This document shows, piece by piece, positions 1 to 55,618 of a stretch of DNA of 55,618 nucleotides (its first letter is position 1; the number at the start of each line of letters is the position of its first letter). The notes under the pieces are model-generated. The model had not been told where the DNA came from. It ran no database searches and saw only the letters and a program-made list of their open reading frames with translations. Position numbers and translations under genes: made by a program. Origin of the DNA: Clostridiales bacterium CHKCI006 (GTDB lineage: Bacteria > Bacillota_I > Bacilli_A > Erysipelotrichales > Coprobacillaceae); the NCBI GenBank assembly GCA_900018345.1, contig FCNA01000134.1, positions 1-55,618 of the forward strand, written 5' to 3'.

Positions 1-106
1 TACCAATGACCTTGACATTGCGAGTGGTGGTCTTCTTGCCGTTGCGGATACCCTGTTGGATAAAATAGGTAGGATTTTTAGAACGTTTATCGTAATAAAG
101 TTTCAT
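1..106 (-). CDS. IS1634-type transposase, N-terminal part, cut by the window edge
   Basis: The 35 visible codons start at an ATG at 106, preceded by an AGAGGTG ribosome binding site at 113-119. The peptide begins MKLYYDKRSKNPTYF and continues with a basic GKKTTTRNV stretch, which I recognise as the conserved start of IS1634/IS4-type DDE transposases of Bacillota. The catalytic domain lies outside the window, so completeness cannot be judged. It faces away from the accessory genes that follow, and its insertion may have removed the promoter or 5' end of the next gene. A second, unrelated-in-sequence IS1634-like N-terminal piece lies at 39775-39966. Confidence 0.75.
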   Translation of the reverse strand, partial: MKLYYDKRSKNPTYFIQQGIRNGKKTTTRNVKVIG

Positions 107-295
107 GATGCAACACCTCTATAGAGATATTATACCATAGATTACAACGGCATACAACATATACAACGAAAAAATTTAAAAAAGTTGACATAAAAAAGTC
201 CACTACATCAGTGGAAATTGAAAATTTTGGCACTTTAGACTGCCCCAAACTGTAAAATTCCCGTTCCCCTTGATTACGGTGCATCCGAGGATGCT

Positions 296-685
296 TTGTG
301 TTTTCCCGATACGCTCAACGCCGTTTTGACACGGCAGGAACGCAAGGGCGATTTCATAGATACGATCTTTTACTGTCCTTACGATATACACGAGCTTGTG
401 ACCGATGCGGATATGTCCGTCATCCTGCGGGAGTTGAACGAGGATCACAAGTTCCTGCTGTTCCTGTCAGCTCTGCGGCAGTATAGCTCTACCAAGATTG
501 CCGCTATCCGTGGGCAGTCAGATCGTAACATCCGCAAGGTGCGTAATACGATGCTTAAAAAGATAAGAAAAAAGCTGCTTGCCGCACTCACCGAAACAGT
601 GCAGGCACAGCAGCCCTTGACCTTGCTTGAAAAAGAATTTCTGAGCGAAAATTGCGTGGATATTGAAAAAAACACGAAAAAGTAG
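296..685 (+). CDS. Sigma-70 region 4-like DNA-binding protein of a mobile element, 5' end disrupted
   Basis: The open frame gives 129 residues from a TTG at 296 but stays open back to 239. The C-terminal half (KFLLFLSALRQYSSTKIAAI, then QSDRNIRKVRNTMLKKIRKK) reads as a helix-turn-helix like sigma-70 region 4, followed by a basic tail. Proteins of this type are carried by integrative elements of Clostridia and probably bind DNA, but their role is not established. No ribosome binding site precedes the TTG. The neighbouring frame upstream from GTG 211 reads VEIENFGTLDCP, and removing one A at 247-249 would join it to NCKIPVPLDYG, giving a CPNC zinc motif. The gene is therefore probably longer and frameshifted, or truncated by the IS at the window edge. 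Family assignment is moderate. Confidence 0.55.
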   Translation: MCFPDTLNAVLTRQERKGDFIDTIFYCPYDIHELVTDADMSVILRELNEDHKFLLFLSALRQYSSTKIAAIRGQSDRNIRKVRNTMLKKIRKKLLAALTETVQAQQPLTLLEKEFLSENCVDIEKNTKK

Positions 686-745
686 CATAATAGTAATATA
701 ATTGTGAATTATACGGGTTACAATGTATAGTGGAGGGTTTTGCAT

Positions 746-1039
746 ATGAAAACATTAACGATATGTGGCAGTATGCGTTTTGAAAACGAGATGCGGTCAA
801 TCGCATATGACCTTGAAGCAATAAAAGGCTATAATGTTCTTCAATGTGTCTATGCGCCGGAAGGAATCACTATTTCCAGTGAAGTGCTAAGTCATCTTGA
901 AAAAGCTCATTACAGAAAGATTGATATTAGCGATGGAATATATGTCGTAAATATTGGTGGCTATATTGGAGAATCGGTTAAAGCTGAAATTCAGTATGCC
1001 AAAGAAAACGGAAAGGAAATCATTTATCACTGCGATTGA
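746..1039 (+). CDS. Small nucleoside 2-deoxyribosyltransferase-like protein
   Basis: A 97-residue protein. ATG 746 is chosen because GGAGGG at 732-737 sits 8 bases upstream; the TTG at 740 is too close. The N-terminus ICGSMRFE and the later segment IYVVNIGGYIGESVKAEIQ match the Rossmann-like fold of nucleoside 2-deoxyribosyltransferases and DUF4406-type relatives, where the glycine-rich start binds the nucleotide and the conserved GES Glu is the catalytic nucleophile. Family members move deoxyribose between bases, but short versions on mobile elements are often uncharacterised. It lies between two genes of the damaged accessory segment; its own frame is intact. Function is inferred from motifs only. 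Confidence 0.6.
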   Translation: MKTLTICGSMRFENEMRSIAYDLEAIKGYNVLQCVYAPEGITISSEVLSHLEKAHYRKIDISDGIYVVNIGGYIGESVKAEIQYAKENGKEIIYHCD

Positions 1040-1075
1040 TAAATCAATTCAGTGATTATGATTGGCGTGAATAAT

Positions 1076-2003
1076 ATGGCTATGAATTTATTTGAACGCA
1101 CCAGCTCCAACTGGGTGCGATATAGCGAATATGAATGGAAAATGGCGGAGGATGGGGCTCTGTACCTTACCCCCACGAAAGCAGCGCAGCCGGGTATTTA
1201 CGATCCTCTGGCGGAATACCGGCAGATCGTACTGGACGCCATCGACATTGGGCGCATGGGAATGGCAAAGAAACCGGATACGGAGATCCAGACCGCTATC
1301 CGCCAGTTTGCCGTAAAGTACGGGCTGTTCGGCCTGATGACCGCACTTCCCACCACGCCGGATTTTATGGAATATGAAGCGGTATACCTACCGAAAACCA
1401 TTTTATAAAAGCAGAAACGATGCCTACCGAAAAATATCTGGAACTTTTCTTTCCCTTTGACAAGCTGGATGTAATTAAGCATGGACTCGAATCCATGTGG
1501 AATATCGAAAATGACCGTGTGATGATGGCGCTGGCTATGACCATGACTGACAAGCCGATGGCGGTCAATATGAGCTTTCAGCGGGAGTATGCGGAACGGT
1601 ATGACTGGATGAAGCAGCAGTTATCGACTGGGCGTTCATCTATGTCAACAGTATGCTTTATTATGAGGATTACGACACGTTGAACGAAGATACCCGCCGG
1701 CTGATGCAGCAGAGTATGGCGGCCTTTGGCGGCAATGCGCCCACCTACCATATCGCTCTGCTGGATAAGCCAACCATTATCTGGGATTTCCATTCCCTGC
1801 TTTTGGGCGTACAAATGATGTTCAGTTTTATGCTGACCGACAGCAAAAATCCGATCCGCCTTTGCAGGCACTGCACGAAAGCCTTTGTCGTAAGCAGGCC
1901 GAGCGCCGTGTTTTGTAGTCCGCAGTGCAAGAATAAGCACAATGTTTACAAGAGCAGGGCAAAGAAGAATCGCTCAGATAGGGAGGAACAAGGCAATGAT
2001 TGA
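1076..2003 (+). pseudogene. DUF6076-like mobile-element protein, broken by two 1-base deletions
   Basis: Three consecutive frames together make one protein of about 308 residues. Frame one starts MAMNLFERTSSNWVRYSE at ATG 1076 and stops after YLPKTIL; adding one A to the run at 1394-1397 continues it as YLPKNHFIKAETMPTEKYL. Frame two breaks at QQLSTG; adding one T at 1621-1622 restores QQFIDWAFIYVNSMLYYEDYD. The last part carries a C-terminal zinc motif (LCRHCTKAF ... FCSPQCKNKHN). This layout matches a protein common on integrative elements of gut Firmicutes; its function is unknown to me. The last codons overlap the start of the next gene by 8 bases, suggesting they were co-translated. Either a decayed gene or two homopolymer base-call errors. 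Confidence 0.7.
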
Positions 2004-3453
2004 TAAATGGATCGCAGAAGCAACGGAATGTGACTTCAAGGTTGCTTTGGAAGTGAAAAAGCCGAAAAGCTGGCTGAAAAGCGTCAGCGCTTTTGCAAAC
2101 GGTATCGGCGGCACACTGTTTTTCGGTATTGATGATAACAGAAATGTAGTGGGGCTTGCCGACGCACAGGCGGACGCTGAAGCAATCAGCCGCTTGATTA
2201 AAGAGCGTATCACGCCTTATCCAAACCTTATCCTCACTCCCGAACAGGAGAAAGGCAGAGATATTCTTGTGCTGTCTATTTCCGCAGGGCGTTCCACACC
2301 ATATTATTACAAGGCTGACGGCGTAATGGAAGCATATATCCGTATTGGAAACGAAAGCGTGATGGCTCCGTCGTATGTATTGAATCAGCTTCTTCTCAAA
2401 GGTATGAATCATACCTTTGACGCATTGATTTCCGAATATAATTTCAAGGACTATGCTTTTTCCAAGCTGCGTGAACGATATAAGGCTTGGACAGGTAACA
2501 GCATGGAAGAAAAGCTGTTTGATTCCTTTGAAATACGGAATGAATACGGTAAGCTGACCAATGCAGGCGCTTTGCTTGCGGATGATGCGCCGATCAAGCA
2601 ATCCCGCCTGTTCTGCACACGCTGGAACGGTCTTGATAAAAGCGGCGGTATGGTGGATGCGCTCGACGGTGCAGAGTATTCCGGCAGCTTGATTATTCTG
2701 CTCAATGAAGGGGTTAGTTTCGTAAAGCGGAATATGAAAACACGTTGGAAGAAAACAGCCAACTCCCGCATTGAAATGCCCGATTACTGCGAACGGAGCG
2801 TTTTTGAAGCTCTTGTCAATGCGTTGATTCATCGTGACTATCTGATTCTGGGTAGCGAAGTTCATATCGACATTTACGATGATCGTCTTACAATCACTTC
2901 CCCCGGCGGGATGGCGGATGGTACACGGATTCAGGAAAGGGATATTTTCAATGTTTCCTCTACCCGCCGCAATCCAGTCCTTGCTGACATTTTTGGCCGG
3001 TTGGGATATATGGAGCGACAGGGAAGCGGATTCCGAAAAATCACAGAAGCCTACCATGCGTCTCATAATTACCGGGATGAATTGGAACCCAAGTTCTATT
3101 CCGATGCAAGCTCATTTCAAGTTACGTTGTATAATTTGAATTATGGAACCGTAGTAAACACAGCTAAAGTTATGATTGAAGATGAAAATGTTGCGATTAC
3201 TCCTGATTATCTTGCGATTGAGGTTGCGATTGACGGACTGAACGCAAGCCAAGCTACGATTAAAAAAGCAAAAATGGTATTCGCAAGCATGGGCGTTGAT
3301 GGTATCTTTGGACGTTCCGATATAGCCGCCATTACAAGTGATTCTGTTACTGCCGCCGGTAATCTCATTACAAAACTGAAAAACGCAGATTTGATTGAAG
3401 CCGTCAGTGGGTTTGGAAAAGGCAAATACAAATTTAGAGTTCCAAAAGCATAG
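1996..3453 (+). CDS. AlbA_2 (Schlafen-like) domain putative transcriptional regulator
   Basis: A 485-residue protein from ATG 1996 with GGGAGGAA at 1981-1988. The N-terminal third (ECDFKVALEVKKPKSWLKSV, then FANGIGGTLFFGIDD) is the AlbA_2 domain: the acidic/aromatic start, the strand entering the NGIGG turn and the GIDDN loop are all present. The middle (NALIHRDY and a TSPGGM turn, followed by SSTRRNPVLADIF and ERQGSGFRKI) matches the GHKL-like HATPase_c_4 region of this family, and the last 80 residues look like a winged helix. Related proteins are annotated as ATP-dependent helicase-like or transcriptional regulators, and some act in phage defence; none of those roles can be shown here. It follows and overlaps the broken DUF6076-like gene. 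Confidence 0.8.
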   Translation: MIDKWIAEATECDFKVALEVKKPKSWLKSVSAFANGIGGTLFFGIDDNRNVVGLADAQADAEAISRLIKERITPYPNLILTPEQEKGRDILVLSISAGRSTPYYYKADGVMEAYIRIGNESVMAPSYVLNQLLLKGMNHTFDALISEYNFKDYAFSKLRERYKAWTGNSMEEKLFDSFEIRNEYGKLTNAGALLADDAPIKQSRLFCTRWNGLDKSGGMVDALDGAEYSGSLIILLNEGVSFVKRNMKTRWKKTANSRIEMPDYCERSVFEALVNALIHRDYLILGSEVHIDIYDDRLTITSPGGMADGTRIQERDIFNVSSTRRNPVLADIFGRLGYMERQGSGFRKITEAYHASHNYRDELEPKFYSDASSFQVTLYNLNYGTVVNTAKVMIEDENVAITPDYLAIEVAIDGLNASQATIKKAKMVFASMGVDGIFGRSDIAAITSDSVTAAGNLITKLKNADLIEAVSGFGKGKYKFRVPKA

Positions 3454-3498
3454 AGATAATGCCCGTTATCAGCCATACAGCCGATAACGGGCATTCGA

Positions 3499-3870
3499 TT
3501 AAGCATATACAAGTTCCGTTAGTACAATTTCCTCTGCACGGTTGCGAATACTGTTCATGCGGCGTACCCACTCCACCTGGTCGGCCGCTTTCAGCGCTTC
3601 GGTTACGCCTTCCTGCTCTGCTATAGCAGATACGATGCTTTCTATACGCTCATTGCATGCTTGGTCGATTTCCGCCAAATGGCAGCGCAAATTGCCTGAT
3701 GTCAGCAAGTTAGTGTAAAGAACCCTTCGGTGTTCTTTCAGATAACGACGGCGCATACGCCCGTATTTACCGATCTGATAGTCGCCGGTGTCCGGCAGGA
3801 CAAGATTCGGAATGAGAAAATCGCCCTCCCGACGGTAAGTGCCGCCCATCTGTTCAAACAGGGGTTTCAT
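3499..3870 (-). CDS. tnpV: Transposon-encoded protein TnpV
   Basis: A 123-residue protein starting MKPLFEQMGGTYRREGDF at ATG 3870, with AGGAG at 3882-3886. The layout (FEQMGG start, a YLKEHRRVLYTNLL segment, LAEIDQACNERIE helix, WVRRMNSIRNRAEEIV near the end) is that of TnpV, a small protein found in Tn4451-like and other mobilisable elements next to serine recombinases. Its molecular role is unknown. No recombinase remains in the window, so this is probably a leftover of a larger element. A longer reading frame extends upstream to 4221 but has no start signal and runs into the IS leader, so I exclude it. A perfect hairpin GGCGTTTGCGAAACGCC lies at 3905-3921, just upstream. Confidence 0.85.
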   Translation of the reverse strand: MKPLFEQMGGTYRREGDFLIPNLVLPDTGDYQIGKYGRMRRRYLKEHRRVLYTNLLTSGNLRCHLAEIDQACNERIESIVSAIAEQEGVTEALKAADQVEWVRRMNSIRNRAEEIVLTELVYA

Positions 3871-3963
3871 AAAGCCACAGCTCCTTTCTATGTTGGATTT
3901 CATAGGCGTTTGCGAAACGCCAGAACCCGCATAAATACGGGATTCTTTTCCCCGAAAAATAAA

Positions 3964-4038
3964 ACAACTCCTCACTGATTTATGGTAAAATTGAGATGTC
4001 CAGTAACAATTAACCATATCCACCAGTAAAGGAGTTGT
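3964..4038 (+). promoter_or_regulatory. Inverted repeat able to hide the transposase ribosome binding site
   Basis: ACAACTCCT at 3964-3972 is the exact complement of AGGAGTTGT at 4030-4038. The second arm contains the AGGAG ribosome binding site of the transposase, whose ATG is at 4045. An RNA entering from outside the element would contain both arms and could fold to bury the site, while an RNA starting inside would not. This arrangement is known from IS10 and IS50 as protection against read-through expression; here it is inference from sequence alone. Confidence 0.5.
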
Positions 4039-4044
4039 ACCTAT

Positions 4045-5502
4045 ATGATACCATACAAACAGCTTTCTTTGGCAGATATTTTTTCCGGTTGCTAAAATAA
4101 ATTTGACAACGATAAATATGAGTTCCTTTCCATCCTTGAACAAACCATTGATCTCGATGAAATTGTTCCGGTGTCTTTTGTTTCTCATTTTCACGCTGCT
4201 ACCGGCAGGCCCCGCAAGCATCTTCTTTACCCAATGCTGAAGGCCCTGTTATTACAGCTGATCTTCTCAATTCCAACTACCTCCCTCCTGATCGTATTTT
4301 TGAAATACTCTCAGGAACTACGGGATTTCTGCAGCTTTTCTGTTGTTCCGGATGCTTCTAAATTCACTCGGTTCAAACAGGATTTCTTATTGGACTTACA
4401 ATCCATGTTTGACAGGCTTGTTGACCTGACCGAACCGATCTGCCAACGGATTGATAAGGCAAAAGCTCCCATGCTTCTCTTTGCCACCTCCGGCATTGAG
4501 GCCTGGGTTACGGAAAACAATCCTAAATATGCCAACCGTATCATCCGGCAGCTGAAAACCTTCAAAAAAGCAAATGGGCTGGATGACTCTTTTGACCCTT
4601 ATAAAGCTACCTACGGCTCTATGCCTTCCCACGCCGCTGCCAATCCGGCCATTCAGCAGATGTACATCAACGGGCATTTTTGTTATGCCTTTAAATTCGG
4701 CATCCTGACAAACGGGCTTGGCATTGTCAGGGATATCAGCTTTTATAACAAAGACTTTCTGGATGCCCACCCGGATATCGTGGTTGGGAAGAAATCCGAC
4801 TCCCCGGACGAGCATAAAAGCCTTGCGGATTCCAAAGCCCTCATTCCTGTGCTGAAGGACTTTTTTAAGAAACATCCTCTGATCAGCCCCAAAACATTTC
4901 TGGGAGACGCAGCTTTTGACTCCGTTGAAATCTATAAATATCTGCTTCAGGAAGCTTCCTTTGACAAAGCTTATATCCCGCTTAACGGAAGAATCTCGCT
5001 TCCGGAAAGTGACTGCCCTTTAAATGAAAATGGCATTCCCTGCTGTCCGAAAGATCCTTCCCTGCCGATGAAACGGGAAGGGAGCAGATCGCATCTGCGC
5101 TGCGGATTCCCTACCATGAAGTTTGTATGCCCCAAAATGAGATGGGTATACAATAAGGAAACTGGTAAAAGTAAGCGTGTCTGCCATTGCGATGATCCCT
5201 GTACGGAATCTTCCTGCGGCAGGATGTTTTATCTTTATCCCGAGAAAAATCTGCGTGCCTACCCTGGTACAATCCGTGGTACGGATGAATGGGACTCCAC
5301 CTACAAAGTCAGAGTAACGGTTGAGAAATCCATCAACCATTTCAAAGACAGTTTTTGTGTTGCCGGGCGTAAAACCCAGAATGAGAAAACGCTTCATGCC
5401 GACCTGCTTCTCGCCGGGATTACCCAGCTCATTACGGTAATGGTTGCTGACAAACTGCACAGGCATCAATATATCCGCAGTTTAAAGCCCCTGACTGCAT
5501 AA
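4045..5502 (+). pseudogene. IS transposase (IS1182/IS5-like DDE), nonsense codon and lost catalytic Asp
   Basis: The reading frame from ATG 4045 (MIPYKQLSLADIFSGC) stops at once at TAA 4093-4095, then continues in the same frame through NKFDNDKYEFL and the rest, 485 codons in total. A CAA to TAA change would explain the stop. The N-terminal YPMLKALLLQLIFSIP is the DUF772-type transposase domain. Of the DDE triad, the second Asp (FLGDAAFDS) and the final Glu (TVEKSINHF) are visible, but the position expected to hold the first Asp reads FATSGIEAW, with Ala (codon 4483-4485) where related transposases have Asp. A cysteine-rich insert lies between the second Asp and Glu. The copy is therefore probably dead; translation could at best restart at GTG 4171. 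Exact IS family is uncertain. Confidence 0.8.
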
Positions 5503-5831
5503 TCTCACACGCCACATACCATTTCACGGGCAGATATCCCTATCTGCTTTGTTTTCATGTTTCAAAATTCGGTTATACATATCCACCTCCTGGGAATACA
5601 GTTATATCGGATCTTTACCTCGCTGGAATCAAGACTACAAACCTGTTTCGCAATTACCTATTGGATTTCAGCGGTTATATGATTTTTGCTCCTTTCCTAT
5701 AACTGCTTTTCAATTCACCACAAATGAGCCGCAGTCATATGTATTAGGTGGCTGAAACCACCCTTTACATAGTAACTCTTGGATAGATATACTTGTTTTT
5801 TATGCTTAAAGATAGCTAAAAGGAATAAGAA
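5503..5831. other. Non-coding flank of the insertion sequence
   Basis: No credible gene is seen; a 68-codon frame at 5549-5755 has no ribosome binding site and no recognisable content. It holds the IS terminator hairpin and an imperfect inverted repeat, AGCGGTTATA at 5670-5679 against TATAACTGCT at 5698-5707. The latter may be part of an IS end or of an attachment region, but I cannot prove it. Confidence 0.4.
5530..5552 (+). terminator. Terminator downstream of the transposase
   Basis: GCAGATA (5530-5536) pairs with TATCTGC (5541-5547) around a TCCC loop and is followed by TTTGTTTTC. Confidence 0.6.
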
Positions 5832-5852
5832 AAGAGTGGCTTTGCCACTCTT
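5824..5852 (-). terminator. Terminator of the gene at 5851-6855
   Basis: On the minus strand AAGAGTGGC pairs with GCCACTCTT (arms 5844-5852 and 5832-5840, loop of three), followed by a T-rich stretch. The stem begins inside the stop codon of the gene. Confidence 0.8.
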
Positions 5853-6855
5853 AGAAAGGAAAGCTTTCTTCTAAAATATCGATGCTCTGTTCATCTTCTT
5901 CATCCGCTGCGTCCTGGCTGCTTCTTACGTATTCAAATTCCTGTCCAGGTCTTCCGCTTTGCAGCCATTCCAATTTGGCTAAAGCGAGCTTGGCTTCTTC
6001 ATCTTCCTTGTCGATGGCATCGTGAGGCATCAGCAGGCTTTCGTCGATTTTTTGAGCCAGCAGGATGTCTTCGTGGTAAAGGGCAATGTTCATCAGGACA
6101 TTGGCGAGCTCACCGTTTTCAATCTGATGTTTGGCATAAGCCTCATCGATGAAATCCACATATTCCTGTTTTAGTCCAATGGTATCAAATAATTCCATGA
6201 TATCCAGTTTCCATTCCCCAATCAAAGGGTCGAGCGGGAACTGTTTTTCAAATTTCTTCACGAGCTTGATCAGACAACTGATTTCTTCTTCCGTCCAGTC
6301 AAAATCATAGAGATGAAGCATATAGCTGGACATATAGAGCCCAAATTCAAAATCAAACAGTTCGAAGAGTTCAGTCGTTGTCTGCCGTTCGTAGAGCTTG
6401 CCTAGCTTGATGGCTTTTTTCACAATCTTAAAGACCGGTTCGAAGTCTTCTTTGGTATCAATGTCATCTGCTTCAGGCAGTTGGACAGCACGGTCGATCA
6501 GTTTGGCGACCTTTGGCATGGTCTGGAAAGGATTCACTTCCTCTAAGATCGTTTGCCGGATGTAGAGGCTGAATAGCTCCGGACCGTAAAAGGCTTCTTC
6601 ATCCTCCTGCCATGCTTCAATCTCCTGGCTGAATTTGTGCGTCAGTTTGTTGATGACTTTTCGAATGTTTTCGTGTTTGGCATAGCATTTTAATATTTTC
6701 TTTTTAGATAGCTCGATGTTGTGTTCGGATAAGATCTGTTTTTTTTCGCTGGCTGGCAGCATTTCGATTTCCCGAATATATTCCAGCGTTTCTAAAAAGT
6801 CGGAATAATCGTCTGCCAGACCTTCTAATAAGTGTTGATTATTTTTCTCTAACAT
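5851..6855 (-). CDS. Hypothetical acidic, helix-rich protein
   Basis: A 334-residue protein beginning MLEKNNQHLLEGLADD, with AGGAGGAAAATC directly before the ATG. I do not recognise the family. It has no signal peptide or membrane segment and is predicted by eye to be almost entirely helical, with many Glu, Asp, Lys and Leu and a strongly acidic C-terminus (DAADEEDEQSIDILEESF). The middle (ENGELANVLMNIALYHEDI, then an EEEAKLALAKLEW-like helix pair) has the feel of TPR-like repeats. It is a single-gene unit with its own terminator, divergent from the DUF1905 gene. A cytoplasmic scaffold or regulatory protein is possible; nothing more can be supported. Confidence 0.75.
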   Translation of the reverse strand: MLEKNNQHLLEGLADDYSDFLETLEYIREIEMLPASEKKQILSEHNIELSKKKILKCYAKHENIRKVINKLTHKFSQEIEAWQEDEEAFYGPELFSLYIRQTILEEVNPFQTMPKVAKLIDRAVQLPEADDIDTKEDFEPVFKIVKKAIKLGKLYERQTTTELFELFDFEFGLYMSSYMLHLYDFDWTEEEISCLIKLVKKFEKQFPLDPLIGEWKLDIMELFDTIGLKQEYVDFIDEAYAKHQIENGELANVLMNIALYHEDILLAQKIDESLLMPHDAIDKEDEEAKLALAKLEWLQSGRPGQEFEYVRSSQDAADEEDEQSIDILEESFPF

Positions 6856-6969
6856 GATTTTCCTCCTAACATTTTAATACTAAATCTATTGTACCAAAAA
6901 ATCAGTCAAAAATATCAGAATTGTATCATTTTTTTGAAAAATAGGATAAACTAAAGATAGGTGAGTGAA

Positions 6970-7248
6970 ATGATGCATTTTTGTTATCAAAGTAAGATCT
7001 ATGCTGCCAGTCAGAAGGGCGGGGCATATGTCCTTTTTCCAGGGGATATTCGTGCCTTGTTTGGTAAAGGAAGATGTCGGGTGGTCACTTATTATGAGGA
7101 TCAGCGCTATGAGGGCAGTATTGTCAATATGGGGGTAAAAAAGGAGGATGGCTCGATCCAGTATGTGATCGGCATCCCTAAAGCGATTCGGACGATACTG
7201 CAAAAAGACATCGGGAATGATGTGAATATTGAGATCGAGATACTGTGA
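6970..7248 (+). CDS. DUF1905 domain protein
   Basis: A small protein of 92 residues. The AGGTGAG at 6959-6965 suits ATG 6970 or 6973 better than the in-frame GTG at 6961. The pattern (GGAYVLFPGDIRALFGKGRC, then YEGSIVNMG, QYVIGIPKAIRTIL and a GNDVNIEIEI end) is that of the DUF1905 beta-barrel, in which a hydrophobic core and a conserved IPKAIR-like turn are typical. Family function is unknown; members occur alone or fused to YdeI-type domains. It is monocistronic, followed by a terminator, and divergent from the acidic hypothetical gene. Confidence 0.75.
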   Translation: MMHFCYQSKIYAASQKGGAYVLFPGDIRALFGKGRCRVVTYYEDQRYEGSIVNMGVKKEDGSIQYVIGIPKAIRTILQKDIGNDVNIEIEIL

Positions 7249-7250
7249 TC

Positions 7251-7276
7251 AAGGGCTTCAACGTCCTTTTTTCTTT
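7251..7276 (+). terminator. Terminator of the DUF1905 gene
   Basis: AAGGGC (7251-7256) pairs with GTCCTT (7263-7268, one G-T pair) around a six-base loop and is followed by a T-rich run. Confidence 0.7.
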
Positions 7277-7293
7277 GCTTTTGGTCGAGATTT

Positions 7294-7393
7294 GTTAAAT
7301 CGAAGTTAAATAAGGTAAAAAAATAAATAATTATGTTGTCAAAAGTTAAATTTTTTTGTATAAAAAAGATATAGTGTTAAATAAAGTTTAAAT
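7294..7393 (+). promoter_or_regulatory. Two TTAAAT direct-repeat pairs, Pho-box-like
   Basis: TTAAAT occurs at 7295-7300 and 7306-7311, again at 7377-7382 and 7388-7393, each pair exactly 11 bases apart, with a fifth copy at 7346-7351. PhoP and PhoB of the phosphate-starvation systems bind direct repeats of about this composition with an 11-base period. The gene downstream is a Na/Pi symporter, which makes this assignment attractive. The second pair lies just before the ribosome binding site (AGGAGG, 7396-7401), so it would repress rather than activate if bound. No binding data; inference. Confidence 0.45.
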
Positions 7394-7408
7394 TTAGGAG
7401 GAATAAAC

Positions 7409-9058
7409 ATGGAGCTCACCGATATATTTAGTCTCTTGGGTGGTTTGGCCTTATTTTTATATGGGATGCAGATGATGAGCAATGGGCTGGAAGCTGCAGC
7501 CGGAAACAGAATGAAGAAGATACTGGAAAAACTCACTTCCAATCGTTTTTTGGGTGTACTGGTAGGCGCCGGGATCACAGCAGTGATTCAGTCTTCATCA
7601 GCGACGACAGTCATGGTCGTAGGATTTGTGAATTCAGGCATGATGACCTTGCAGCAGGCAGTCTGGATCATCATGGGTGCTAACATCGGTACGACGATCA
7701 CAGGTCAGCTGATTGCCCTGGATATTGGTGTCCTGGCTCCATTGATTGCTTTTATAGGGGTAGCCTGCATCGTCTTTGTGAAAAAAGAAAAAGTGCAGTA
7801 CTACGGCATGATTGTTGCCGGTTTAGGTGTATTATTTATTGGTATGGATATGATGAGTGCGGCGATGATGCCATTAAGAGATTCAGAAATGTTCATCAAT
7901 ATGGTTGCCTCATTCTCGAATCCATTGCTGGGCATTCTGGCAGGTGCCGTTTTCACTGCAATCATTCAGTCGTCATCGGCATCGGTGGGGATCCTGCAGG
8001 CTTTAGCGATGAGTGGGATCGTCGATTTGAGTCATGCGGTCTATGTACTGTTTGGTCAGAATATCGGAACGTGTATCACGGCTGTTTTGGCGGCCATCGG
8101 GACAAGCCGCAATGCCAAGCGCACGACCATCATTCATTTAAGCTTCAACATTATTGGTACGATTGTCTTTACGCTTGTTTGTATGACAACGCCGCTGACG
8201 ACACTGGTGGCTTCCTGGACACCAACGAATGTGTCTGGCCAGATTGCAAATATGCATACGCTCTTCAATATCGTGACGACATTGCTGCTGTTACCTTTTG
8301 GTACGAAGCTCGTTGCATTGGCACAGCATATCCTGCCCGAACATAAAGAAGACTATCAATATATCCAGCATTTGGAATTTATACATAAAGAAAATCTTGG
8401 TAAAGACGGTCAGAATCGTCAGATCGGCACCAGTGCGATCATTTTAAATGATATTCGCAGTGAGCTGGGTCGCATGATGGAGATGGTCGGAAAGAATATT
8501 CAGGAAGGTTTTGATTGTGTGCTGGCAGGAAATTCTAGTCAGCTGATGGAAGTCGAATCACGTGAAGAGTATATTGATTATTTAAATACAGAGATCTCAA
8601 AGTATATTTCTAAAGTCATGGTAAGGGAACGCAACACACAGGATGCCCAGACGATGAGTATTCTGTTTAAGGTGTGCGGGAATTTAGAGCGTATTGGTGA
8701 CCACGCCATGAACATTGGGGAGTATACGAATCGTATCGAAGAAAATGATATCCGTTTTTCTAGTCAGGAGCTGGGTGAGATTGCAGGCATGCAGAAGGTC
8801 TGCCTGGAGGCGATGGAAAGCCTGGCACAGGTCGATGAAGATCGTCAAAGCAAGGTCGAGCTGGTTCAGCGCTATGAACAGAAGATTGATGATATGACTA
8901 AAGAGTATCGCGATAATCAGCTAAAGCGTATGAAGGAAGGCAAGTGCAGTGACGAGGCCAGCATCATCTATTCGGAGATGCTGACGGATTTTGAAAGAAT
9001 TGGGGATCACATGTTGAATATTGCCCAGGAAATGGGGCTTCGCAAAGTAAATGCCTAG
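7409..9058 (+). CDS. Na/Pi cotransporter family protein with C-terminal PhoU-like domain
   Basis: A 549-residue membrane protein, ATG 7409, AGGAGG at 7396-7401. The N-terminal 300 residues hold about eight membrane segments with the two QSSSA-type inverted repeats of the Na/Pi symporter family (IQSSSATTVMVVG and IQSSSASVGILQA) and the GANIGTT and GQNIGTC loops, which form the substrate and sodium path. Residues from about 330 onward form a helical PhoU-like domain with the repeated ERIGDHAMNIGEY and ERIGDHMLNIAQE motifs that bind metal clusters in PhoU. The protein should take up, or balance, phosphate with sodium. It belongs to the YjbB/NptA group. It is monocistronic with a strong terminator and is preceded by Pho-like repeats. 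Confidence 0.93.
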   Translation: MELTDIFSLLGGLALFLYGMQMMSNGLEAAAGNRMKKILEKLTSNRFLGVLVGAGITAVIQSSSATTVMVVGFVNSGMMTLQQAVWIIMGANIGTTITGQLIALDIGVLAPLIAFIGVACIVFVKKEKVQYYGMIVAGLGVLFIGMDMMSAAMMPLRDSEMFINMVASFSNPLLGILAGAVFTAIIQSSSASVGILQALAMSGIVDLSHAVYVLFGQNIGTCITAVLAAIGTSRNAKRTTIIHLSFNIIGTIVFTLVCMTTPLTTLVASWTPTNVSGQIANMHTLFNIVTTLLLLPFGTKLVALAQHILPEHKEDYQYIQHLEFIHKENLGKDGQNRQIGTSAIILNDIRSELGRMMEMVGKNIQEGFDCVLAGNSSQLMEVESREEYIDYLNTEISKYISKVMVRERNTQDAQTMSILFKVCGNLERIGDHAMNIGEYTNRIEENDIRFSSQELGEIAGMQKVCLEAMESLAQVDEDRQSKVELVQRYEQKIDDMTKEYRDNQLKRMKEGKCSDEASIIYSEMLTDFERIGDHMLNIAQEMGLRKVNA

Positions 9059-9060
9059 CT

Positions 9061-9092
9061 AAACCACATGAGTTTGTCTCATGTGGTTTTTT
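9061..9092 (+). terminator. Terminator of the Na/Pi symporter gene
   Basis: AAACCACATGAG (9061-9072) pairs perfectly with CTCATGTGGTTT (9078-9089), followed by T residues. Confidence 0.9.
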
Positions 9093-9100
9093 ATGAACAA

Positions 9101-9127
9101 AAAAGTCTTCTTGCATCAAGAAGACTT
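9101..9127 (-). terminator. Terminator of the phosphoesterase gene
   Basis: On the minus strand AAGTCTTCTTG and CAAGAAGACTT (9117-9127 and 9103-9113) form an 11-base stem followed by a T run, just after the stop codon at 9130. Confidence 0.85.
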
Positions 9128-9129
9128 GA

Positions 9130-9825
9130 TCAGGCATAATAGGCCGTTTTGGTGTCCAGACAGTATAAGCCTAACTTTCCTCCGAGATAGGCTCCGCAGT
9201 CAAGCGCAATCAATTGATCGGTCACAATGATCTCGTCCAGACCGGATAAAAAGCGTGTAGGCTGATGGCCGACCACAAGGATTCCTTCAGGATAGTGGAG
9301 CGTTTCGAAATCCGGAGATTGAAAGCGTTCCTCGAAAAGCTGATAAGGATGCTTGCTTGGATCCTGGGCGAAGCTTGAAAGCCAGCCGTGGCTCAGTAAA
9401 AAGGTCTCTCCGTTGACCCGAATCCGTTTTGCCAGCTGAAAAGACCAGAGGTAATTAAGGATGCCTATCTGTTGGGATCGCGGCAGCTTTAAGAAGGCGT
9501 CGTAAGTGCTTTTGCCACCGTCTAGATTAAGCCAGCAGGTAATGCCGCTTTGAATGTTTTCCCGCCAAAAGGGATAGTTGACTTCCTTTTTGACCCAGGG
9601 ACAGAGGTGATAGAGTGCCTGCAGTGCCATATATTCGTGGTCTCCGATCAGTGGAATAACATTTTGACGTTGGCACATATCCTGCAAGACGGCCATCGAG
9701 TTAGGACCGCGATCGATCGTATCCCCTAAAACATAAAGTGTGTCCTGGTTATTAAAATGCACTTTTTCCAGCAGTGCACAGTATTGTGCATAGCAGCCAT
9801 GGATATCTGAAATGACATAGATCAT
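9130..9825 (-). CDS. Calcineurin-like metallophosphoesterase (PrpA-type)
   Basis: A 231-residue enzyme starting MIYVISDIHGCYAQY at ATG 9825, preceded by AAGGAGG; the longer frame to 9891 has no better start. The metal-binding motifs of the family appear in order: DIHG (residues 7-10), GDTIDRG (about 36-42), GDHE (about 70-73), LSHGW (about 153) and GHQPT (about 192). The usual third motif is GNHE; here Asn is replaced by Asp, which could change metal or substrate preference. Relatives are Ser/Thr protein phosphatases of the bacterial PrpA group or diadenosine tetraphosphatases; the substrate cannot be told. It is monocistronic and convergent with the symporter. Confidence 0.85.
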   Translation of the reverse strand: MIYVISDIHGCYAQYCALLEKVHFNNQDTLYVLGDTIDRGPNSMAVLQDMCQRQNVIPLIGDHEYMALQALYHLCPWVKKEVNYPFWRENIQSGITCWLNLDGGKSTYDAFLKLPRSQQIGILNYLWSFQLAKRIRVNGETFLLSHGWLSSFAQDPSKHPYQLFEERFQSPDFETLHYPEGILVVGHQPTRFLSGLDEIIVTDQLIALDCGAYLGGKLGLYCLDTKTAYYA

Positions 9826-9937
9826 GTTGTTTTCCTCCTTCCTTTCTATTTTAGCATGTTCTTTTTGTGAATGCCAGCTTGCTTTCTGCAAGCGCTAAGC
9901 AAAGGTGAAAAAAAGATGAAAAATAGCTAAAAAAAGA

Positions 9938-9965
9938 TTGTCAGCCTAGATAAATTTGCTATAAT
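9938..9965 (+). promoter_or_regulatory. Sigma-A promoter of the diguanylate cyclase gene
   Basis: TTGTCA at 9938-9943 and TATAAT at 9960-9965 are separated by 16 bases; the start codon follows 34 bases later. Confidence 0.75.
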
Positions 9966-9999
9966 AAAGCAAAGGTATGGAATAGGGAGTGATACTGTC

Positions 10000-11319
10000 T
10001 TGGATCATTTAGCCAAAACAACTTTTGATTCTTTTTTATCAGCTTTCTTTGTAGAAAGGAATATAACAAAAGCCCTAAGTTTTGTTTTAGAAGATGTTTT
10101 GTTTTTAGGTACTGAGATTCACGAGATCGCCTTGAATAAAGAGGAAATGCTTCCTTATTTAGAAAAGGCAATGCAGCGGTATCAGCACAGCTTCAGCTAT
10201 CAAAAACTAAGTGATTGTGTCCTGTCCTTTGCTTCCCCCAATAACTGCCATATCTCTGGTTTAATTGAATGCACGCAGATTGCCAGTTTGAGTACTTACC
10301 AGGTGCGCATTGTTGCGGATCTGGTCAAAACAACGACCTGGCAGATTGCCTATCTCCACTTTACTGGTCCGGTGGCTTTGCAGGCTTCACCTGAATTGGA
10401 GACGCATCCGATGTCCGAAACGCAGACAAATCCAAGTTTGATCAGCCTGGCCTTTAATCTCTTTCCATGCGGGATCATGGGAAACTATATGAATGAAGAC
10501 TATCGCTTCTATATGATCAATGAGGAAATGCTGGCCTACTTAGGTTATGAAGATTACGCTGATTTTATTCAGGCAACCTCAGGCCAACTGGCAAACGTTA
10601 TCAGCGTTCAGGATCGCGATCGTGTCTTCCAGTCTTTACGTGAGCAGCTCTGTGAGTTGGATGAATTTGAAGTACGCTGTCGTCTGGTCAGAAAAGATCA
10701 GACCGCTTTTTGGGCCTATATCAAAGGTCGAAAGGTCGTGATCAGAGAAAACCAGCAGGCGCTGGTCAGCGTGGCAATCGATGTATCCGATTTTATCTCT
10801 ATTCAGGAGGTCCTTCAAAAGGAGGCCTCTGAGGATGATCTGACCGGTATCTATAATCGACGTCAGGCCATCCTGATGATCGAGAATTCTTTTCGTCACT
10901 ATGATCGCGGCGCGCTTTGCATCCTGGATGTGGATAACTTTAAAAGTGTCAATGATCAATACGGACATCAGGAAGGAGATAGTCTGTTGATCGGGATTGC
11001 CAATCTGTTAAAGAAACATGTTCGTCAAAATGACGTTATTGCTCGTTTAGGTGGCGATGAGTTTCTGATCTATTTTATTGGTATGACCGAACGAGCCACT
11101 GTCGAAAAGCGTGTGCACGAGTTCCAACGAGAATTTGAAAGCCTGGTGAAAGATTGTTACGAAGATCTTAATCTTTCCATCAGTGCAGGGATTGGGATGC
11201 GCGAGCATTATGAAAACTTTGATCAGCTTTATCAAATGGCTGACATGGCTCTATATGAGACTAAACGAAATAAAAAAAGAAATACGAATTCGATTCTTTT
11301 TGGACGCAGAAGCTTCTAA
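10000..11319 (+). CDS. Diguanylate cyclase with NTF2-like and PAS sensor domains
   Basis: A 439-residue soluble protein that would make cyclic di-GMP from two GTP. Residues 1-130 resemble the SnoaL/NTF2-like ligand pocket often fused to such enzymes; 145-260 look like a PAS fold (NYMNEDYRFYMINEEMLAYL, ending VAIDVSDFI); 275-435 are the GGDEF domain. The active site is intact (LGGDEF), and RQND five residues before it forms the RxxD inhibitory site, so the enzyme should be product-inhibited. The start is TTG at 10000 with GGGAG at 9984-9988; no ATG lies near. No phosphodiesterase or c-di-GMP receptor is seen in the window. A structured, terminator-tipped region follows the gene. Confidence 0.9.
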   Translation: MDHLAKTTFDSFLSAFFVERNITKALSFVLEDVLFLGTEIHEIALNKEEMLPYLEKAMQRYQHSFSYQKLSDCVLSFASPNNCHISGLIECTQIASLSTYQVRIVADLVKTTTWQIAYLHFTGPVALQASPELETHPMSETQTNPSLISLAFNLFPCGIMGNYMNEDYRFYMINEEMLAYLGYEDYADFIQATSGQLANVISVQDRDRVFQSLREQLCELDEFEVRCRLVRKDQTAFWAYIKGRKVVIRENQQALVSVAIDVSDFISIQEVLQKEASEDDLTGIYNRRQAILMIENSFRHYDRGALCILDVDNFKSVNDQYGHQEGDSLLIGIANLLKKHVRQNDVIARLGGDEFLIYFIGMTERATVEKRVHEFQREFESLVKDCYEDLNLSISAGIGMREHYENFDQLYQMADMALYETKRNKKRNTNSILFGRRSF

Positions 11320-11324
11320 AATGT

Positions 11325-11473
11325 GACTTTGGCATTTCTTTGGTCATTTCGAATACCCAGTTTAAAATAAACCATACCTTTCGGGATTCATTTTAGTATG
11401 ACAACACCCTTTGGGCAAAGAAAGTACTGGCTTGACCAGTAAACGTCGCTGTCTTTTTGGCGACGTTTTTTTC
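11325..11473 (+). ncRNA. Structured 3' region or small RNA ending in a terminator
   Basis: Between the cyclase stop and the next promoter lie stacked hairpins: GAATACCC (11351-11358) with GGGATTC (11383-11389) enclosing GTTTA/TAAAC; CCC-TTT-GGG at 11407-11415; ACTGG/CCAGT at 11426-11440; then the terminator at 11442-11473. The next gene has its own promoter downstream, so this is not a leader of that gene. It may be a structured 3' UTR or a separate small RNA; I match it to no known family. Confidence 0.35.
11442..11473 (+). terminator. Terminator after the diguanylate cyclase
   Basis: AACGTCGC (11442-11449) pairs with GCGACGTT (11460-11467), followed by six T. Confidence 0.9.
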
Positions 11474-11480
11474 ACATTAG

Positions 11481-11509
11481 TTTACTTTTTTGACACTTTT
11501 GGTTACAAT
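11481..11509 (+). promoter_or_regulatory. Promoter of the membrane protein gene at 11536
   Basis: TTTACT at 11481-11486 and TACAAT at 11504-11509 with a 17-base spacer; AGGAGG at 11522-11527 follows. Confidence 0.55.
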
Positions 11510-11535
11510 ATAGGGCAGTATAGGAGGAAATAACC

Positions 11536-12312
11536 ATGCAGCCAAAAAAAGAAAAACTTACCCTCTTTGTTTATTTGATCTTACGCATCCTGGTGCTGCT
11601 TGTCATGTGTTTACAGATCTGGCATCAAAACTATGAAAATGTGTTTGTTTGTATTTTGACTCTGGTCCTGTTGATGGTACCCAGCATTCTGGAGCGTCAG
11701 CTCAAGGTCCAGCTGCCGGGTCCTTTAGAAATCATTATTCTGGTTTTTATTTTTTCAGCCGAGATTCTCGGTGAGATTGAATCATTCTATTTACGTTTTC
11801 CTTTATGGGATACGATCCTGCACGTGATGAACGGATTTATTGCTGCAGGGGTCGGTTTCTCATTGGTCGATATCCTCAATAACGATGATCGCCTGCAGTT
11901 TCAATTATCGCCTGTTTTTATGGCGCTTGTCGCTTTTAGTTTTTCGATGACGATCGGAGTGCTCTGGGAATTCTTTGAGTATTCGGCCGATCATTTACTG
12001 CATGTCGATATGCAAAAAGATACGGTTATTCATGAAGTGATATCCGTGACTTTGGATCCGACGCAAAGCAATACTCCGATCATGATAGACGGGATCGAGA
12101 GTGTCGTGGTCAATGGTGAGGAATTAGGTTTAGGTGGCTATCTGGATATCGGTCTCAACGATACCATGGGGGACCTGTTTGTGAACTTTATCGGGGCTTT
12201 TGTTTTTTCTACCCTGGGCTACTTCTATGTGAAAAATCGTGGACGTCAGCCATTTTTGAAAGCCTTTCTGCCTTATACCCGTAAAAATCGATCGAAAGAG
12301 CATCCATCGTGA
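11536..12312 (+). CDS. Polytopic membrane protein, YjdF/DUF2238-like
   Basis: A 258-residue protein with AGGAGG eight bases upstream. By eye there are six or seven membrane segments (about residues 8-28, 33-50, 58-74, 95-113, 126-148, 207-227). The pattern of an acidic residue within a membrane segment (SAEILGEIESFYLRFPLWDT, then LHVMNGFIAAGVGFSL, TIGVLWEFFEYSAD and NDTMGDLFVNFIGA) matches the YjdF/DUF2238 family of inner membrane proteins of unknown function. A hydrophilic loop of about 50 residues lies between the WEFFEYSAD and the final NDTMGDL segment. It is monocistronic; the terminator overlaps its stop codon. Confidence 0.7.
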   Translation: MQPKKEKLTLFVYLILRILVLLVMCLQIWHQNYENVFVCILTLVLLMVPSILERQLKVQLPGPLEIIILVFIFSAEILGEIESFYLRFPLWDTILHVMNGFIAAGVGFSLVDILNNDDRLQFQLSPVFMALVAFSFSMTIGVLWEFFEYSADHLLHVDMQKDTVIHEVISVTLDPTQSNTPIMIDGIESVVVNGEELGLGGYLDIGLNDTMGDLFVNFIGAFVFSTLGYFYVKNRGRQPFLKAFLPYTRKNRSKEHPS

Positions 12313-12322
12313 TGCTTTTTTT
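12299..12322 (+). terminator. Terminator overlapping the stop codon of the preceding gene
   Basis: AGCATC (12299-12304) pairs with GATGCT (12311-12316), followed by a run of T. Confidence 0.75.
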
Positions 12323-12439
12323 GGTATTCAGAAAGAGTGTAGGATATTATTTTAAGGACTTGTTAAGAAAATGAAAAAAAACAAATATTTTTAACTATTT
12401 GTCGTCAAGATTAGAAAAATATGATATGATAAAGATAGG

Positions 12440-12700
12440 ATATATCTTCCAAAGTATAATATCTAATTGACGTATTGACGGGTGCAAACGGTTTACTCAA
12501 ATGATATGTCACAGGGGGTGTGAAATCGCAGCGTATGTTGCATATCTATAATGGACGTTGCAGGACGGCTGGTGCTTACAAGTACGAAATGGTTCTTGTG
12601 CCTTAAAGGAAGTGAGGCTGTTTGAAGGCAGACGGATATTTTGCCAGCGGGTGTCTAGTTGTGCCGGGATGCAAAGAAAAATGTGAAAGGTTATCAAAGT
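12440..12700 (+). ncRNA. Candidate structured RNA upstream of the orphan ABC ATPase
   Basis: In a 553-base gap with no gene, the stretch from about 12440 is rich in local pairing and poor in stop-free frames. I see TCACA-GGGGG-TGTGA (12508-12522), GCAGCGT with ACGTTGC (12528-12534, 12555-12561) enclosing TATG-TTG-CATA, ACAAG with CTTGT (around 12578 and 12595), and a long-range GCTGG/CCAGC pair (around 12568 and 12644). Its base composition is clearly richer in G and C than the AT-rich DNA on both sides. It lacks the hallmark motifs of RNase P, tmRNA, SRP RNA, T-box, lysine, SAM, TPP and c-di-GMP-I elements. Ends and strand are estimates; a possible -35 TTGTCG lies at 12399. Confidence 0.4.
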
Positions 12701-12713
12701 TTTGTATACAAAA
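12700..12713. promoter_or_regulatory. Perfect 14-base palindrome TTTTGTATACAAAA
   Basis: A perfect palindrome directly upstream of the predicted promoter of the ABC ATPase gene (-35 at 12729). It could be an operator for a dimeric repressor. No cognate regulator is adjacent. Confidence 0.35.
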
Positions 12714-12728
12714 AGGTATAGATATAAA

Positions 12729-12757
12729 TTGTTTTATAATTAAAAGAATGCTAAAAT
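12729..12757 (+). promoter_or_regulatory. Promoter of the orphan ABC ATPase
   Basis: TTGTTT at 12729-12734 and TAAAAT at 12752-12757, spacer 17. The transcript would have a leader of about 100 bases before ATG 12866. Confidence 0.5.
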
Positions 12758-12865
12758 AAAGGTACAGAATATAAGATAAATCTCCCCCAACAAAACAAGC
12801 AGGCGAAATTTACATTGTATGCTGTGATCCTACCGTTAGCCGATTGCTGAAAGGAGCGTGGACGT

Positions 12866-13501
12866 ATGGCAATCATTGAATGTAAAGGTTTAGTAAAAAA
12901 ATATGGTGCTAGAAGTGTTTTGAATCAGCTGGATTTTACTGTTGAGCCCGGTGAGATGGTAGCTGTGATGGGGAAAAGCGGTTGTGGTAAAACGACCTTG
13001 CTGAATATCTTAGGCCTGGTTGATGGCTATGATGCAGGAAATTATCAGATCATGGGTCATCAGAATGTCAAGGTTCGTTCTAAAGAGGCGATGGCTTTAA
13101 GCAAAAACCGCATTAATTGTATTTTCCAGAAGAATCATCTGATGGATAAGGAGACGGTGTTCAACAATTTAAAGACGGTGCTGCACAGTTCAGATATGCC
13201 TAAAGACAAGCAGGACGAAGCAATTGCCAAGATGCTGAAGGATCTGAATCTGGAAGGCCTGGAAAACGTCAAAGTGGAATGCCTGTCCAGTCAGGAAAGA
13301 CAGCGTGTGGCGATTGCCCGAGCGCTTCTTAAGCCGGGCGATCTGATCATTGCCGATGAGCCGACGGTGATGCTCGATGAGCAGGATGAGTCGATTGTTA
13401 TGAATTTACTGAAAAAATTGAATCAGATGGGTAAGACGATTGTGATCGGAACGCATAAAAAAGAACTGGCTTCGAATGCGACCCGGATTGTCTATCTGTG
13501 A
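12866..13501 (+). CDS. Orphan ABC transporter ATPase with altered signature motif
   Basis: A 211-residue ATPase of the LolD/MacB type, ATG 12866, AAAGGAG at 12851-12857. Walker A is GKSGCGKTT (about residue 37-45), the Q-loop is FQKNHLMD (about 87), Walker B and the next residues are IIADEPTVMLDEQD. The signature is LSSQERQR instead of LSGGQ/LSGGE, so both glycines of that motif are changed; the D-loop and the H-loop (GTHKKE) are kept, but the usual THD or SHD is shifted. No permease gene is nearby and a terminator follows at once. It may act with a distant permease or as a regulator. A long, structured and possibly regulated leader precedes it. Confidence 0.85.
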   Translation: MAIIECKGLVKKYGARSVLNQLDFTVEPGEMVAVMGKSGCGKTTLLNILGLVDGYDAGNYQIMGHQNVKVRSKEAMALSKNRINCIFQKNHLMDKETVFNNLKTVLHSSDMPKDKQDEAIAKMLKDLNLEGLENVKVECLSSQERQRVAIARALLKPGDLIIADEPTVMLDEQDESIVMNLLKKLNQMGKTIVIGTHKKELASNATRIVYL

Positions 13502-13506
13502 TGAAG

Positions 13507-13532
13507 AAAACCGGTTATTGCCGGTTTTTTTT
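13507..13532 (+). terminator. Terminator of the ABC ATPase gene
   Basis: AAAACCGG (13507-13514) pairs with CCGGTTTT (13521-13528), followed by T residues. Confidence 0.85.
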
Positions 13533-13593
13533 CTGATTCTTTTAGGATTTTTGGTTTGAATATGGTACAATAGTAAAGTCAAGGAGGCAGTTT

Positions 13594-14757
13594 ATGTCAA
13601 AAAGAAAGCATCTTCATCGTTATGAATGGCTCAGTTTTTCAGAAAATGAACAGGCTCTCCTGGAAAATTATCTCGCCAGTATGCAGAAGGCAGGCTACGA
13701 AGTGCAGAAAATTGCCCGCTTCTACATTCGCTTTAAATATAAAGGCAAGGAAGCCCGACTGCGCACGGTGCATGCTTATCGACGCAATTACTTCAGTCAT
13801 TTACGCTGGGAATTCGAACCTTGTCATGTCTATGTCGCCAGAGCCCGCAGCTGGTTCAACGGCTTGATGATCGGATTATGCTGTCTGGTCTTTGGACTGG
13901 GGCTCTATGCGGTCACGCACCTTCCTTCGTGGGTAATCTGGCGCAATGTGACGCTGGTGGGGGTCTTGCTTCTGCCAATTTTTGCACTGAGTTTTGCATT
14001 GGATTTTAGCGGTCGCCTGCATGACAGTCTGGCAAAGGAGCATGACTGGCATTCGGGACTGGTCACACCGCGCCTGCGCGCCGCGATGCTGAGCCTGAAT
14101 ATGGGTATGCGTTACGTCCTGTTATTTGTTTTTTTATTGCCAACCATTGTCACGGAGTTAAAGATACAGGTTGTTTTTATTATTTGTGTGCTTGGTATCA
14201 GCTTGCTTTTTAGTTATTACATGCCGGTGCGCTATCGTCGTCTCTATTATGTGATCTCGATATTAGTCAGTTTTGTGATCTGTTACGTGGTCAATGAGAT
14301 CAATACACATGAGCAGTATTATAAGCCCAGTTTGCATTTTGATGATCTGGCAGTTTTACATGTCAGTGACCTCGATCAACCGGCCTTGCCTGAAAATGGC
14401 TATAAGACGATGATTCATCGTGAAGCAAACAATAGCTTTTTAGTTCCCCTGACATATCGATATGAAGAAACGCGGATCAATTTAAACGACAAACAAGATC
14501 AGGTACATTGTAGTACAGTCCTCTATATGACCGATGATCCAACGGTAGTCAACTATTTGATGCGGGATGATGCTTATCGTGAAGCAAAGCAGCTTGAGCT
14601 GACGATTGGCGATGATTCGGTCGTGCAGTATGTTTTAGATCCTACGCATGTCCTGATCGTCTCCAGTTACTGGCTCTTAGATCTACAGGGCAGCACAGGC
14701 CTTTATCCTGAACAGCAGGCCTTGATCGATGAAATGATCCAAGCCTATTTACCATGA
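13594..14757 (+). CDS. Membrane protein of unknown function, possibly DUF2812-related
   Basis: A 387-residue protein with AAGGAGG upstream of ATG 13594. It has a basic soluble N-terminus of about 85 residues (ENYLASMQKAGYEVQKIARF, a segment recalling DUF2812), then about five membrane segments between residues 88 and 235 (FNGLMIGLCCLVFGLGLY, VTLVGVLLLPIFALSFAL, YVLLFVFLLPTIV, VVFIICVLGISLLFSYY, VISILVSFVICYVV), and a soluble C-terminal domain of about 150 residues. Parts such as DQVHCSTVLYMTDDPTVVNY suggest an extracellular mixed alpha-beta fold. I do not recognise a function. It is a single gene between terminated units and lies upstream of pgsA. Confidence 0.7.
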   Translation: MSKRKHLHRYEWLSFSENEQALLENYLASMQKAGYEVQKIARFYIRFKYKGKEARLRTVHAYRRNYFSHLRWEFEPCHVYVARARSWFNGLMIGLCCLVFGLGLYAVTHLPSWVIWRNVTLVGVLLLPIFALSFALDFSGRLHDSLAKEHDWHSGLVTPRLRAAMLSLNMGMRYVLLFVFLLPTIVTELKIQVVFIICVLGISLLFSYYMPVRYRRLYYVISILVSFVICYVVNEINTHEQYYKPSLHFDDLAVLHVSDLDQPALPENGYKTMIHREANNSFLVPLTYRYEETRINLNDKQDQVHCSTVLYMTDDPTVVNYLMRDDAYREAKQLELTIGDDSVVQYVLDPTHVLIVSSYWLLDLQGSTGLYPEQQALIDEMIQAYLP

Positions 14758-14860
14758 TGGATTCAAGCGATTGCATTTCTAAAAAGTTTCTAAATTTTCA
14801 ATAAAGTTGTAGACAAATGTTGGGGTTTCTGATAGCATTTTTGTTGCGGAGGGATCATTC

Positions 14861-15436
14861 ATGCGAGCCAAAGAGATTTTTAGTATTCCGAATATTATCA
14901 GTTATATACGTATTTTGTTTATGCCGGTTTTCGTTTACACGAATGTGACCGCCTCCAGTAAATCAGAGTATGTGTTGAGTTCTTTTATGCTGTTAGCGTT
15001 AGCCGTAACCGATTTTCTGGACGGATTTATTGCGCGACGCTATCATATGGTGACCGAAATCGGAAAAGCCTTAGATCCGGTCGCTGACAAGCTCTTTCAG
15101 TTAGCGATTGCCGTCTGTCTGGTGGTTCGTGTACCGGGCATGTGGGTGATCTTGATTATTTTCCTGATCAAGGAAACCGTCCTGACCTTATGTAGTACCT
15201 ATTATCTGTTTCGCTATCATCGCAAGATGGATGGGGCCAAATGGTTTGGTAAAGTATCCACAGCGGTTTTCTATACGATGACTTTTCTGATGGTGTTATT
15301 GCCGCCTTTGCCTGTGCAGGTCTATTATGTCATGGAAGTCTTGATGGGCATTACACTGATGATTTCATTTATCATGTATAATCAGTTTTTTATCGATCTG
15401 CATCGTGAATTGAAAAAGAATAATGAATTAAAGTAA
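14861..15436 (+). CDS. pgsA: CDP-diacylglycerol-glycerol-3-phosphate 3-phosphatidyltransferase
   Basis: A 191-residue integral membrane enzyme, GGAGGGATC upstream of ATG 14861. The CDP-alcohol phosphotransferase signature D-x2-DG-x2-AR-x8-G-x3-D-x3-D is complete: DFLDGFIARRYHM then GKALDPVADK (residues about 50-77). About six membrane segments surround it. In PgsA this site transfers the phosphatidyl group from CDP-diacylglycerol to glycerol-3-phosphate, the first step to phosphatidylglycerol, cardiolipin and lipoteichoic acid. Related enzymes use other alcohols, so the substrate is by family likeness. It has its own terminator and sits just before the ftsEX operon. Confidence 0.85.
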   Translation: MRAKEIFSIPNIISYIRILFMPVFVYTNVTASSKSEYVLSSFMLLALAVTDFLDGFIARRYHMVTEIGKALDPVADKLFQLAIAVCLVVRVPGMWVILIIFLIKETVLTLCSTYYLFRYHRKMDGAKWFGKVSTAVFYTMTFLMVLLPPLPVQVYYVMEVLMGITLMISFIMYNQFFIDLHRELKKNNELK

Positions 15437-15460
15437 ACGTTGGGTAATCTCAACGTTTTT
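15436..15460 (+). terminator. Terminator of pgsA
   Basis: AACGTTG (15436-15442) pairs with CAACGTT (15451-15457) and a short T run follows. Confidence 0.75.
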
Positions 15461-15513
15461 CTCATACATTTTTTGCGTTTTTCTCATATGTTTTTTTATA
15501 ATCAATGGTTTGT

Positions 15514-15575
15514 TTGACAAGGTTCGTAAAAATAGTATAAAAAGCGTGTTTTAAGGGCTGGAGTTATGCTATAAT
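15514..15575 (+). promoter_or_regulatory. Tandem promoters of the ftsEX operon
   Basis: An upstream promoter has TTGACA (15514-15519) and TATAAA (15536-15541), spacer 16. A second has an extended -10, TGC-TATAAT, with TATAAT at 15570-15575. The second -10 lies over the possible ATG at 15574, which therefore cannot be the ftsE start. Confidence 0.65.
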
Positions 15576-15600
15576 GAATAAAGATTGGAGTGATGAATAC

Positions 15601-16284
15601 ATGATAAAACTGATCGGTGTCACGAAAGTCTATAAGACAGGTGTGCGCGCACTCAGCGATATCAACTTAACCATTGAACCGGGTGAATTTGTCTACGTCA
15701 TTGGTCCAACCGGGGCCGGCAAATCCACCTTTATTAAATTGCTTTATCGCGAAGAGGTGGCTACCTCTGGTAAAGTATTTGTAGCCGGTATTGATGTTTC
15801 CAAGATCAAGGATCGCAAGGTTCCATATTTCAGAAGAAATATAGGTGTCGTTTTCCAGAACTTCCGTCTTCTGCCAAAGAAAACGGTTTTTGAAAATGTG
15901 TCCTTTGCTTTGGAGGTGACAGATACACCACGCAAGCATATCCGTAGCAAGGTCCGTCGAACGCTGGACCTGGTTGGTTTGGCTGATAAGGCAAATTCCT
16001 TCCCACATCAGCTCTCCGGTGGGCAGCAGCAGCGCGTGGCCATTGCACGTGCCATCGTCAATGAACCTAAGGTTCTGATTGCCGATGAACCGACAGGAAA
16101 TCTGGATCCGGATACTTCAACAGAAATTTTGAATGTTCTGGAACGTGTCAATGCGCAGGGAACGACGGTCCTTGTCGTAACCCATGATAAATATATTGTA
16201 GAAAAGTTTAAAAAGAGAACGATCCTGATCGATAATGGCTGTATTACGTCGGATACGTCGGTAGGAGGGTACATCTATGATTAG
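15601..16284 (+). CDS. ftsE: Cell division ATP-binding protein FtsE
   Basis: A 227-residue cytoplasmic ABC ATPase. ATG 15601 with GGAG at 15586-15589 is preferred over ATG 15574, which lies in a promoter. Walker A is GPTGAGKST, the Q-loop [14 protein letters not shown] is the FtsE type, the signature is LSGGQQQR, Walker [13 protein letters not shown] and the H-loop VTHDK. FtsE works with FtsX at the division site or along the cell wall: ATP hydrolysis is coupled through FtsX to an external murein hydrolase. ftsX overlaps its end by eight bases, and the hydrolase gene follows, so the complete system is in one operon. Confidence 0.96.
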
Positions 16285-17191
16285 AGAAATATTTAGTTGT
16301 ATTCGTAATTTTCCGCGTCATATCGGGACGGCATTAAAGAATATCTGGCGTAATGGCGTGATGTCGATCTCATCCATTTTTGCGGTGACGATTACATTGA
16401 TCATCATCGGGGTCATCGGTGTGATTGCCATCAATATTCAGGATATGACGATGAATGTGGAAAGCAGCTTAACGATCCATGTTCAGATGGAACGTGAGGC
16501 AACCCAGGAAGAAGTCGATGCAACTTATGCGGCTTTACAGAATCTGGAGCATGTCGCTTCAGTGACTTATTCGGATAAGGAAAGCGAGCTTCAAAAGCTT
16601 ATTGATGGGATGGGTGAAGATGGCGAGATCTTTGCGGAATATCAGGGTGAAGATAATCCTTTAGGGGATGCGTTCATCATTGAAGCCGAAGATGGACAAT
16701 ATTTAGAGACGATTGCTTCTCAGATTGAGAATATGGAACGCGTCAATCGTGTCAATTACGGTGGTGAGAGCACGACAAGTCTGGTCAGTGGACTGGAAAC
16801 GGTTCGTAATATCGGGAGTGTTTTCATAATCGGCTTGACCGTGATTGCTTTATTCATGATCGCGAATACGATTAAGATCACCATTACCTCACGCTCAACG
16901 GAAATCTCCATCATGCGTATGGTTGGTGCCAGCAACTGGTACATTCGTATTCCGTTTATGTTAGAGGGAATCATGATCGGCCTGATCGGTTCGATTGTCC
17001 CTATTTTAATTCTTTATTATGGATATAATGCGCTGTACAATGCCAGTGATGGGATGTTCATCTCAAATATGCTCCTGCTGCGTGATCCATATCCATTTGT
17101 ATTTCAGTTTGGAGCCTTTCTGGCTATTTTAGGCTCAAGCGTGGGACTGGTAGGAAGTTTCATGTCCGTTCGTAAGTTCCTGAAATTCTAA
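16277..17191 (+). CDS. ftsX: Cell division protein FtsX
   Basis: A 304-residue membrane protein with AGGAGGG at 16263-16269 inside the end of ftsE. One membrane segment near residues 25-47 is followed by an extracellular domain of about 120 residues (VESSLTIHVQMEREATQEEV, EDNPLGDAFIIEA) and three C-terminal segments (about 175-195, 220-243, 275-295), the normal FtsX topology. The conserved STEISIMRMVGASNWYIRIP coupling loop that contacts FtsE lies at about residues 208-230. The extracellular domain is the part that binds and activates a coiled-coil hydrolase, here probably the next gene product. Confidence 0.95.
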   Translation: MIREIFSCIRNFPRHIGTALKNIWRNGVMSISSIFAVTITLIIIGVIGVIAINIQDMTMNVESSLTIHVQMEREATQEEVDATYAALQNLEHVASVTYSDKESELQKLIDGMGEDGEIFAEYQGEDNPLGDAFIIEAEDGQYLETIASQIENMERVNRVNYGGESTTSLVSGLETVRNIGSVFIIGLTVIALFMIANTIKITITSRSTEISIMRMVGASNWYIRIPFMLEGIMIGLIGSIVPILILYYGYNALYNASDGMFISNMLLLRDPYPFVFQFGAFLAILGSSVGLVGSFMSVRKFLKF

Positions 17192-18561
17192 TGAAGCATC
17201 TTCAGTTGATACTGATCTGCCTTTGTCTTGTGTGCGGAATGCTGGCAGTGACACCGACCTACACGGTGCAGGCGACGGACTTTGAGGGCAAGGAATCAGA
17301 ATATTACGAAAAATGTAAAAGCAGCGATTTGTCCCGCGATGACATTCAGGTGTGTTCAGAATTTAAGGACTATATCTCTGAACAAAACGATGCTTTAGAG
17401 GACCAGATCAAAGAAAATGAACAGAAGATTGCCGAGCTGGATCTGCAGATTGACGAGGTTGTGCAGATGATCGGTGAATTATCGACGCAGATCGAAGCGC
17501 AAGAAGAAAAGATTGCCTTCATGGAGGCCGATATCGCCAATTTAGAGGCTGGCATTGAGGAAAAGAACGAAAAGATCCGAGATCGTTTATATGTCATGCA
17601 GTCAACGATCAACAGTAATGTGTATTTCAATTTCCTGATGGGGGCGGAATCACTGGATGATTTCTTTGGCCGCCTGGCCAGTATCGACGAGATCACCAGT
17701 TATGATCGTGAACTGATTGCCAGCTTAAAAGCGGATAAAGAAGCGGTTGAGGTCGAGAAAGCTTCAGCCGAAGAAGAACGCAGCAAGCTTGCCGAATTGA
17801 AAAGTCAGCAGGAGGCGCTCGGGGAACAGTTAGAGGCACAGAGAACAGAGTATAATGAGCAGATCGAGGCGGCCCATGAACAGTCCGAAGAATTCAAACA
17901 GGAAATGGAAGCGATGCAGGATGCTATCGATGAGGCTTCGCGTCAGAATGGAGATAACCTGGGTGGATCGACCAATAACCCATTAGGATTTGGTCAGCCT
18001 GTATCCAGTGGCACCGTGACCTCTGCAGGCTGGTTCTATGTTTCTTTAAACCAATCTCCACATTTAGGAATGGATATAGGGGCACCGATCGGAACGGAGC
18101 TGTATGCTCCTGCCAATGGCGTTGTCATCTATATGTACACGGGCTGTCCGACCAGTGGTTCAGGTTATGGGGACACCTGCGGTGGTGGTGCAGGAAATGC
18201 CTTAATCATGCTGACGCAGGTGGATGGTATTACATACGCTGTCAAATACTACCATATGAAAAATGAAAACTTACTTGGCTGGACTTCGGGATCCTTTATT
18301 CCGGTTTCGCGTGGTCAGCTGGTTGGTCATGTGGGACATTCCGGTTCCTCGACTGGCGCACATGTTCATATCGAGGTCATCAATTTGGGAGCAGTCACTT
18401 ATGCCCAGGGTGCCCGCATGTTTTCGAGCGGCGGTTATTCGTTTGGTACGGGAACAGGCTATACGGGCTACAATAACCGTTGTTCAGTCAAAGGTTCAGC
18501 ACCATGCCGTGAGATGGCATCGGAAATGTTTGGTTATCAATTATATCAACGAATTGGTTAG
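17191..18561 (+). CDS. FtsEX-dependent murein hydrolase activator/endopeptidase, coiled coil plus M23
   Basis: A 456-residue secreted protein. The ATG overlaps the ftsX stop as TAATG, so translation is coupled. Residues 1-28 are a signal peptide. Residues about 60-255 are long coiled coils (EDQIKENEQKIAELDLQIDE and similar) interrupted by a short hinge (NFLMGAESLDDFFGR), as in PcsB, CwlO and EnvC. The C-terminal part is a Gly-Gly type metallopeptidase M23 domain: HLGMDIG carries the first His and Asp zinc ligands and HVHIEV the last His, so the enzyme should be catalytically active. The last 40 residues (CSVKGSAPCREMASE) are an extra tail with a Cys pair. It should be the peptidoglycan-cutting partner of FtsEX. 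Confidence 0.9.
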   Translation: MKHLQLILICLCLVCGMLAVTPTYTVQATDFEGKESEYYEKCKSSDLSRDDIQVCSEFKDYISEQNDALEDQIKENEQKIAELDLQIDEVVQMIGELSTQIEAQEEKIAFMEADIANLEAGIEEKNEKIRDRLYVMQSTINSNVYFNFLMGAESLDDFFGRLASIDEITSYDRELIASLKADKEAVEVEKASAEEERSKLAELKSQQEALGEQLEAQRTEYNEQIEAAHEQSEEFKQEMEAMQDAIDEASRQNGDNLGGSTNNPLGFGQPVSSGTVTSAGWFYVSLNQSPHLGMDIGAPIGTELYAPANGVVIYMYTGCPTSGSGYGDTCGGGAGNALIMLTQVDGITYAVKYYHMKNENLLGWTSGSFIPVSRGQLVGHVGHSGSSTGAHVHIEVINLGAVTYAQGARMFSSGGYSFGTGTGYTGYNNRCSVKGSAPCREMASEMFGYQLYQRIG

Positions 18562-18562
18562 G

Positions 18563-18587
18563 GACTATCTTCGGATAGTCTCTTTTT
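18563..18587 (+). terminator. Terminator of the ftsEX operon
   Basis: GACTATC (18563-18569), TTCG loop, GATAGTC (18574-18580), then TCTTTTT. Confidence 0.85.
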
Positions 18588-18633
18588 CTAAATTCGCGCT
18601 ATGATTTTTGTTGAATGTATGGTATGATATTAG

Positions 18634-18653
18634 ATGTTCATAAATATGAACAT
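18634..18653. promoter_or_regulatory. Perfect 20-base palindrome upstream of the ABC exporter
   Basis: ATGTTCATAAATATGAACAT reads the same on both strands except for its two-base AA centre, so it has nine-base arms. It lies 48 bases before the exporter start, just after TATGAT (18623-18628), a possible -10. Such sites are typical operators of dimeric PadR, MarR or TetR-type repressors of drug exporters. No regulator gene is adjacent. Confidence 0.5.
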
Positions 18654-18700
18654 TTTATTATTGTCTAATAATAAAGAATGGGAAAGAGGGAGATAGATAC

Positions 18701-20431
18701 ATGTTAAAAAAATTCTTAGCATACTATAAGCCGCATATGAAATTGTTTGCGTTGGATATGCTTGCCTCATTGCTGGTATCGTTAATTGGTATCGTTTATC
18801 CAATGATTACCCGCACCATGTTAAATGATCTGATTCCTAATCAAAAATTCCGACTGATCATTTATTCAGGCATCGTTTTACTGGGCCTCTACATCGTTCG
18901 CATGCTGTTAAGATATTTCATTCAATATCAGGGGCATGTCATGGGGGTAAAGATGCAGGCGCAGATGCGCAGCGATATGTTCAATCATTTAGAGAAGCTG
19001 CCTTATTCGTTCTATGACAATCATGAAACCGGAAAGATCATGTCCAGAATGACCAATGACCTGATGGATATTAGTGAATTAGCCCACCATGGACCGGAAA
19101 ACCTGATCATCACCAGTATTACCATCATCACGTCATTCATTTATCTGTCACGGATCAATTTCGCCTTAACTCTAATTATCTTCGCCTGTATTCCTTTGCT
19201 GTTACTTGTTTCCTTATACATGCGCCGTAAGATGCGTATTGCGTTTATGGAAAGCAGGGTCAGTGTGGCCAAGATCAACGCTGCACTCGAGAGCAGCATT
19301 TCAGGTATTCGCGTAACGAAGGCTTTTACGAATGCCGAAAAAGAAAGAGAAAAATTTGAGATCGGGAATGAACAGTATGTCAAGGCGCGCAGCCTGGCTT
19401 ATAAGGCAATGGGTGAATTCCAGTCTTCTTCTTCATTTATTACCGATGTTTTCAACGTTATCGTTCTGATTGCCGGAGGCATCTTCCTGTATCAGAATCA
19501 GATTACCTTTGGTGATTATTCGGCCTTCATTGTTTCGGTCAGCTTATTCATTACCCCGGTCACCACATTGATCAACTTCATGGAGCAGTACCAGAACGGT
19601 GTGACTGGATTTGAACGTTTCTTAGAGATCATGGAGCAGGAACCAGAAGTCAATCCTGAAAAAGCGGTCGAGGTGCCACGTTTAAAAGGTGAGATTGAAT
19701 TTCAGGATGTGACCTATGCCTATGATGGAGAGCATAATGTCTTGAATCATATCAATTTAAAGATCGGCCAGGGGGAAACCTTTGCCTTAGTTGGGCCTAG
19801 TGGCGGAGGCAAGACGACCATCTGTCATTTGATTCCACATTTCTACAACATTACTTCAGGTCATTTATTGATCGATGGCATTGATATCAATGAGATGACT
19901 TTAGAGTCATTGAGACGGAATATTGGTATTGTTCAGCAGGATATCTATCTTTTCAATGCCAGTATCAAGGATAATATCCTGTATGGTCGTTTGGATGCCA
20001 GTGATGAAGAGGTCATCGAGGCAGCGAAACGTGCCAATATCCATGATTATATCATGAGCATGCCAGATGGCTATGATACTCAGATTGGTGAAAGAGGGGT
20101 TCGCTTGTCTGGTGGACAGAAACAGCGTCTGTCGATTGCCCGTGTCTTCCTGAAAAATCCGCCGATCCTGATTTTGGATGAGGCGACCAGCGCATTAGAT
20201 AATACGACAGAGATCCTGATCCAGCAGGCGCTCGATGAGCTTTGTAAAGGGCGTACGACCCTGGTGGTGGCGCATCGTCTTTCGACCATCAAAAATGCGG
20301 ATGAGATTGCAGTCATTTCTGAAGGAAAGATCATTGAACAGGGGGATCATGATGAACTGATGCAGGAAGATGGCATGTATGCCCATCTGTATAATCTACA
20401 GTTCAGAGAACCAGAAGATAAAATCAACTAA
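18701..20431 (+). CDS. ABC exporter, fused membrane and ATPase domains
   Basis: A 576-residue MsbA/LmrA-type half transporter, GAGGGAG upstream of ATG 18701. Six membrane segments lie in residues about 15-315, with the coupling motif SRMTNDLMDISEL between. The ATPase domain (about 335-570) has Walker A GPSGGGKTT, Q-loop VQQDIYLF, signature LSGGQKQR, Walker B ILILDEATSALD and H-loop VAHRLST, all intact, so it should work as a homodimer exporting lipid or drug-like compounds. The gene is monocistronic with a terminator and a 20-base operator-like palindrome in front. Substrate unknown. Confidence 0.92.
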   Translation: MLKKFLAYYKPHMKLFALDMLASLLVSLIGIVYPMITRTMLNDLIPNQKFRLIIYSGIVLLGLYIVRMLLRYFIQYQGHVMGVKMQAQMRSDMFNHLEKLPYSFYDNHETGKIMSRMTNDLMDISELAHHGPENLIITSITIITSFIYLSRINFALTLIIFACIPLLLLVSLYMRRKMRIAFMESRVSVAKINAALESSISGIRVTKAFTNAEKEREKFEIGNEQYVKARSLAYKAMGEFQSSSSFITDVFNVIVLIAGGIFLYQNQITFGDYSAFIVSVSLFITPVTTLINFMEQYQNGVTGFERFLEIMEQEPEVNPEKAVEVPRLKGEIEFQDVTYAYDGEHNVLNHINLKIGQGETFALVGPSGGGKTTICHLIPHFYNITSGHLLIDGIDINEMTLESLRRNIGIVQQDIYLFNASIKDNILYGRLDASDEEVIEAAKRANIHDYIMSMPDGYDTQIGERGVRLSGGQKQRLSIARVFLKNPPILILDEATSALDNTTEILIQQALDELCKGRTTLVVAHRLSTIKNADEIAVISEGKIIEQGDHDELMQEDGMYAHLYNLQFREPEDKIN

Positions 20432-20432
20432 A

Positions 20433-20456
20433 AAAACGCGAGTCATCGCGTTTTTT
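20433..20456 (+). terminator. Terminator of the ABC exporter gene
   Basis: AAAACGCG (20433-20440) pairs with CGCGTTTT (20447-20454), followed by T residues. Confidence 0.85.
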
Positions 20457-20491
20457 ATGTTAAAATAGACATGATAAGGGGGATGATCAGG

Positions 20492-21427
20492 ATGAAATGT
20501 CCGCAATGTGGTTTTGAAAATGCGTCCGTTGCCAGGTTTTGTGAAAAATGTGGGATGTCGCTTCGTCCTAAACCGAAAAAGAAAAAATGGAAAGGCTTAT
20601 TATTGCTGGCTGCGGTGGTGGTGATCGCAGCGGGAGCAGCCCTATGGCTGATGGTGTTAAGACCGAATGAAAAATCTTATGACGCTATTTTAGAAGAAGC
20701 GCAGCGTTATGTGAGTGAGATGGATTATAGTGAGGCAAAGACCCTCTACTTAGAAGCGATTGAGATTGAGCCGAGCCGCCTGGATGCCTACCTGTCTTTA
20801 GCGCAGATTTACGTGGAACAGAAAGACTATGCGCAGGCTTTAAGTATTCTGAATCAGGCGCAAGATCAGGTTCCGTCCGATCAGCAGGAGGATCTAGAAT
20901 CGCAAATTGCGGCGGTAGAGGAAATGGTTTCTCCGGATCTGTTTAGTGAAGTCGCCGGTACTTATGTTTTTTCCAGTGGCGCCGGGGCCTGGGACACCAC
21001 TATTGAACTGGCTGAAGATGGTACATTTACAGGCAGTTATCATGATGCCAATATGGGACTGACCGGAACGACTTATCCTAATGGGACTGTTTCTATCTGT
21101 AATTTTAGTGGTCGTTTTGTTGATCCGATCCAGCAGGATGAACATAGCTATACCTTAACCCTGGATCAGTTGGATACCGAAGGCGAACGCTTTGAAAGTT
21201 ATATTGAGGACGGGGTGCGTTATGAGGTTACGATTCCTTATGGTTTAGAAGAGGGAAAAGAATGGACTCTCTATTTAGAAGGGGCGGCAATGGCCGATCT
21301 GCCAGATGCTTTTGTTTCCTGGATGTATGCTTTTGCCGATCCGAATACGCTTGAAACCTTACCATTCAATGGTCTCTATAATCCAACGACTTCGGCAGGC
21401 TTTATGGCTTATGCATCGGAAGGATAG
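20492..21427 (+). CDS. Zinc-ribbon, single-pass membrane protein with TPR repeats
   Basis: A 311-residue protein starting MKCPQCGFENASVARF. ATG 20492 is chosen because AAGGGGG (20476-20482) is nine bases upstream; ATG 20471 and 20483 fit worse. Residues 1-25 are a zinc ribbon (CPQC ... CEKC), residues about 36-55 a membrane segment, 65-140 two or three TPR-like repeats (YSEAKTLYLEAIEIEPSRLD, YAQALSILNQAQ), and the rest a beta-rich extracellular domain (AGTYVFSSGAGAWDTTIEL). The zinc ribbon would face the cytoplasm. Its N-terminal half is paralogous to the gene at 22449, on the other side of a LytTR regulator gene. No known function. Confidence 0.8.
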   Translation: MKCPQCGFENASVARFCEKCGMSLRPKPKKKKWKGLLLLAAVVVIAAGAALWLMVLRPNEKSYDAILEEAQRYVSEMDYSEAKTLYLEAIEIEPSRLDAYLSLAQIYVEQKDYAQALSILNQAQDQVPSDQQEDLESQIAAVEEMVSPDLFSEVAGTYVFSSGAGAWDTTIELAEDGTFTGSYHDANMGLTGTTYPNGTVSICNFSGRFVDPIQQDEHSYTLTLDQLDTEGERFESYIEDGVRYEVTIPYGLEEGKEWTLYLEGAAMADLPDAFVSWMYAFADPNTLETLPFNGLYNPTTSAGFMAYASEG

Positions 21428-21512
21428 TTTCTGTTATGCAGTTTTCGTCGGTGGTTGGCGAGGTCTTCTTTCAAAGTCAGCATTTTAGATAAAGCATCGT
21501 CTATGGCTCCAT

Positions 21513-22166
21513 TTAGATATGTATCAAAGCATGTAGACTGTCTTTGGTTGTTTTGGCATAGGAGCGACTGATCGGAAGCGTGGTTCCGTCGGTTAGTTTG
21601 ATCTGGGTGCGCTGGAAGGAAGCGATATAGCAAGAATGGACAATAAAACTATGATGGCACTGAACAAAAGAAGAACTGAGATAAGGCTGCAGATTTGCCA
21701 GCTTCTGATAGGTTTCAAAGCATTGACTGGAAGTATGAATATAGGTCATTCGGCCGCTTCTTTCAAGATAAGTAATGCTGGCTAGGGAGATGAGTTCGTA
21801 GCCGTTCTTATGCCAAATGGGGAGATGTGTTCGAAATTGCTCCAGACAGGCCAGGGCCTTGGAGATTCCGTCAATGAGATACTGATCTAAGAGTGAGCGA
21901 TAAATAAAAAAACAATGTTTTGCCTGATAGGCTTCAATCGCATCGTTTAGAGTCTCTCCTAACAGGATGGTTGCGGGTTGATCGATCTGCATGGCGAGCG
22001 CTAAGCCCCCTTGCTGCATATTGATCATATAGATAGTATCGGGATGGATCAGTGTCTTAGGCTGGATGGGTGGATTTGTGTCAATGATAAAGAGATCATG
22101 AAAATGCGCGCGGATCGACCGTTGGATCCGGTTTGCTTCGGGATCAAAGATGTGTAAGGAATACAT
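21513..22166 (-). CDS. LytTR-type DNA-binding regulator with degenerate receiver
   Basis: A 217-residue protein; AAGGTTGAGGC precedes ATG 22166. Residues about 115-215 are a LytTR domain (ELISLASITYLERSGRMTYI, then ETYQKLANLQPYLSSSFVQC, HHSFIVHSCYI), which binds direct repeats upstream of target genes. The N-terminal 110 residues have the length and strand order of a response-regulator receiver, but where the phosphorylated Asp normally sits the sequence is YMINMQQG, with Asn in that place. It may thus be controlled by something other than phosphorylation. There is no histidine kinase gene nearby. It lies, in opposite orientation, between two zinc-ribbon/TPR membrane protein genes and could regulate them. 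Confidence 0.8.
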   Translation of the reverse strand: MYSLHIFDPEANRIQRSIRAHFHDLFIIDTNPPIQPKTLIHPDTIYMINMQQGGLALAMQIDQPATILLGETLNDAIEAYQAKHCFFIYRSLLDQYLIDGISKALACLEQFRTHLPIWHKNGYELISLASITYLERSGRMTYIHTSSQCFETYQKLANLQPYLSSSFVQCHHSFIVHSCYIASFQRTQIKLTDGTTLPISRSYAKTTKDSLHALIHI

Positions 22167-22448
22167 GCCTCAACCTTCTTTCGCAGTCATTTCATAAAGA
22201 AAAGGAAGACAGAATGTCTTTTGATTATTGCCTATATTGTAACATTATTTCAAAAAAAGAGAGCTTTTGAAGACTTCTTTTTCATGTCCACTTTTTTGCC
22301 ACTAAAACATGGCTTGCCAGAATGATCTTCTCAACAGCAATTTGAGCGCAATCACCTCGAATCCTGTGCTTTTTTATGCTATACTAGACTTATGAAAACA
22401 CCATTCATATTGATTTGAAACAAATATCCGTTGTAAGGAGGAAGAGAG

Positions 22449-22898
22449 ATGCAATGTCCGAATTGTAGTTATGAAAATGATGATCAGGCAAAGTTCTGTG
22501 TCAAATGTGGGATGCCGTTGGATATGCCCGAATTACCTAAAAAACCCTATAAGTGGTTGTTGCTGTCGTTGCTCTTCGTATTTCTGTCAGCCGCTGTCGG
22601 GATATGGATGACACAGCAGCCTGCTGCTGAACAGGACTGTACCGCTGTGCTGGAAGCAGCTCGAGACAGTGCCGTAGAAAATCATTATGATGAGGCGATC
22701 GACCAGTACCGGCAGGCCATCGATATGGATCCTCAATGCATAGAGGCTTATATGGAACTCGCGGATCTATATATTGATATCGATGAGTTTGAGCAGGCTT
22801 ATGCTTTATTAGAGAGCGCTGGTGATGTGGTCGATTCACAATATCAGGAGATCATCGAAGAAAAGCAGCGCCAGATCATGGAGGGGTCAATCAATTAA
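22449..22898 (+). CDS. Short zinc-ribbon, single-pass membrane protein with TPR-like repeats
   Basis: A 149-residue protein, AAGGAGG upstream of ATG 22449. It begins MQCPNCSYENDDQAKFCVKC, a zinc ribbon almost the same in layout as that of the gene at 20492. Residues about 38-56 form a membrane segment and 65-140 a TPR pair (YDEAIDQYRQAIDMDPQCIE, FEQAYALLESAGDV). Unlike its paralogue it lacks the beta-rich extracellular domain, ending just after the TPR region. Function unknown; probable co-regulation with the paralogue by the LytTR protein is inference. A terminator follows about 150 bases after the stop. Confidence 0.75.
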   Translation: MQCPNCSYENDDQAKFCVKCGMPLDMPELPKKPYKWLLLSLLFVFLSAAVGIWMTQQPAAEQDCTAVLEAARDSAVENHYDEAIDQYRQAIDMDPQCIEAYMELADLYIDIDEFEQAYALLESAGDVVDSQYQEIIEEKQRQIMEGSIN

Positions 22899-23314
22899 AA
22901 GTGACTATTCATTTTCAGAGGGTTGGTATGGGTTGAAAGCAGTAGGTTTGTTTTCGAGCTTTATCAAGGCGCTCTCTTCTGGCGTGGATCCATGGAATGC
23001 AGTTCTATCCTGACCATTACTGCCTGACGATCTTGCCATGATCTTTGGCTTCTAGTCTATCAGACGAGAGGCTTTTTTTTTGAATAAAGGTCTTCTCGTA
23101 GGTATGCCAAAAATAAGTATGCGCGATAGTTATCAAACAATGCAAAAATAATATTGTACATATTTGCCTAAAAAGGTTATATTTTAAATAAAGAGAGTTG
23201 GAAAAATATGGATAAAATCAAATAATTTTAAAACAATAGCCTATTTGATCAAAGAGAAACGCTGTTTTGATATGAATGTTCAATTTGATATATGAAATGA
23301 AGGTGAGGTTTTGA
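22899..23314. other. Non-coding stretch with the terminator of the previous gene
   Basis: No supported gene. The terminator lies at 23047-23080. The last 230 bases are AT-rich and should hold the promoter of the RpiR-like gene; AAGGTGAGG just before ATG 23315 is its ribosome binding site. Confidence 0.5.
23047..23080 (+). terminator. Terminator of the 22449 gene
   Basis: GGCTTCT and GTCT (23047-23058) pair with AGAC and AGAGGCT (23062-23073) with one mismatch and G-T pairs, then eight T. Confidence 0.7.
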
Positions 23315-24079
23315 ATGTACATCATCGATAAATTAGAGCAGCTTCAGGGATTCTATCGGCCAGAGAGCACGGAAGCGGTGTTAGCCAGCTATCTTTTGAA
23401 TCACATCGGAATGCAAAAGAAGCTGAGTTTGAAGCAGGTGACGCTGGAGACGCATCTGTCCCGCTCTTCAGTCATTCGTTTCTGTCATCATTTGGGTTAT
23501 GACGGCTATACGATCTTTATTGAGCGGCTGATGGAAGAAGTAGAACTCATGGAAAATAGTTTAATGGAACTGGATCGCGAAGATACGTCTTTTCAGCAGT
23601 TATTTTTGGATATGGCGAATGTTCAGATCGATCGTGCTTATGATTCCCTGTTTCAAAGTGTGCTTGCGAGTTCACGCATTATTTTTTGTGGATATCAGAA
23701 ATATATTGCCTGCTTTTCTCTTCTCACTTTTTATTTTCGTTTTTTGGGTCGGGAAGTGATTAACCATTTCTATTGGGATGCAGACAGTCCATCGTCTATT
23801 GAGGATCAGTTATCAAAAGATGATCTGATCTTTATTCTGTCACCGCAGCTATCCTGGCGTGATTATCAGGAAAGTATTATGTCAAACCAGGAGGCTTTTG
23901 ACAACTGGTATCAGATATCCGGTCAAATAGCGTTTATCGGACAGCCTGGCGAGCAAGCACAGGGTGTTTTTATACCTGTGCCATATACTTCTAAGGAAGC
24001 ACTTTATCAAAAAGTCATGATCGATCTGGATAGCCGTTTAGTGTGTGATCTCAAGCGCCATTTGACAAAATGTCAGTAA
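23315..24079 (+). CDS. MurR/RpiR-family transcriptional regulator
   Basis: A 254-residue protein starting MYIIDKLEQLQGFYRP. Residues about 20-75 are the RpiR helix-turn-helix (KLSLKQVTLETHLSRSSVIR, CHHLGYDGYTIFIERL). Residues about 105-240 have the strand-helix order of an SIS sugar-phosphate-binding domain (SSRIIFCGYQKYIACFSLL, KDDLIFILSPQ), but the Ser/Thr-rich phosphate loops of normal SIS domains (GxGxS, SxSGxT) are not evident. It may therefore bind a different ligand. The next gene is a second regulator of the same family, 13 bases away, so both are in one operon. No sugar metabolism gene is adjacent. Confidence 0.75.
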   Translation: MYIIDKLEQLQGFYRPESTEAVLASYLLNHIGMQKKLSLKQVTLETHLSRSSVIRFCHHLGYDGYTIFIERLMEEVELMENSLMELDREDTSFQQLFLDMANVQIDRAYDSLFQSVLASSRIIFCGYQKYIACFSLLTFYFRFLGREVINHFYWDADSPSSIEDQLSKDDLIFILSPQLSWRDYQESIMSNQEAFDNWYQISGQIAFIGQPGEQAQGVFIPVPYTSKEALYQKVMIDLDSRLVCDLKRHLTKCQ

Positions 24080-24092
24080 GGGGGAGTAAGTG

Positions 24093-24869
24093 ATGAATAC
24101 CCTGTTGTCTTTGTTTCTACTCTTTTTAAATCATTCGCTTCATCAGGATGTTTATTATCAAATTACCCAGTTTGTTTATGAACATCTCGAAGAGATGGAC
24201 AACTATTCTATGACAGCGTTGGCGGATGCCTGTCATACTTCCACCGTGACGATCAAAAAATGGATGGAGTTATTTGGTTTAGATAATTACAAGCGATTTA
24301 AAGAGCGTTTACGCGATACGTCTTTGATTCGTCTGGCACAGATTGATGCACGATGTCAGAAAGTGAGAAGCGAGCAGCTGGTTGAGAAGATCAGGCTGCT
24401 GTCTGGAAAAAAGGCAATCAATCAGGACATGTTTTTGGCTGCGATTGATCAACTGCTCGAGGATCTGGCTGAAGCTTGCCATGTCTATTTATGCAAAGCT
24501 ACTTTTCCGTTGGCTTTATCGCTCAGTTTCGTGGAGGATATGCGCTTGTTGGGAAAGCGCATCTATTTTAAACAAATCGGATTTCGTGCCGAATTCGAAC
24601 AACTGAAGACAGATGATCTGATCATTCTAGTGACGGTGACCGGTCGTATTCTGAGTCAGAATAAGTCCTATTTTTTAAAGCTTTATCGTTCCCCGGCGAA
24701 GAAGGCCATCATGACCCAAAATGAAATATTGCATACTTTTTATCTTTTTGATACCTATGTACCGCTTTTCGGTGAGGATGACAACGAAAATGAAAACCTG
24801 ATCTTACTGACCGTTTTTCAGCTAATCAAATATCGCTATTTTATGAAAATGAGAAATATAAACCGTTAA
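24093..24869 (+). CDS. Second MurR/RpiR-like transcriptional regulator
   Basis: A 258-residue protein; ATG 24093 is chosen with GGGGGAG at 24079-24085. Residues about 25-75 carry the helix-turn-helix (YSMTALADACHTSTVTIKKW, then LFGLDNYKRFKERLR) characteristic of RpiR proteins. The C-terminal part (ACHVYLCKATFPLALSLSFV, DDLIILVTVTGRIL) resembles a SIS fold with reduced similarity. It lies 13 bases after the previous regulator, from which it differs strongly in sequence, so this is not a recent duplication. They may form a heteromer or regulate the secreted esterase gene that follows. A terminator ends the pair. Confidence 0.7.
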   Translation: MNTLLSLFLLFLNHSLHQDVYYQITQFVYEHLEEMDNYSMTALADACHTSTVTIKKWMELFGLDNYKRFKERLRDTSLIRLAQIDARCQKVRSEQLVEKIRLLSGKKAINQDMFLAAIDQLLEDLAEACHVYLCKATFPLALSLSFVEDMRLLGKRIYFKQIGFRAEFEQLKTDDLIILVTVTGRILSQNKSYFLKLYRSPAKKAIMTQNEILHTFYLFDTYVPLFGEDDNENENLILLTVFQLIKYRYFMKMRNINR

Positions 24870-24885
24870 TTGTTATGAAAATTAC

Positions 24886-24917
24886 AAACAAGTTTCATGA
24901 TCGGAACTTGTTTTTAT
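24886..24917 (+). terminator. Terminator of the RpiR pair
   Basis: AAACAAGTT (24886-24894) pairs with AACTTGTTT (24905-24913), followed by TTATT. Confidence 0.8.
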
Positions 24918-25026
24918 TATGTTTGGAGAGTGTCAAACAGAGGACAAAATGGCTGTTGTTTTGGTTGTGAAAGGGCATTTGTTAGCGTTAAAATCTTTAG
25001 TAGAGAAGAAAGGAGATATATCGCGA

Positions 25027-26825
25027 ATGAAAAAACAAAAGAGAACTTCTTTGGCACTGCTGTTAGGGTCAGTCATGGCTTTGAGTATGGTGAGTACACC
25101 CGTGCAGGCTGAAGAAATCATCACACCTTCAGATCCAGCGACAGTGACAGCTTCAGAACCGCGCGAACAAACTAGTCAGGTCGTCATGCCTGAAGGAACT
25201 TATGAACCAGGTGTAACGGTAATCCAGGATGCAGAATCAAAAACCGGTTACACAGCTCATTTCGTTTTAGACGTGGAGGGAACACGCGAAAGAACCGGGG
25301 TGCCTGAAGGAGCAGTGATCACTGGTGTAGAGCTGCATGGATCCTTCCGTTTGATTTCTGATCCTGATCGGGTAAGTCTGGCCGAGGATTCAGATCATAG
25401 CTTATACGATTACGAAAACGGTGACTTTGTTGCCAATGTCCATCCTTATCAGCGCGCCTCCGGACAGACTGGTAACCGCGGCGGAGAATGGACGTTTGAG
25501 ATGGGATTGAATGAACAGACAGGAAATGATGAAATCAGTGTTCCAATGGTAAGTGGTGGACACTATGATTACTGTGTGATTCAATATACGTTAAACGGTG
25601 AAGCAGACTCTGTTCAGATTATGATCCAGCGAATCCATCTGGACCACGTCGTAATGAAGAGAACAGCGATTCAGAAACTTCTGATATCACGCATAGTATT
25701 GTTTATGGTCACTGGGATCCAGTGAAACAGTCTTTGTCTCCTAATTTGGATTACATGAATCCATACGATGGCAAACGCGGTACGGTTCAATATGTGGAGT
25801 ATGCCGGAACGATCTCTGAACATCAGGATTTAGGTATTTATTTGCCAGCGGGCTATGACGCCGATCGTGAGGAACCTTATCGTGTGATCTATCTGACACA
25901 TGGTATGGGCGGTAATGAAACATACTGGTTCACCCAACCACAGGCTTCAAATATCATGGACCACATTGTGGCTGAAGATCCTGGTCAGGAAGCCATCATT
26001 GTTGCAATGGACAATACATTATACAATTGGGATTATTACCAGATCGGTCTTAATGTGACTGAACGCATCATTCCTTATATTGAAGCCCATTACAATGTAT
26101 CCACAGATCCACAGGATCGTGCCTTTGGAGGTTTCTCGATGGGAGCGATGACTTCTACCTATATGGCATTCCATTACGCTGATGAATTCGGATACTTCGG
26201 TATCTTCTCTGGTACAAATATCGGTAATGCCACTTTTGCAGAGGACTTTGCGTATGACGGCAGTCTGCTGCAAAATAGAGTCGATCAGACGATCGCTTTA
26301 GCTTATCTGCAAGAAGTTGATGAAAACATTGTGCCTTCTGAGGATTTATTGAATGCTGTCGTTTTCACCATGGCTGGTAATGTTGACACAGCTGTTTATG
26401 CGAATGGTTTTGCACCATATGGCGCTTATGAAACGATTCGTGACTGGTGTCAGGAATATATGCCGGAAGAAAACTTCATTGATGGTGGGTTAGTACCAGG
26501 TTCCCATGATATTTATACCTGGGCACAATGCTTCCATACTTTTGCGGGTGAGGTTTGCTGGAGTAAGAACACGGCACCTGAAGAGCCTGAAACGCCAGTT
26601 GATCCAGAAATGCCAACCGATCCAGAACAACCAGGGGAAGGTCCTGATGTGGATGTGGACACGCCACAGGATACACAGCCATCTACGGATCAGCCAGATA
26701 CGACTTCTCCAGTCCAGACAGGGGATCAGGCGCAGCCATTATGGTATGCGGCAGGCGCTGGTTTAGCTGCAGCAGCATTACTTGGATTTGCAATCAAAAA
26801 GAAAAAATCACTCATCTCTAAATAA
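25027..26825 (+). pseudogene. Cell-surface esterase (feruloyl-esterase-like), one-base frameshift
   Basis: Two overlapping frames make one protein of about 600 residues. It starts at ATG 25027 (AAAGGAG at 25008-25014) with a signal peptide ending STPVQAEE. An N-terminal beta domain of about 180 residues follows. Frame one leaves sense at 25619; adding one T to the TT at 25619-25620 gives VQIYDPANPSG and joins the second frame without a gap. The second part is an esterase D-like alpha/beta hydrolase: IYLTHGMGGNETYW, GFSMGA (nucleophile Ser) and VPGSHD (catalytic His). A Pro/Asp/Glu-rich linker, a SPVQTGD sorting-like motif, a membrane segment and KKKKS end the protein, as in sortase substrates. 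It probably removes ester groups from plant polysaccharides. Possibly only a base-call error. Confidence 0.8.
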
Positions 26826-26830
26826 CGCAA

Positions 26831-26867
26831 AAAAGGTCCTTTCCAGATAAAACAGAAAGGACCCCTT
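26831..26867. terminator. Bidirectional terminator between esterase and superoxide reductase
   Basis: GGTCCTTTC (26835-26843) pairs with GAAAGGACC (26855-26863). The plus-strand A run before it becomes a T run for the minus gene. Confidence 0.8.
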
Positions 26868-26873
26868 TGTTTA

Positions 26874-27227
26874 TTAAAGTTCTTTTTTCCATACACCATG
26901 CAGGTTGCAGAATTCATACACAGCCTTTGGTGTCTCACCATCGCTTAAGACAAAAGTCGCTTCTGGACTCATCTCAGGATGTAAATATCTGATCTGCACC
27001 CCTTTGTCTGTTTCTAAAGCGATCCACTGAATGAAATGCGCTTCCATCATTGGATGAACGGTACTACCGACAATGGCATGCACTTTTCCGTTTTCCACGG
27101 TGACCTCAGGTATATGTTTTTCTACAGCTGCTTCTGTATCATTGGCTTTGATTTCCTGGATGCCTTCAACAGATTCAGTCGTTAAAGCTAAAAGTAATTT
27201 TTTGTTTGCTGATTCGTAAATTTTCAT
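26874..27227 (-). CDS. Desulfoferrodoxin-family superoxide reductase
   Basis: A 117-residue protein with AGGAGTG upstream on the minus strand. All five ligands of the square-pyramidal iron site are visible: EKHIP (with the catalytic Glu-Lys pair), HP and HF of VHPMMEAHF, and the Cys and His of FCNLHGVW. The enzyme reduces superoxide to peroxide without making oxygen, which suits an anaerobe. The N-terminal 35 residues lack the CxxC rubredoxin-like site of two-iron desulfoferrodoxins, so it is a one-iron, neelaredoxin-like form. It is monocistronic and convergent with the esterase. Confidence 0.92.
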   Translation of the reverse strand: MKIYESANKKLLLALTTESVEGIQEIKANDTEAAVEKHIPEVTVENGKVHAIVGSTVHPMMEAHFIQWIALETDKGVQIRYLHPEMSPEATFVLSDGETPKAVYEFCNLHGVWKKEL

Positions 27228-27328
27228 TTTTCTTCACACTCCTCACTTATAGTATAGCCACTCTTTCCGTTTTAAGCAAAGCTTTTGCTTGCTTTTTTTG
27301 ATATAATGAAAGGGGCGGGTGAATCAGG

Positions 27329-27580
27329 ATGAAACATCGTAAAAAAAGGATGACGGCGCTCATGCTGAATCTCTTCTTTGGTTATTTAGGTTTACATCGT
27401 ATCTATTTGGAACATTACATCAGCGGCACGTTGTTTTGGCTGTTGACATTCTTCTTTATTTACGGAAAAACAGGTCATGAAGCAGCGGGAGCAATCGTTG
27501 TGATCTGGACGCTGATAGATTTTTTTAACTTATTATTTGGTCTAGCCAAAGATGGCAAAGGACAAAAAGTGGATTGGTGA
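27329..27580 (+). CDS. TM2 domain membrane protein
   Basis: An 83-residue protein with a GGGCGGGTG site upstream. It has two membrane segments joined by a short turn (LMLNLFFGYLGLHRIYLEH, then GTLFWLLTFFFIYG and a third hydrophobic stretch IVVIWTLIDFFNLLFG). The GxxGxHRIY motif is the signature of the TM2 domain. Function of stand-alone TM2 proteins is unknown. Confidence 0.85.
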   Translation: MKHRKKRMTALMLNLFFGYLGLHRIYLEHYISGTLFWLLTFFFIYGKTGHEAAGAIVVIWTLIDFFNLLFGLAKDGKGQKVDW

Positions 27581-27612
27581 ATTGTTTGAAATAGAAGCAT
27601 AGGGATTTGCTG

Positions 27613-27640
27613 GCGTCCTGTTTTAGAGAGGCGCTTTTTT
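27613..27640 (+). terminator. Probable terminator of the TM2 gene
   Basis: GCG-CCT (27613-27619, one bulged T) pairs with AGGCGC (27629-27634), followed by six T. Confidence 0.6.
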
Positions 27641-27943
27641 GTTATTTGAATATTCCTTTCAATGGCTGGAGCAGCACAAGTCTTGCTGAATCGATGGGTT
27701 TATTGTTCGCAAATAAGGGTAAGCTATCCAGGCAAGCATGATGAATAGAAGCGGCGCAGATCTTAGTCTTAAATATGAACGAAAAAGTCTGTTTTTGGAT
27801 TTAAAGATGGCAACTTTCAGGGCAATGAAAGCAAATCGCGGGAGAGTTGTCTTTCTTTATGGAAATTCGCATGAAATGGAATACTTTTGCAGTAATTTTA
27901 ATGAAGATGTGCTAAAATAAATACGATTAGGGGTGAGATGAAA
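27641..27943. other. Non-coding stretch upstream of the ctpA operon
   Basis: I see no gene here; a 60-codon frame at 27738-27920 has no ribosome binding site and no family likeness. TAAAAT at 27913-27918 may be the -10 of the operon promoter. The end holds AGGGGTGAG, the ribosome binding site of ctpA. Confidence 0.45.
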
Positions 27944-29419
27944 ATGATGTATGATCAGGAAGAAGTACGGCGTCAGCGCCAGAAACAAAATGAACCGGAA
28001 ACAAAACCAGATAAGGGGAAGATCCCACCCAAGGCAAAGCTGGTTTTGATGATGGTGGCAATACTTGTCGTGGGGGTAACGGCAGGTTATTTTATGCATG
28101 GAAATCTTTCTGGCAGCAATGCTTTAGACAATGGGGAACTGTCGCGCTTTAAAAGCGTGTATGAGACCATAGAGAGTCAATGGGTCAATACGACGGATAA
28201 TCCGGATCTGGATTTGGAAACGGCAGCGATTGAAGGATTCCTGAATAATCTGGGGGATCCGCATACGAATTATTTTACGATCGAAGGTGCTCAAGCCTTT
28301 ACGGATTCCATGTCTGGCAGTTATGCCGGCATCGGGGTCGCTTATCGGCCACTGTCCTCAGGCGCTTTGGTGACAGAAGTTTATGGAGAGTCGCCATCCG
28401 CAGGTATTTTGGAGATGGGCGACATCATTGTGGCGGCTGAAGGCCATTCTCTAGAAGGTTTGACAAGTGAAGAAATGGCGAATCTGATCCGTGGCGAGGC
28501 GGGAACAGAGATCACTTTAACGATCAAACGTGACGGCAAGACCATGGATGTGGTCATCACAAGGCAGAATTTAGATTCTTCAGTTTCTTACTCTGTCGAT
28601 GAAGTCGATGGGGTCACCTTCGGCTATATGAAGATCACGACTTTTGGAGATACGACGGCTGAAACGGTGAAGGAAGGACTGGCATCATTTAAGGATCAGG
28701 GCATTGAACAGATCGTGCTTGATTTGCGCAGCAATGGCGGCGGTTATCTGACGGCGGTCCGGGATATGTTGAGTTATTTTATCCCTGAAGGTGAATTGTT
28801 GTTCACCTTGGAGGAAAAGAGCGGGCCGGCGCTGGAATATACATCTGATGATAGCGAGAAATATACGTTTAGAGCTGGATATGTGCTAGTGGATAGTCAG
28901 ACCGCCTCTGCTTCGGAAGTCATGGCTGGCTGTTTACAGCAGAAGCTAGGCTACCAATTAGTGGGAACGACGACTTATGGCAAAGGCACGGCACAGACCC
29001 AGCGCGTCTTAACCGATATGTCCTCTTATAAATATACGTATGCCAAATGGAATCTGCCGGATGGCACGAATATCAATGGTGTCGGTCTGACACCGGATAT
29101 TGCTGTTGAGAGTGCGCATCTTTACGATTTTATAACGTTTGAATTAACGTCCCCTTTACAATATGATAGTGTCAGCACAGAAGTGGCATATATGCAAATG
29201 ATGCTCAATACGATCGGATATGATTGTGGACGTGAGGACGGCTATTTCAGTCAGGAAACAGAGACTGCTCTTCGTCAGTTTGAGAGTGATCAGGGGCTGA
29301 GTGTGGATGGCGCGTTTAGTCAGGAGGATAATGAGATCTTACAGGCCGCCCTTGTGTTATATTTAAACAATAAAAATAACGATGTCGTTTATCAGGCGGC
29401 AGTTGAGGAGATGAAATAA
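27944..29419 (+). CDS. ctpA: C-terminal processing peptidase, S41 family
   Basis: A 491-residue membrane-anchored protease. AGGGGTGAG at 27929-27937 suits ATG 27944; ATG 27938 is possible. One membrane segment lies near residues 30-55. A PDZ domain (GIGVAYRPLSSGALVTEVYG, SAGILEMGDIIVAAEGH) at about 115-200 binds the substrate C-terminus. The S41 protease follows: DLRSNGGGYL, the nucleophile Ser in TASASEVMAG and the base Lys in TTYGKGTAQ. A peptidoglycan-binding domain (YMQMMLNTIGYDCGREDGYF) ends the protein. It should cut exported proteins or hydrolase regulators at the cell wall. It is first in the run ctpA-uvrB-cca-uvrA-hprK-lgt. Confidence 0.93.
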   Translation: MMYDQEEVRRQRQKQNEPETKPDKGKIPPKAKLVLMMVAILVVGVTAGYFMHGNLSGSNALDNGELSRFKSVYETIESQWVNTTDNPDLDLETAAIEGFLNNLGDPHTNYFTIEGAQAFTDSMSGSYAGIGVAYRPLSSGALVTEVYGESPSAGILEMGDIIVAAEGHSLEGLTSEEMANLIRGEAGTEITLTIKRDGKTMDVVITRQNLDSSVSYSVDEVDGVTFGYMKITTFGDTTAETVKEGLASFKDQGIEQIVLDLRSNGGGYLTAVRDMLSYFIPEGELLFTLEEKSGPALEYTSDDSEKYTFRAGYVLVDSQTASASEVMAGCLQQKLGYQLVGTTTYGKGTAQTQRVLTDMSSYKYTYAKWNLPDGTNINGVGLTPDIAVESAHLYDFITFELTSPLQYDSVSTEVAYMQMMLNTIGYDCGREDGYFSQETETALRQFESDQGLSVDGAFSQEDNEILQAALVLYLNNKNNDVVYQAAVEEMK

Positions 29420-29422
29420 TAT

Positions 29423-31393
29423 ATGGCACTGTTTGAACTCGTGTCTAAGTATCAGCCGACTGGTGATCAGCCAGCCGCTATTGAAAAGCTGGTTTCGGGA
29501 CTGAAGGAAGGCAAAAAGGAGCAGGTATTACTGGGGGGCACGGGGACCGGAAAAACATTTACGGTCTCCAATGTCATTGCCCGCATGGATCGTCCAACGC
29601 TTGTGCTTTCGCATAATAAGACCCTGGCCGGTCAGCTCTATTCGGAGCTGAAAGAGTTTTTCCCCCATAACCGGGTGGAATATTTTGTTTCCAACTTCGA
29701 TTTTTACCAGCCAGAGGCCTATATTCCAGGCAGTGATACTTATATTGATAAATCAACCAAGACCAATTATGAAATTGAAATGCTGCGCAGTTCGGCCATG
29801 AATTCCCTTTTAGAAAGACGGGATACCATTGTCGTAGCCTCGGTGGCTTCGATTTACGGCTTAGGTAATCCGGATGCTTATCGAGACATGATCTTTGCGG
29901 TCAGGGTCGGTCAGATGATCGATCGGCGTGAATTACTGAATTTCTTAGTCGACCGTCAATATCATCGCAATGATCTCGAACAGACCAAGGGAACCTTTCG
30001 TGTGCGCGGCGATGTGATTGAGATCGTTCCCGGACATACGGATAGCTATGTGATCCGCATTGAATTATTTGGAGATGAGGTCGACCGCATTACCGAAGTT
30101 GATCCGCTCAATGGGCATGTGATGAATGCTTATAGCCAATATACGATCTACCCGGCAACCGGCTATGTCACGACTAAGGAACAGATGAACCGGGCAGCGG
30201 ACAGTATCGAAGAAGAACTCAAAGACCGTCTGGAATTTTTCCAGAATGAAAATAAGCTGGTCGAGTATCAGCGCCTGGATCAAAGAACGCGCCATGATGT
30301 CGAGATGTTAAGAGAGGTCGGGATCTGTCCTGGAATTGAGAACTACTCCCGCCATATCGATGGCCGTCAGCCTGGACAAAGACCTTATACATTGATGGAC
30401 TATTTCCCTAAAGATTTTCTGATGATCGTGGACGAGTCTCACGTCATGCTGCCGCAGGTACGGGGGATGTATAATGGTGACCGTTCGCGTAAGGAGACCC
30501 TTGTCGAATATGGTTTCCGTTTGCCTAGTGCGCTGGATAACCGACCTTTACAATTTGATGAATTCGAGAAGATCATCAACCAGGTCATCTATGTTTCAGC
30601 GACACCGGGAGATTATGAATTAGAGCATGTGCATCATCAGGTTACGGAACAGATCATTCGTCCGACCGGCTTACTGGATCCATTGATCGAAGTGCGTCCG
30701 ACCAAAGGACAAATTGATGATCTGATGGATGAAATTGCAAAACGTCGGGAGAAGAATGAGCGTGTTCTGATCACGACCCTGACGATCCGTATGGCGGAGG
30801 ATCTTTCCGGCTATCTTCAGGAGATGGGGGTCAAGGTGGCTTATCTGCATGCTCAAACGAAAACATTGGAAAGAACTGAGATCCTGCGTGATCTGCGTTT
30901 GGGTAAGTATGATGTGCTGGTCGGCATCAACTTGCTTCGTGAGGGACTGGATCTGCCTGAGGTCTCACTGGTAGCTATCTTAGATGCAGATAAGGAAGGG
31001 TTCCTGCGTAATTATCGTTCGCTTATTCAGACGATTGGGCGTGCCGCGCGTAATGCTGAAGGTCACGTGATCATGTACGCCGATAAGATCACCGATTCGA
31101 TGCAGCAGGCCATCGATGAAACAAGTCGTCGTCGCAAGATTCAGGATGCCTACAACAAGGAACATGGCATCGTTCCACAGACGATCAAAAAAGAAATTCG
31201 GGAAGCCATTCACGGCAAGGAGACTTTGGATGCGGCCAGCGACATCGTGAAAAAAGGTAAAAAGGCCGGCAAGAAAGCGACCAAACAATTGGTGGAACAG
31301 CTGGAAAAAGAAATGCGCGAAGCCGCCAAGGTGCTGGATTTCGAACGCGCCATGGAATTAAGAGATATGATTATCGAACTGAGAGGAGAATAA
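29423..31393 (+). CDS. uvrB: Excinuclease ABC subunit B
   Basis: A 656-residue DNA helicase-like subunit of nucleotide excision repair. Walker A is [10 protein letters not shown] (about residue 38), the beta-hairpin that probes DNA lies near 90-115 ([20 protein letters not shown]), the DEAH-like box is VDESH, and helicase motifs [12 protein letters not shown]-like ([13 protein letters not shown]) and [10 protein letters not shown] are present. The C-terminal UVR domain ([20 protein letters not shown]) contacts UvrC. Length and start fit the family. It starts three bases after ctpA, and the next gene begins two bases after its stop. Confidence 0.98.
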
Positions 31394-31394
31394 C

Positions 31395-32762
31395 ATGGAG
31401 CTAATGGAACAATGTTCCCCTCTTCTTCAGAGAGTGTTGACATACCTGCATGACAAAAAGGCGAAGGTCTATCTCGTAGGTGGTTGTGTGCGCGACCACC
31501 TTTTAGGTATTCGTCCTAAAGACTTTGATATTGAGGTATATGGGATGAGGGAAGCAGATCTCTTTGCAGCCTTAAAACAATTTGGAGAGTGTGATCTGGT
31601 AGGCAAGCAGTTTGGCATCTATAAACTTTTCAAACTGCCGGAAGCTGATTTTGCCTTGCCGCGTAGAGAAGTCCTGATCGGTTCGAAGCATCGTGATTTT
31701 GCCATCGAGGTCGATCCCTGGCTGTCTGAAAAAGAAGCCTGTCGCCGACGTGATTTTACCATGAACGCGATCCTGTATGATCCGTTTACTAAAAGTTATG
31801 TGGATCCTTATGATGGCAGAAAAGACATTCAGGCGGGCATCATCCGGGCGGTCGATCCGCATACCTTTAGTGAGGATCCTTTGCGGGTCTACCGGTTAGC
31901 CCAGTTTACTGCACGAACCGGCTTTAAGGTGGAGGAAGCCACGCGCCGGCTCTGTAGCCAGATCGTGGCAGATGGCCGTTTAAAAAGCCTGAGCAAGGAA
32001 AGAATAAGAGAGGAGTATACGAAACTGATGCTCGCCAAAAAACCGAGTTTGGGGCTCGTTTTGATGCAGGAAATCGGCATGCTGCATCCGCTCTTAGAAG
32101 CTTTGATCCACACGCATCAGCGGCCGGATTATCATCCGGAAGGCTCAGCCTGGATCCATACCCTTTTAGTGGTCGATGAAGCCAGCCAGGTCAAGCATCT
32201 CACCAGCAACCCCTTAGGCTTTATGCTCAGTGCCTTATTGCATGATGTGGGTAAACCGGAGACAACGGATGACTTTGGTCACGCGATCGGCCATGAAGTG
32301 ATCGGTGAGAAACGGGCCAGACAGTTTATGCGCGCGATCTATGGTCAAAAGAAACTGGAAAATTATGTGGCGATGAATGTTTACTGTCATTTAAAACTGA
32401 TGGTTTATGCAACCAGTTCTATCCGCGATAAAACTTATTTGAAATTCCTGGCCTTAATCAATGGAAAAACGACCTTAAATGATTTATACTATTTGACGAT
32501 GTGTGATGCACGAGGCTGTCAGACGGATGTACAGCATTCACTGCAGGCTCTCGATCGCTTCATGCATGACTATCCTTCCAGGCTTGGCTCAACGGCTCCA
32601 CAGCCACTTGTCAATGGCAGTGATGTTATGGCATTAGGCGTCCAGCCAGGTCCTCAAGTGAAAGCATTACTGCAGGAGGCCTATGACCTGCAGCTTGGGG
32701 GTCATCAGCGGTCAGGCATATTAAAGGTATTAAAAAGGAGGTTGGAGGATGGAACAGAATGA
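31395..32762 (+). CDS. cca: CCA tRNA nucleotidyltransferase with HD domain
   Basis: A 455-residue enzyme with AGAGGAG before the ATG. The N-terminal nucleotidyltransferase head ([23 protein letters not shown] with the catalytic Asp pair) and the [13 protein letters not shown] neck are those of CCA-adding or poly(A) polymerase-type enzymes. The C-terminal part has an HD phosphohydrolase motif ([18 protein letters not shown]). It completes or repairs the tRNA 3' CCA end; HD fusions can also act on 2',3'-cyclic phosphate. Lying between uvrB and uvrA is unusual. Its last 14 bases overlap uvrA. Confidence 0.9.
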
Positions 32763-35583
32763 AATTATCATCAAAGGGGCACGCGTGAATAATTTAAAAA
32801 ATATCGATCTTAAGATTCCCCGTGGAAAGCTCGTCATCATGACCGGCCTTTCCGGTTCAGGAAAGACGTCGTTGGCTTTTGACACGATCTATGCCGAAGG
32901 TCAACGGCGTTATGTGGAGTCTTTAAGTTCCTATGCACGTCAGTTTTTAGGTGGGGTAGAAAAACCGGATGTCGATCGGATCGACGGTTTATCTCCGGCC
33001 ATCGCGATTGATCAGAAGACCACCAGCAACAACCCACGCTCTACGGTGGGAACGGTGACGGAAATCTATGATTATTTACGTTTACTTTATGCCCGCGTAG
33101 GTGTGGCTTACTGTCCGGAGCATCATATACCGATTCAGTCTCAAACGATCAAGCAGATGTGTGATGCGATCGATGAATATGAAGAAGGTGCACGTCTGCA
33201 GATCTTGGCACCGATCGTTAAAAATAAAAAAGGCACACATAAGGATCTTTTCGCCAGTCTGCAAAAAGATGGTTATGTGCGTGTCAGAGTGGATGGCGAG
33301 GTCCATCTGCTGGAAGAAGAACTGACTTTGGATAAAAATAAACGGCATACCATTGAGGTAGTGGTCGATCGGATCATCAAGCGAGATGATTATCGCAGCC
33401 GTTTAGCGGACTCCTTAGAGGCAAGCTGTAAGCTGGCCGATGGTGAGGTCGTTGTACAGAACCTGACAACGCAGGAAGAGCAGCTGTTCAGTCAGAATCA
33501 TGCCTGTCGGATCTGTGGGTTCTCGGTACCTAAATTAGAACCGCGTCTTTTCTCATTCAACTCACCACTGGGGGCATGTCCGACCTGTAATGGGCTGGGG
33601 ATTACCAATGAGGTAGATATTGATCTATTGATCCCTGATATGAATCTGAGCATTAATCAGGGCGGGATCCGCTTCTTTAAGACATCCGTGGGAACGGATC
33701 GTATCGAGTGGCAGCGTTTCTTAAAGCTTTGTGAAGCTTATCATATTGACTTGGATAAACCGCTCAAGGATTTCACTAAAAAAGAGATGCAGGTCATCTT
33801 GATCGGTTCCGATCGTCCGATCAGCTACGAGATCGTCTCTAGCTCCGGCAATGTCAGCAAAACGACCCGTCCGATCGAAGGGGTCAAGACCCTGATCGAG
33901 CGTCGCTATATGGAAACCAGTTCGAACTGGTCGAAAGAATGGTATGCTTCTTTCATGCGCGAACATACATGTCCGACCTGTCGGGGTAAGCGTTTAAACA
34001 ACCAGGTGCTCTGTGTGGAAGTGGGGGGCTTGAATATTGCTCAGCTGACCGATCTCTCCATCGATGATGCGATCGTCTTTTTTAACGAGCTCAAGCTGAC
34101 GGAGACACAGCAGCAGATTGCCGAACTGATTCTTAAAGAAATTCGAGATCGTCTCGGATTCTTACAAAATGTAGGCTTAGGTTATCTGACCCTTTCACGT
34201 AAGGCCGGTGGACTGTCCGGTGGAGAGGCGCAGCGTATTCGTCTGGCAACCCAGATTGGCTCCCACCTGACGGGGGTCCTCTATGTTCTGGATGAACCGT
34301 CAATCGGTTTACATCAGCGTGATAATGATAAGCTGATCCAGACCCTGAAATCAATTCGTGATCTGGGCAACAGTGTGCTTGTTGTTGAACATGATGAAGA
34401 TACCATGCGCGCTTCAGACTATATTGTGGATATTGGTCCGGGAGCCGGTGTCCATGGTGGGCAAGTTGTCGCGCAGGGAACACCTGAAGAAGTCGCTCAA
34501 GATGAACATTCCATTACCGGACAGTATTTATCCGGACGTAAACATATTCCGGTGCCTGCCAGTCGCCGTAAAGGCAATGGTCTGTTTTTGGAAGTACGCG
34601 GCGCGAAGGAACACAATCTCAAAAACATCAACGTGAAGATCCCGCTGGGTACACTGACCATCGTGACTGGTGTTTCGGGAAGCGGTAAATCCACCCTTGT
34701 GAATGAGATCCTCTATAAAGCCATCGCCAAAGAGGTTTATCATTCTAAGGAAAACCCTGGATTACATAAAGAAATTCGCGGACTGGAAAATATTGATAAG
34801 GTCGTTCATGTTTCACAGGATCCGATCGGTCGTACACCACGTTCTAATCCGGCGACCTATACGGGTGTCTTCGATGATATTCGTGATTTATTTGCCTCTA
34901 CGAAAGAAGCGAAGATTCGTGGCTATGACAAAGGGCGTTTCTCGTTCAACGTCAAAGGCGGGCGCTGTGAAGCATGTCAGGGTGATGGGGTCAAGCGCAT
35001 CTCCATGCATTTCCTGCCCGATGTGTTTGTTCCTTGTGAGGAATGCCATGGGCGTCGGTATAACGAGGAGACCTTACAGGTTACCTATAAAGGCAAAAAT
35101 ATTTATGATGTGCTGGAAATGACGGTCGAAGAATCCCTCGGTTTTTTTGAAAATCTGCCTCGTATCTATAATAAGGTCAAGACCATCTATGACGTTGGCC
35201 TAGGCTATGTCAAGCTCGGTCAGAGTGCGACGACCTTATCAGGCGGTGAGGCGCAGCGTGTCAAGCTAGCCAGTGAATTACAGAAAAAAGCGACAGGGAA
35301 GACAGTTTATATTTTGGATGAACCAACAACGGGCCTGCATACGCATGATGTCGCCACTTTGATCAAGGTACTGCAGCGCATTGTGGATAATGGAGACACT
35401 GTTCTAGTCATCGAGCATAACCTGGATATGATCAAAGTCGCTGATTACATCATCGATCTGGGTCCAGAAGGCGGCGATGGCGGCGGGCAGATCGTTGTGG
35501 CTGGAACGCCTGAAAAAGTAGCCAAGAATGAAAAGAGCTATACAGGCCAGTTCTTAAAGAAGATCTTAGCCGATGCACATTAA
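32749..35583 (+). CDS. uvrA: Excinuclease ABC subunit A
   Basis: A 944-residue ATPase that finds DNA damage as a dimer and loads UvrB. It has two ABC modules: Walker [10 protein letters not shown] (residue about 33) and GVSGSGKST (about 645), signatures [12 protein letters not shown] and [12 protein letters not shown], and Walker [12 protein letters not shown] and [11 protein letters not shown]. Zinc fingers are seen as CRICG ... CPTC and CEAC ... CEEC, each with two Cys pairs. AAGGAGG lies in the overlapping cca end. The next gene overlaps its end by 11 bases. Confidence 0.98.
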
Positions 35584-35971
35584 AGTGTATACACCTGGTG
35601 AGTTGTGGATTCGCTTCGTGGCTATCTTTGCCAGTCTTTTGGCTCTGTGGCTGGTCAAATTTGGCCTGGTGGATGCCTCGCTACCACTCATATTTGCCTT
35701 TAGCGGTGTTTATAGTTTGATTTTTTCCATCTTTATGTTCATTTACGCCATATTTATGGTAAAATTCTTACAGGATCAAAAAATGACTCTGCCTGTGCTG
35801 CTCGGTTTGGCAGTCATCAGGTATTTCGTGATGTTTAGTCTTTTTGAAGGACTGACACATGTCTTCAGGACGTTGGTCTTTTCGTCCTGGTGGATGCACC
35901 CGGTGGTCTTTGTCATCGTCGAAGCAGTCGCCGGGATTGCGCTTCAATTGAATCCGAAGAAAGGAGAATAG
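35573..35971 (+). CDS. Small polytopic membrane protein
   Basis: A 132-residue protein beginning [18 protein letters not shown], overlapping the end of uvrA by 11 bases. It has four membrane segments (about residues 12-28, 35-62, 72-92, 105-124). I do not recognise a family. Close packing between uvrA and hprK shows co-translation with the operon. It may take the place of the small Yvl-type membrane proteins found near hprK in Bacilli, but I see no sequence likeness. Confidence 0.75.
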   Translation: MHIKVYTPGELWIRFVAIFASLLALWLVKFGLVDASLPLIFAFSGVYSLIFSIFMFIYAIFMVKFLQDQKMTLPVLLGLAVIRYFVMFSLFEGLTHVFRTLVFSSWWMHPVVFVIVEAVAGIALQLNPKKGE

Positions 35972-35975
35972 GAAT

Positions 35976-36920
35976 ATGCCTCAAAAAAAGGTGACGGTGG
36001 CAGATTTGGTCAAGCAGTTTGAATTTAAACAGGTGGCAGGTAACAAAGCCAGTCTGCAAAGACCTGTAGAAATTGCGGAAATGAGCCGTCCTGGATTCGA
36101 ACTGGCCGGATTCTTCCAGCACAGTGATTTTCGCCGAATCGTCGTCTTCGGTGAAAAAGAGATGGCTTTTATCGATCAGTTGGATAAAGCCACGCAAAAA
36201 GAGCGTTTTGATCGCCTGACAAGCGATGAGACACCAGCAATCATTATATGCAAGAACTACAAATGTCCAACCATTTTAAAAAGAATTGCTAAGGAGAAAA
36301 ATTTTCCTATTCTGTTAACGCCTCGTGCGACAGGAAGAATGTCGATCGCACTTTCGAGTTATCTGGATGAATTGTTGGCACCAATTGTTCAGATGCACGG
36401 GGTCTTTATGAATATTTATGGAAAAGGTGTCATCATCAAAGGCGACAGCGGGATAGGTAAGAGCGAGATTGCACTTGAATTGATCAAACGCGGTCATATT
36501 CTGATTGCGGATGACTGCATTGAGCTTTACCGTATGGGTGAAAATCTTTTAGGGAAAGCACCGGCTGTTTTATATAATCTCTTAGAAATCAGAGGAATTG
36601 GGGTCATCAATGTAGAGAAAATGTTCGGCATCAGTTCTACACTGGAAAAAGATACCGTTGATTACGTCATTCAGCTGGAACGCTGGATCCCAAGCAAGGA
36701 ATATACACGTATTGGCACAGAGGAAAATCCTTTATATGAAGAAGTTCTAGGGGCTAGAATTCCTAAGTCGGTGATCCCGGTTACGGGGGGCCGCAGCATG
36801 TCAGCGGTCATTGAGGCAGCGGTGATGAATATCCGCTTAAAAGATTCCGGTTATGATAGTTCTAAAGAGTTTGTGCAACGTATATTAAACAATATCAATC
36901 AAAACAAAGACAATGAATAG
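35976..36920 (+). CDS. hprK: HPr kinase/phosphorylase
   Basis: A 314-residue enzyme with AAAGGAG upstream. It phosphorylates Ser-46 of HPr with ATP, and reverses this with phosphate, so it links glycolytic state to carbon catabolite repression and PTS rate. The P-loop GDSGIGKS is at residues 156-163, the catalytic His in MHGVFMNIYGKG at 141, and the family signature LEIRGIGVINVEKMFG near 206-221. The C-terminal VTGGRSMSAVIEAAVMN helix region is also typical. It lies next to lgt as in most Bacillota. Confidence 0.97.
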   Translation: MPQKKVTVADLVKQFEFKQVAGNKASLQRPVEIAEMSRPGFELAGFFQHSDFRRIVVFGEKEMAFIDQLDKATQKERFDRLTSDETPAIIICKNYKCPTILKRIAKEKNFPILLTPRATGRMSIALSSYLDELLAPIVQMHGVFMNIYGKGVIIKGDSGIGKSEIALELIKRGHILIADDCIELYRMGENLLGKAPAVLYNLLEIRGIGVINVEKMFGISSTLEKDTVDYVIQLERWIPSKEYTRIGTEENPLYEEVLGARIPKSVIPVTGGRSMSAVIEAAVMNIRLKDSGYDSSKEFVQRILNNINQNKDNE

Positions 36921-36932
36921 GGGGGATGCAGG

Positions 36933-37745
36933 ATGGCTTTTTTTCCTGATCGTGCAACCTTTGTGCAGATCGGCTCGTTATCGATTCAATGGTATGCGAT
37001 CTTTATCGTCACAGGTGCGATCATTGCCTATCTGCTCAGTTTGCGCAATTTTAAAAAAATGCACATTGATAAAGAGATTCTGGAGGATTTCTTTATCAAT
37101 GTGCTGCTGGTTGGTATTATTGGTGCTCGTATCTGGTATGTTATTTTCTCGTATAATGAGATCTATGCCCACCGTGACTGGATCGATATGTTTAAGATCT
37201 GGGAAGGTGGTCTGGCCATTCAGGGCGGCGTGATCTTTGCCACCATTTATGGGGTCTACTATTTCAAAAAACATCACGTCGATATCTGGCGGGCGGCAGA
37301 CTGCATCATGCCGAATCTTTTGGTTGCTCAGGCCATTGGCCGTTGGGGAAACTTTATGAACCAGGAGGCGCATGGCACACAGGTGGATCTGTCTTTCTTA
37401 GAAGGATGGCATTTACCACAGTTTATCATTGATGGTATGGAAATCAACGGTCGTTATTATCATCCAACTTTCTTATATGAGTCGGTTGGCAATCTAATCG
37501 TGTTTGCCATCATCGTGTTGCTGGTGAGACGTTTTTATCACCGCCATGGAACTCTTTTCTTCAGTTATTTTATCGGTTATAGTATCGTCCGCTTCTTCGT
37601 TGAAGCCCTGCGAACCGATAGTCTCATGCTGGGAAGTTTACGGATGGCTCAAGTGACCAGCATTGCCTGTATCATCATTGGTATCGGTGGCTTGATCTAT
37701 CTTCACTTCAAGGGGGAGAAGGTCACCTCAGAAACCCGGTTATAA
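36933..37745 (+). CDS. lgt: Prolipoprotein diacylglyceryl transferase
   Basis: A 270-residue membrane enzyme; GGGGGG lies before ATG 36933. It transfers diacylglycerol from phosphatidylglycerol to the lipobox Cys of lipoproteins, using lipid made by PgsA. Seven membrane segments are seen, together with the essential Arg of IGARIWYVIFS, the IWEGGLAIQGGV loop and the signature GRWGNFMNQEAHG (about residues 131-143). The C-terminal YSIVRFFVEALR also belongs to the family. It is the last gene of the ctpA-lgt run and is followed by a terminator. Confidence 0.97.
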   Translation: MAFFPDRATFVQIGSLSIQWYAIFIVTGAIIAYLLSLRNFKKMHIDKEILEDFFINVLLVGIIGARIWYVIFSYNEIYAHRDWIDMFKIWEGGLAIQGGVIFATIYGVYYFKKHHVDIWRAADCIMPNLLVAQAIGRWGNFMNQEAHGTQVDLSFLEGWHLPQFIIDGMEINGRYYHPTFLYESVGNLIVFAIIVLLVRRFYHRHGTLFFSYFIGYSIVRFFVEALRTDSLMLGSLRMAQVTSIACIIIGIGGLIYLHFKGEKVTSETRL

Positions 37746-37766
37746 GCTGCGATGCAGCTTTTTTAT
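37744..37766 (+). terminator. Terminator of the ctpA-lgt operon
   Basis: AAGCTGC (37744-37750), GAT loop, GCAGCTT (37754-37760), then T residues. Confidence 0.9.
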
Positions 37767-37984
37767 ATATAATTCATTTATGAATCGCCAAAAAAATACA
37801 GAAAGCATTTTTTTATTTTTTTCAGGTCATTTATTGCTTTACAAATGGTCCTGAAAAGGGTAGAGTGGAGGTGCGTCATATCAGAGAAGAATCATTTGAT
37901 AGCACTTTTGGATCGACAAAAGCCCAGGGTGAAGATGAATTTTGAATGGTAGATAGAGTAGCTGATAGGGCAGCTTTCTCTTGT

Positions 37985-38168
37985 TTATATCATATAAAAC
38001 ACGGATTTGTCACCAGTATTCAATCGTGATGACGCAAAGCAGCGATTCAGCTGCCGAAAAGGCGAGTGAAAGGCCGTCCTGGCGTTGCTCGTCTTTTGGT
38101 GTGCTACTTTTGCAGACATGATGACAAAAATAAAACGTTAGGGAGCTCGTGTTCCTTAACGTTTTTTT
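37985..38168 (+). ncRNA. Candidate structured RNA ending in a strong terminator
   Basis: In the 640-base gap between lgt and the integrase no gene is seen, but 37985-38168 has dense pairing: CACGGATT (38000-38007) with AATCGTG (38022-38028), GCAGC with GCTGC (38039-38052), GGCGAG (38061-38066) with CTCGTC (38088-38093) and a GCC/GGC pair within. The end is a classical terminator, AACGTTAGGGA (38134-38144) with TCCTTAACGTT (38153-38163) plus T run. TATAAA at 37993 may be a -10 box. The GACGCAAAGC segment at 38031 recalls the c-di-GMP-I riboswitch core, but the rest of that consensus is missing. The next gene starts 220 bases later, so a trans-acting RNA or attenuated leader is possible. Confidence 0.4.
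38134..38168 (+). terminator. Terminator upstream of the integrase
   Basis: An 11-base stem (38134-38144 with 38153-38163) followed by seven T. Confidence 0.85.
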
Positions 38169-38387
38169 GATGGACCTGAAAGATGAAGGGAGTTCTGCCT
38201 CTTTGCAGCCTTTTACGAACGATACCGCATAAAGCATTTGAGCTAAAGAGGTTATACTTATGCTTTTTTATGAAATATTCTATTCTACGAGAAAATGATG
38301 GCATATTTTACTAAAAATTACCATTAAAAGTGAGATGGTTGTATGATTTTTGTTTGTAGTCAAGAAGAATTAGGAGGAAAAAGAAAA

Positions 38388-39323
38388 ATGCAAACCATAT
38401 CATTCGAAAATGTGGCTGATCAGTGGTTAACATTGAAAAAAATGCAAGTCAAGCCATCCACTTTTGTGAAATACCAGACCATCTGGGAAGTTCGTCTTAA
38501 GCCTTCTTTTGGTCAATATCAGCTGGTAGAGATCAGCGAAGAAGCAGTGATGACCTTTTTCTTAGATCAAATGGAAAAAACATCCGGAAGCTTGCTGCAG
38601 ACCATGTGCTATCTTTTGAAGGCGATGCTGGGGTATGCACGCCATAAATATGGACAGCCGACGATTAGTTTCAATTATATCAAACTGCCGCCTGCAAAGA
38701 TGCGGACATCCACCTTATCCCATGACGAAGAAGTCAGGCTGGATGAGTACTGTTTTTCACATTGCAATGATACGTCGATTGGCATTCTGTTAGGTCTTTA
38801 TGGCGGTTTACGCATCGGTGAAATTTGCGGACTGAAATGGGCAGATATCGATTTAGAAGAGGGATTGATCTATGTTCAACGGACCATTCAGCGTATTTCC
38901 GACACGTCCTCGACCAAGAAGACCCAGGTCGTTATTTTAGATCCTAAAACACCATCCAGTCAACGGATCGTTCCTTTAACGGATTTTATGAATCAGTTCT
39001 TAAAAAAATATCAAGCAAGTCAAACAGATGTAGTGGCGGATCATTTTTTGCTTTCAGGAAGTGATGTCCCTTTGGAGCCGCGTACTTTACAATATCGTTA
39101 TCATCGCATTTGTAAAAAGCTGGATATTCAATTAACTTTTCATGGGTTAAGGCATAGTTTTGCCACTCGCTGTATCGAGCAGCAAATTGACCCGAAATCG
39201 CTCAGTGAAATGCTTGGACATGCGGATGTCACGACTACCTTAAAACGTTACGTTCATTCTTCGCTCAGTTTTAAAAAGGAGCAAATGGCCAAGATCAAAT
39301 CCGCGGTTCTTTTCGCAGAATAA
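38388..39323 (+). CDS. Tyrosine recombinase/integrase
   Basis: A 311-residue recombinase; ATG 38388 is chosen for AGGAGGA at 38372-38378. Residues 1-100 are a SAM-like core-binding domain (FENVADQWLTLKKMQVKPST). The catalytic domain has the Arg of GGLRIGEICGLKW, the HxxR box HGLRHSFATR, the GHADVTTT His region and the nucleophile Tyr in LKRYVHSS, so it looks active. It lacks an AP2-like arm-binding domain, as seen in integrases of small elements or shufflons. No excisionase or phage gene is adjacent, and I find no tRNA or clear att repeat. It interrupts the usual lgt-trxB neighbourhood. Confidence 0.88.
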   Translation: MQTISFENVADQWLTLKKMQVKPSTFVKYQTIWEVRLKPSFGQYQLVEISEEAVMTFFLDQMEKTSGSLLQTMCYLLKAMLGYARHKYGQPTISFNYIKLPPAKMRTSTLSHDEEVRLDEYCFSHCNDTSIGILLGLYGGLRIGEICGLKWADIDLEEGLIYVQRTIQRISDTSSTKKTQVVILDPKTPSSQRIVPLTDFMNQFLKKYQASQTDVVADHFLLSGSDVPLEPRTLQYRYHRICKKLDIQLTFHGLRHSFATRCIEQQIDPKSLSEMLGHADVTTTLKRYVHSSLSFKKEQMAKIKSAVLFAE

Positions 39324-39473
39324 AATATTCTATGAAAAGAAAGACGTCTGCTGATGAAATCAAATGAGTTATTCATAGGATGACCTTATTGACGTCGCTT
39401 ATACATGGCTTAAACGCATTCTTCTTTTCTGGAATATTCGTTCTATCTAACTGGGAAAGGAGAGAAAAATGAA

Positions 39474-39771
39474 GTGAAAAGAGGATTATCTTTACTACTT
39501 TGCGTCATGCTGTGTTTGACCGGAGTGACGGTCTATGCCACTGAGCCAGAAAGCACAGACCCGTTTACCGTGGCAATTGATAAAAGCAGCGGGTACCGAT
39601 GATCCAACTTTCGAGACACCGGATCCTTCTGATGAACCGGTGGATGATCAAACCGTTCAAACCGGTGATACACAGATGCTAAAGCCTTATGTGCTGGCAG
39701 GAAGTATCGCTCTAGTCATCGGGTGCCTTGTCCTTGTTGATCAAAAACGGTCTAAGTTATTCAAGCGATAA
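39474..39771 (+). pseudogene. Small secreted, wall-anchored protein, frameshifted
   Basis: Frame one from GTG 39474 (AAAGGAG at 39456-39462) is a signal peptide, MKRGLSLLLCVMLCLTG ... YATEPES, ending at TGA 39600. Frame two continues as GTDDPTFETPDPSDEPVDD, a VQTGD sorting-like motif, a membrane segment (YVLAGSIALVIGCLVLV) and a basic tail DQKRSKLFKR. Removing one G from the GGG at 39591-39593 joins them into about 98 residues. The ATG at 39469 would also be in frame if one A were added at 39472-39473, giving MKVKRG. This is a short surface protein with almost nothing between signal and anchor. Function unknown; the indels may be artefacts. Confidence 0.6.
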
Positions 39772-39774
39772 ACG

Positions 39775-39966
39775 ATGTTTATTAAAGTCGTACCTAATCG
39801 TAAAGGACAGGCAGGGACGTATTATTGTTCGTTAGTAGAATCCTACCGTGAAGATGGAAAAGTCAAACATCGCACGATCCGAAGCTTTGGACTATTGACA
39901 GAAGAACAAATTCCTTATTTGAAAGCCATGTATGCCAAGCATAAACCTCGTTTAGTTTATGACTAG
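39775..39966 (+). CDS. Truncated IS1634-like transposase N-terminus or related small protein
   Basis: A 63-residue frame beginning MFIKVVPNRKGQAGTYYCSL and going on YREDGKVKHRTIRSFG. That is the N-terminal beta-strand region of IS1634-type transposases. It ends with a normal stop at 39966 and a good terminator follows, so it is either a fossil of an IS or a domesticated stand-alone fragment. No ribosome binding site of its own is seen, and it begins three bases after the wall-anchored protein, suggesting translational coupling. Confidence 0.6.
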   Translation: MFIKVVPNRKGQAGTYYCSLVESYREDGKVKHRTIRSFGLLTEEQIPYLKAMYAKHKPRLVYD

Positions 39967-39970
39967 AGAG

Positions 39971-40005
39971 GAAGCGATAGGCTTACCCTACCGCTTCTTT
40001 TTTAG
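39971..40005 (+). terminator. Terminator after the transposase fragment
   Basis: GAAGCG and TAGG (39971-39981) pair with CCTA and CGCTTC (39987-39997) with one mismatch, then a T run. Confidence 0.8.
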
Positions 40006-40037
40006 TAAAGAAAAACAGTAGTTAGAAACTACCGTTT

Positions 40038-40925
40038 TCAAACACTGTTGCCCTCCAACATGGTCTGCATGGTGTTGAGAAAAAATTGAGAAGGTTTTGA
40101 AAAATGCTGGAATCTTTTCCAGATCAGACTGATTGGATCTTTGGATATAGGTGTAATAGGTTTAAAACAGAGCTCATCATCATGATCAGTATTAATCAGC
40201 TTGTCTAAACCTAAGGCATAGCCCACCCCTTCTCTCACCAGAAGACTGGCATTATAAATCAGGTTATAAGTGGCCACGATATGATAAGGCGCATCTTTGA
40301 TAAGATAATAGGGCAGCTTGTCTTTTTCAAGTCCCTGACTGGAAATAATCAGCGGTTGGCCAATCAGATCCTTAGCGGTAATGATATCCTTAGCTGCCAG
40401 TGGACTGTCCCTACGCATCAGAATACCGCTCCTGTCTTGGGCAGGCAGCAGTAATGACTGGTATTTAGATAAATCAATATCTCCAATCGTCACCCCAAAA
40501 TCAATGAGCCCTTTTTCTAAAAGTTCCATGATCTCATCCGCGTTACCGCTATGTAGATGGAACTGAATGTCCGGATGAATATTCTGGACTTCTTTGATGG
40601 CTTTGGCAATGACCCGCATGCCGTCTGTTTCTCCACAGCCGATACAGACATCGCCGCTAAGGACCGTATTCCCCATGATGATCTCGGTCTCGGTCCGATC
40701 TGATAACTCGACGATCTGCTCGGCACGTCGGCGCAGCAGCAGGCCGTCATCGGTCAAAGTTATTTTGCGACTTCCGCGAATAAAGAGTGTTGTGCCTAAA
40801 TGGTCTTCAAGCTCCCGGATCTGTTTGGAAAGTGCTGGTTGCGAGACATGCAGATATTCGGCCGCTTTGGAAATGGACTGCTCTCGGGCTATCGCTAAGA
40901 AATATTTTAAGACACGTATTTCCAT
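40038..40925 (-). CDS. LysR-family transcriptional regulator
   Basis: A 295-residue regulator starting MEIRVLKYFLAIAREQS at ATG 40925, with GAGGTGA just upstream. Residues 1-60 form the winged helix-turn-helix (ISKAAEYLHVSQPALSKQIR, ELEDHLGTTLF), and residues about 90-290 the periplasmic-binding-like ligand domain (GDVCIGCGETDGMRVIAKAI). It should bind a small inducer and regulate nearby genes. The small gene at 41067 is divergent, 140 bases away, and is a natural candidate target, as is the reductase after it. Inducer unknown. Confidence 0.9.
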   Translation of the reverse strand: MEIRVLKYFLAIAREQSISKAAEYLHVSQPALSKQIRELEDHLGTTLFIRGSRKITLTDDGLLLRRRAEQIVELSDRTETEIIMGNTVLSGDVCIGCGETDGMRVIAKAIKEVQNIHPDIQFHLHSGNADEIMELLEKGLIDFGVTIGDIDLSKYQSLLLPAQDRSGILMRRDSPLAAKDIITAKDLIGQPLIISSQGLEKDKLPYYLIKDAPYHIVATYNLIYNASLLVREGVGYALGLDKLINTDHDDELCFKPITPISKDPISLIWKRFQHFSKPSQFFLNTMQTMLEGNSV

Positions 40926-41066
40926 GATGATCACCTCTTACATTTTATTATACATGATTTTGAGAAGAAAAACGATCAAATATAGCCTTCTGTTATGGGA
41001 TGGCATGAAATAGATGTATTCGTTATTGAATACAATCCGCGGTATAATCATTTTGAGGTGAGGTTA

Positions 41067-41264
41067 ATGCAAATAGAGGATTTGTTGATAGAAATGGAGG
41101 CTTTATCTGCAGATGATCCGCGGTATTTAAAAAAAGCACTGCAGACATTGCGGCTAGAGCGCTGTAGGCTGCTTGAAAATGGGCATACCATTCAAAAGCA
41201 GTTGGATGATCTGGATTATGTGATTGCACAATTGGAAAAAAAGCTGTCTGGCAGGCGGTGTTAA
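41067..41264 (+). CDS. Small coiled-coil protein, unknown
   Basis: A 65-residue protein; ATG 41067 is chosen for GAGGTGAGG at 41055-41063, and TATAAT lies at 41043-41048. The longer frame back to 40995 has no site. It is nearly all charged helix (IEDLLIEMEALSADDPRYL, then IQKQLDDLDYVIAQLEKKL), recalling the C-terminal helix of MerR-type regulators, but has no DNA-binding domain. It is divergent from the LysR gene and followed by a terminator. Confidence 0.55.
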   Translation: MQIEDLLIEMEALSADDPRYLKKALQTLRLERCRLLENGHTIQKQLDDLDYVIAQLEKKLSGRRC

Positions 41265-41297
41265 GTCTCTAAGGTCATCGATGGGATGCGTATGAAG

Positions 41298-41325
41298 GAG
41301 CGACTAAAAAAGTCCGCTCTTTTTA
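41298..41325 (+). terminator. Terminator of the small coiled-coil gene
   Basis: GAGCGACT (41298-41305) pairs with AGT-CGCTC (41311-41319, one bulge), followed by five T. Confidence 0.7.
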
Positions 41326-41392
41326 TCGTGAAGTTTTGAAACTATTCAATCCCGTGGGAAAGGTGTATAATAGATTTGGAGGTGGAGTCAAG

Positions 41393-42013
41393 ATGAAAGT
41401 CTTATTAGTTAATGGTAGTCCGCATCTGAAAGGATGTACTTACACAGCTTTAATGGAAATCAAAGGTGAACTGGAACGTCAGGGAATCGAGGCAGATGTA
41501 TTTCAAGTAGGACCAAAACCAGTCGGCGGCTGCATTGGATGTGGAGCCTGTCGTAAGCTCGGTCGTTGTTTCATGGATGATCAGGTCAACGAGCTGACCG
41601 CGATTGCCGAGAATTATGATGGCTTTGTTTTTGGTACACCGGTTCATTTTGCCAGCAGTGCCGGGAATCTGACTTCGTTGATGGATCGTGCGCTCTATTC
41701 CAGAAGAGATCTGTTTAGCTTCAAACCTGCCTGTGCAGTGGTGAGCTGCCGTCGGAGTGGTGCAACGGCAACGTTTGACCAGATCAATAAATATTTCACC
41801 ATCAGCAATATGCCCATTGTTCCAAGCCAATACTGGAATAATGTCCACGGGAATACACCAGAAGAAGTGAAACAGGATCTTGAGGGACTGCAGACCATGC
41901 GAACTTTAGCGCGCAATATGGCCTGGTTATTGAAATGTATTGAAGCAGGAAAAGCGGCCGGTATCGATCGACCTAGTCATGAGCCAAAAATCAACACGAA
42001 TTTTATTCGCTAA
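41393..42013 (+). CDS. Flavodoxin-family NADPH-dependent FMN reductase
   Basis: A 206-residue flavoprotein. ATG 41393 has GGAGGTGGAG upstream; TATAAT lies at 41366-41371. The phosphate-binding loop is LLVNGSPHLKGCTY (residues 4-17), and a Cys-rich segment CIGCGACRKLGRCF follows at about 48-61, as in iron-sulfur flavoprotein-like or NADPH-dependent reductases. GTPVHFASSAGNLTSLMDR binds FMN. It probably reduces quinones, nitro or azo compounds. The next gene starts directly after its stop codon, so the two are translated together. Confidence 0.87.
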   Translation: MKVLLVNGSPHLKGCTYTALMEIKGELERQGIEADVFQVGPKPVGGCIGCGACRKLGRCFMDDQVNELTAIAENYDGFVFGTPVHFASSAGNLTSLMDRALYSRRDLFSFKPACAVVSCRRSGATATFDQINKYFTISNMPIVPSQYWNNVHGNTPEEVKQDLEGLQTMRTLARNMAWLLKCIEAGKAAGIDRPSHEPKINTNFIR

Positions 42014-42922
42014 ATGATCTTGAATGTGAGCGGCAGAACAGATATCATTGGTTTTTATAGCGAATGGTTTTTCAAACGCTTAAAAGCCGGCTTTGTGGAT
42101 GTACGTAATCCATTCAATCCACAATTTGTTTCCCGCTATTCTTTAAAAAAAGAGGATGTGGATATTCTGGTGATCACAACCAAAAACCCGCTTCCTCTTC
42201 TTTCACATCTCGATATGCTCTCTGACTATACTTGTCTGTTTCAAATCACATTGACTCCCTATGGTAAGGATCTTGAACCACGGGTACCCGATAAAAATCA
42301 GATCATTTCAGCCATTTCGCATCTTGCCGGAGCGTTTGGACCTGAACATATCTGGCTGCGTTTTGACCCTATCTTGTTGAATGAACGTTATACGACTGAG
42401 GAGCACGCAAAAGCCCTGGAATATATTTTAGATAAGCTGGCACCTGATATCAGCCGGGTCATTATTTCCTTTGTCGATGAATATAAAAACACATTGGCAC
42501 ATCATATTCATGCCCTGAGTGAAAGTGAGATGCACTCCGTCGGCAAAGCGCTGGGACAGATCGGTGCCAAGTATCATATGCCGATTCAAACCTGTTCAGA
42601 GACGGTTGATTTGAGCCCATATGGGATTTTTCCAGGTCTATGCGTCGATCCGGTCTATTTAGCTAAGCTAGCCGGACATCCGCTGGCCTATGAACCCAAT
42701 CAGCAAAAACGTCCCTGCGCCTGTGCGGACTGGCGGGATATCGGAGCCTACAATAGTTGTCTGCATTTTTGTCGGTATTGTTATGCCAATTTCGATGAGA
42801 AGAAAATCAGAAGCAATTATGCCAGTCATGATCCCGAGAGTACGATGCTGATCGGTCATCTCGAAGAAACAGATATCGTCCGTGAATATGTTCCGAAAAA
42901 TCGCCAGCTCAGTCTCTTTTAA
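42014..42922 (+). CDS. DUF1848 family protein
   Basis: A 302-residue protein whose ATG follows the stop of the flavodoxin-like gene with no gap. The N-terminus (ILNVSGRTDIIGFYSEWF) and the middle (YTCLFQITLTPYGKDLEPRV, IWLRFDPILLN) are characteristic of DUF1848, which has a TIM-barrel like fold related to radical SAM enzymes. The C-terminal Cys cluster CACADW ... CLHFCRYCYANF could hold an iron-sulfur cluster. The function of the family is not established. Coupling with a flavoprotein suggests a redox or repair role; this is inference. Confidence 0.85.
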   Translation: MILNVSGRTDIIGFYSEWFFKRLKAGFVDVRNPFNPQFVSRYSLKKEDVDILVITTKNPLPLLSHLDMLSDYTCLFQITLTPYGKDLEPRVPDKNQIISAISHLAGAFGPEHIWLRFDPILLNERYTTEEHAKALEYILDKLAPDISRVIISFVDEYKNTLAHHIHALSESEMHSVGKALGQIGAKYHMPIQTCSETVDLSPYGIFPGLCVDPVYLAKLAGHPLAYEPNQQKRPCACADWRDIGAYNSCLHFCRYCYANFDEKKIRSNYASHDPESTMLIGHLEETDIVREYVPKNRQLSLF

Positions 42923-42988
42923 GCAAATGAATGTATAAATCCTAAAGATTATGCTATAATAATTTCAAATTAAATGGGAGGTAGAGCT

Positions 42989-43903
42989 ATGCGATATGAT
43001 GTGATCATTTTAGGTGCAGGGCCGGCCGGTTTAAGCGCTGCCGTTTATGCCAGAAGAGCAGGCTTGACTGTTTTGATCCTAGATGCCGGAGCACCAGGTG
43101 GAAAAATGAATTTAACAGCAGAACTGGAAAACTGGCCAGGCGATCAGAAAGTGGCTGGTCCGGAATTAGCTTATCGTATGTATGAACATGCGATGCATTT
43201 TGGCGCTGAACAGAAATATGGAAATGTAACGAAAATTGAAGATGGAGAACCTAAAAAGGTTACCTGCGATGATGGAACGGTCTATGAAGGCAGGACGATT
43301 ATTATTGCGACAGGTACCAAAGAGCGTAAGATGGGAATCCCAAATGAAACAGAGATGACAGGACGTGGTGTATCTTACTGTGCGGTTTGTGATGGGCCAT
43401 TCTTTAGAGACGAACCTGTGGCGGTGATTGGTGGAGGAAACTCTGCTTTACAGGAAGCGGACTATCTAACTCGCTTTGCATCCAAGGTTCATGTGATTGT
43501 CCGTCGCAATGTTTTTAGAGCAGATAAGATCGTTGCGGATAAGGCTACCGATAATCCTAAGATCGAGGTTCATTTCTTAAGAAAACCGGTGGAAGTCTTA
43601 GTTGAAGATAATAAAGTGAAAGGGATCCGGATTGAAAACAGTGAAACCCATGAACAGGAAGATCTGTTTGTCAATGCTATTTTCCCATTCATTGGCTTAG
43701 ATCCTGTCACAGATTTTGCGAAGGACTTAGGTATATGCAATGAACAGGGCTATATCGTCACCGATGAAAACATGCAAACAAAAGTGCCCGGTATTTATGC
43801 AGCTGGTGATGTTCGCGCTAAATTCCTGCGTCAGGTCGTCACAGCAACAAATGACGGTGCGATTGCTGCGCAAAGCATTTCTCATCATTTGAATGAAGCA
43901 TAA
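42989..43903 (+). CDS. trxB: Thioredoxin reductase
   Basis: A 304-residue FAD enzyme. ATG 42989 follows GGGAGG at 42976-42981; the upstream ATG 42974 overlaps this site. The FAD fold has GAGPAGLSAAVYARRAG (residues 9-25), the redox-active site is YCAVCDGPFF (about 134-138), the nucleotide fold has VIGGGNSALQEA, and the C-terminal FAD motif is GIYAAGDVR. The NADPH motif HRRxxxR reads VRRNVFR: the first His is lost but both Arg for the 2'-phosphate are kept. It reduces thioredoxin in the cytoplasm. Monocistronic with a terminator. Confidence 0.94.
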   Translation: MRYDVIILGAGPAGLSAAVYARRAGLTVLILDAGAPGGKMNLTAELENWPGDQKVAGPELAYRMYEHAMHFGAEQKYGNVTKIEDGEPKKVTCDDGTVYEGRTIIIATGTKERKMGIPNETEMTGRGVSYCAVCDGPFFRDEPVAVIGGGNSALQEADYLTRFASKVHVIVRRNVFRADKIVADKATDNPKIEVHFLRKPVEVLVEDNKVKGIRIENSETHEQEDLFVNAIFPFIGLDPVTDFAKDLGICNEQGYIVTDENMQTKVPGIYAAGDVRAKFLRQVVTATNDGAIAAQSISHHLNEA

Positions 43904-43915
43904 AAGAACGTTAAA

Positions 43916-43950
43916 AAGACATCTTTTCCGTTGGAAGAGATGTCTTATTT
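43916..43950 (+). terminator. Terminator of trxB
   Basis: AAGACATCT plus TTTCC (43916-43929) pairs with GGAAG plus AGATGTCTT (43933-43946), followed by an AT-rich stretch. Confidence 0.7.
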
Positions 43951-44029
43951 AATTTATTTATAAATATGTACACCTAAGTATTTGTTATTAAAACAATAGA
44001 GGATGCTTATTTTTATACCTTTTTTAGCT

Positions 44030-44058
44030 TGACAATACAAGTTTCAGGAAGTAAGATG
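44030..44058 (+). promoter_or_regulatory. Promoter of the PTS gene
   Basis: TTGACA at 44030-44035 and TAAGAT at 44053-44058 with a 17-base spacer. It overlaps the alternative upstream start of the PTS frame and so supports ATG 44083. No antiterminator (RAT) site with a terminator is seen in the leader. Confidence 0.7.
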
Positions 44059-44082
44059 TACGTACAGGAAAGAAGGGGTAAG

Positions 44083-45784
44083 ATGGCGAAATATGAGCAT
44101 GAAGCAAAGGTCGTTTTAGAAGTGGTTGGTGGAAAAGAGAATATTCAATCGTTAACGCATTGCATGACACGTTTAAGATTAGTACTTAATGATGCATCGA
44201 AGGTGGACAAGACGCAGATCGCTGCGCTTACAGCAATCAAGGGGACAGCGTTTCAATCCGGACAGTTTCAGATCATCATAGGAAATGATGTCAAGGCATT
44301 TTATGAGACGCTACAGGACTTGTTAGGTGAGCGCCGCGTGAGTGATCAGGGTGCACTCAAGGATCAGCTCATGCGCTCGATCGGAGATGTTTTTGCCCCT
44401 TTGATTCCAGCTATCATCAGTGGGGGATTGATGTTGGGGTTAGCGGATCTTGTCGGTGCCCAGCTGGGAACACTCTTCCATTTGCTTGGAACGACTATCT
44501 TTACTTATTTGCCCGTTGGTATTGTGTATGGAGTGGTACAGAAGCTGGGTGGAACGCCAATCTTAGGTATCGTATTGGGCCTGGTACTGTGTTTAGAGAA
44601 AATCGGCTATGCAGGCAGTGTGATGGTAGCCATTCTGGCGGGTCTAGCGCTTGGCCTGATCGAAAAGGGTTTGCGCAAAATTTGTCCAGACAGTATCAGC
44701 ATGCTTCTAGTACCTCTATTGAGCTTAGTAATCAGCTGTGCGCTTGTGCTGGCAGGATTAGGACCGCTTGGCAGCTGGCTGGATTCTACCTTATCGAGGG
44801 GGCTGTATCTGTTATTGATCAGTCCGGCAGGACTGCTGGTATCCTTCGTGCTTGGTGTCGGTTATGTGTGTCTGGTGATGACAGGCATGCACCATCTGAC
44901 CTTGCCTTTAGATCTGATCTTTATCAGCGGTTATGGGTATACCATGCTGTGTCCATTGCTGGCGCTATGCAATATTGCGCAGGCTTCCAGTGCGCTGGGA
45001 ATGTATGTGCTGCAATATAAAGACGCGAGAATTAGAAAACAAAATCGTGAGGCCTGTATTTCCTGTTATCTGGGGGGTGAGCGAACCCGCTTTATTTGGA
45101 ATCAATCAGAAATATCGTTATCCGCTCTATGCTGGCATGATTGGGTCAGGAGTCGCCTGTTTGCTGGCCAATGGGTGGCAAGTGAAAGCTTTGAGTGTCG
45201 GTATCGGTGGGTTAGCTGGTATCTTTTCTATCGAGGTTGTCGACTGGCTGCATTATCTAATCTGTATGAGTGTGGCAGTGGGATTACCGATTGTACTGAC
45301 TTTAGCTATCGGACTCATAAAGAAGTCTAGGCATGAGGTCTTCCTTTCACCAGCTGAGGGTATCGTCCATCCGTTAAGTGAGGTACCTGATACCGTCTTT
45401 GCCAGTGGGATGATGGGCGAAGGATTGGCCATTGAGCTAGTCGGTGAGACGATTTATGCACCGATGAGCGGCGAAGTGAGCATGATTTTCCCTACGAAGC
45501 ATGCCTATGGCTTGAAGCTTTCTGATGGGTCAGAAATATTGATTCATATTGGCTTGGATACTGTGGCACTCAATGGACAAGGATTTGATTGTCGGGTCGA
45601 AGCAGGGCAAACAGTTAGACAAGGGGATATTCTTTGCATTATTGACCGCGCTTATATTCTTGAGCAAGGGAAATCCCTGATGACACCGATCGTTTGGACG
45701 GATCATCAGACCATCACGCTTGTTAGAACAGGGAGAGTTCAGGCTCAAGAAAAGGGTCTTGTCCAAAAAGTGGATAGATCTTAA
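44083..45784 (+). pseudogene. PTS sugar transporter EIIBCA, glucoside/trehalose type, one-base frameshift
   Basis: Two frames together encode one EIIBCA protein of about 567 residues. ATG 44083 has GAAGGGG upstream. EIIB: SLTHCMTRLRL with the phosphorylated Cys27. EIIC: about ten membrane segments. Frame one goes off sense at a run of six G (45072-45077); with five G it reads YLGVSEPALFGIN, the substrate-binding GxxEPALFG loop, and passes into the second frame. EIIA at the C-terminus has SPAEGIVHPLSEV, HAYGLKL and the active His in LIHIGLDTV. It would import and phosphorylate a beta-glucoside, sucrose or trehalose; no hydrolase or antiterminator gene is adjacent. A G-run indel is either an error or a phase-variable site. 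Confidence 0.85.
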
Positions 45785-45843
45785 AAAAGGTTATCTTTTC
45801 AGGCAAAATGGTATATAATAGACTTTGGAAAAGAGGGATGTCA

Positions 45844-46344
45844 ATGTTTGTTATTAAGAAACTTGATACAGTCAACGAAATTCAGAAACTGGCCAGGCTT
45901 GCCGAAGTCATCTGGCATGAACATTTTCCTGGGTTGATTTCAGAGGAACAAATCAATTATATGGTAGCGCAATTCCAGAGTGAATCAGCGATCCGTGATC
46001 AACTTGAAAACAAGGGCTATACCTATTTTCTTGGCTATACGGATGATGAATTGATCGGATACTGCGGAGTTTGCCCTGAAAAAGATACAAAACGTTTATT
46101 TTTAAGCAAGCTTTATATACGCAAAGATCAGCGGGGACATGGATATGCAAGACAGCTATTTAATCAGGCAATCGCGCTTGCTCGCACAATGAATATGCAG
46201 GCAATCTATTTAACCTGCAACAAATTTAATGAACATAGCTTAGCCGTCTATGATCAAATGGGCTTTCGAACGATCGATGCCGTTCAGACAGAGATTGGTG
46301 AAGGGTTCATCATGGACGACTATATCATGCAGTATGATCTATAA
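45844..46344 (+). CDS. GNAT-family N-acetyltransferase
   Basis: A 166-residue protein; ATG 45844 is preferred because GAGGG at 45833-45837 is six bases upstream, while ATG 45838 touches it. TATAAT at 45815-45820 is a probable -10 box. The acetyl-CoA pyrophosphate loop is IRKDQRGHGYARQLFNQA (about residues 92-109), preceded by a LFLSKLYI strand and followed by LTCNKFNEHSLAVYDQMGF, all typical of the GNAT fold. The substrate is unknown. Monocistronic with a terminator overlapping the stop codon. Confidence 0.88.
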   Translation: MFVIKKLDTVNEIQKLARLAEVIWHEHFPGLISEEQINYMVAQFQSESAIRDQLENKGYTYFLGYTDDELIGYCGVCPEKDTKRLFLSKLYIRKDQRGHGYARQLFNQAIALARTMNMQAIYLTCNKFNEHSLAVYDQMGFRTIDAVQTEIGEGFIMDDYIMQYDL

Positions 46345-46363
46345 AGGCCTCGGGCCTTTTTAT
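46343..46363 (+). terminator. Terminator of the acetyltransferase gene
   Basis: AAAGGCC (46343-46349), TCG loop, GGCCTTT (46353-46359), then T residues. Confidence 0.85.
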
Positions 46364-46498
46364 TTATGTGAAAAGATAACCTTAAATGAAGAAATAGTGT
46401 CAAATACGGTCTTCTTTTTTCGAAGAGAAAGGTGAAAAAAAGTACACTTATCATAGGATATATGATACAATAAAAGAAAGATGCAGGGGGCGATAAAG

Positions 46499-47350
46499 AT
46501 GGATGAAAAGATTCAGGTAGTCATTGTGACAGGAATGTCGGGTGCAGGGAAGACCAGCGCAATGGCTGTATTTGAAAACATGGAGTTTCAGTGTATTGAC
46601 AATTATCCGGTGATGCTTCTCGAACAATTCGGTGAACTATTGAAGACATCGAATCGTTATTCCAAGGTGGCCATGGCGGTCAGTTTGAATGATGCCATCA
46701 ACGCGATTCGCATTTTCTCCAACCTGGATTGGATCAATTTGGCGATTGTCTTTTTGGATGCTGAGGATAGCGTCCTTTTGACACGGTATAAATTTACGCG
46801 GCGTGTGCATCCTTTATTGATCTGGAATCGAGCCAGCACGCTCACGGAGGCCATAGAGTTTGAACGCAAGATTGCTGAACCGGTAAAGAAGATGGCCAAT
46901 ATCGTGATCGATACGAGTCATTTGAATACGCCAAAGTTACAGGAAACATTGGAGCGTTATTTTGCGATTGGGCAGAAAGCGCCTTTCCGTATTAGTTTCG
47001 TTTCATTTGGGTATAAACATGGGATCCCAAGAGATGCTGATCTATTATTTGACGTGCGTTTCTTACCAAACCCTTATTATGTGGAAGCATTGCGCAGTTT
47101 GACCGGCAACGATAAGGCGGTGTATGACTATGTTATTAATAAACCAGAAACTCAGGAATTCATTTCTCGTCTGACAGACCTACTGGATTATCTCTTTGAG
47201 AATTTTGAAAAGGAAGGTAAGATGCATCTGGTAGTCGGCATTGGCTGCACAGGTGGACAACACCGCTCTGTGACATTGGCGAATTATTTCGCCGATTATT
47301 ATTCCAGTCGTTACCAGGTTCATCGCCTGCATCGGGATGCTGATCATTGA
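46499..47350 (+). CDS. rapZ: RNase adapter RapZ / nucleotide-binding protein YvcJ
   Basis: A 283-residue P-loop protein; ATG 46499 has GGGGG at 46486-46490. Walker A is GMSGAGKTSA (about residue 13-22), ENMEFQCIDNYPVMLLEQF is the conserved family segment, and the C-terminus IGCTGGQHRSVTLANYFAD is the RapZ signature. In Gram-negatives RapZ senses glucosamine-6-phosphate and guides RNase E to small RNAs; in Bacillota YvcJ hydrolyses GTP and ATP and affects competence. whiA follows with a four-base overlap. The usual gene between them, yvcK, is missing here. Confidence 0.95.
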   Translation: MDEKIQVVIVTGMSGAGKTSAMAVFENMEFQCIDNYPVMLLEQFGELLKTSNRYSKVAMAVSLNDAINAIRIFSNLDWINLAIVFLDAEDSVLLTRYKFTRRVHPLLIWNRASTLTEAIEFERKIAEPVKKMANIVIDTSHLNTPKLQETLERYFAIGQKAPFRISFVSFGYKHGIPRDADLLFDVRFLPNPYYVEALRSLTGNDKAVYDYVINKPETQEFISRLTDLLDYLFENFEKEGKMHLVVGIGCTGGQHRSVTLANYFADYYSSRYQVHRLHRDADH

Positions 47351-48285
47351 TTAGTTTTTCGCGTCAGGTCAAAGAAGAGATTGTCTTTAATGATTTTGAT
47401 GAGTGCTGTGAAAAGGCTTTATTACTGGCCCTGTTGAAGCTGAATGGTTCTTTATCATTGAGCTCGCAGGGTCCCGTGTTAACGTTACGCACTGAGAATG
47501 CCAAGATTGCCAGCAAGACCCATCAGATCTTAAAACATCTCTATCAGCCACAAATTGAATTTCTGGTTTCTCGTAAAATGAAACTGCGCAAGAATAATGT
47601 TTATACTGTCAGAATTACTAAGGCTCGTGAGATCGCAGATGATCTGGAACTGTTTATATCCGATCTACCATCCAGGCGTATTCTTCAAAAAGAGTGCTGT
47701 CAGCGTGCCTATTTGGCCGGTGCCTTTCTAGCGACCGGCAGTGTGAATCATCCTTCCACTTCTAATTACCATCTGGAGATGAGTGTGGAGGATGAAGACT
47801 TAGCTTGTTATTTACGTGATCTTTTAAATACGTTTCATTTGAATGCCAAGCTGATCAAACGGCGTAACCGTGAAGTCGTTTATTTGAAGTCAGCTGAAAA
47901 GATTGCGGATTTTTTACGTATCGTGGGTGCGCCAAAATCATTGATGGATTTTGAAAATGAGCGAATCGACCGCGATTTCTCAAACAACATCAACCGGTGG
48001 GATAATTGTGTGATCGCCAATGAAATGAAGAGCGTGCAGGCCGGGCAAAGCCAGATTGCCGATATTGCTTTGATCATTGAAAAGTATGGGATCGATCATT
48101 TTGATGAAAAGAGTCAGGAAATTGTTCAGCTGCGTCTGACTTATCCGGATGTCAGCCTGGCTGAACTGGCGAGCCTTTATCAGGAAGCTACAGGTCAGCC
48201 GATTTCTAAATCAGGTATCAATCATCGTTTAAAGAAGATCAAGGATGAAGCCAATACGCTTCGTCGCTTAGGAAAAGAGGGATAA
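47347..48285 (+). CDS. whiA: WhiA-type DNA-binding protein
   Basis: A 312-residue protein starting at TTG 47347, which overlaps the rapZ stop. The N-terminal two-thirds are a LAGLIDADG homing-endonuclease-like fold without nuclease activity (YLAGAFLATGSVNHPSTS, LEMSVEDEDLACYLRDLLN), and the C-terminal part is a helix-turn-helix (YPDVSLAELASLYQEATGQ, ISKSGINHRLKKI). In Bacillota WhiA affects cell division and chromosome separation and in actinomycetes sporulation genes. Coupled to rapZ and followed after two bases by the small regulator. Confidence 0.95.
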   Translation: MISFSRQVKEEIVFNDFDECCEKALLLALLKLNGSLSLSSQGPVLTLRTENAKIASKTHQILKHLYQPQIEFLVSRKMKLRKNNVYTVRITKAREIADDLELFISDLPSRRILQKECCQRAYLAGAFLATGSVNHPSTSNYHLEMSVEDEDLACYLRDLLNTFHLNAKLIKRRNREVVYLKSAEKIADFLRIVGAPKSLMDFENERIDRDFSNNINRWDNCVIANEMKSVQAGQSQIADIALIIEKYGIDHFDEKSQEIVQLRLTYPDVSLAELASLYQEATGQPISKSGINHRLKKIKDEANTLRRLGKEG

Positions 48286-48287
48286 GT

Positions 48288-48500
48288 ATGCGAATGCCAA
48301 TTGAACAGCGTTTTGGTAAACGGGTTCGTGATCTACGGATGGCGCAAAACATCTCTCAGGAGGAGTTGGCTTTTCGGTGCCACCTCTCTAAAAATTATGT
48401 ATCCGATGTGGAACGCGGAACGCGCAATATCACGTTAAAGGTCATAGAAAAGTTTGCGGATGGCCTACAGATTTCACTCACTGAATTATTTCGCTTTTAG
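48288..48500 (+). CDS. Small XRE-family helix-turn-helix regulator
   Basis: A 70-residue protein with GAGGG before ATG 48288. It is just one Cro/C1-type helix-turn-helix: KRVRDLRMAQNISQEELAFR, then CHLSKNYVSDVERGTRNITL with the recognition helix. It begins two bases after whiA and so belongs to the rapZ-whiA operon, probably as a repressor. Targets unknown. Confidence 0.85.
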   Translation: MRMPIEQRFGKRVRDLRMAQNISQEELAFRCHLSKNYVSDVERGTRNITLKVIEKFADGLQISLTELFRF

Positions 48501-48553
48501 TTCACATTGAGTCCATGAAAGTTTAGTATGCTCTTGACAAAGGCGGTGAAATC

Positions 48554-48856
48554 ATGTATTTCTTTCTCTATTTATTATTAGGTATCTTATTGATTGCATT
48601 TATCATCCGATTGGCCTGGCCAATCCTTTGGTTTTTTCTTGTTATATACCTCATTTACTCCATTTATCGGACCATCCGTATGAGACAGATGAAAAAGAAA
48701 ATGGAAAAACAGACACAAGAGTTTGAAGAACGTTTTACACGTGAGTTTCAGGATTCTTTCTTTCATCAGAACCAACGTTATCAAAGTCGCTCAAAGCAAG
48801 GGGACAATGAGGATATCATTGAAGCAGATTTTACGGTAAAAGAAGAGGATTCATGA
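48554..48856 (+). CDS. Small membrane protein with charged cytoplasmic tail
   Basis: A 100-residue protein with AGGCGGTG before the ATG. Two close hydrophobic segments (residues 2-20 and 23-42) are followed by a basic, then glutamine-rich helix (RMRQMKKKMEKQTQEFEERF) and an acidic tail (NEDIIEADFTVKEEDS). No family is recognised with certainty. It is followed after 38 bases by the DUF5050-like gene and may be in one operon with it. Confidence 0.7.
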   Translation: MYFFLYLLLGILLIAFIIRLAWPILWFFLVIYLIYSIYRTIRMRQMKKKMEKQTQEFEERFTREFQDSFFHQNQRYQSRSKQGDNEDIIEADFTVKEEDS

Positions 48857-48894
48857 AAAAGCACATCATCAATTAAAGGGAGGTGGAGGAGCTG

Positions 48895-50091
48895 ATGAAA
48901 TGTTCTAAGTGCCAGAAAAACTTGCCTAAGGATGTTTATGTCTGTCCATATTGTGGACATGAGAATCAGCCCAAAAATAAACGCTTGTCTAATGAGGATA
49001 TTCCTAGCGAACTAGCGCATTTATCCATTGCTCAGTTGCAGAAGCGCATCAAAAAGCTCAATATGCTTGATCACTACAAGATGGTGATCCTGGGGACAAT
49101 TGTTGTGCTGGTGGTCATCTTTGTCATATTAGGCATTTCCAGACCACGCTGGAAAAATCAGACGGTTAATAATTTTCATGATGATATTACAGAAATATCT
49201 AATGTCAATGCTGCCGGGAATGCGGCTTTCAATATTACCAATGGTGGGAACATCGTCTTAGCCGGCGAGAGCATTTATATGACAGATAAAGATGGTCTTG
49301 TTTATAAAGGCGACCTGGGTCTCACAGAAAAGGAATTGTTGTTATCCAGTCATGTGACCAGTCTCAATATTCATGAGGACGAGTTATGGTTTGTTGATCA
49401 GGATCGTGACAATGCGCTCAGCAAATATAATCTATCCAGCGGAATGACGCAGACAAGCACCTATAAAGGACGTCAGCTTTACGTGATTGGGAATTATGCT
49501 TATTATATCAATGAGGACGATTTTGATGCGGTCTACTATGTGGGCCTTTCCTTGCGACAGCCTGCAACCAAACTGACAGCCAGCAATGTCCGGGACTTTA
49601 CCATAAGCGGAGACTGGGTCTATTATACGTTATCGGATGGCATCTATCGTATTCCGATCCTCGGTGGAGAACAACAGAAGCTGTCCAGTCAGCAGGCCGA
49701 AAAACTCTATGTTTATAATGGCACTGTCTATTACATCGATGCAGTAAACCATCAATTGGTTTCTTTACGTATGATCAATGGGCAAGAAGAATATACGACG
49801 CTAGTTGAAACGCAGGTAGAAAGTTTTGTGGTCGCAAATGATTATGTTTACTATATAGACATGGCACAAAACAATGCATTATATAAGCTTTCCTTAAGTA
49901 CGAAGGAATCGACAGCATTAAATGCAGGATCTTCTTCCCATTTACAGTTAGTCAGTTCCTGGCTTTATTATTATGATAGTGGCGCCGATCAGTTTTGCTT
50001 CACAACCATTGATGAAAATGCTTTGAATACCACAAATCTGAATGATATCGAAGAGATCTCTAGTAATCAGCCATCAACGGTCATGAATTAA
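48895..50091 (+). CDS. Zinc-ribbon membrane protein with extracellular beta-propeller (DUF5050-like)
   Basis: A 398-residue protein. ATG 48895 is chosen with GGAGGTGGAGGAG upstream; ATG 48883 would lie in this site. Residues 1-25 form a zinc ribbon (CSKCQKNLPKDVYVCPYCGH), residues about 65-85 a membrane segment (MVILGTIVVLVVIFVIL), and residues 110-390 consist of repeats of about 40 residues with YYI/WVYYTLSDGIYRI-type strands, as in DUF5050 propellers. It is the third zinc-ribbon plus single-pass protein in the window. A sensory or scaffold role at the surface is possible. A strong terminator follows. Confidence 0.8.
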   Translation: MKCSKCQKNLPKDVYVCPYCGHENQPKNKRLSNEDIPSELAHLSIAQLQKRIKKLNMLDHYKMVILGTIVVLVVIFVILGISRPRWKNQTVNNFHDDITEISNVNAAGNAAFNITNGGNIVLAGESIYMTDKDGLVYKGDLGLTEKELLLSSHVTSLNIHEDELWFVDQDRDNALSKYNLSSGMTQTSTYKGRQLYVIGNYAYYINEDDFDAVYYVGLSLRQPATKLTASNVRDFTISGDWVYYTLSDGIYRIPILGGEQQKLSSQQAEKLYVYNGTVYYIDAVNHQLVSLRMINGQEEYTTLVETQVESFVVANDYVYYIDMAQNNALYKLSLSTKESTALNAGSSSHLQLVSSWLYYYDSGADQFCFTTIDENALNTTNLNDIEEISSNQPSTVMN

Positions 50092-50098
50092 TAGATAT

Positions 50099-50132
50099 AA
50101 AAGAGACCAGCCTTATCGCTGGTCTCTTTTGC
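50099..50132. terminator. Bidirectional terminator
   Basis: AAGAGACCAGC (50101-50111) pairs with GCTGGTCTCTT (50118-50128) and has A and T runs on both sides, serving both convergent genes. Confidence 0.9.
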
Positions 50133-50143
50133 GTTCTCAAGCA

Positions 50144-51040
50144 TCAGCTTTGCGTTGGCTGATGCTGAACATATTTGGCATAGTATTCTTCCAAAGTATG
50201 AATGCCTTCGTCATGCATGGTCGTACTGGCTTCTACGCCGACATAGGTAATATGCCATGGTTCGTATTGATAGCCGGTAATGTCTTCGTAACCCTGTTCG
50301 TAACGAATGATAAAACCATATTTATAGGCATTGGCATGAACCCAGGTACATGCTTTAGTGGATTCAAAAGACTCCAGGGTGCCATCTGGACCCATAAGGT
50401 CAATGGTTCGTCCCGTGTGATGCTCACTCGAAGCCGGTCTGGAGCTATAGGTATCTGCGGCTTCAGCCCCATCTCTTTCGACATAACGGTTATAGAGTCC
50501 GACCTGATAATCAATGGAGCGGTAAGTTGAAGCAGCCGAAATGCCTGTAATGCCTTCGGCTTTGGCATCTGCTACCATTTTTTCATAGGCGGTCTTCGTA
50601 TTGGGTGTTACTAGTTTACCATTTTGTGTTTCTACCAGTTCAGCAGGCTCGAATTCATCCCGATAACAATAATGCTTATTCACAAGCAGTACTTCATTGT
50701 TTTCTTCGCTCTCCGGGATGACCTGCAGATTTGTGTAGGGTTCCTCATCCAAGTGAACGTTGACCATCCAGACAACATCTTCCTCGGCTAGTTCAGGATG
50801 TAATGCCTGGTAAGCTTCATAGCGTGCCTGATTTTCTGGCTCATAATAGTAGAGCGCTTCAATACCGGTCTTGGTTTCCGTTTCCTGGTTATTAGATGCA
50901 TCTAAAGCCGTATCTGTATTCCTTTTTTTGTGATCTTTCAAAAGGAAGATCCCCCCAATAACGAGTCCAATGACAACGACAAGTCCGATGATGACAAGGA
51001 TCAAGCGGTCTGTACGCAGCCTTTTTTTCTTTTTAGCCAT
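50144..51040 (-). CDS. D-Ala-D-Ala carboxypeptidase, VanY/M15B type
   Basis: A 298-residue protein with AGAGGTG before ATG 51040. A basic start and one membrane anchor (LILVIIGLVVVIGLVIGGIF, residues 13-32) place it outside the cell. The M15B zinc site is complete: SSEHHTGRTIDL carries the first His and Asp, and EPWHITYV the catalytic Glu and last His. Such enzymes cut the terminal D-Ala of peptidoglycan stems and limit cross-linking. VanY relatives can also aid glycopeptide tolerance, but no other van genes are here, so this is a general wall enzyme. Confidence 0.9.
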   Translation of the reverse strand: MAKKKKRLRTDRLILVIIGLVVVIGLVIGGIFLLKDHKKRNTDTALDASNNQETETKTGIEALYYYEPENQARYEAYQALHPELAEEDVVWMVNVHLDEEPYTNLQVIPESEENNEVLLVNKHYCYRDEFEPAELVETQNGKLVTPNTKTAYEKMVADAKAEGITGISAASTYRSIDYQVGLYNRYVERDGAEAADTYSSRPASSEHHTGRTIDLMGPDGTLESFESTKACTWVHANAYKYGFIIRYEQGYEDITGYQYEPWHITYVGVEASTTMHDEGIHTLEEYYAKYVQHQPTQS

Positions 51041-51286
51041 CTTTTCACCTCTAATTTTTGTATGTTTCTTGAAAAGAAAACTATCACATGCTATCAGACA
51101 AATCGTTCCTTTTCTCAGATGTTGTGCAAACGAAGAAGTACGAAAATGTGGATACGATGGGAATAGATGTCTTCTTTTCTGTTCATTTCCATTATACGTT
51201 TATCTAAATCAAAAGTAAACTGTTTCATTTTTTCTTTTAATTAAGAAAAGCATTTTTGTACTCCATAAAGGTATAAAAATAAGGAA
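51041..51286. other. Non-coding stretch upstream of the carboxypeptidase and small RNA
   Basis: Two small frames here (50930-51166, 50970-51218) are shadows of the opposite gene. The stretch should contain the carboxypeptidase promoter on the minus strand and the small RNA promoter (TATAAA at 51272-51277) on the plus strand. Confidence 0.4.
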
Positions 51287-51416
51287 ATGGGAAAGAATAG
51301 AACTAGATAACTTACACACCCCCTTCTATTTCCTCCCCGTTTTAAATAGAGTTGTAAGTTATCGACATCAGTTTTATTCCCTCGTTAAAGAAAGCCGGAT
51401 CGCTGGCTTTCTTTTC
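51287..51416 (+). ncRNA. Candidate small RNA with a C-rich loop
   Basis: GATAACTTACA (51306-51316) pairs perfectly with TGTAAGTTATC (51353-51363). The loop holds an inner CTATTT/AAATAG pair and two C-rich tracts, CACCCCC and CCTCCCC. GGGAA before and TTCCC after the main stem can close it further. A terminator follows at 51387-51416. CCTCCCC is complementary to ribosome binding sites and resembles the C-rich loops by which RNAIII, RsaE/RoxS and Lhr-type RNAs of Bacillota block translation. No open reading frame fits. It lies just before, and is separated by a terminator from, the lysine riboswitch. Start point is an estimate. Confidence 0.55.
51387..51416 (+). terminator. Terminator of the candidate small RNA
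   Basis: AAAGAAAGCC (51387-51396) pairs with GGCTTTCTTT (51405-51414), followed by T. Confidence 0.85.
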
Positions 51417-51480
51417 GTATTATGAAGAAAAGGGTTGATTTTTTTCTATCATTATGATAAAGTCTTATTCGACCTCATGC

Positions 51481-51717
51481 GAAGGGGTAGAGGCGCGATG
51501 ATTAAGAGTAGCCTGAAGGAGACCGAAAGTCGATGAATTCAGGAGAAAGGATGAGTCGCCGAAGTCAGTGAGTCAAATCACTGGCTGGGGGCATATTTAA
51601 GAGATATGTCACTGTCTTTATGACTGCCAATCATAAAGGAGCACTATCTTAAGGCATATAAGGAACGCGGCGGTTTCAGTGCGTCTTTACATGTTTTAGG
51701 ATGTGAAGGCGTTTTTT
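51481..51717 (+). promoter_or_regulatory. Lysine riboswitch (L-box) with terminator
   Basis: The aptamer at 51481-51652 shows the L-box core in order: AGAGGCGCGA, AAGAGTA, the GAAAGGATGAGTCGCCGAAG segment around 51546-51576, CTGGCTGGG, TGACTGCCA and the closing GCACTATCTT. The expression platform is a transcription terminator, CGTCTTTACAT (51682-51692) with ATGTGAAGGCG (51701-51711) and six T, just before the transporter gene. A promoter with TTGATT (51435-51440) and TAAAGT (51458-51463) may start it. With this layout lysine binding should favour the terminator and switch the operon off. Confidence 0.93.
51682..51717 (+). terminator. Riboswitch terminator
   Basis: An 11-base stem (51682-51692 with 51701-51711, two G-T pairs) and six T, lying 25 bases upstream of the transporter start. 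Confidence 0.85.
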
Positions 51718-51741
51718 CGTTGTGGAAAAGGGGGAAACCGA

Positions 51742-53130
51742 ATGCGTAAGTTCAAATTTAAACTAAAAATGCCGCACACTTATGTGATCATTTTTGCCAT
51801 CGTTGTACTGGCTGCAATCGTTGCGAATGTGATCCCAGCCGGTGAATTTAGTCGTGTGGTGGATGAGACAGGCCGTGAAGTGGTTGTACCTGGCTCTTTT
51901 ACTTATTTAGAGTCCGTCGGCTGCAGCTTCTTTGATGTGTTTGTCTCCGTCCAGCAAGGCTTTATTTCCGGAGCTCAAATTATTTTCTTTATTATCTTTG
52001 CCTATGCGTTTGTCTACATGTTGATCAAAAACGGTACATTTGATGCCGTCATTGGTCTGATGCTGCGTAAGATCGGCAATAACATTCATCTAATCATTCC
52101 ATTGTGTATGTTGACCTTTGGCTTGCTTGGCTCAACCATGGGCATGTCCGAAGAGACCTATGGTCTTCTGCCGGTCTTTATCTCCATTGCCTGCGCTTTG
52201 GGGTATGATGCTATTGTAGGTGGATCCATCGTCTATGTGGCCGTTTCTGTTGGCTTTGCCTGTGCAACGCTGAATCCTTTTACGATCGGTGTGGCTCAGC
52301 AGGTAGCGGGCGTACCGCTTTATTCTGGTCTGGAATATCGTATTCTGATCTTTGTGATCTATATGACGGTAGCAATCGCTTATGTCTGGCATTATGCCAA
52401 TAAAGTTAAAAAGGATCCAACGAAATCTATTTTATATGGAACGGATATTGATCTAGTCAAGGTTGATTCGCAGGAAGAGCTGATCAAACGCGAGATGACG
52501 ACAGTCCAGAAGATCAGCTGCCTTCTGTTTGTGGGGACGGTTGTCATGCTGGTGTATGGGACCATTCAACTGGGCTGGTACATTGATCAGATCGCCGGTT
52601 TATTTATTTTAATGATGATTGTTGTCGGATTGATCTCTGGCTTTTCACCAAGTCGTATTTCAGAATATTTCATCGAAGCGGCTAAAGATATGATGTATGG
52701 CGCTTTGATCGTTGGATTGTCCAGAGCAATCCCAACGATTCTGGAAAATGCCATGATCATCGATACGATCGTTTACTGGCTCAGTCAGATGCTGATGAAT
52801 TTCCAGGGAATCTTCAGTGCCATCGGCATGCTCTTTGTTCAAAATGTCATCAATTTCTTTATTCCATCCGGAGGCGGACAGGCCTTAGTGACGATGCCGA
52901 TCTTAGCACCGGTTGCAGAGATGGTCGGACTCAGTCGTCAGATTGCTGTTTTAGCTTATCAGTTAGGGGATGGCTTCTCAAATATTTTCTGGCCAACCTC
53001 CGTCTTTATGATGTGTGGGATCATGCGTATCCCTATCAATAAATGGTATCGCTATATTACGCCATTATTTTTGATTTGTTTTGTGATCGAGATCATCTTA
53101 TTATCAGTAGCTGTACTGATTGGTTATTAG
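51742..53130 (+). CDS. YfcC/DcuC-type transporter under lysine riboswitch control
   Basis: A 462-residue membrane protein, ATG 51742, AAAGGGGG at 51728-51734. About twelve membrane segments are seen. It begins with the family's MPHTYVIIFAIVVLAAIVAN and PAGEFSR segment, then GLLGSTMGMSEETYGLLPVF and, in the second half, FFIPSGGGQALVTMPILAP and QLGDGFSNIFWPTS, which are the paired re-entrant substrate loops of YfcC/C4-dicarboxylate carrier-like proteins. Some members are annotated as basic amino acid antiporters. The riboswitch implies that the substrate is lysine or a source of it. The M20 amidohydrolase gene follows ten bases later, in the same operon. Confidence 0.9.
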   Translation: MRKFKFKLKMPHTYVIIFAIVVLAAIVANVIPAGEFSRVVDETGREVVVPGSFTYLESVGCSFFDVFVSVQQGFISGAQIIFFIIFAYAFVYMLIKNGTFDAVIGLMLRKIGNNIHLIIPLCMLTFGLLGSTMGMSEETYGLLPVFISIACALGYDAIVGGSIVYVAVSVGFACATLNPFTIGVAQQVAGVPLYSGLEYRILIFVIYMTVAIAYVWHYANKVKKDPTKSILYGTDIDLVKVDSQEELIKREMTTVQKISCLLFVGTVVMLVYGTIQLGWYIDQIAGLFILMMIVVGLISGFSPSRISEYFIEAAKDMMYGALIVGLSRAIPTILENAMIIDTIVYWLSQMLMNFQGIFSAIGMLFVQNVINFFIPSGGGQALVTMPILAPVAEMVGLSRQIAVLAYQLGDGFSNIFWPTSVFMMCGIMRIPINKWYRYITPLFLICFVIEIILLSVAVLIGY

Positions 53131-53140
53131 GAGAGAAAAA

Positions 53141-54307
53141 ATGAAAACAGAATTGAGAGAAAGAATTCTTCAGACAGCAAAGGATATGATGCCTTTATTT
53201 GTCGAAGTACGAGAATTTATCTATGATCATGCAGAGCTGGGCAACCAGGAATTTGTCAGCAGTCAATATCTGGTTGATCAGATGAAAAAACTGGGCTTCA
53301 CAGTAACCTATCCGTACTGTGATCTGGCGACAGCCTTCCGGGCAGAGCTGGTTTTAGGTGAAGGGCCTAAGGTCTGCTTCATGGCTGAATACGATGCCCT
53401 GCCAGGGTATGGACCAGCCAAGGATCAGGTACGCCATGCCTGTGGACACAACTGGATCGCTGCTTCCACGCTGGGAGCCGCTGCTGTGCTCGCTAGTCTC
53501 AAAGACACTCTTTCCGGAACAGTTGTTTTGATTGGAACACCGGCTGAAGAGACCATGGGCGGAAAATGTGATTTAGTTAACCGTGGTGGTTTTGATGATA
53601 TCGATGCCTGCTTCCAAATGCATTTAGGGGCTGAAAATAACATCGAAGTCACGAGTCTGGCGATGGACTCCGTGCAGTTTGATTTTACCGGAAAGGCAGC
53701 GCATGCAGCGGCCTATCCTGAACAGGGCATTAATGCCTTGGATGCTGTCATGTTGACATTTGCGGGAATCAATGCCCTGAGACAACACATGAAACCGGAT
53801 GCGCGGGTACATGGTATTGTCACTAAAGGTGGGACGGCATGCAATGTCGTTCCGGATCAGGGACAGTGTCAGTTCTATATTCGTGCCGCTAAACGCGCTT
53901 ATCTGGAAGAACTGACCGAAAAGATCATCAACTGTGCCAAGGGTGCCGCTCTGATGACCGGATGTGAGCTGGAGTATCATTTCTTTGAAAACTCTTATGA
54001 TGATCTGGTGTATCATGAAGGATTGCGTCAACTTTTACGCAAGAGTCTGGAAAGTCTTGGAGTCACACATTTTATCAAACCGGAAGGCAATGCGACCGGG
54101 TCAACGGATGTTGGTAATGTCTCCCATCGCTGTCCAACGGTTTACTGTGAGCTCGATACAGGGGCTTTTCCGAAGGTTTATGCGCATCATGAAAGCTTCT
54201 TGGACTATGTGCATACTTCACGCGCCGATCATAGCTTATTAGTCGCTGTGCAGGCGATGGCGCTGGCAGCTGCCTCAGTGATGCAGGATCCATCTATTCT
54301 CCAATAA
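53141..54307 (+). CDS. M20-family metallopeptidase/amidohydrolase
   Basis: A 388-residue cytoplasmic enzyme, AGGAGAG before ATG 53141. Metal and catalytic residues of the M20D amidohydrolase group are visible: CGHNW (His ligand), the catalytic Glu pair in PAEETMGGK, MHLG, the HAAAYPEQGINALDA dimerisation domain start, and the terminal YAHHESF. Family members cleave N-acyl amino acids, aminobenzoyl-glutamate or N-acetyl-diaminopimelate. Lying under the lysine riboswitch with a transporter, it probably releases lysine or diaminopimelate from an imported acyl or peptidyl form; this is inference. It ends in a terminator that overlaps the convergent MFS gene. Confidence 0.9.
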   Translation: MKTELRERILQTAKDMMPLFVEVREFIYDHAELGNQEFVSSQYLVDQMKKLGFTVTYPYCDLATAFRAELVLGEGPKVCFMAEYDALPGYGPAKDQVRHACGHNWIAASTLGAAAVLASLKDTLSGTVVLIGTPAEETMGGKCDLVNRGGFDDIDACFQMHLGAENNIEVTSLAMDSVQFDFTGKAAHAAAYPEQGINALDAVMLTFAGINALRQHMKPDARVHGIVTKGGTACNVVPDQGQCQFYIRAAKRAYLEELTEKIINCAKGAALMTGCELEYHFFENSYDDLVYHEGLRQLLRKSLESLGVTHFIKPEGNATGSTDVGNVSHRCPTVYCELDTGAFPKVYAHHESFLDYVHTSRADHSLLVAVQAMALAAASVMQDPSILQ

Positions 54308-55489
54308 TAAACAAAAGACAGGTATCATTTTGATATGATCCTGTCTTTTTTCGTCCTCTGGAAATACCGAAACAAAGCAGCAGACAGAGAAGCGTAGCCC
54401 CGGCATAAAGATAATAGGTAATGACATAGCCCTGGATACCAGGAATCCGTTCCAGCAGATATCCATAGCCAATCTGCACAAATAGTGGAAAGATACCTTT
54501 GGCCAACATGCCATAGGCGGTATTCAAATATTTTTCCTCTACGAGGTTTAAGATTACCTTGACGGAGGCAATCAGAATGAAGGTGTTAGAAATGCTTTGC
54601 AGAAAGAATCCGTAGAGGATCCATTGCGGATCGGGTAAGAGGGCATACCAGCCGAAGCGGAAGGTAGCGATGAGGCAGGCAAAAATGAGAATGCTGCGGT
54701 AATGGAACCGTGCCAAAAGACGATCAGTGATAAGATAGACGGGAATATCGGCTAAGGAAAACAGTAAGGGAGCTGTTCCAACCAGGGCTGTTGAAGCCCC
54801 ATTTTCCTGCATGTAGAGTGGAAAGGAGATGCCCTGGGAGGTGGCAACCCCCTGGTAGAGGCAATAGATCAGCACAAAATAGAGAAAGGCTTTATTGGTG
54901 AAGAGGTGTTTGAAGATCGTCTTCGTCTGGGTTTTCTCTTTTTTAGGCAGGCTTGTTTTCTGGTCACGCATCTGATACAGGCAGAAAAGCATGGCCAGCA
55001 GACTGAGTGCAAAGACAAAGTAATGGGCTTGCGGAAAGAGTATTTCGTAAATCATGCCGCTGACCTGTGCACCGATGGCATACGCGACAGACCCCCATAG
55101 CCGAATGCTGCCATAGCCATAAGGGCAGGCGGTCGCTAAGCGATCGGTCAGGATCACAAGTCCGTTCAGGAATCCCTGGGTCAGCCCATTGAATAAGAAA
55201 AGCAGGAAAAAGGCGTGGGTGGATGCGAACGCAATACCGGTGCAGATCGCCAGTACGCCACATCCGATCGAAACGATCTTAGGGGATTGAATTTTATCGG
55301 CAATCAGATTGCAGATGGGTTGGGTAACGATCGCAAAAAGGCTGAAAGCAGAAGTGACAAGTGAGATTTCGCTTGTGGATAAGGATTCGCCGGCCAAATA
55401 GACCGTAATCATACTGGCGAACATCGCCCGGGAAAAATAGAAAAGGGCGTTGGCAGCAGCGTAATAAAAGTAGCTATTTTTTTGAACAT
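54294..55489 (-). pseudogene. MFS transporter, start codon out of frame by one base
   Basis: About 398 residues and twelve membrane segments (for example SYFYYAAANALFYFSRAMF and GSIRLWGSVAYAIGAQVSGM, the LacY/nucleoside-symporter-like MFS_1 motifs). GGAGGG is seen five bases before ATG 55489, but that frame reads MFKKIAT and stops being sensible; adding one A to the run of seven at 55477-55483 gives MFKKNSYFYY, a natural start that leads into the long frame. Without this the long frame has no good start. The final 15 or so codons run through the terminator of the opposite gene. Substrate unknown, possibly a sugar or nucleoside. The upstream leader has a GC hairpin (CCGCGC/GCGCGG, 55505-55522). 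Confidence 0.75.
54313..54352 (+). terminator. Terminator of the lysine riboswitch operon
   Basis: AGACAGG-ATCAT pairs with ATGATCCTGTCT (54316-54328 with 54335-54346), then six T. It lies inside the coding end of the convergent MFS gene. Confidence 0.8.
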
Positions 55490-55540
55490 TTTTCCCTCCA
55501 TTTCCCCGCGCTTCGCTGCGCGGACACAAATATTTAATCA

Positions 55541-55618
55541 AACTAACTTCCTGTAACTCTAGTAAATTCCTCTATTTAATTGTATAATTTAGTAGAGGTG
55601 GTACACTACAGAGCACGA
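55541..55618. other. Right edge, no gene seen
   Basis: AT-rich DNA with TATAAT at 55583-55588, which could be the -10 box of a gene outside the window. Confidence 0.3.

Follow-up and report, generated by a model that had tools for sequence, protein, structure and literature searches.

A lysine riboswitch, a YfcC-family carrier and an HmrA/PM20D2-like amidohydrolase: a possible operon for the salvage of conjugated lysine

The window, by which we mean the whole 55.6-kb stretch of DNA analysed here, comes from a Holdemania relative of the gut and carries a compact unit made up of a riboswitch leader, the gene of a secondary carrier and the gene of an M20D amidohydrolase, with a gap of 10 bases between the two genes. 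The features of the unit are as follows.

51480-51654, + strand: complete lysine riboswitch aptamer, RF00168 (cmscan 111.3 bits, E 6.5e-29, model positions 1-182 of 182)
51485-51490 and 51644-51649, + strand: P1 strands of the lysine aptamer, from the RF00168 match
51633-51645, + strand: predicted 5' strand of an antiterminator, AUAAAGGAGCACU, pairing with 51678-51690 (duplex prediction)
51681-51712, + strand: intrinsic terminator hairpin (about -15.6 kcal/mol), then TTTTTCG
51742-53130, + strand: YfcC-family (DcuC, PF03606) secondary carrier, 462 aa, from profile matches, with AGGGGG before the ATG
53141-54307, + strand: M20D amidohydrolase, HmrA/PM20D2-like, 388 aa (TIGR01891, PF01546, PF07687)
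54313-54350 (approximate), no strand assigned: terminator hairpin closing the unit (fold -17.8 kcal/mol), at the 3' end of a convergent MFS gene

RF00168 is the sole Rfam family above threshold in the whole window. The preliminary description of this DNA had read a lysine riboswitch ending in a terminator just before the transporter, had placed the unit at 51481-54307 and had proposed an Rfam comparison as a check; the comparison bears this reading out, with a covariance score of 111.3 bits over the full aptamer against a gathering score of 30 bits, and the coordinates are correct to one base. The leader (51470-51760) folds with an energy 4.4 standard deviations below that of shuffled sequences (z -4.4). 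Within it, 51633-51645 overlaps the P5 3' strand and the first two bases of the P1 3' strand, and its predicted partner from the duplex search, AGUGCGUCUUUAC at 51678-51690, is the 5' arm of the terminator, positions 51681-51689 being common to both structures. The antiterminator and terminator pairings are mutually exclusive, which is the layout expected for an OFF switch acting on termination and agrees with the OFF-type arrangement first described. By analogy with its riboswitch family, the aptamer would bind lysine and switch the genes off. An unconstrained fold of the whole leader favoured the terminator state, as is expected when kinetics are left out of the calculation. An antiterminator register shifted by one base pair gave a poor fold and was discarded, the duplex search having returned the correct register. 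Terminators also lie upstream of YfcC in the five relatives examined, and the antiterminator duplex is clear in some relatives only. A search of the + strand upstream of the aptamer for a sigma-70-type promoter gave no match.

The carrier matches PF03606 at 291.6 bits (Pfam gathering score 23.1). Its best NCBIfam model is NF008611, YfcC, at 297.9 bits, which is below the cut-off of 500, and we therefore name it a YfcC-family carrier and not a YfcC equivalog. The structure model (pLDDT 83) returned general matches within the ion transporter superfamily, the best being AbgT-type MtrF and YdaH with a TM of about 0.6, too weak for a substrate to be named from structure. NCBIfam calls YfcC a putative basic amino acid antiporter, and a relevant comparison is ArcE, which we take to be a member of PF03606 as YfcC is. 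ArcE of S. pneumoniae (TC 2.A.118) takes up arginine and ornithine with micromolar affinity, has a high affinity for lysine and exchanges free basic amino acids (PMC5300872); it resembles YfcC by description, as part of a basic amino acid exchanger family within the ion transporter superfamily, and differs from the window carrier in serving arginine deiminase. The antiporter name might also suggest that the carrier exports something at low lysine, in keeping with the pH control that is discussed for NhaC (PMC11477304) and proposed for NhaC-type LysW genes. Such a role in export or pH control offers no reason for an adjacent hydrolase that stays linked across lineages, and we regard it as very improbable.

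The M20D product scores 246.1 bits against TIGR01891, for which the curated cut-off is 153.75, and also matches PF01546 and PF07687. The metal and catalytic residues C101, H103, E136, E137, H161 and H349 are present, and the alignment shows all six to be kept in 29 of 29 rows of the Lys clade, to which the window enzyme belongs, as well as in HmrA and PM20D2. Over the whole chain, its AlphaFold model (pLDDT 94.8) lies closest to S. aureus HmrA (PDB 3ram; Z 49.1, 35% identity) and human PM20D2 (PDB 7yh4, 8xzc, 8zel; Z 48.8, about 33% identity, metal ligands kept), with the next family at Z 38.5; by whole-chain structure it matches the PM20D2/HmrA-type dipeptidases with a clear margin over other M20 enzymes. 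HmrA is reported as a Met-X dipeptidase, going by a title cited in PMC11511702, and PM20D2 is described as a beta-alanyl-lysine dipeptidase. By analogy, the substrate of the window enzyme would be a dipeptide or a similar amide.

The preliminary description had proposed a salvage hydrolase that releases lysine or diaminopimelate, for example from murein turnover or diet. The salvage hydrolase itself gains from the nearest characterised relatives, which cut small peptides, one of them beta-alanyl-lysine, whereas the murein and diaminopimelate part loses ground. None of the DapE-type models comes anywhere near its cut-off (TIGR01900 18.8 against 304.2, NF009557 20.8 against 284, TIGR01246 19.6 against 361.8), and DapE structures match the enzyme model at Z 29.6 and below. 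A gene for a VanY/LdcB-like carboxypeptidase lies divergent from the unit in the window (50144-51040, - strand), and a search for this gene beside the unit in relatives gave no matches. An M20D deacylase, acting on N-acyl lysine or N-acetyl-diaminopimelate from murein turnover or diet and feeding the lysine/diaminopimelate pathway, would suit this carboxypeptidase neighbour in the window and the presence of deacylases among TIGR01891 amidohydrolases, and a passage of PMC11511702 counts M20D enzymes such as HmrA among the aminoacylases. However, dipeptidases are the nearest relatives both in structure and in sequence, the DapE comparisons are poor and the neighbour is not conserved, which together make a deacylase improbable and murein, N-acetyl-diaminopimelate and N-acetyl-lysine less likely as substrates.

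Two positions separate the Lys clade from some of its relatives; the sister clades under methionine and arginine T-boxes are described below. At position 283 every enzyme of the Lys and Arg clades has Glu, as against Gln in HmrA and throughout the Met clade, and at position 286 the residue is Tyr or Phe as against Val; HmrA, reportedly a Met-X dipeptidase, is unlike the Lys clade in having Q and V in place of E283 and Y/F286. The window's Y286 aligns with PM20D2 Tyr314, which is described as a residue mutated for crystal work. PM20D2 is unlike the Lys clade in having Ala at the E283 position, and the Lys clade has an extra loop at 92-98. Since PM20D2 does without this Glu and about half of the Lys-clade enzymes have Phe at position 286, any part of these residues in recognising the side chain is tentative, and in view of PM20D2 a lysine-binding role of E283 is kept as a lead only.

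The full unit of riboswitch, YfcC and M20D occurs in five of the 148 genomes of the order (the source genome, G000, together with G057, G010, G141 and G133), and the named loci of the window's clade come from Holdemania, Merdibacter, Solobacterium and other Erysipelotrichaceae. Among 80 named YfcC loci the riboswitch lies directly upstream in 26, and M20D follows in 23 of these, on contigs of Erysipelotrichaceae, Oscillospiraceae and other Clostridia; two of the other three contigs stop inside YfcC and the third, from Desemzia (L137), has YfcC alone. A more distant copy of the unit is found in four genomes of another family (f12) in the window's class, and in the Alkaliphilus order riboswitch and YfcC occur together in 12 genomes, 11 of which have M20D too. 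The three-part linkage, which the preliminary description had suggested looking for in related genomes, is thus kept within the order, in the 23 named contigs and in two further lineages. The lysine switch is not a general trait of YfcC, as no riboswitch was found at the best 30 YfcC loci among 291 genomes sampled from the class of Alkaliphilus; none was found at the less similar YfcC loci of the window's own class either.

At Solobacterium loci M20D forms a tandem array of two or three copies. At four loci of Solobacterium type (L094, L116, L117, L119) three diverged copies stand behind one lysine-switched YfcC, and these tandem copies possibly serve different lysine conjugates. L115 (1678-1843, - strand) and L118 (1684-1847, - strand) each have a second lysine riboswitch, on the opposite strand and some 2.5 kb upstream. 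In genome G077 a lysine riboswitch (L104 3342-3514, - strand) is followed by an apparent ABC amino-acid transporter with binding protein, permease and ATPase, which is probably a lysine transporter.

The combination of riboswitch, yfcC and M20D is already known from C. difficile and is not new. The CD3100-3099 genes, yfcC and an M20D amidohydrolase under a lysine riboswitch, present the same three parts in the same order as the window, with the function of YfcC listed as uncharacterised in a review (PMC11477304). With this pair already in print, the view that it falls outside the known lysine regulon, as the window was first described, finds no support. YfcC and DcuC go unmentioned in a 2017 survey of 468 lysine riboswitches, which gives LysP/GabP, LysW, YvsH and LysXY as transporters. 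The units of the Alkaliphilus order carry another YfcC subclade than the window and presumably resemble the C. difficile unit. What is added here is the wider distribution, the constant M20D with two YfcC subclades, HmrA and PM20D2 as nearest structures, and sister clades under methionine and arginine T-boxes; the open-access literature searched gave no report of how widely the unit is distributed, of its constant enzyme or of the parallel methionine and arginine units.

Between the Alkaliphilus-order unit and the window, M20D is 51-54% identical and YfcC about 36%. Apart from the four of family f12, all lysine-switched enzymes fall into a single clade of the M20D trees, together with a few unswitched copies. 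Mapped on the YfcC trees, the lysine label has to change at least five to six times; part of both sets are quick trees without bootstraps. The separate lysine-switched YfcC groups are the main clade, the Alkaliphilus-order clade, f12, G104 and Desemzia, which suggests that lysine control was gained by several YfcC lineages, of which two share one M20D clade. The stronger conservation of M20D and its single clade, set against the scattered YfcC, point to the enzyme as the constant partner of lysine sensing. The constant part is one orthologous M20D clade, joined to two distinct YfcC subclades. Two loci have YfcC and M20D and no detected switch: the riboswitch was not found upstream at L132, and at L113 none lies in the 195 bases upstream, where the contig ends. 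The riboswitch has likely been lost in both.

The reading that we favour, with slightly more confidence than doubt, is that of a lysine-repressed salvage operon. With lysine plentiful, the aptamer would be bound and P1 held closed, and the terminator at 51681-51712 would stop transcription; with lysine scarce, the 3' part of the aptamer would pair with the terminator's 5' arm, and both genes would be transcribed. The YfcC-type carrier would import a small lysine compound, most likely a dipeptide or an amide of that kind, from which the M20D enzyme in the cytosol would release lysine by hydrolysis, closing the loop. Among YfcC loci outside the lysine set (Bacillota, Fusobacteriota, Synergistota), 24 of 29 adjoin an amide hydrolase, be it M20 of several subfamilies, carbon-nitrogen hydrolase or amidohydrolase 1/3, and the occurrence of three unrelated folds beside one carrier family suggests that YfcC carriers import amides. 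It is plausible that YfcC carries a lysine conjugate rather than free lysine.

The carrier could also import free lysine, as an exchanger or symporter in the manner of ArcE, while M20D separately acts on peptides brought in by general peptide transporters and sets their lysine free; the two would share no substrate and would both be switched because both raise lysine. We hold this to be possible and rather doubtful. The affinities of ArcE and its exchange of free basic amino acids (PMC5300872) count for it and against salvage, as do the lysine-switched YfcC genes without M20D in G104 (L096), in Desemzia and at L290, which free-lysine import would predict, and it would also suit an enzyme clade that is served by two distinct YfcC subclades. 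However, the hydrolases beside most non-lysine YfcC genes are easier to understand if the carrier delivers the hydrolase substrate, and the two genes are closely spaced in the window and adjacent in relatives. The salvage operon also has to accommodate YfcC with M20D lacking the riboswitch at L132 and a stand-alone Lys-clade M20D in G077 (L097 3541-4728). The source genome has a second lysine riboswitch before lysC-dapA-dapB-lysA-like genes (G000:C164, L098 6192-10359, - strand); to judge from these genes the organism probably makes its own lysine, so salvage would not be essential.

The identity of the residue released can be approached through the sister clades of the enzyme. Met-clade M20D genes lie directly behind T-boxes, with the specifier AUG (methionine) in ten loci (L068, L070, L074-L077, L081, L083, L085, L086), and in a wider cut of the L068 place (L103) M20D is followed by metN/metI/metQ-like genes. 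The source genome itself has a second HmrA/PM20D2-like M20D, a member of the Arg clade, behind ABC amino-acid transporter genes, under a T-box with the specifier CGC (arginine; G000:C96, L099 3578-7416, - strand); the CGC T-box was seen in four genomes, counting L218, L219 and L220. We read the specifiers by aligning the T-boxes to the Rfam consensus. The ABC transporter genes near the T-box M20D genes were identified by their translated products and not by a profile search. HmrA groups in the tree with the Met-T-box M20D clade of this order, and its reported methionine specificity fits the T-box of that clade, so that sensor and specificity agree where specificity is known; this agreement leads us to predict, from the lysine riboswitch, that lysine is the product of the window enzyme. 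PM20D2 itself came out with the Arg-T-box clade, but on a long branch, and we draw nothing from this position.

A related arrangement is metQ-hmrB-metNP of S. pneumoniae, a transporter and an M20 hydrolase induced by methionine shortage (PMC5359408). It and the Met-T-box M20D genes are like the window unit in joining a transporter to an M20 hydrolase that is switched on when one amino acid is scarce, and unlike it in concerning methionine and not lysine, in using an ABC transporter and not YfcC, and in being governed by a T-box or CmhR and not a riboswitch. Overall, sensor and enzyme specificity appear to travel together across the M20D clades. A broader proposal, in which our confidence falls a little short of even, is that the HmrA/PM20D2-type dipeptidases of Firmicutes have diverged into amino-acid-specific enzymes, each placed under a matching RNA sensor (lysine riboswitch, arginine T-box or methionine T-box) and beside an unrelated transporter, such that the RNA would reveal the residue released and, by extension, the cargo of YfcC.

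Few of the many YfcC carriers and M20D amidohydrolases have been characterised. The tie of a lysine sensor to one enzyme clade, across several carriers, yields a testable prediction, namely lysine as the product and lysine dipeptides or amides as the substrate, for which the parallel methionine and arginine units provide internal controls. If the prediction is true, the salvage of conjugated lysine would become part of what gut Firmicutes control by lysine, and this would extend to the C. difficile unit, which is listed as being of unknown function. Elsewhere in the window, two overlapping ORFs in different frames (44029-45784, + strand) together resemble one PTS IIBCA gene of the beta-glucoside type, an apparent frameshift, pseudogene or sequencing error.
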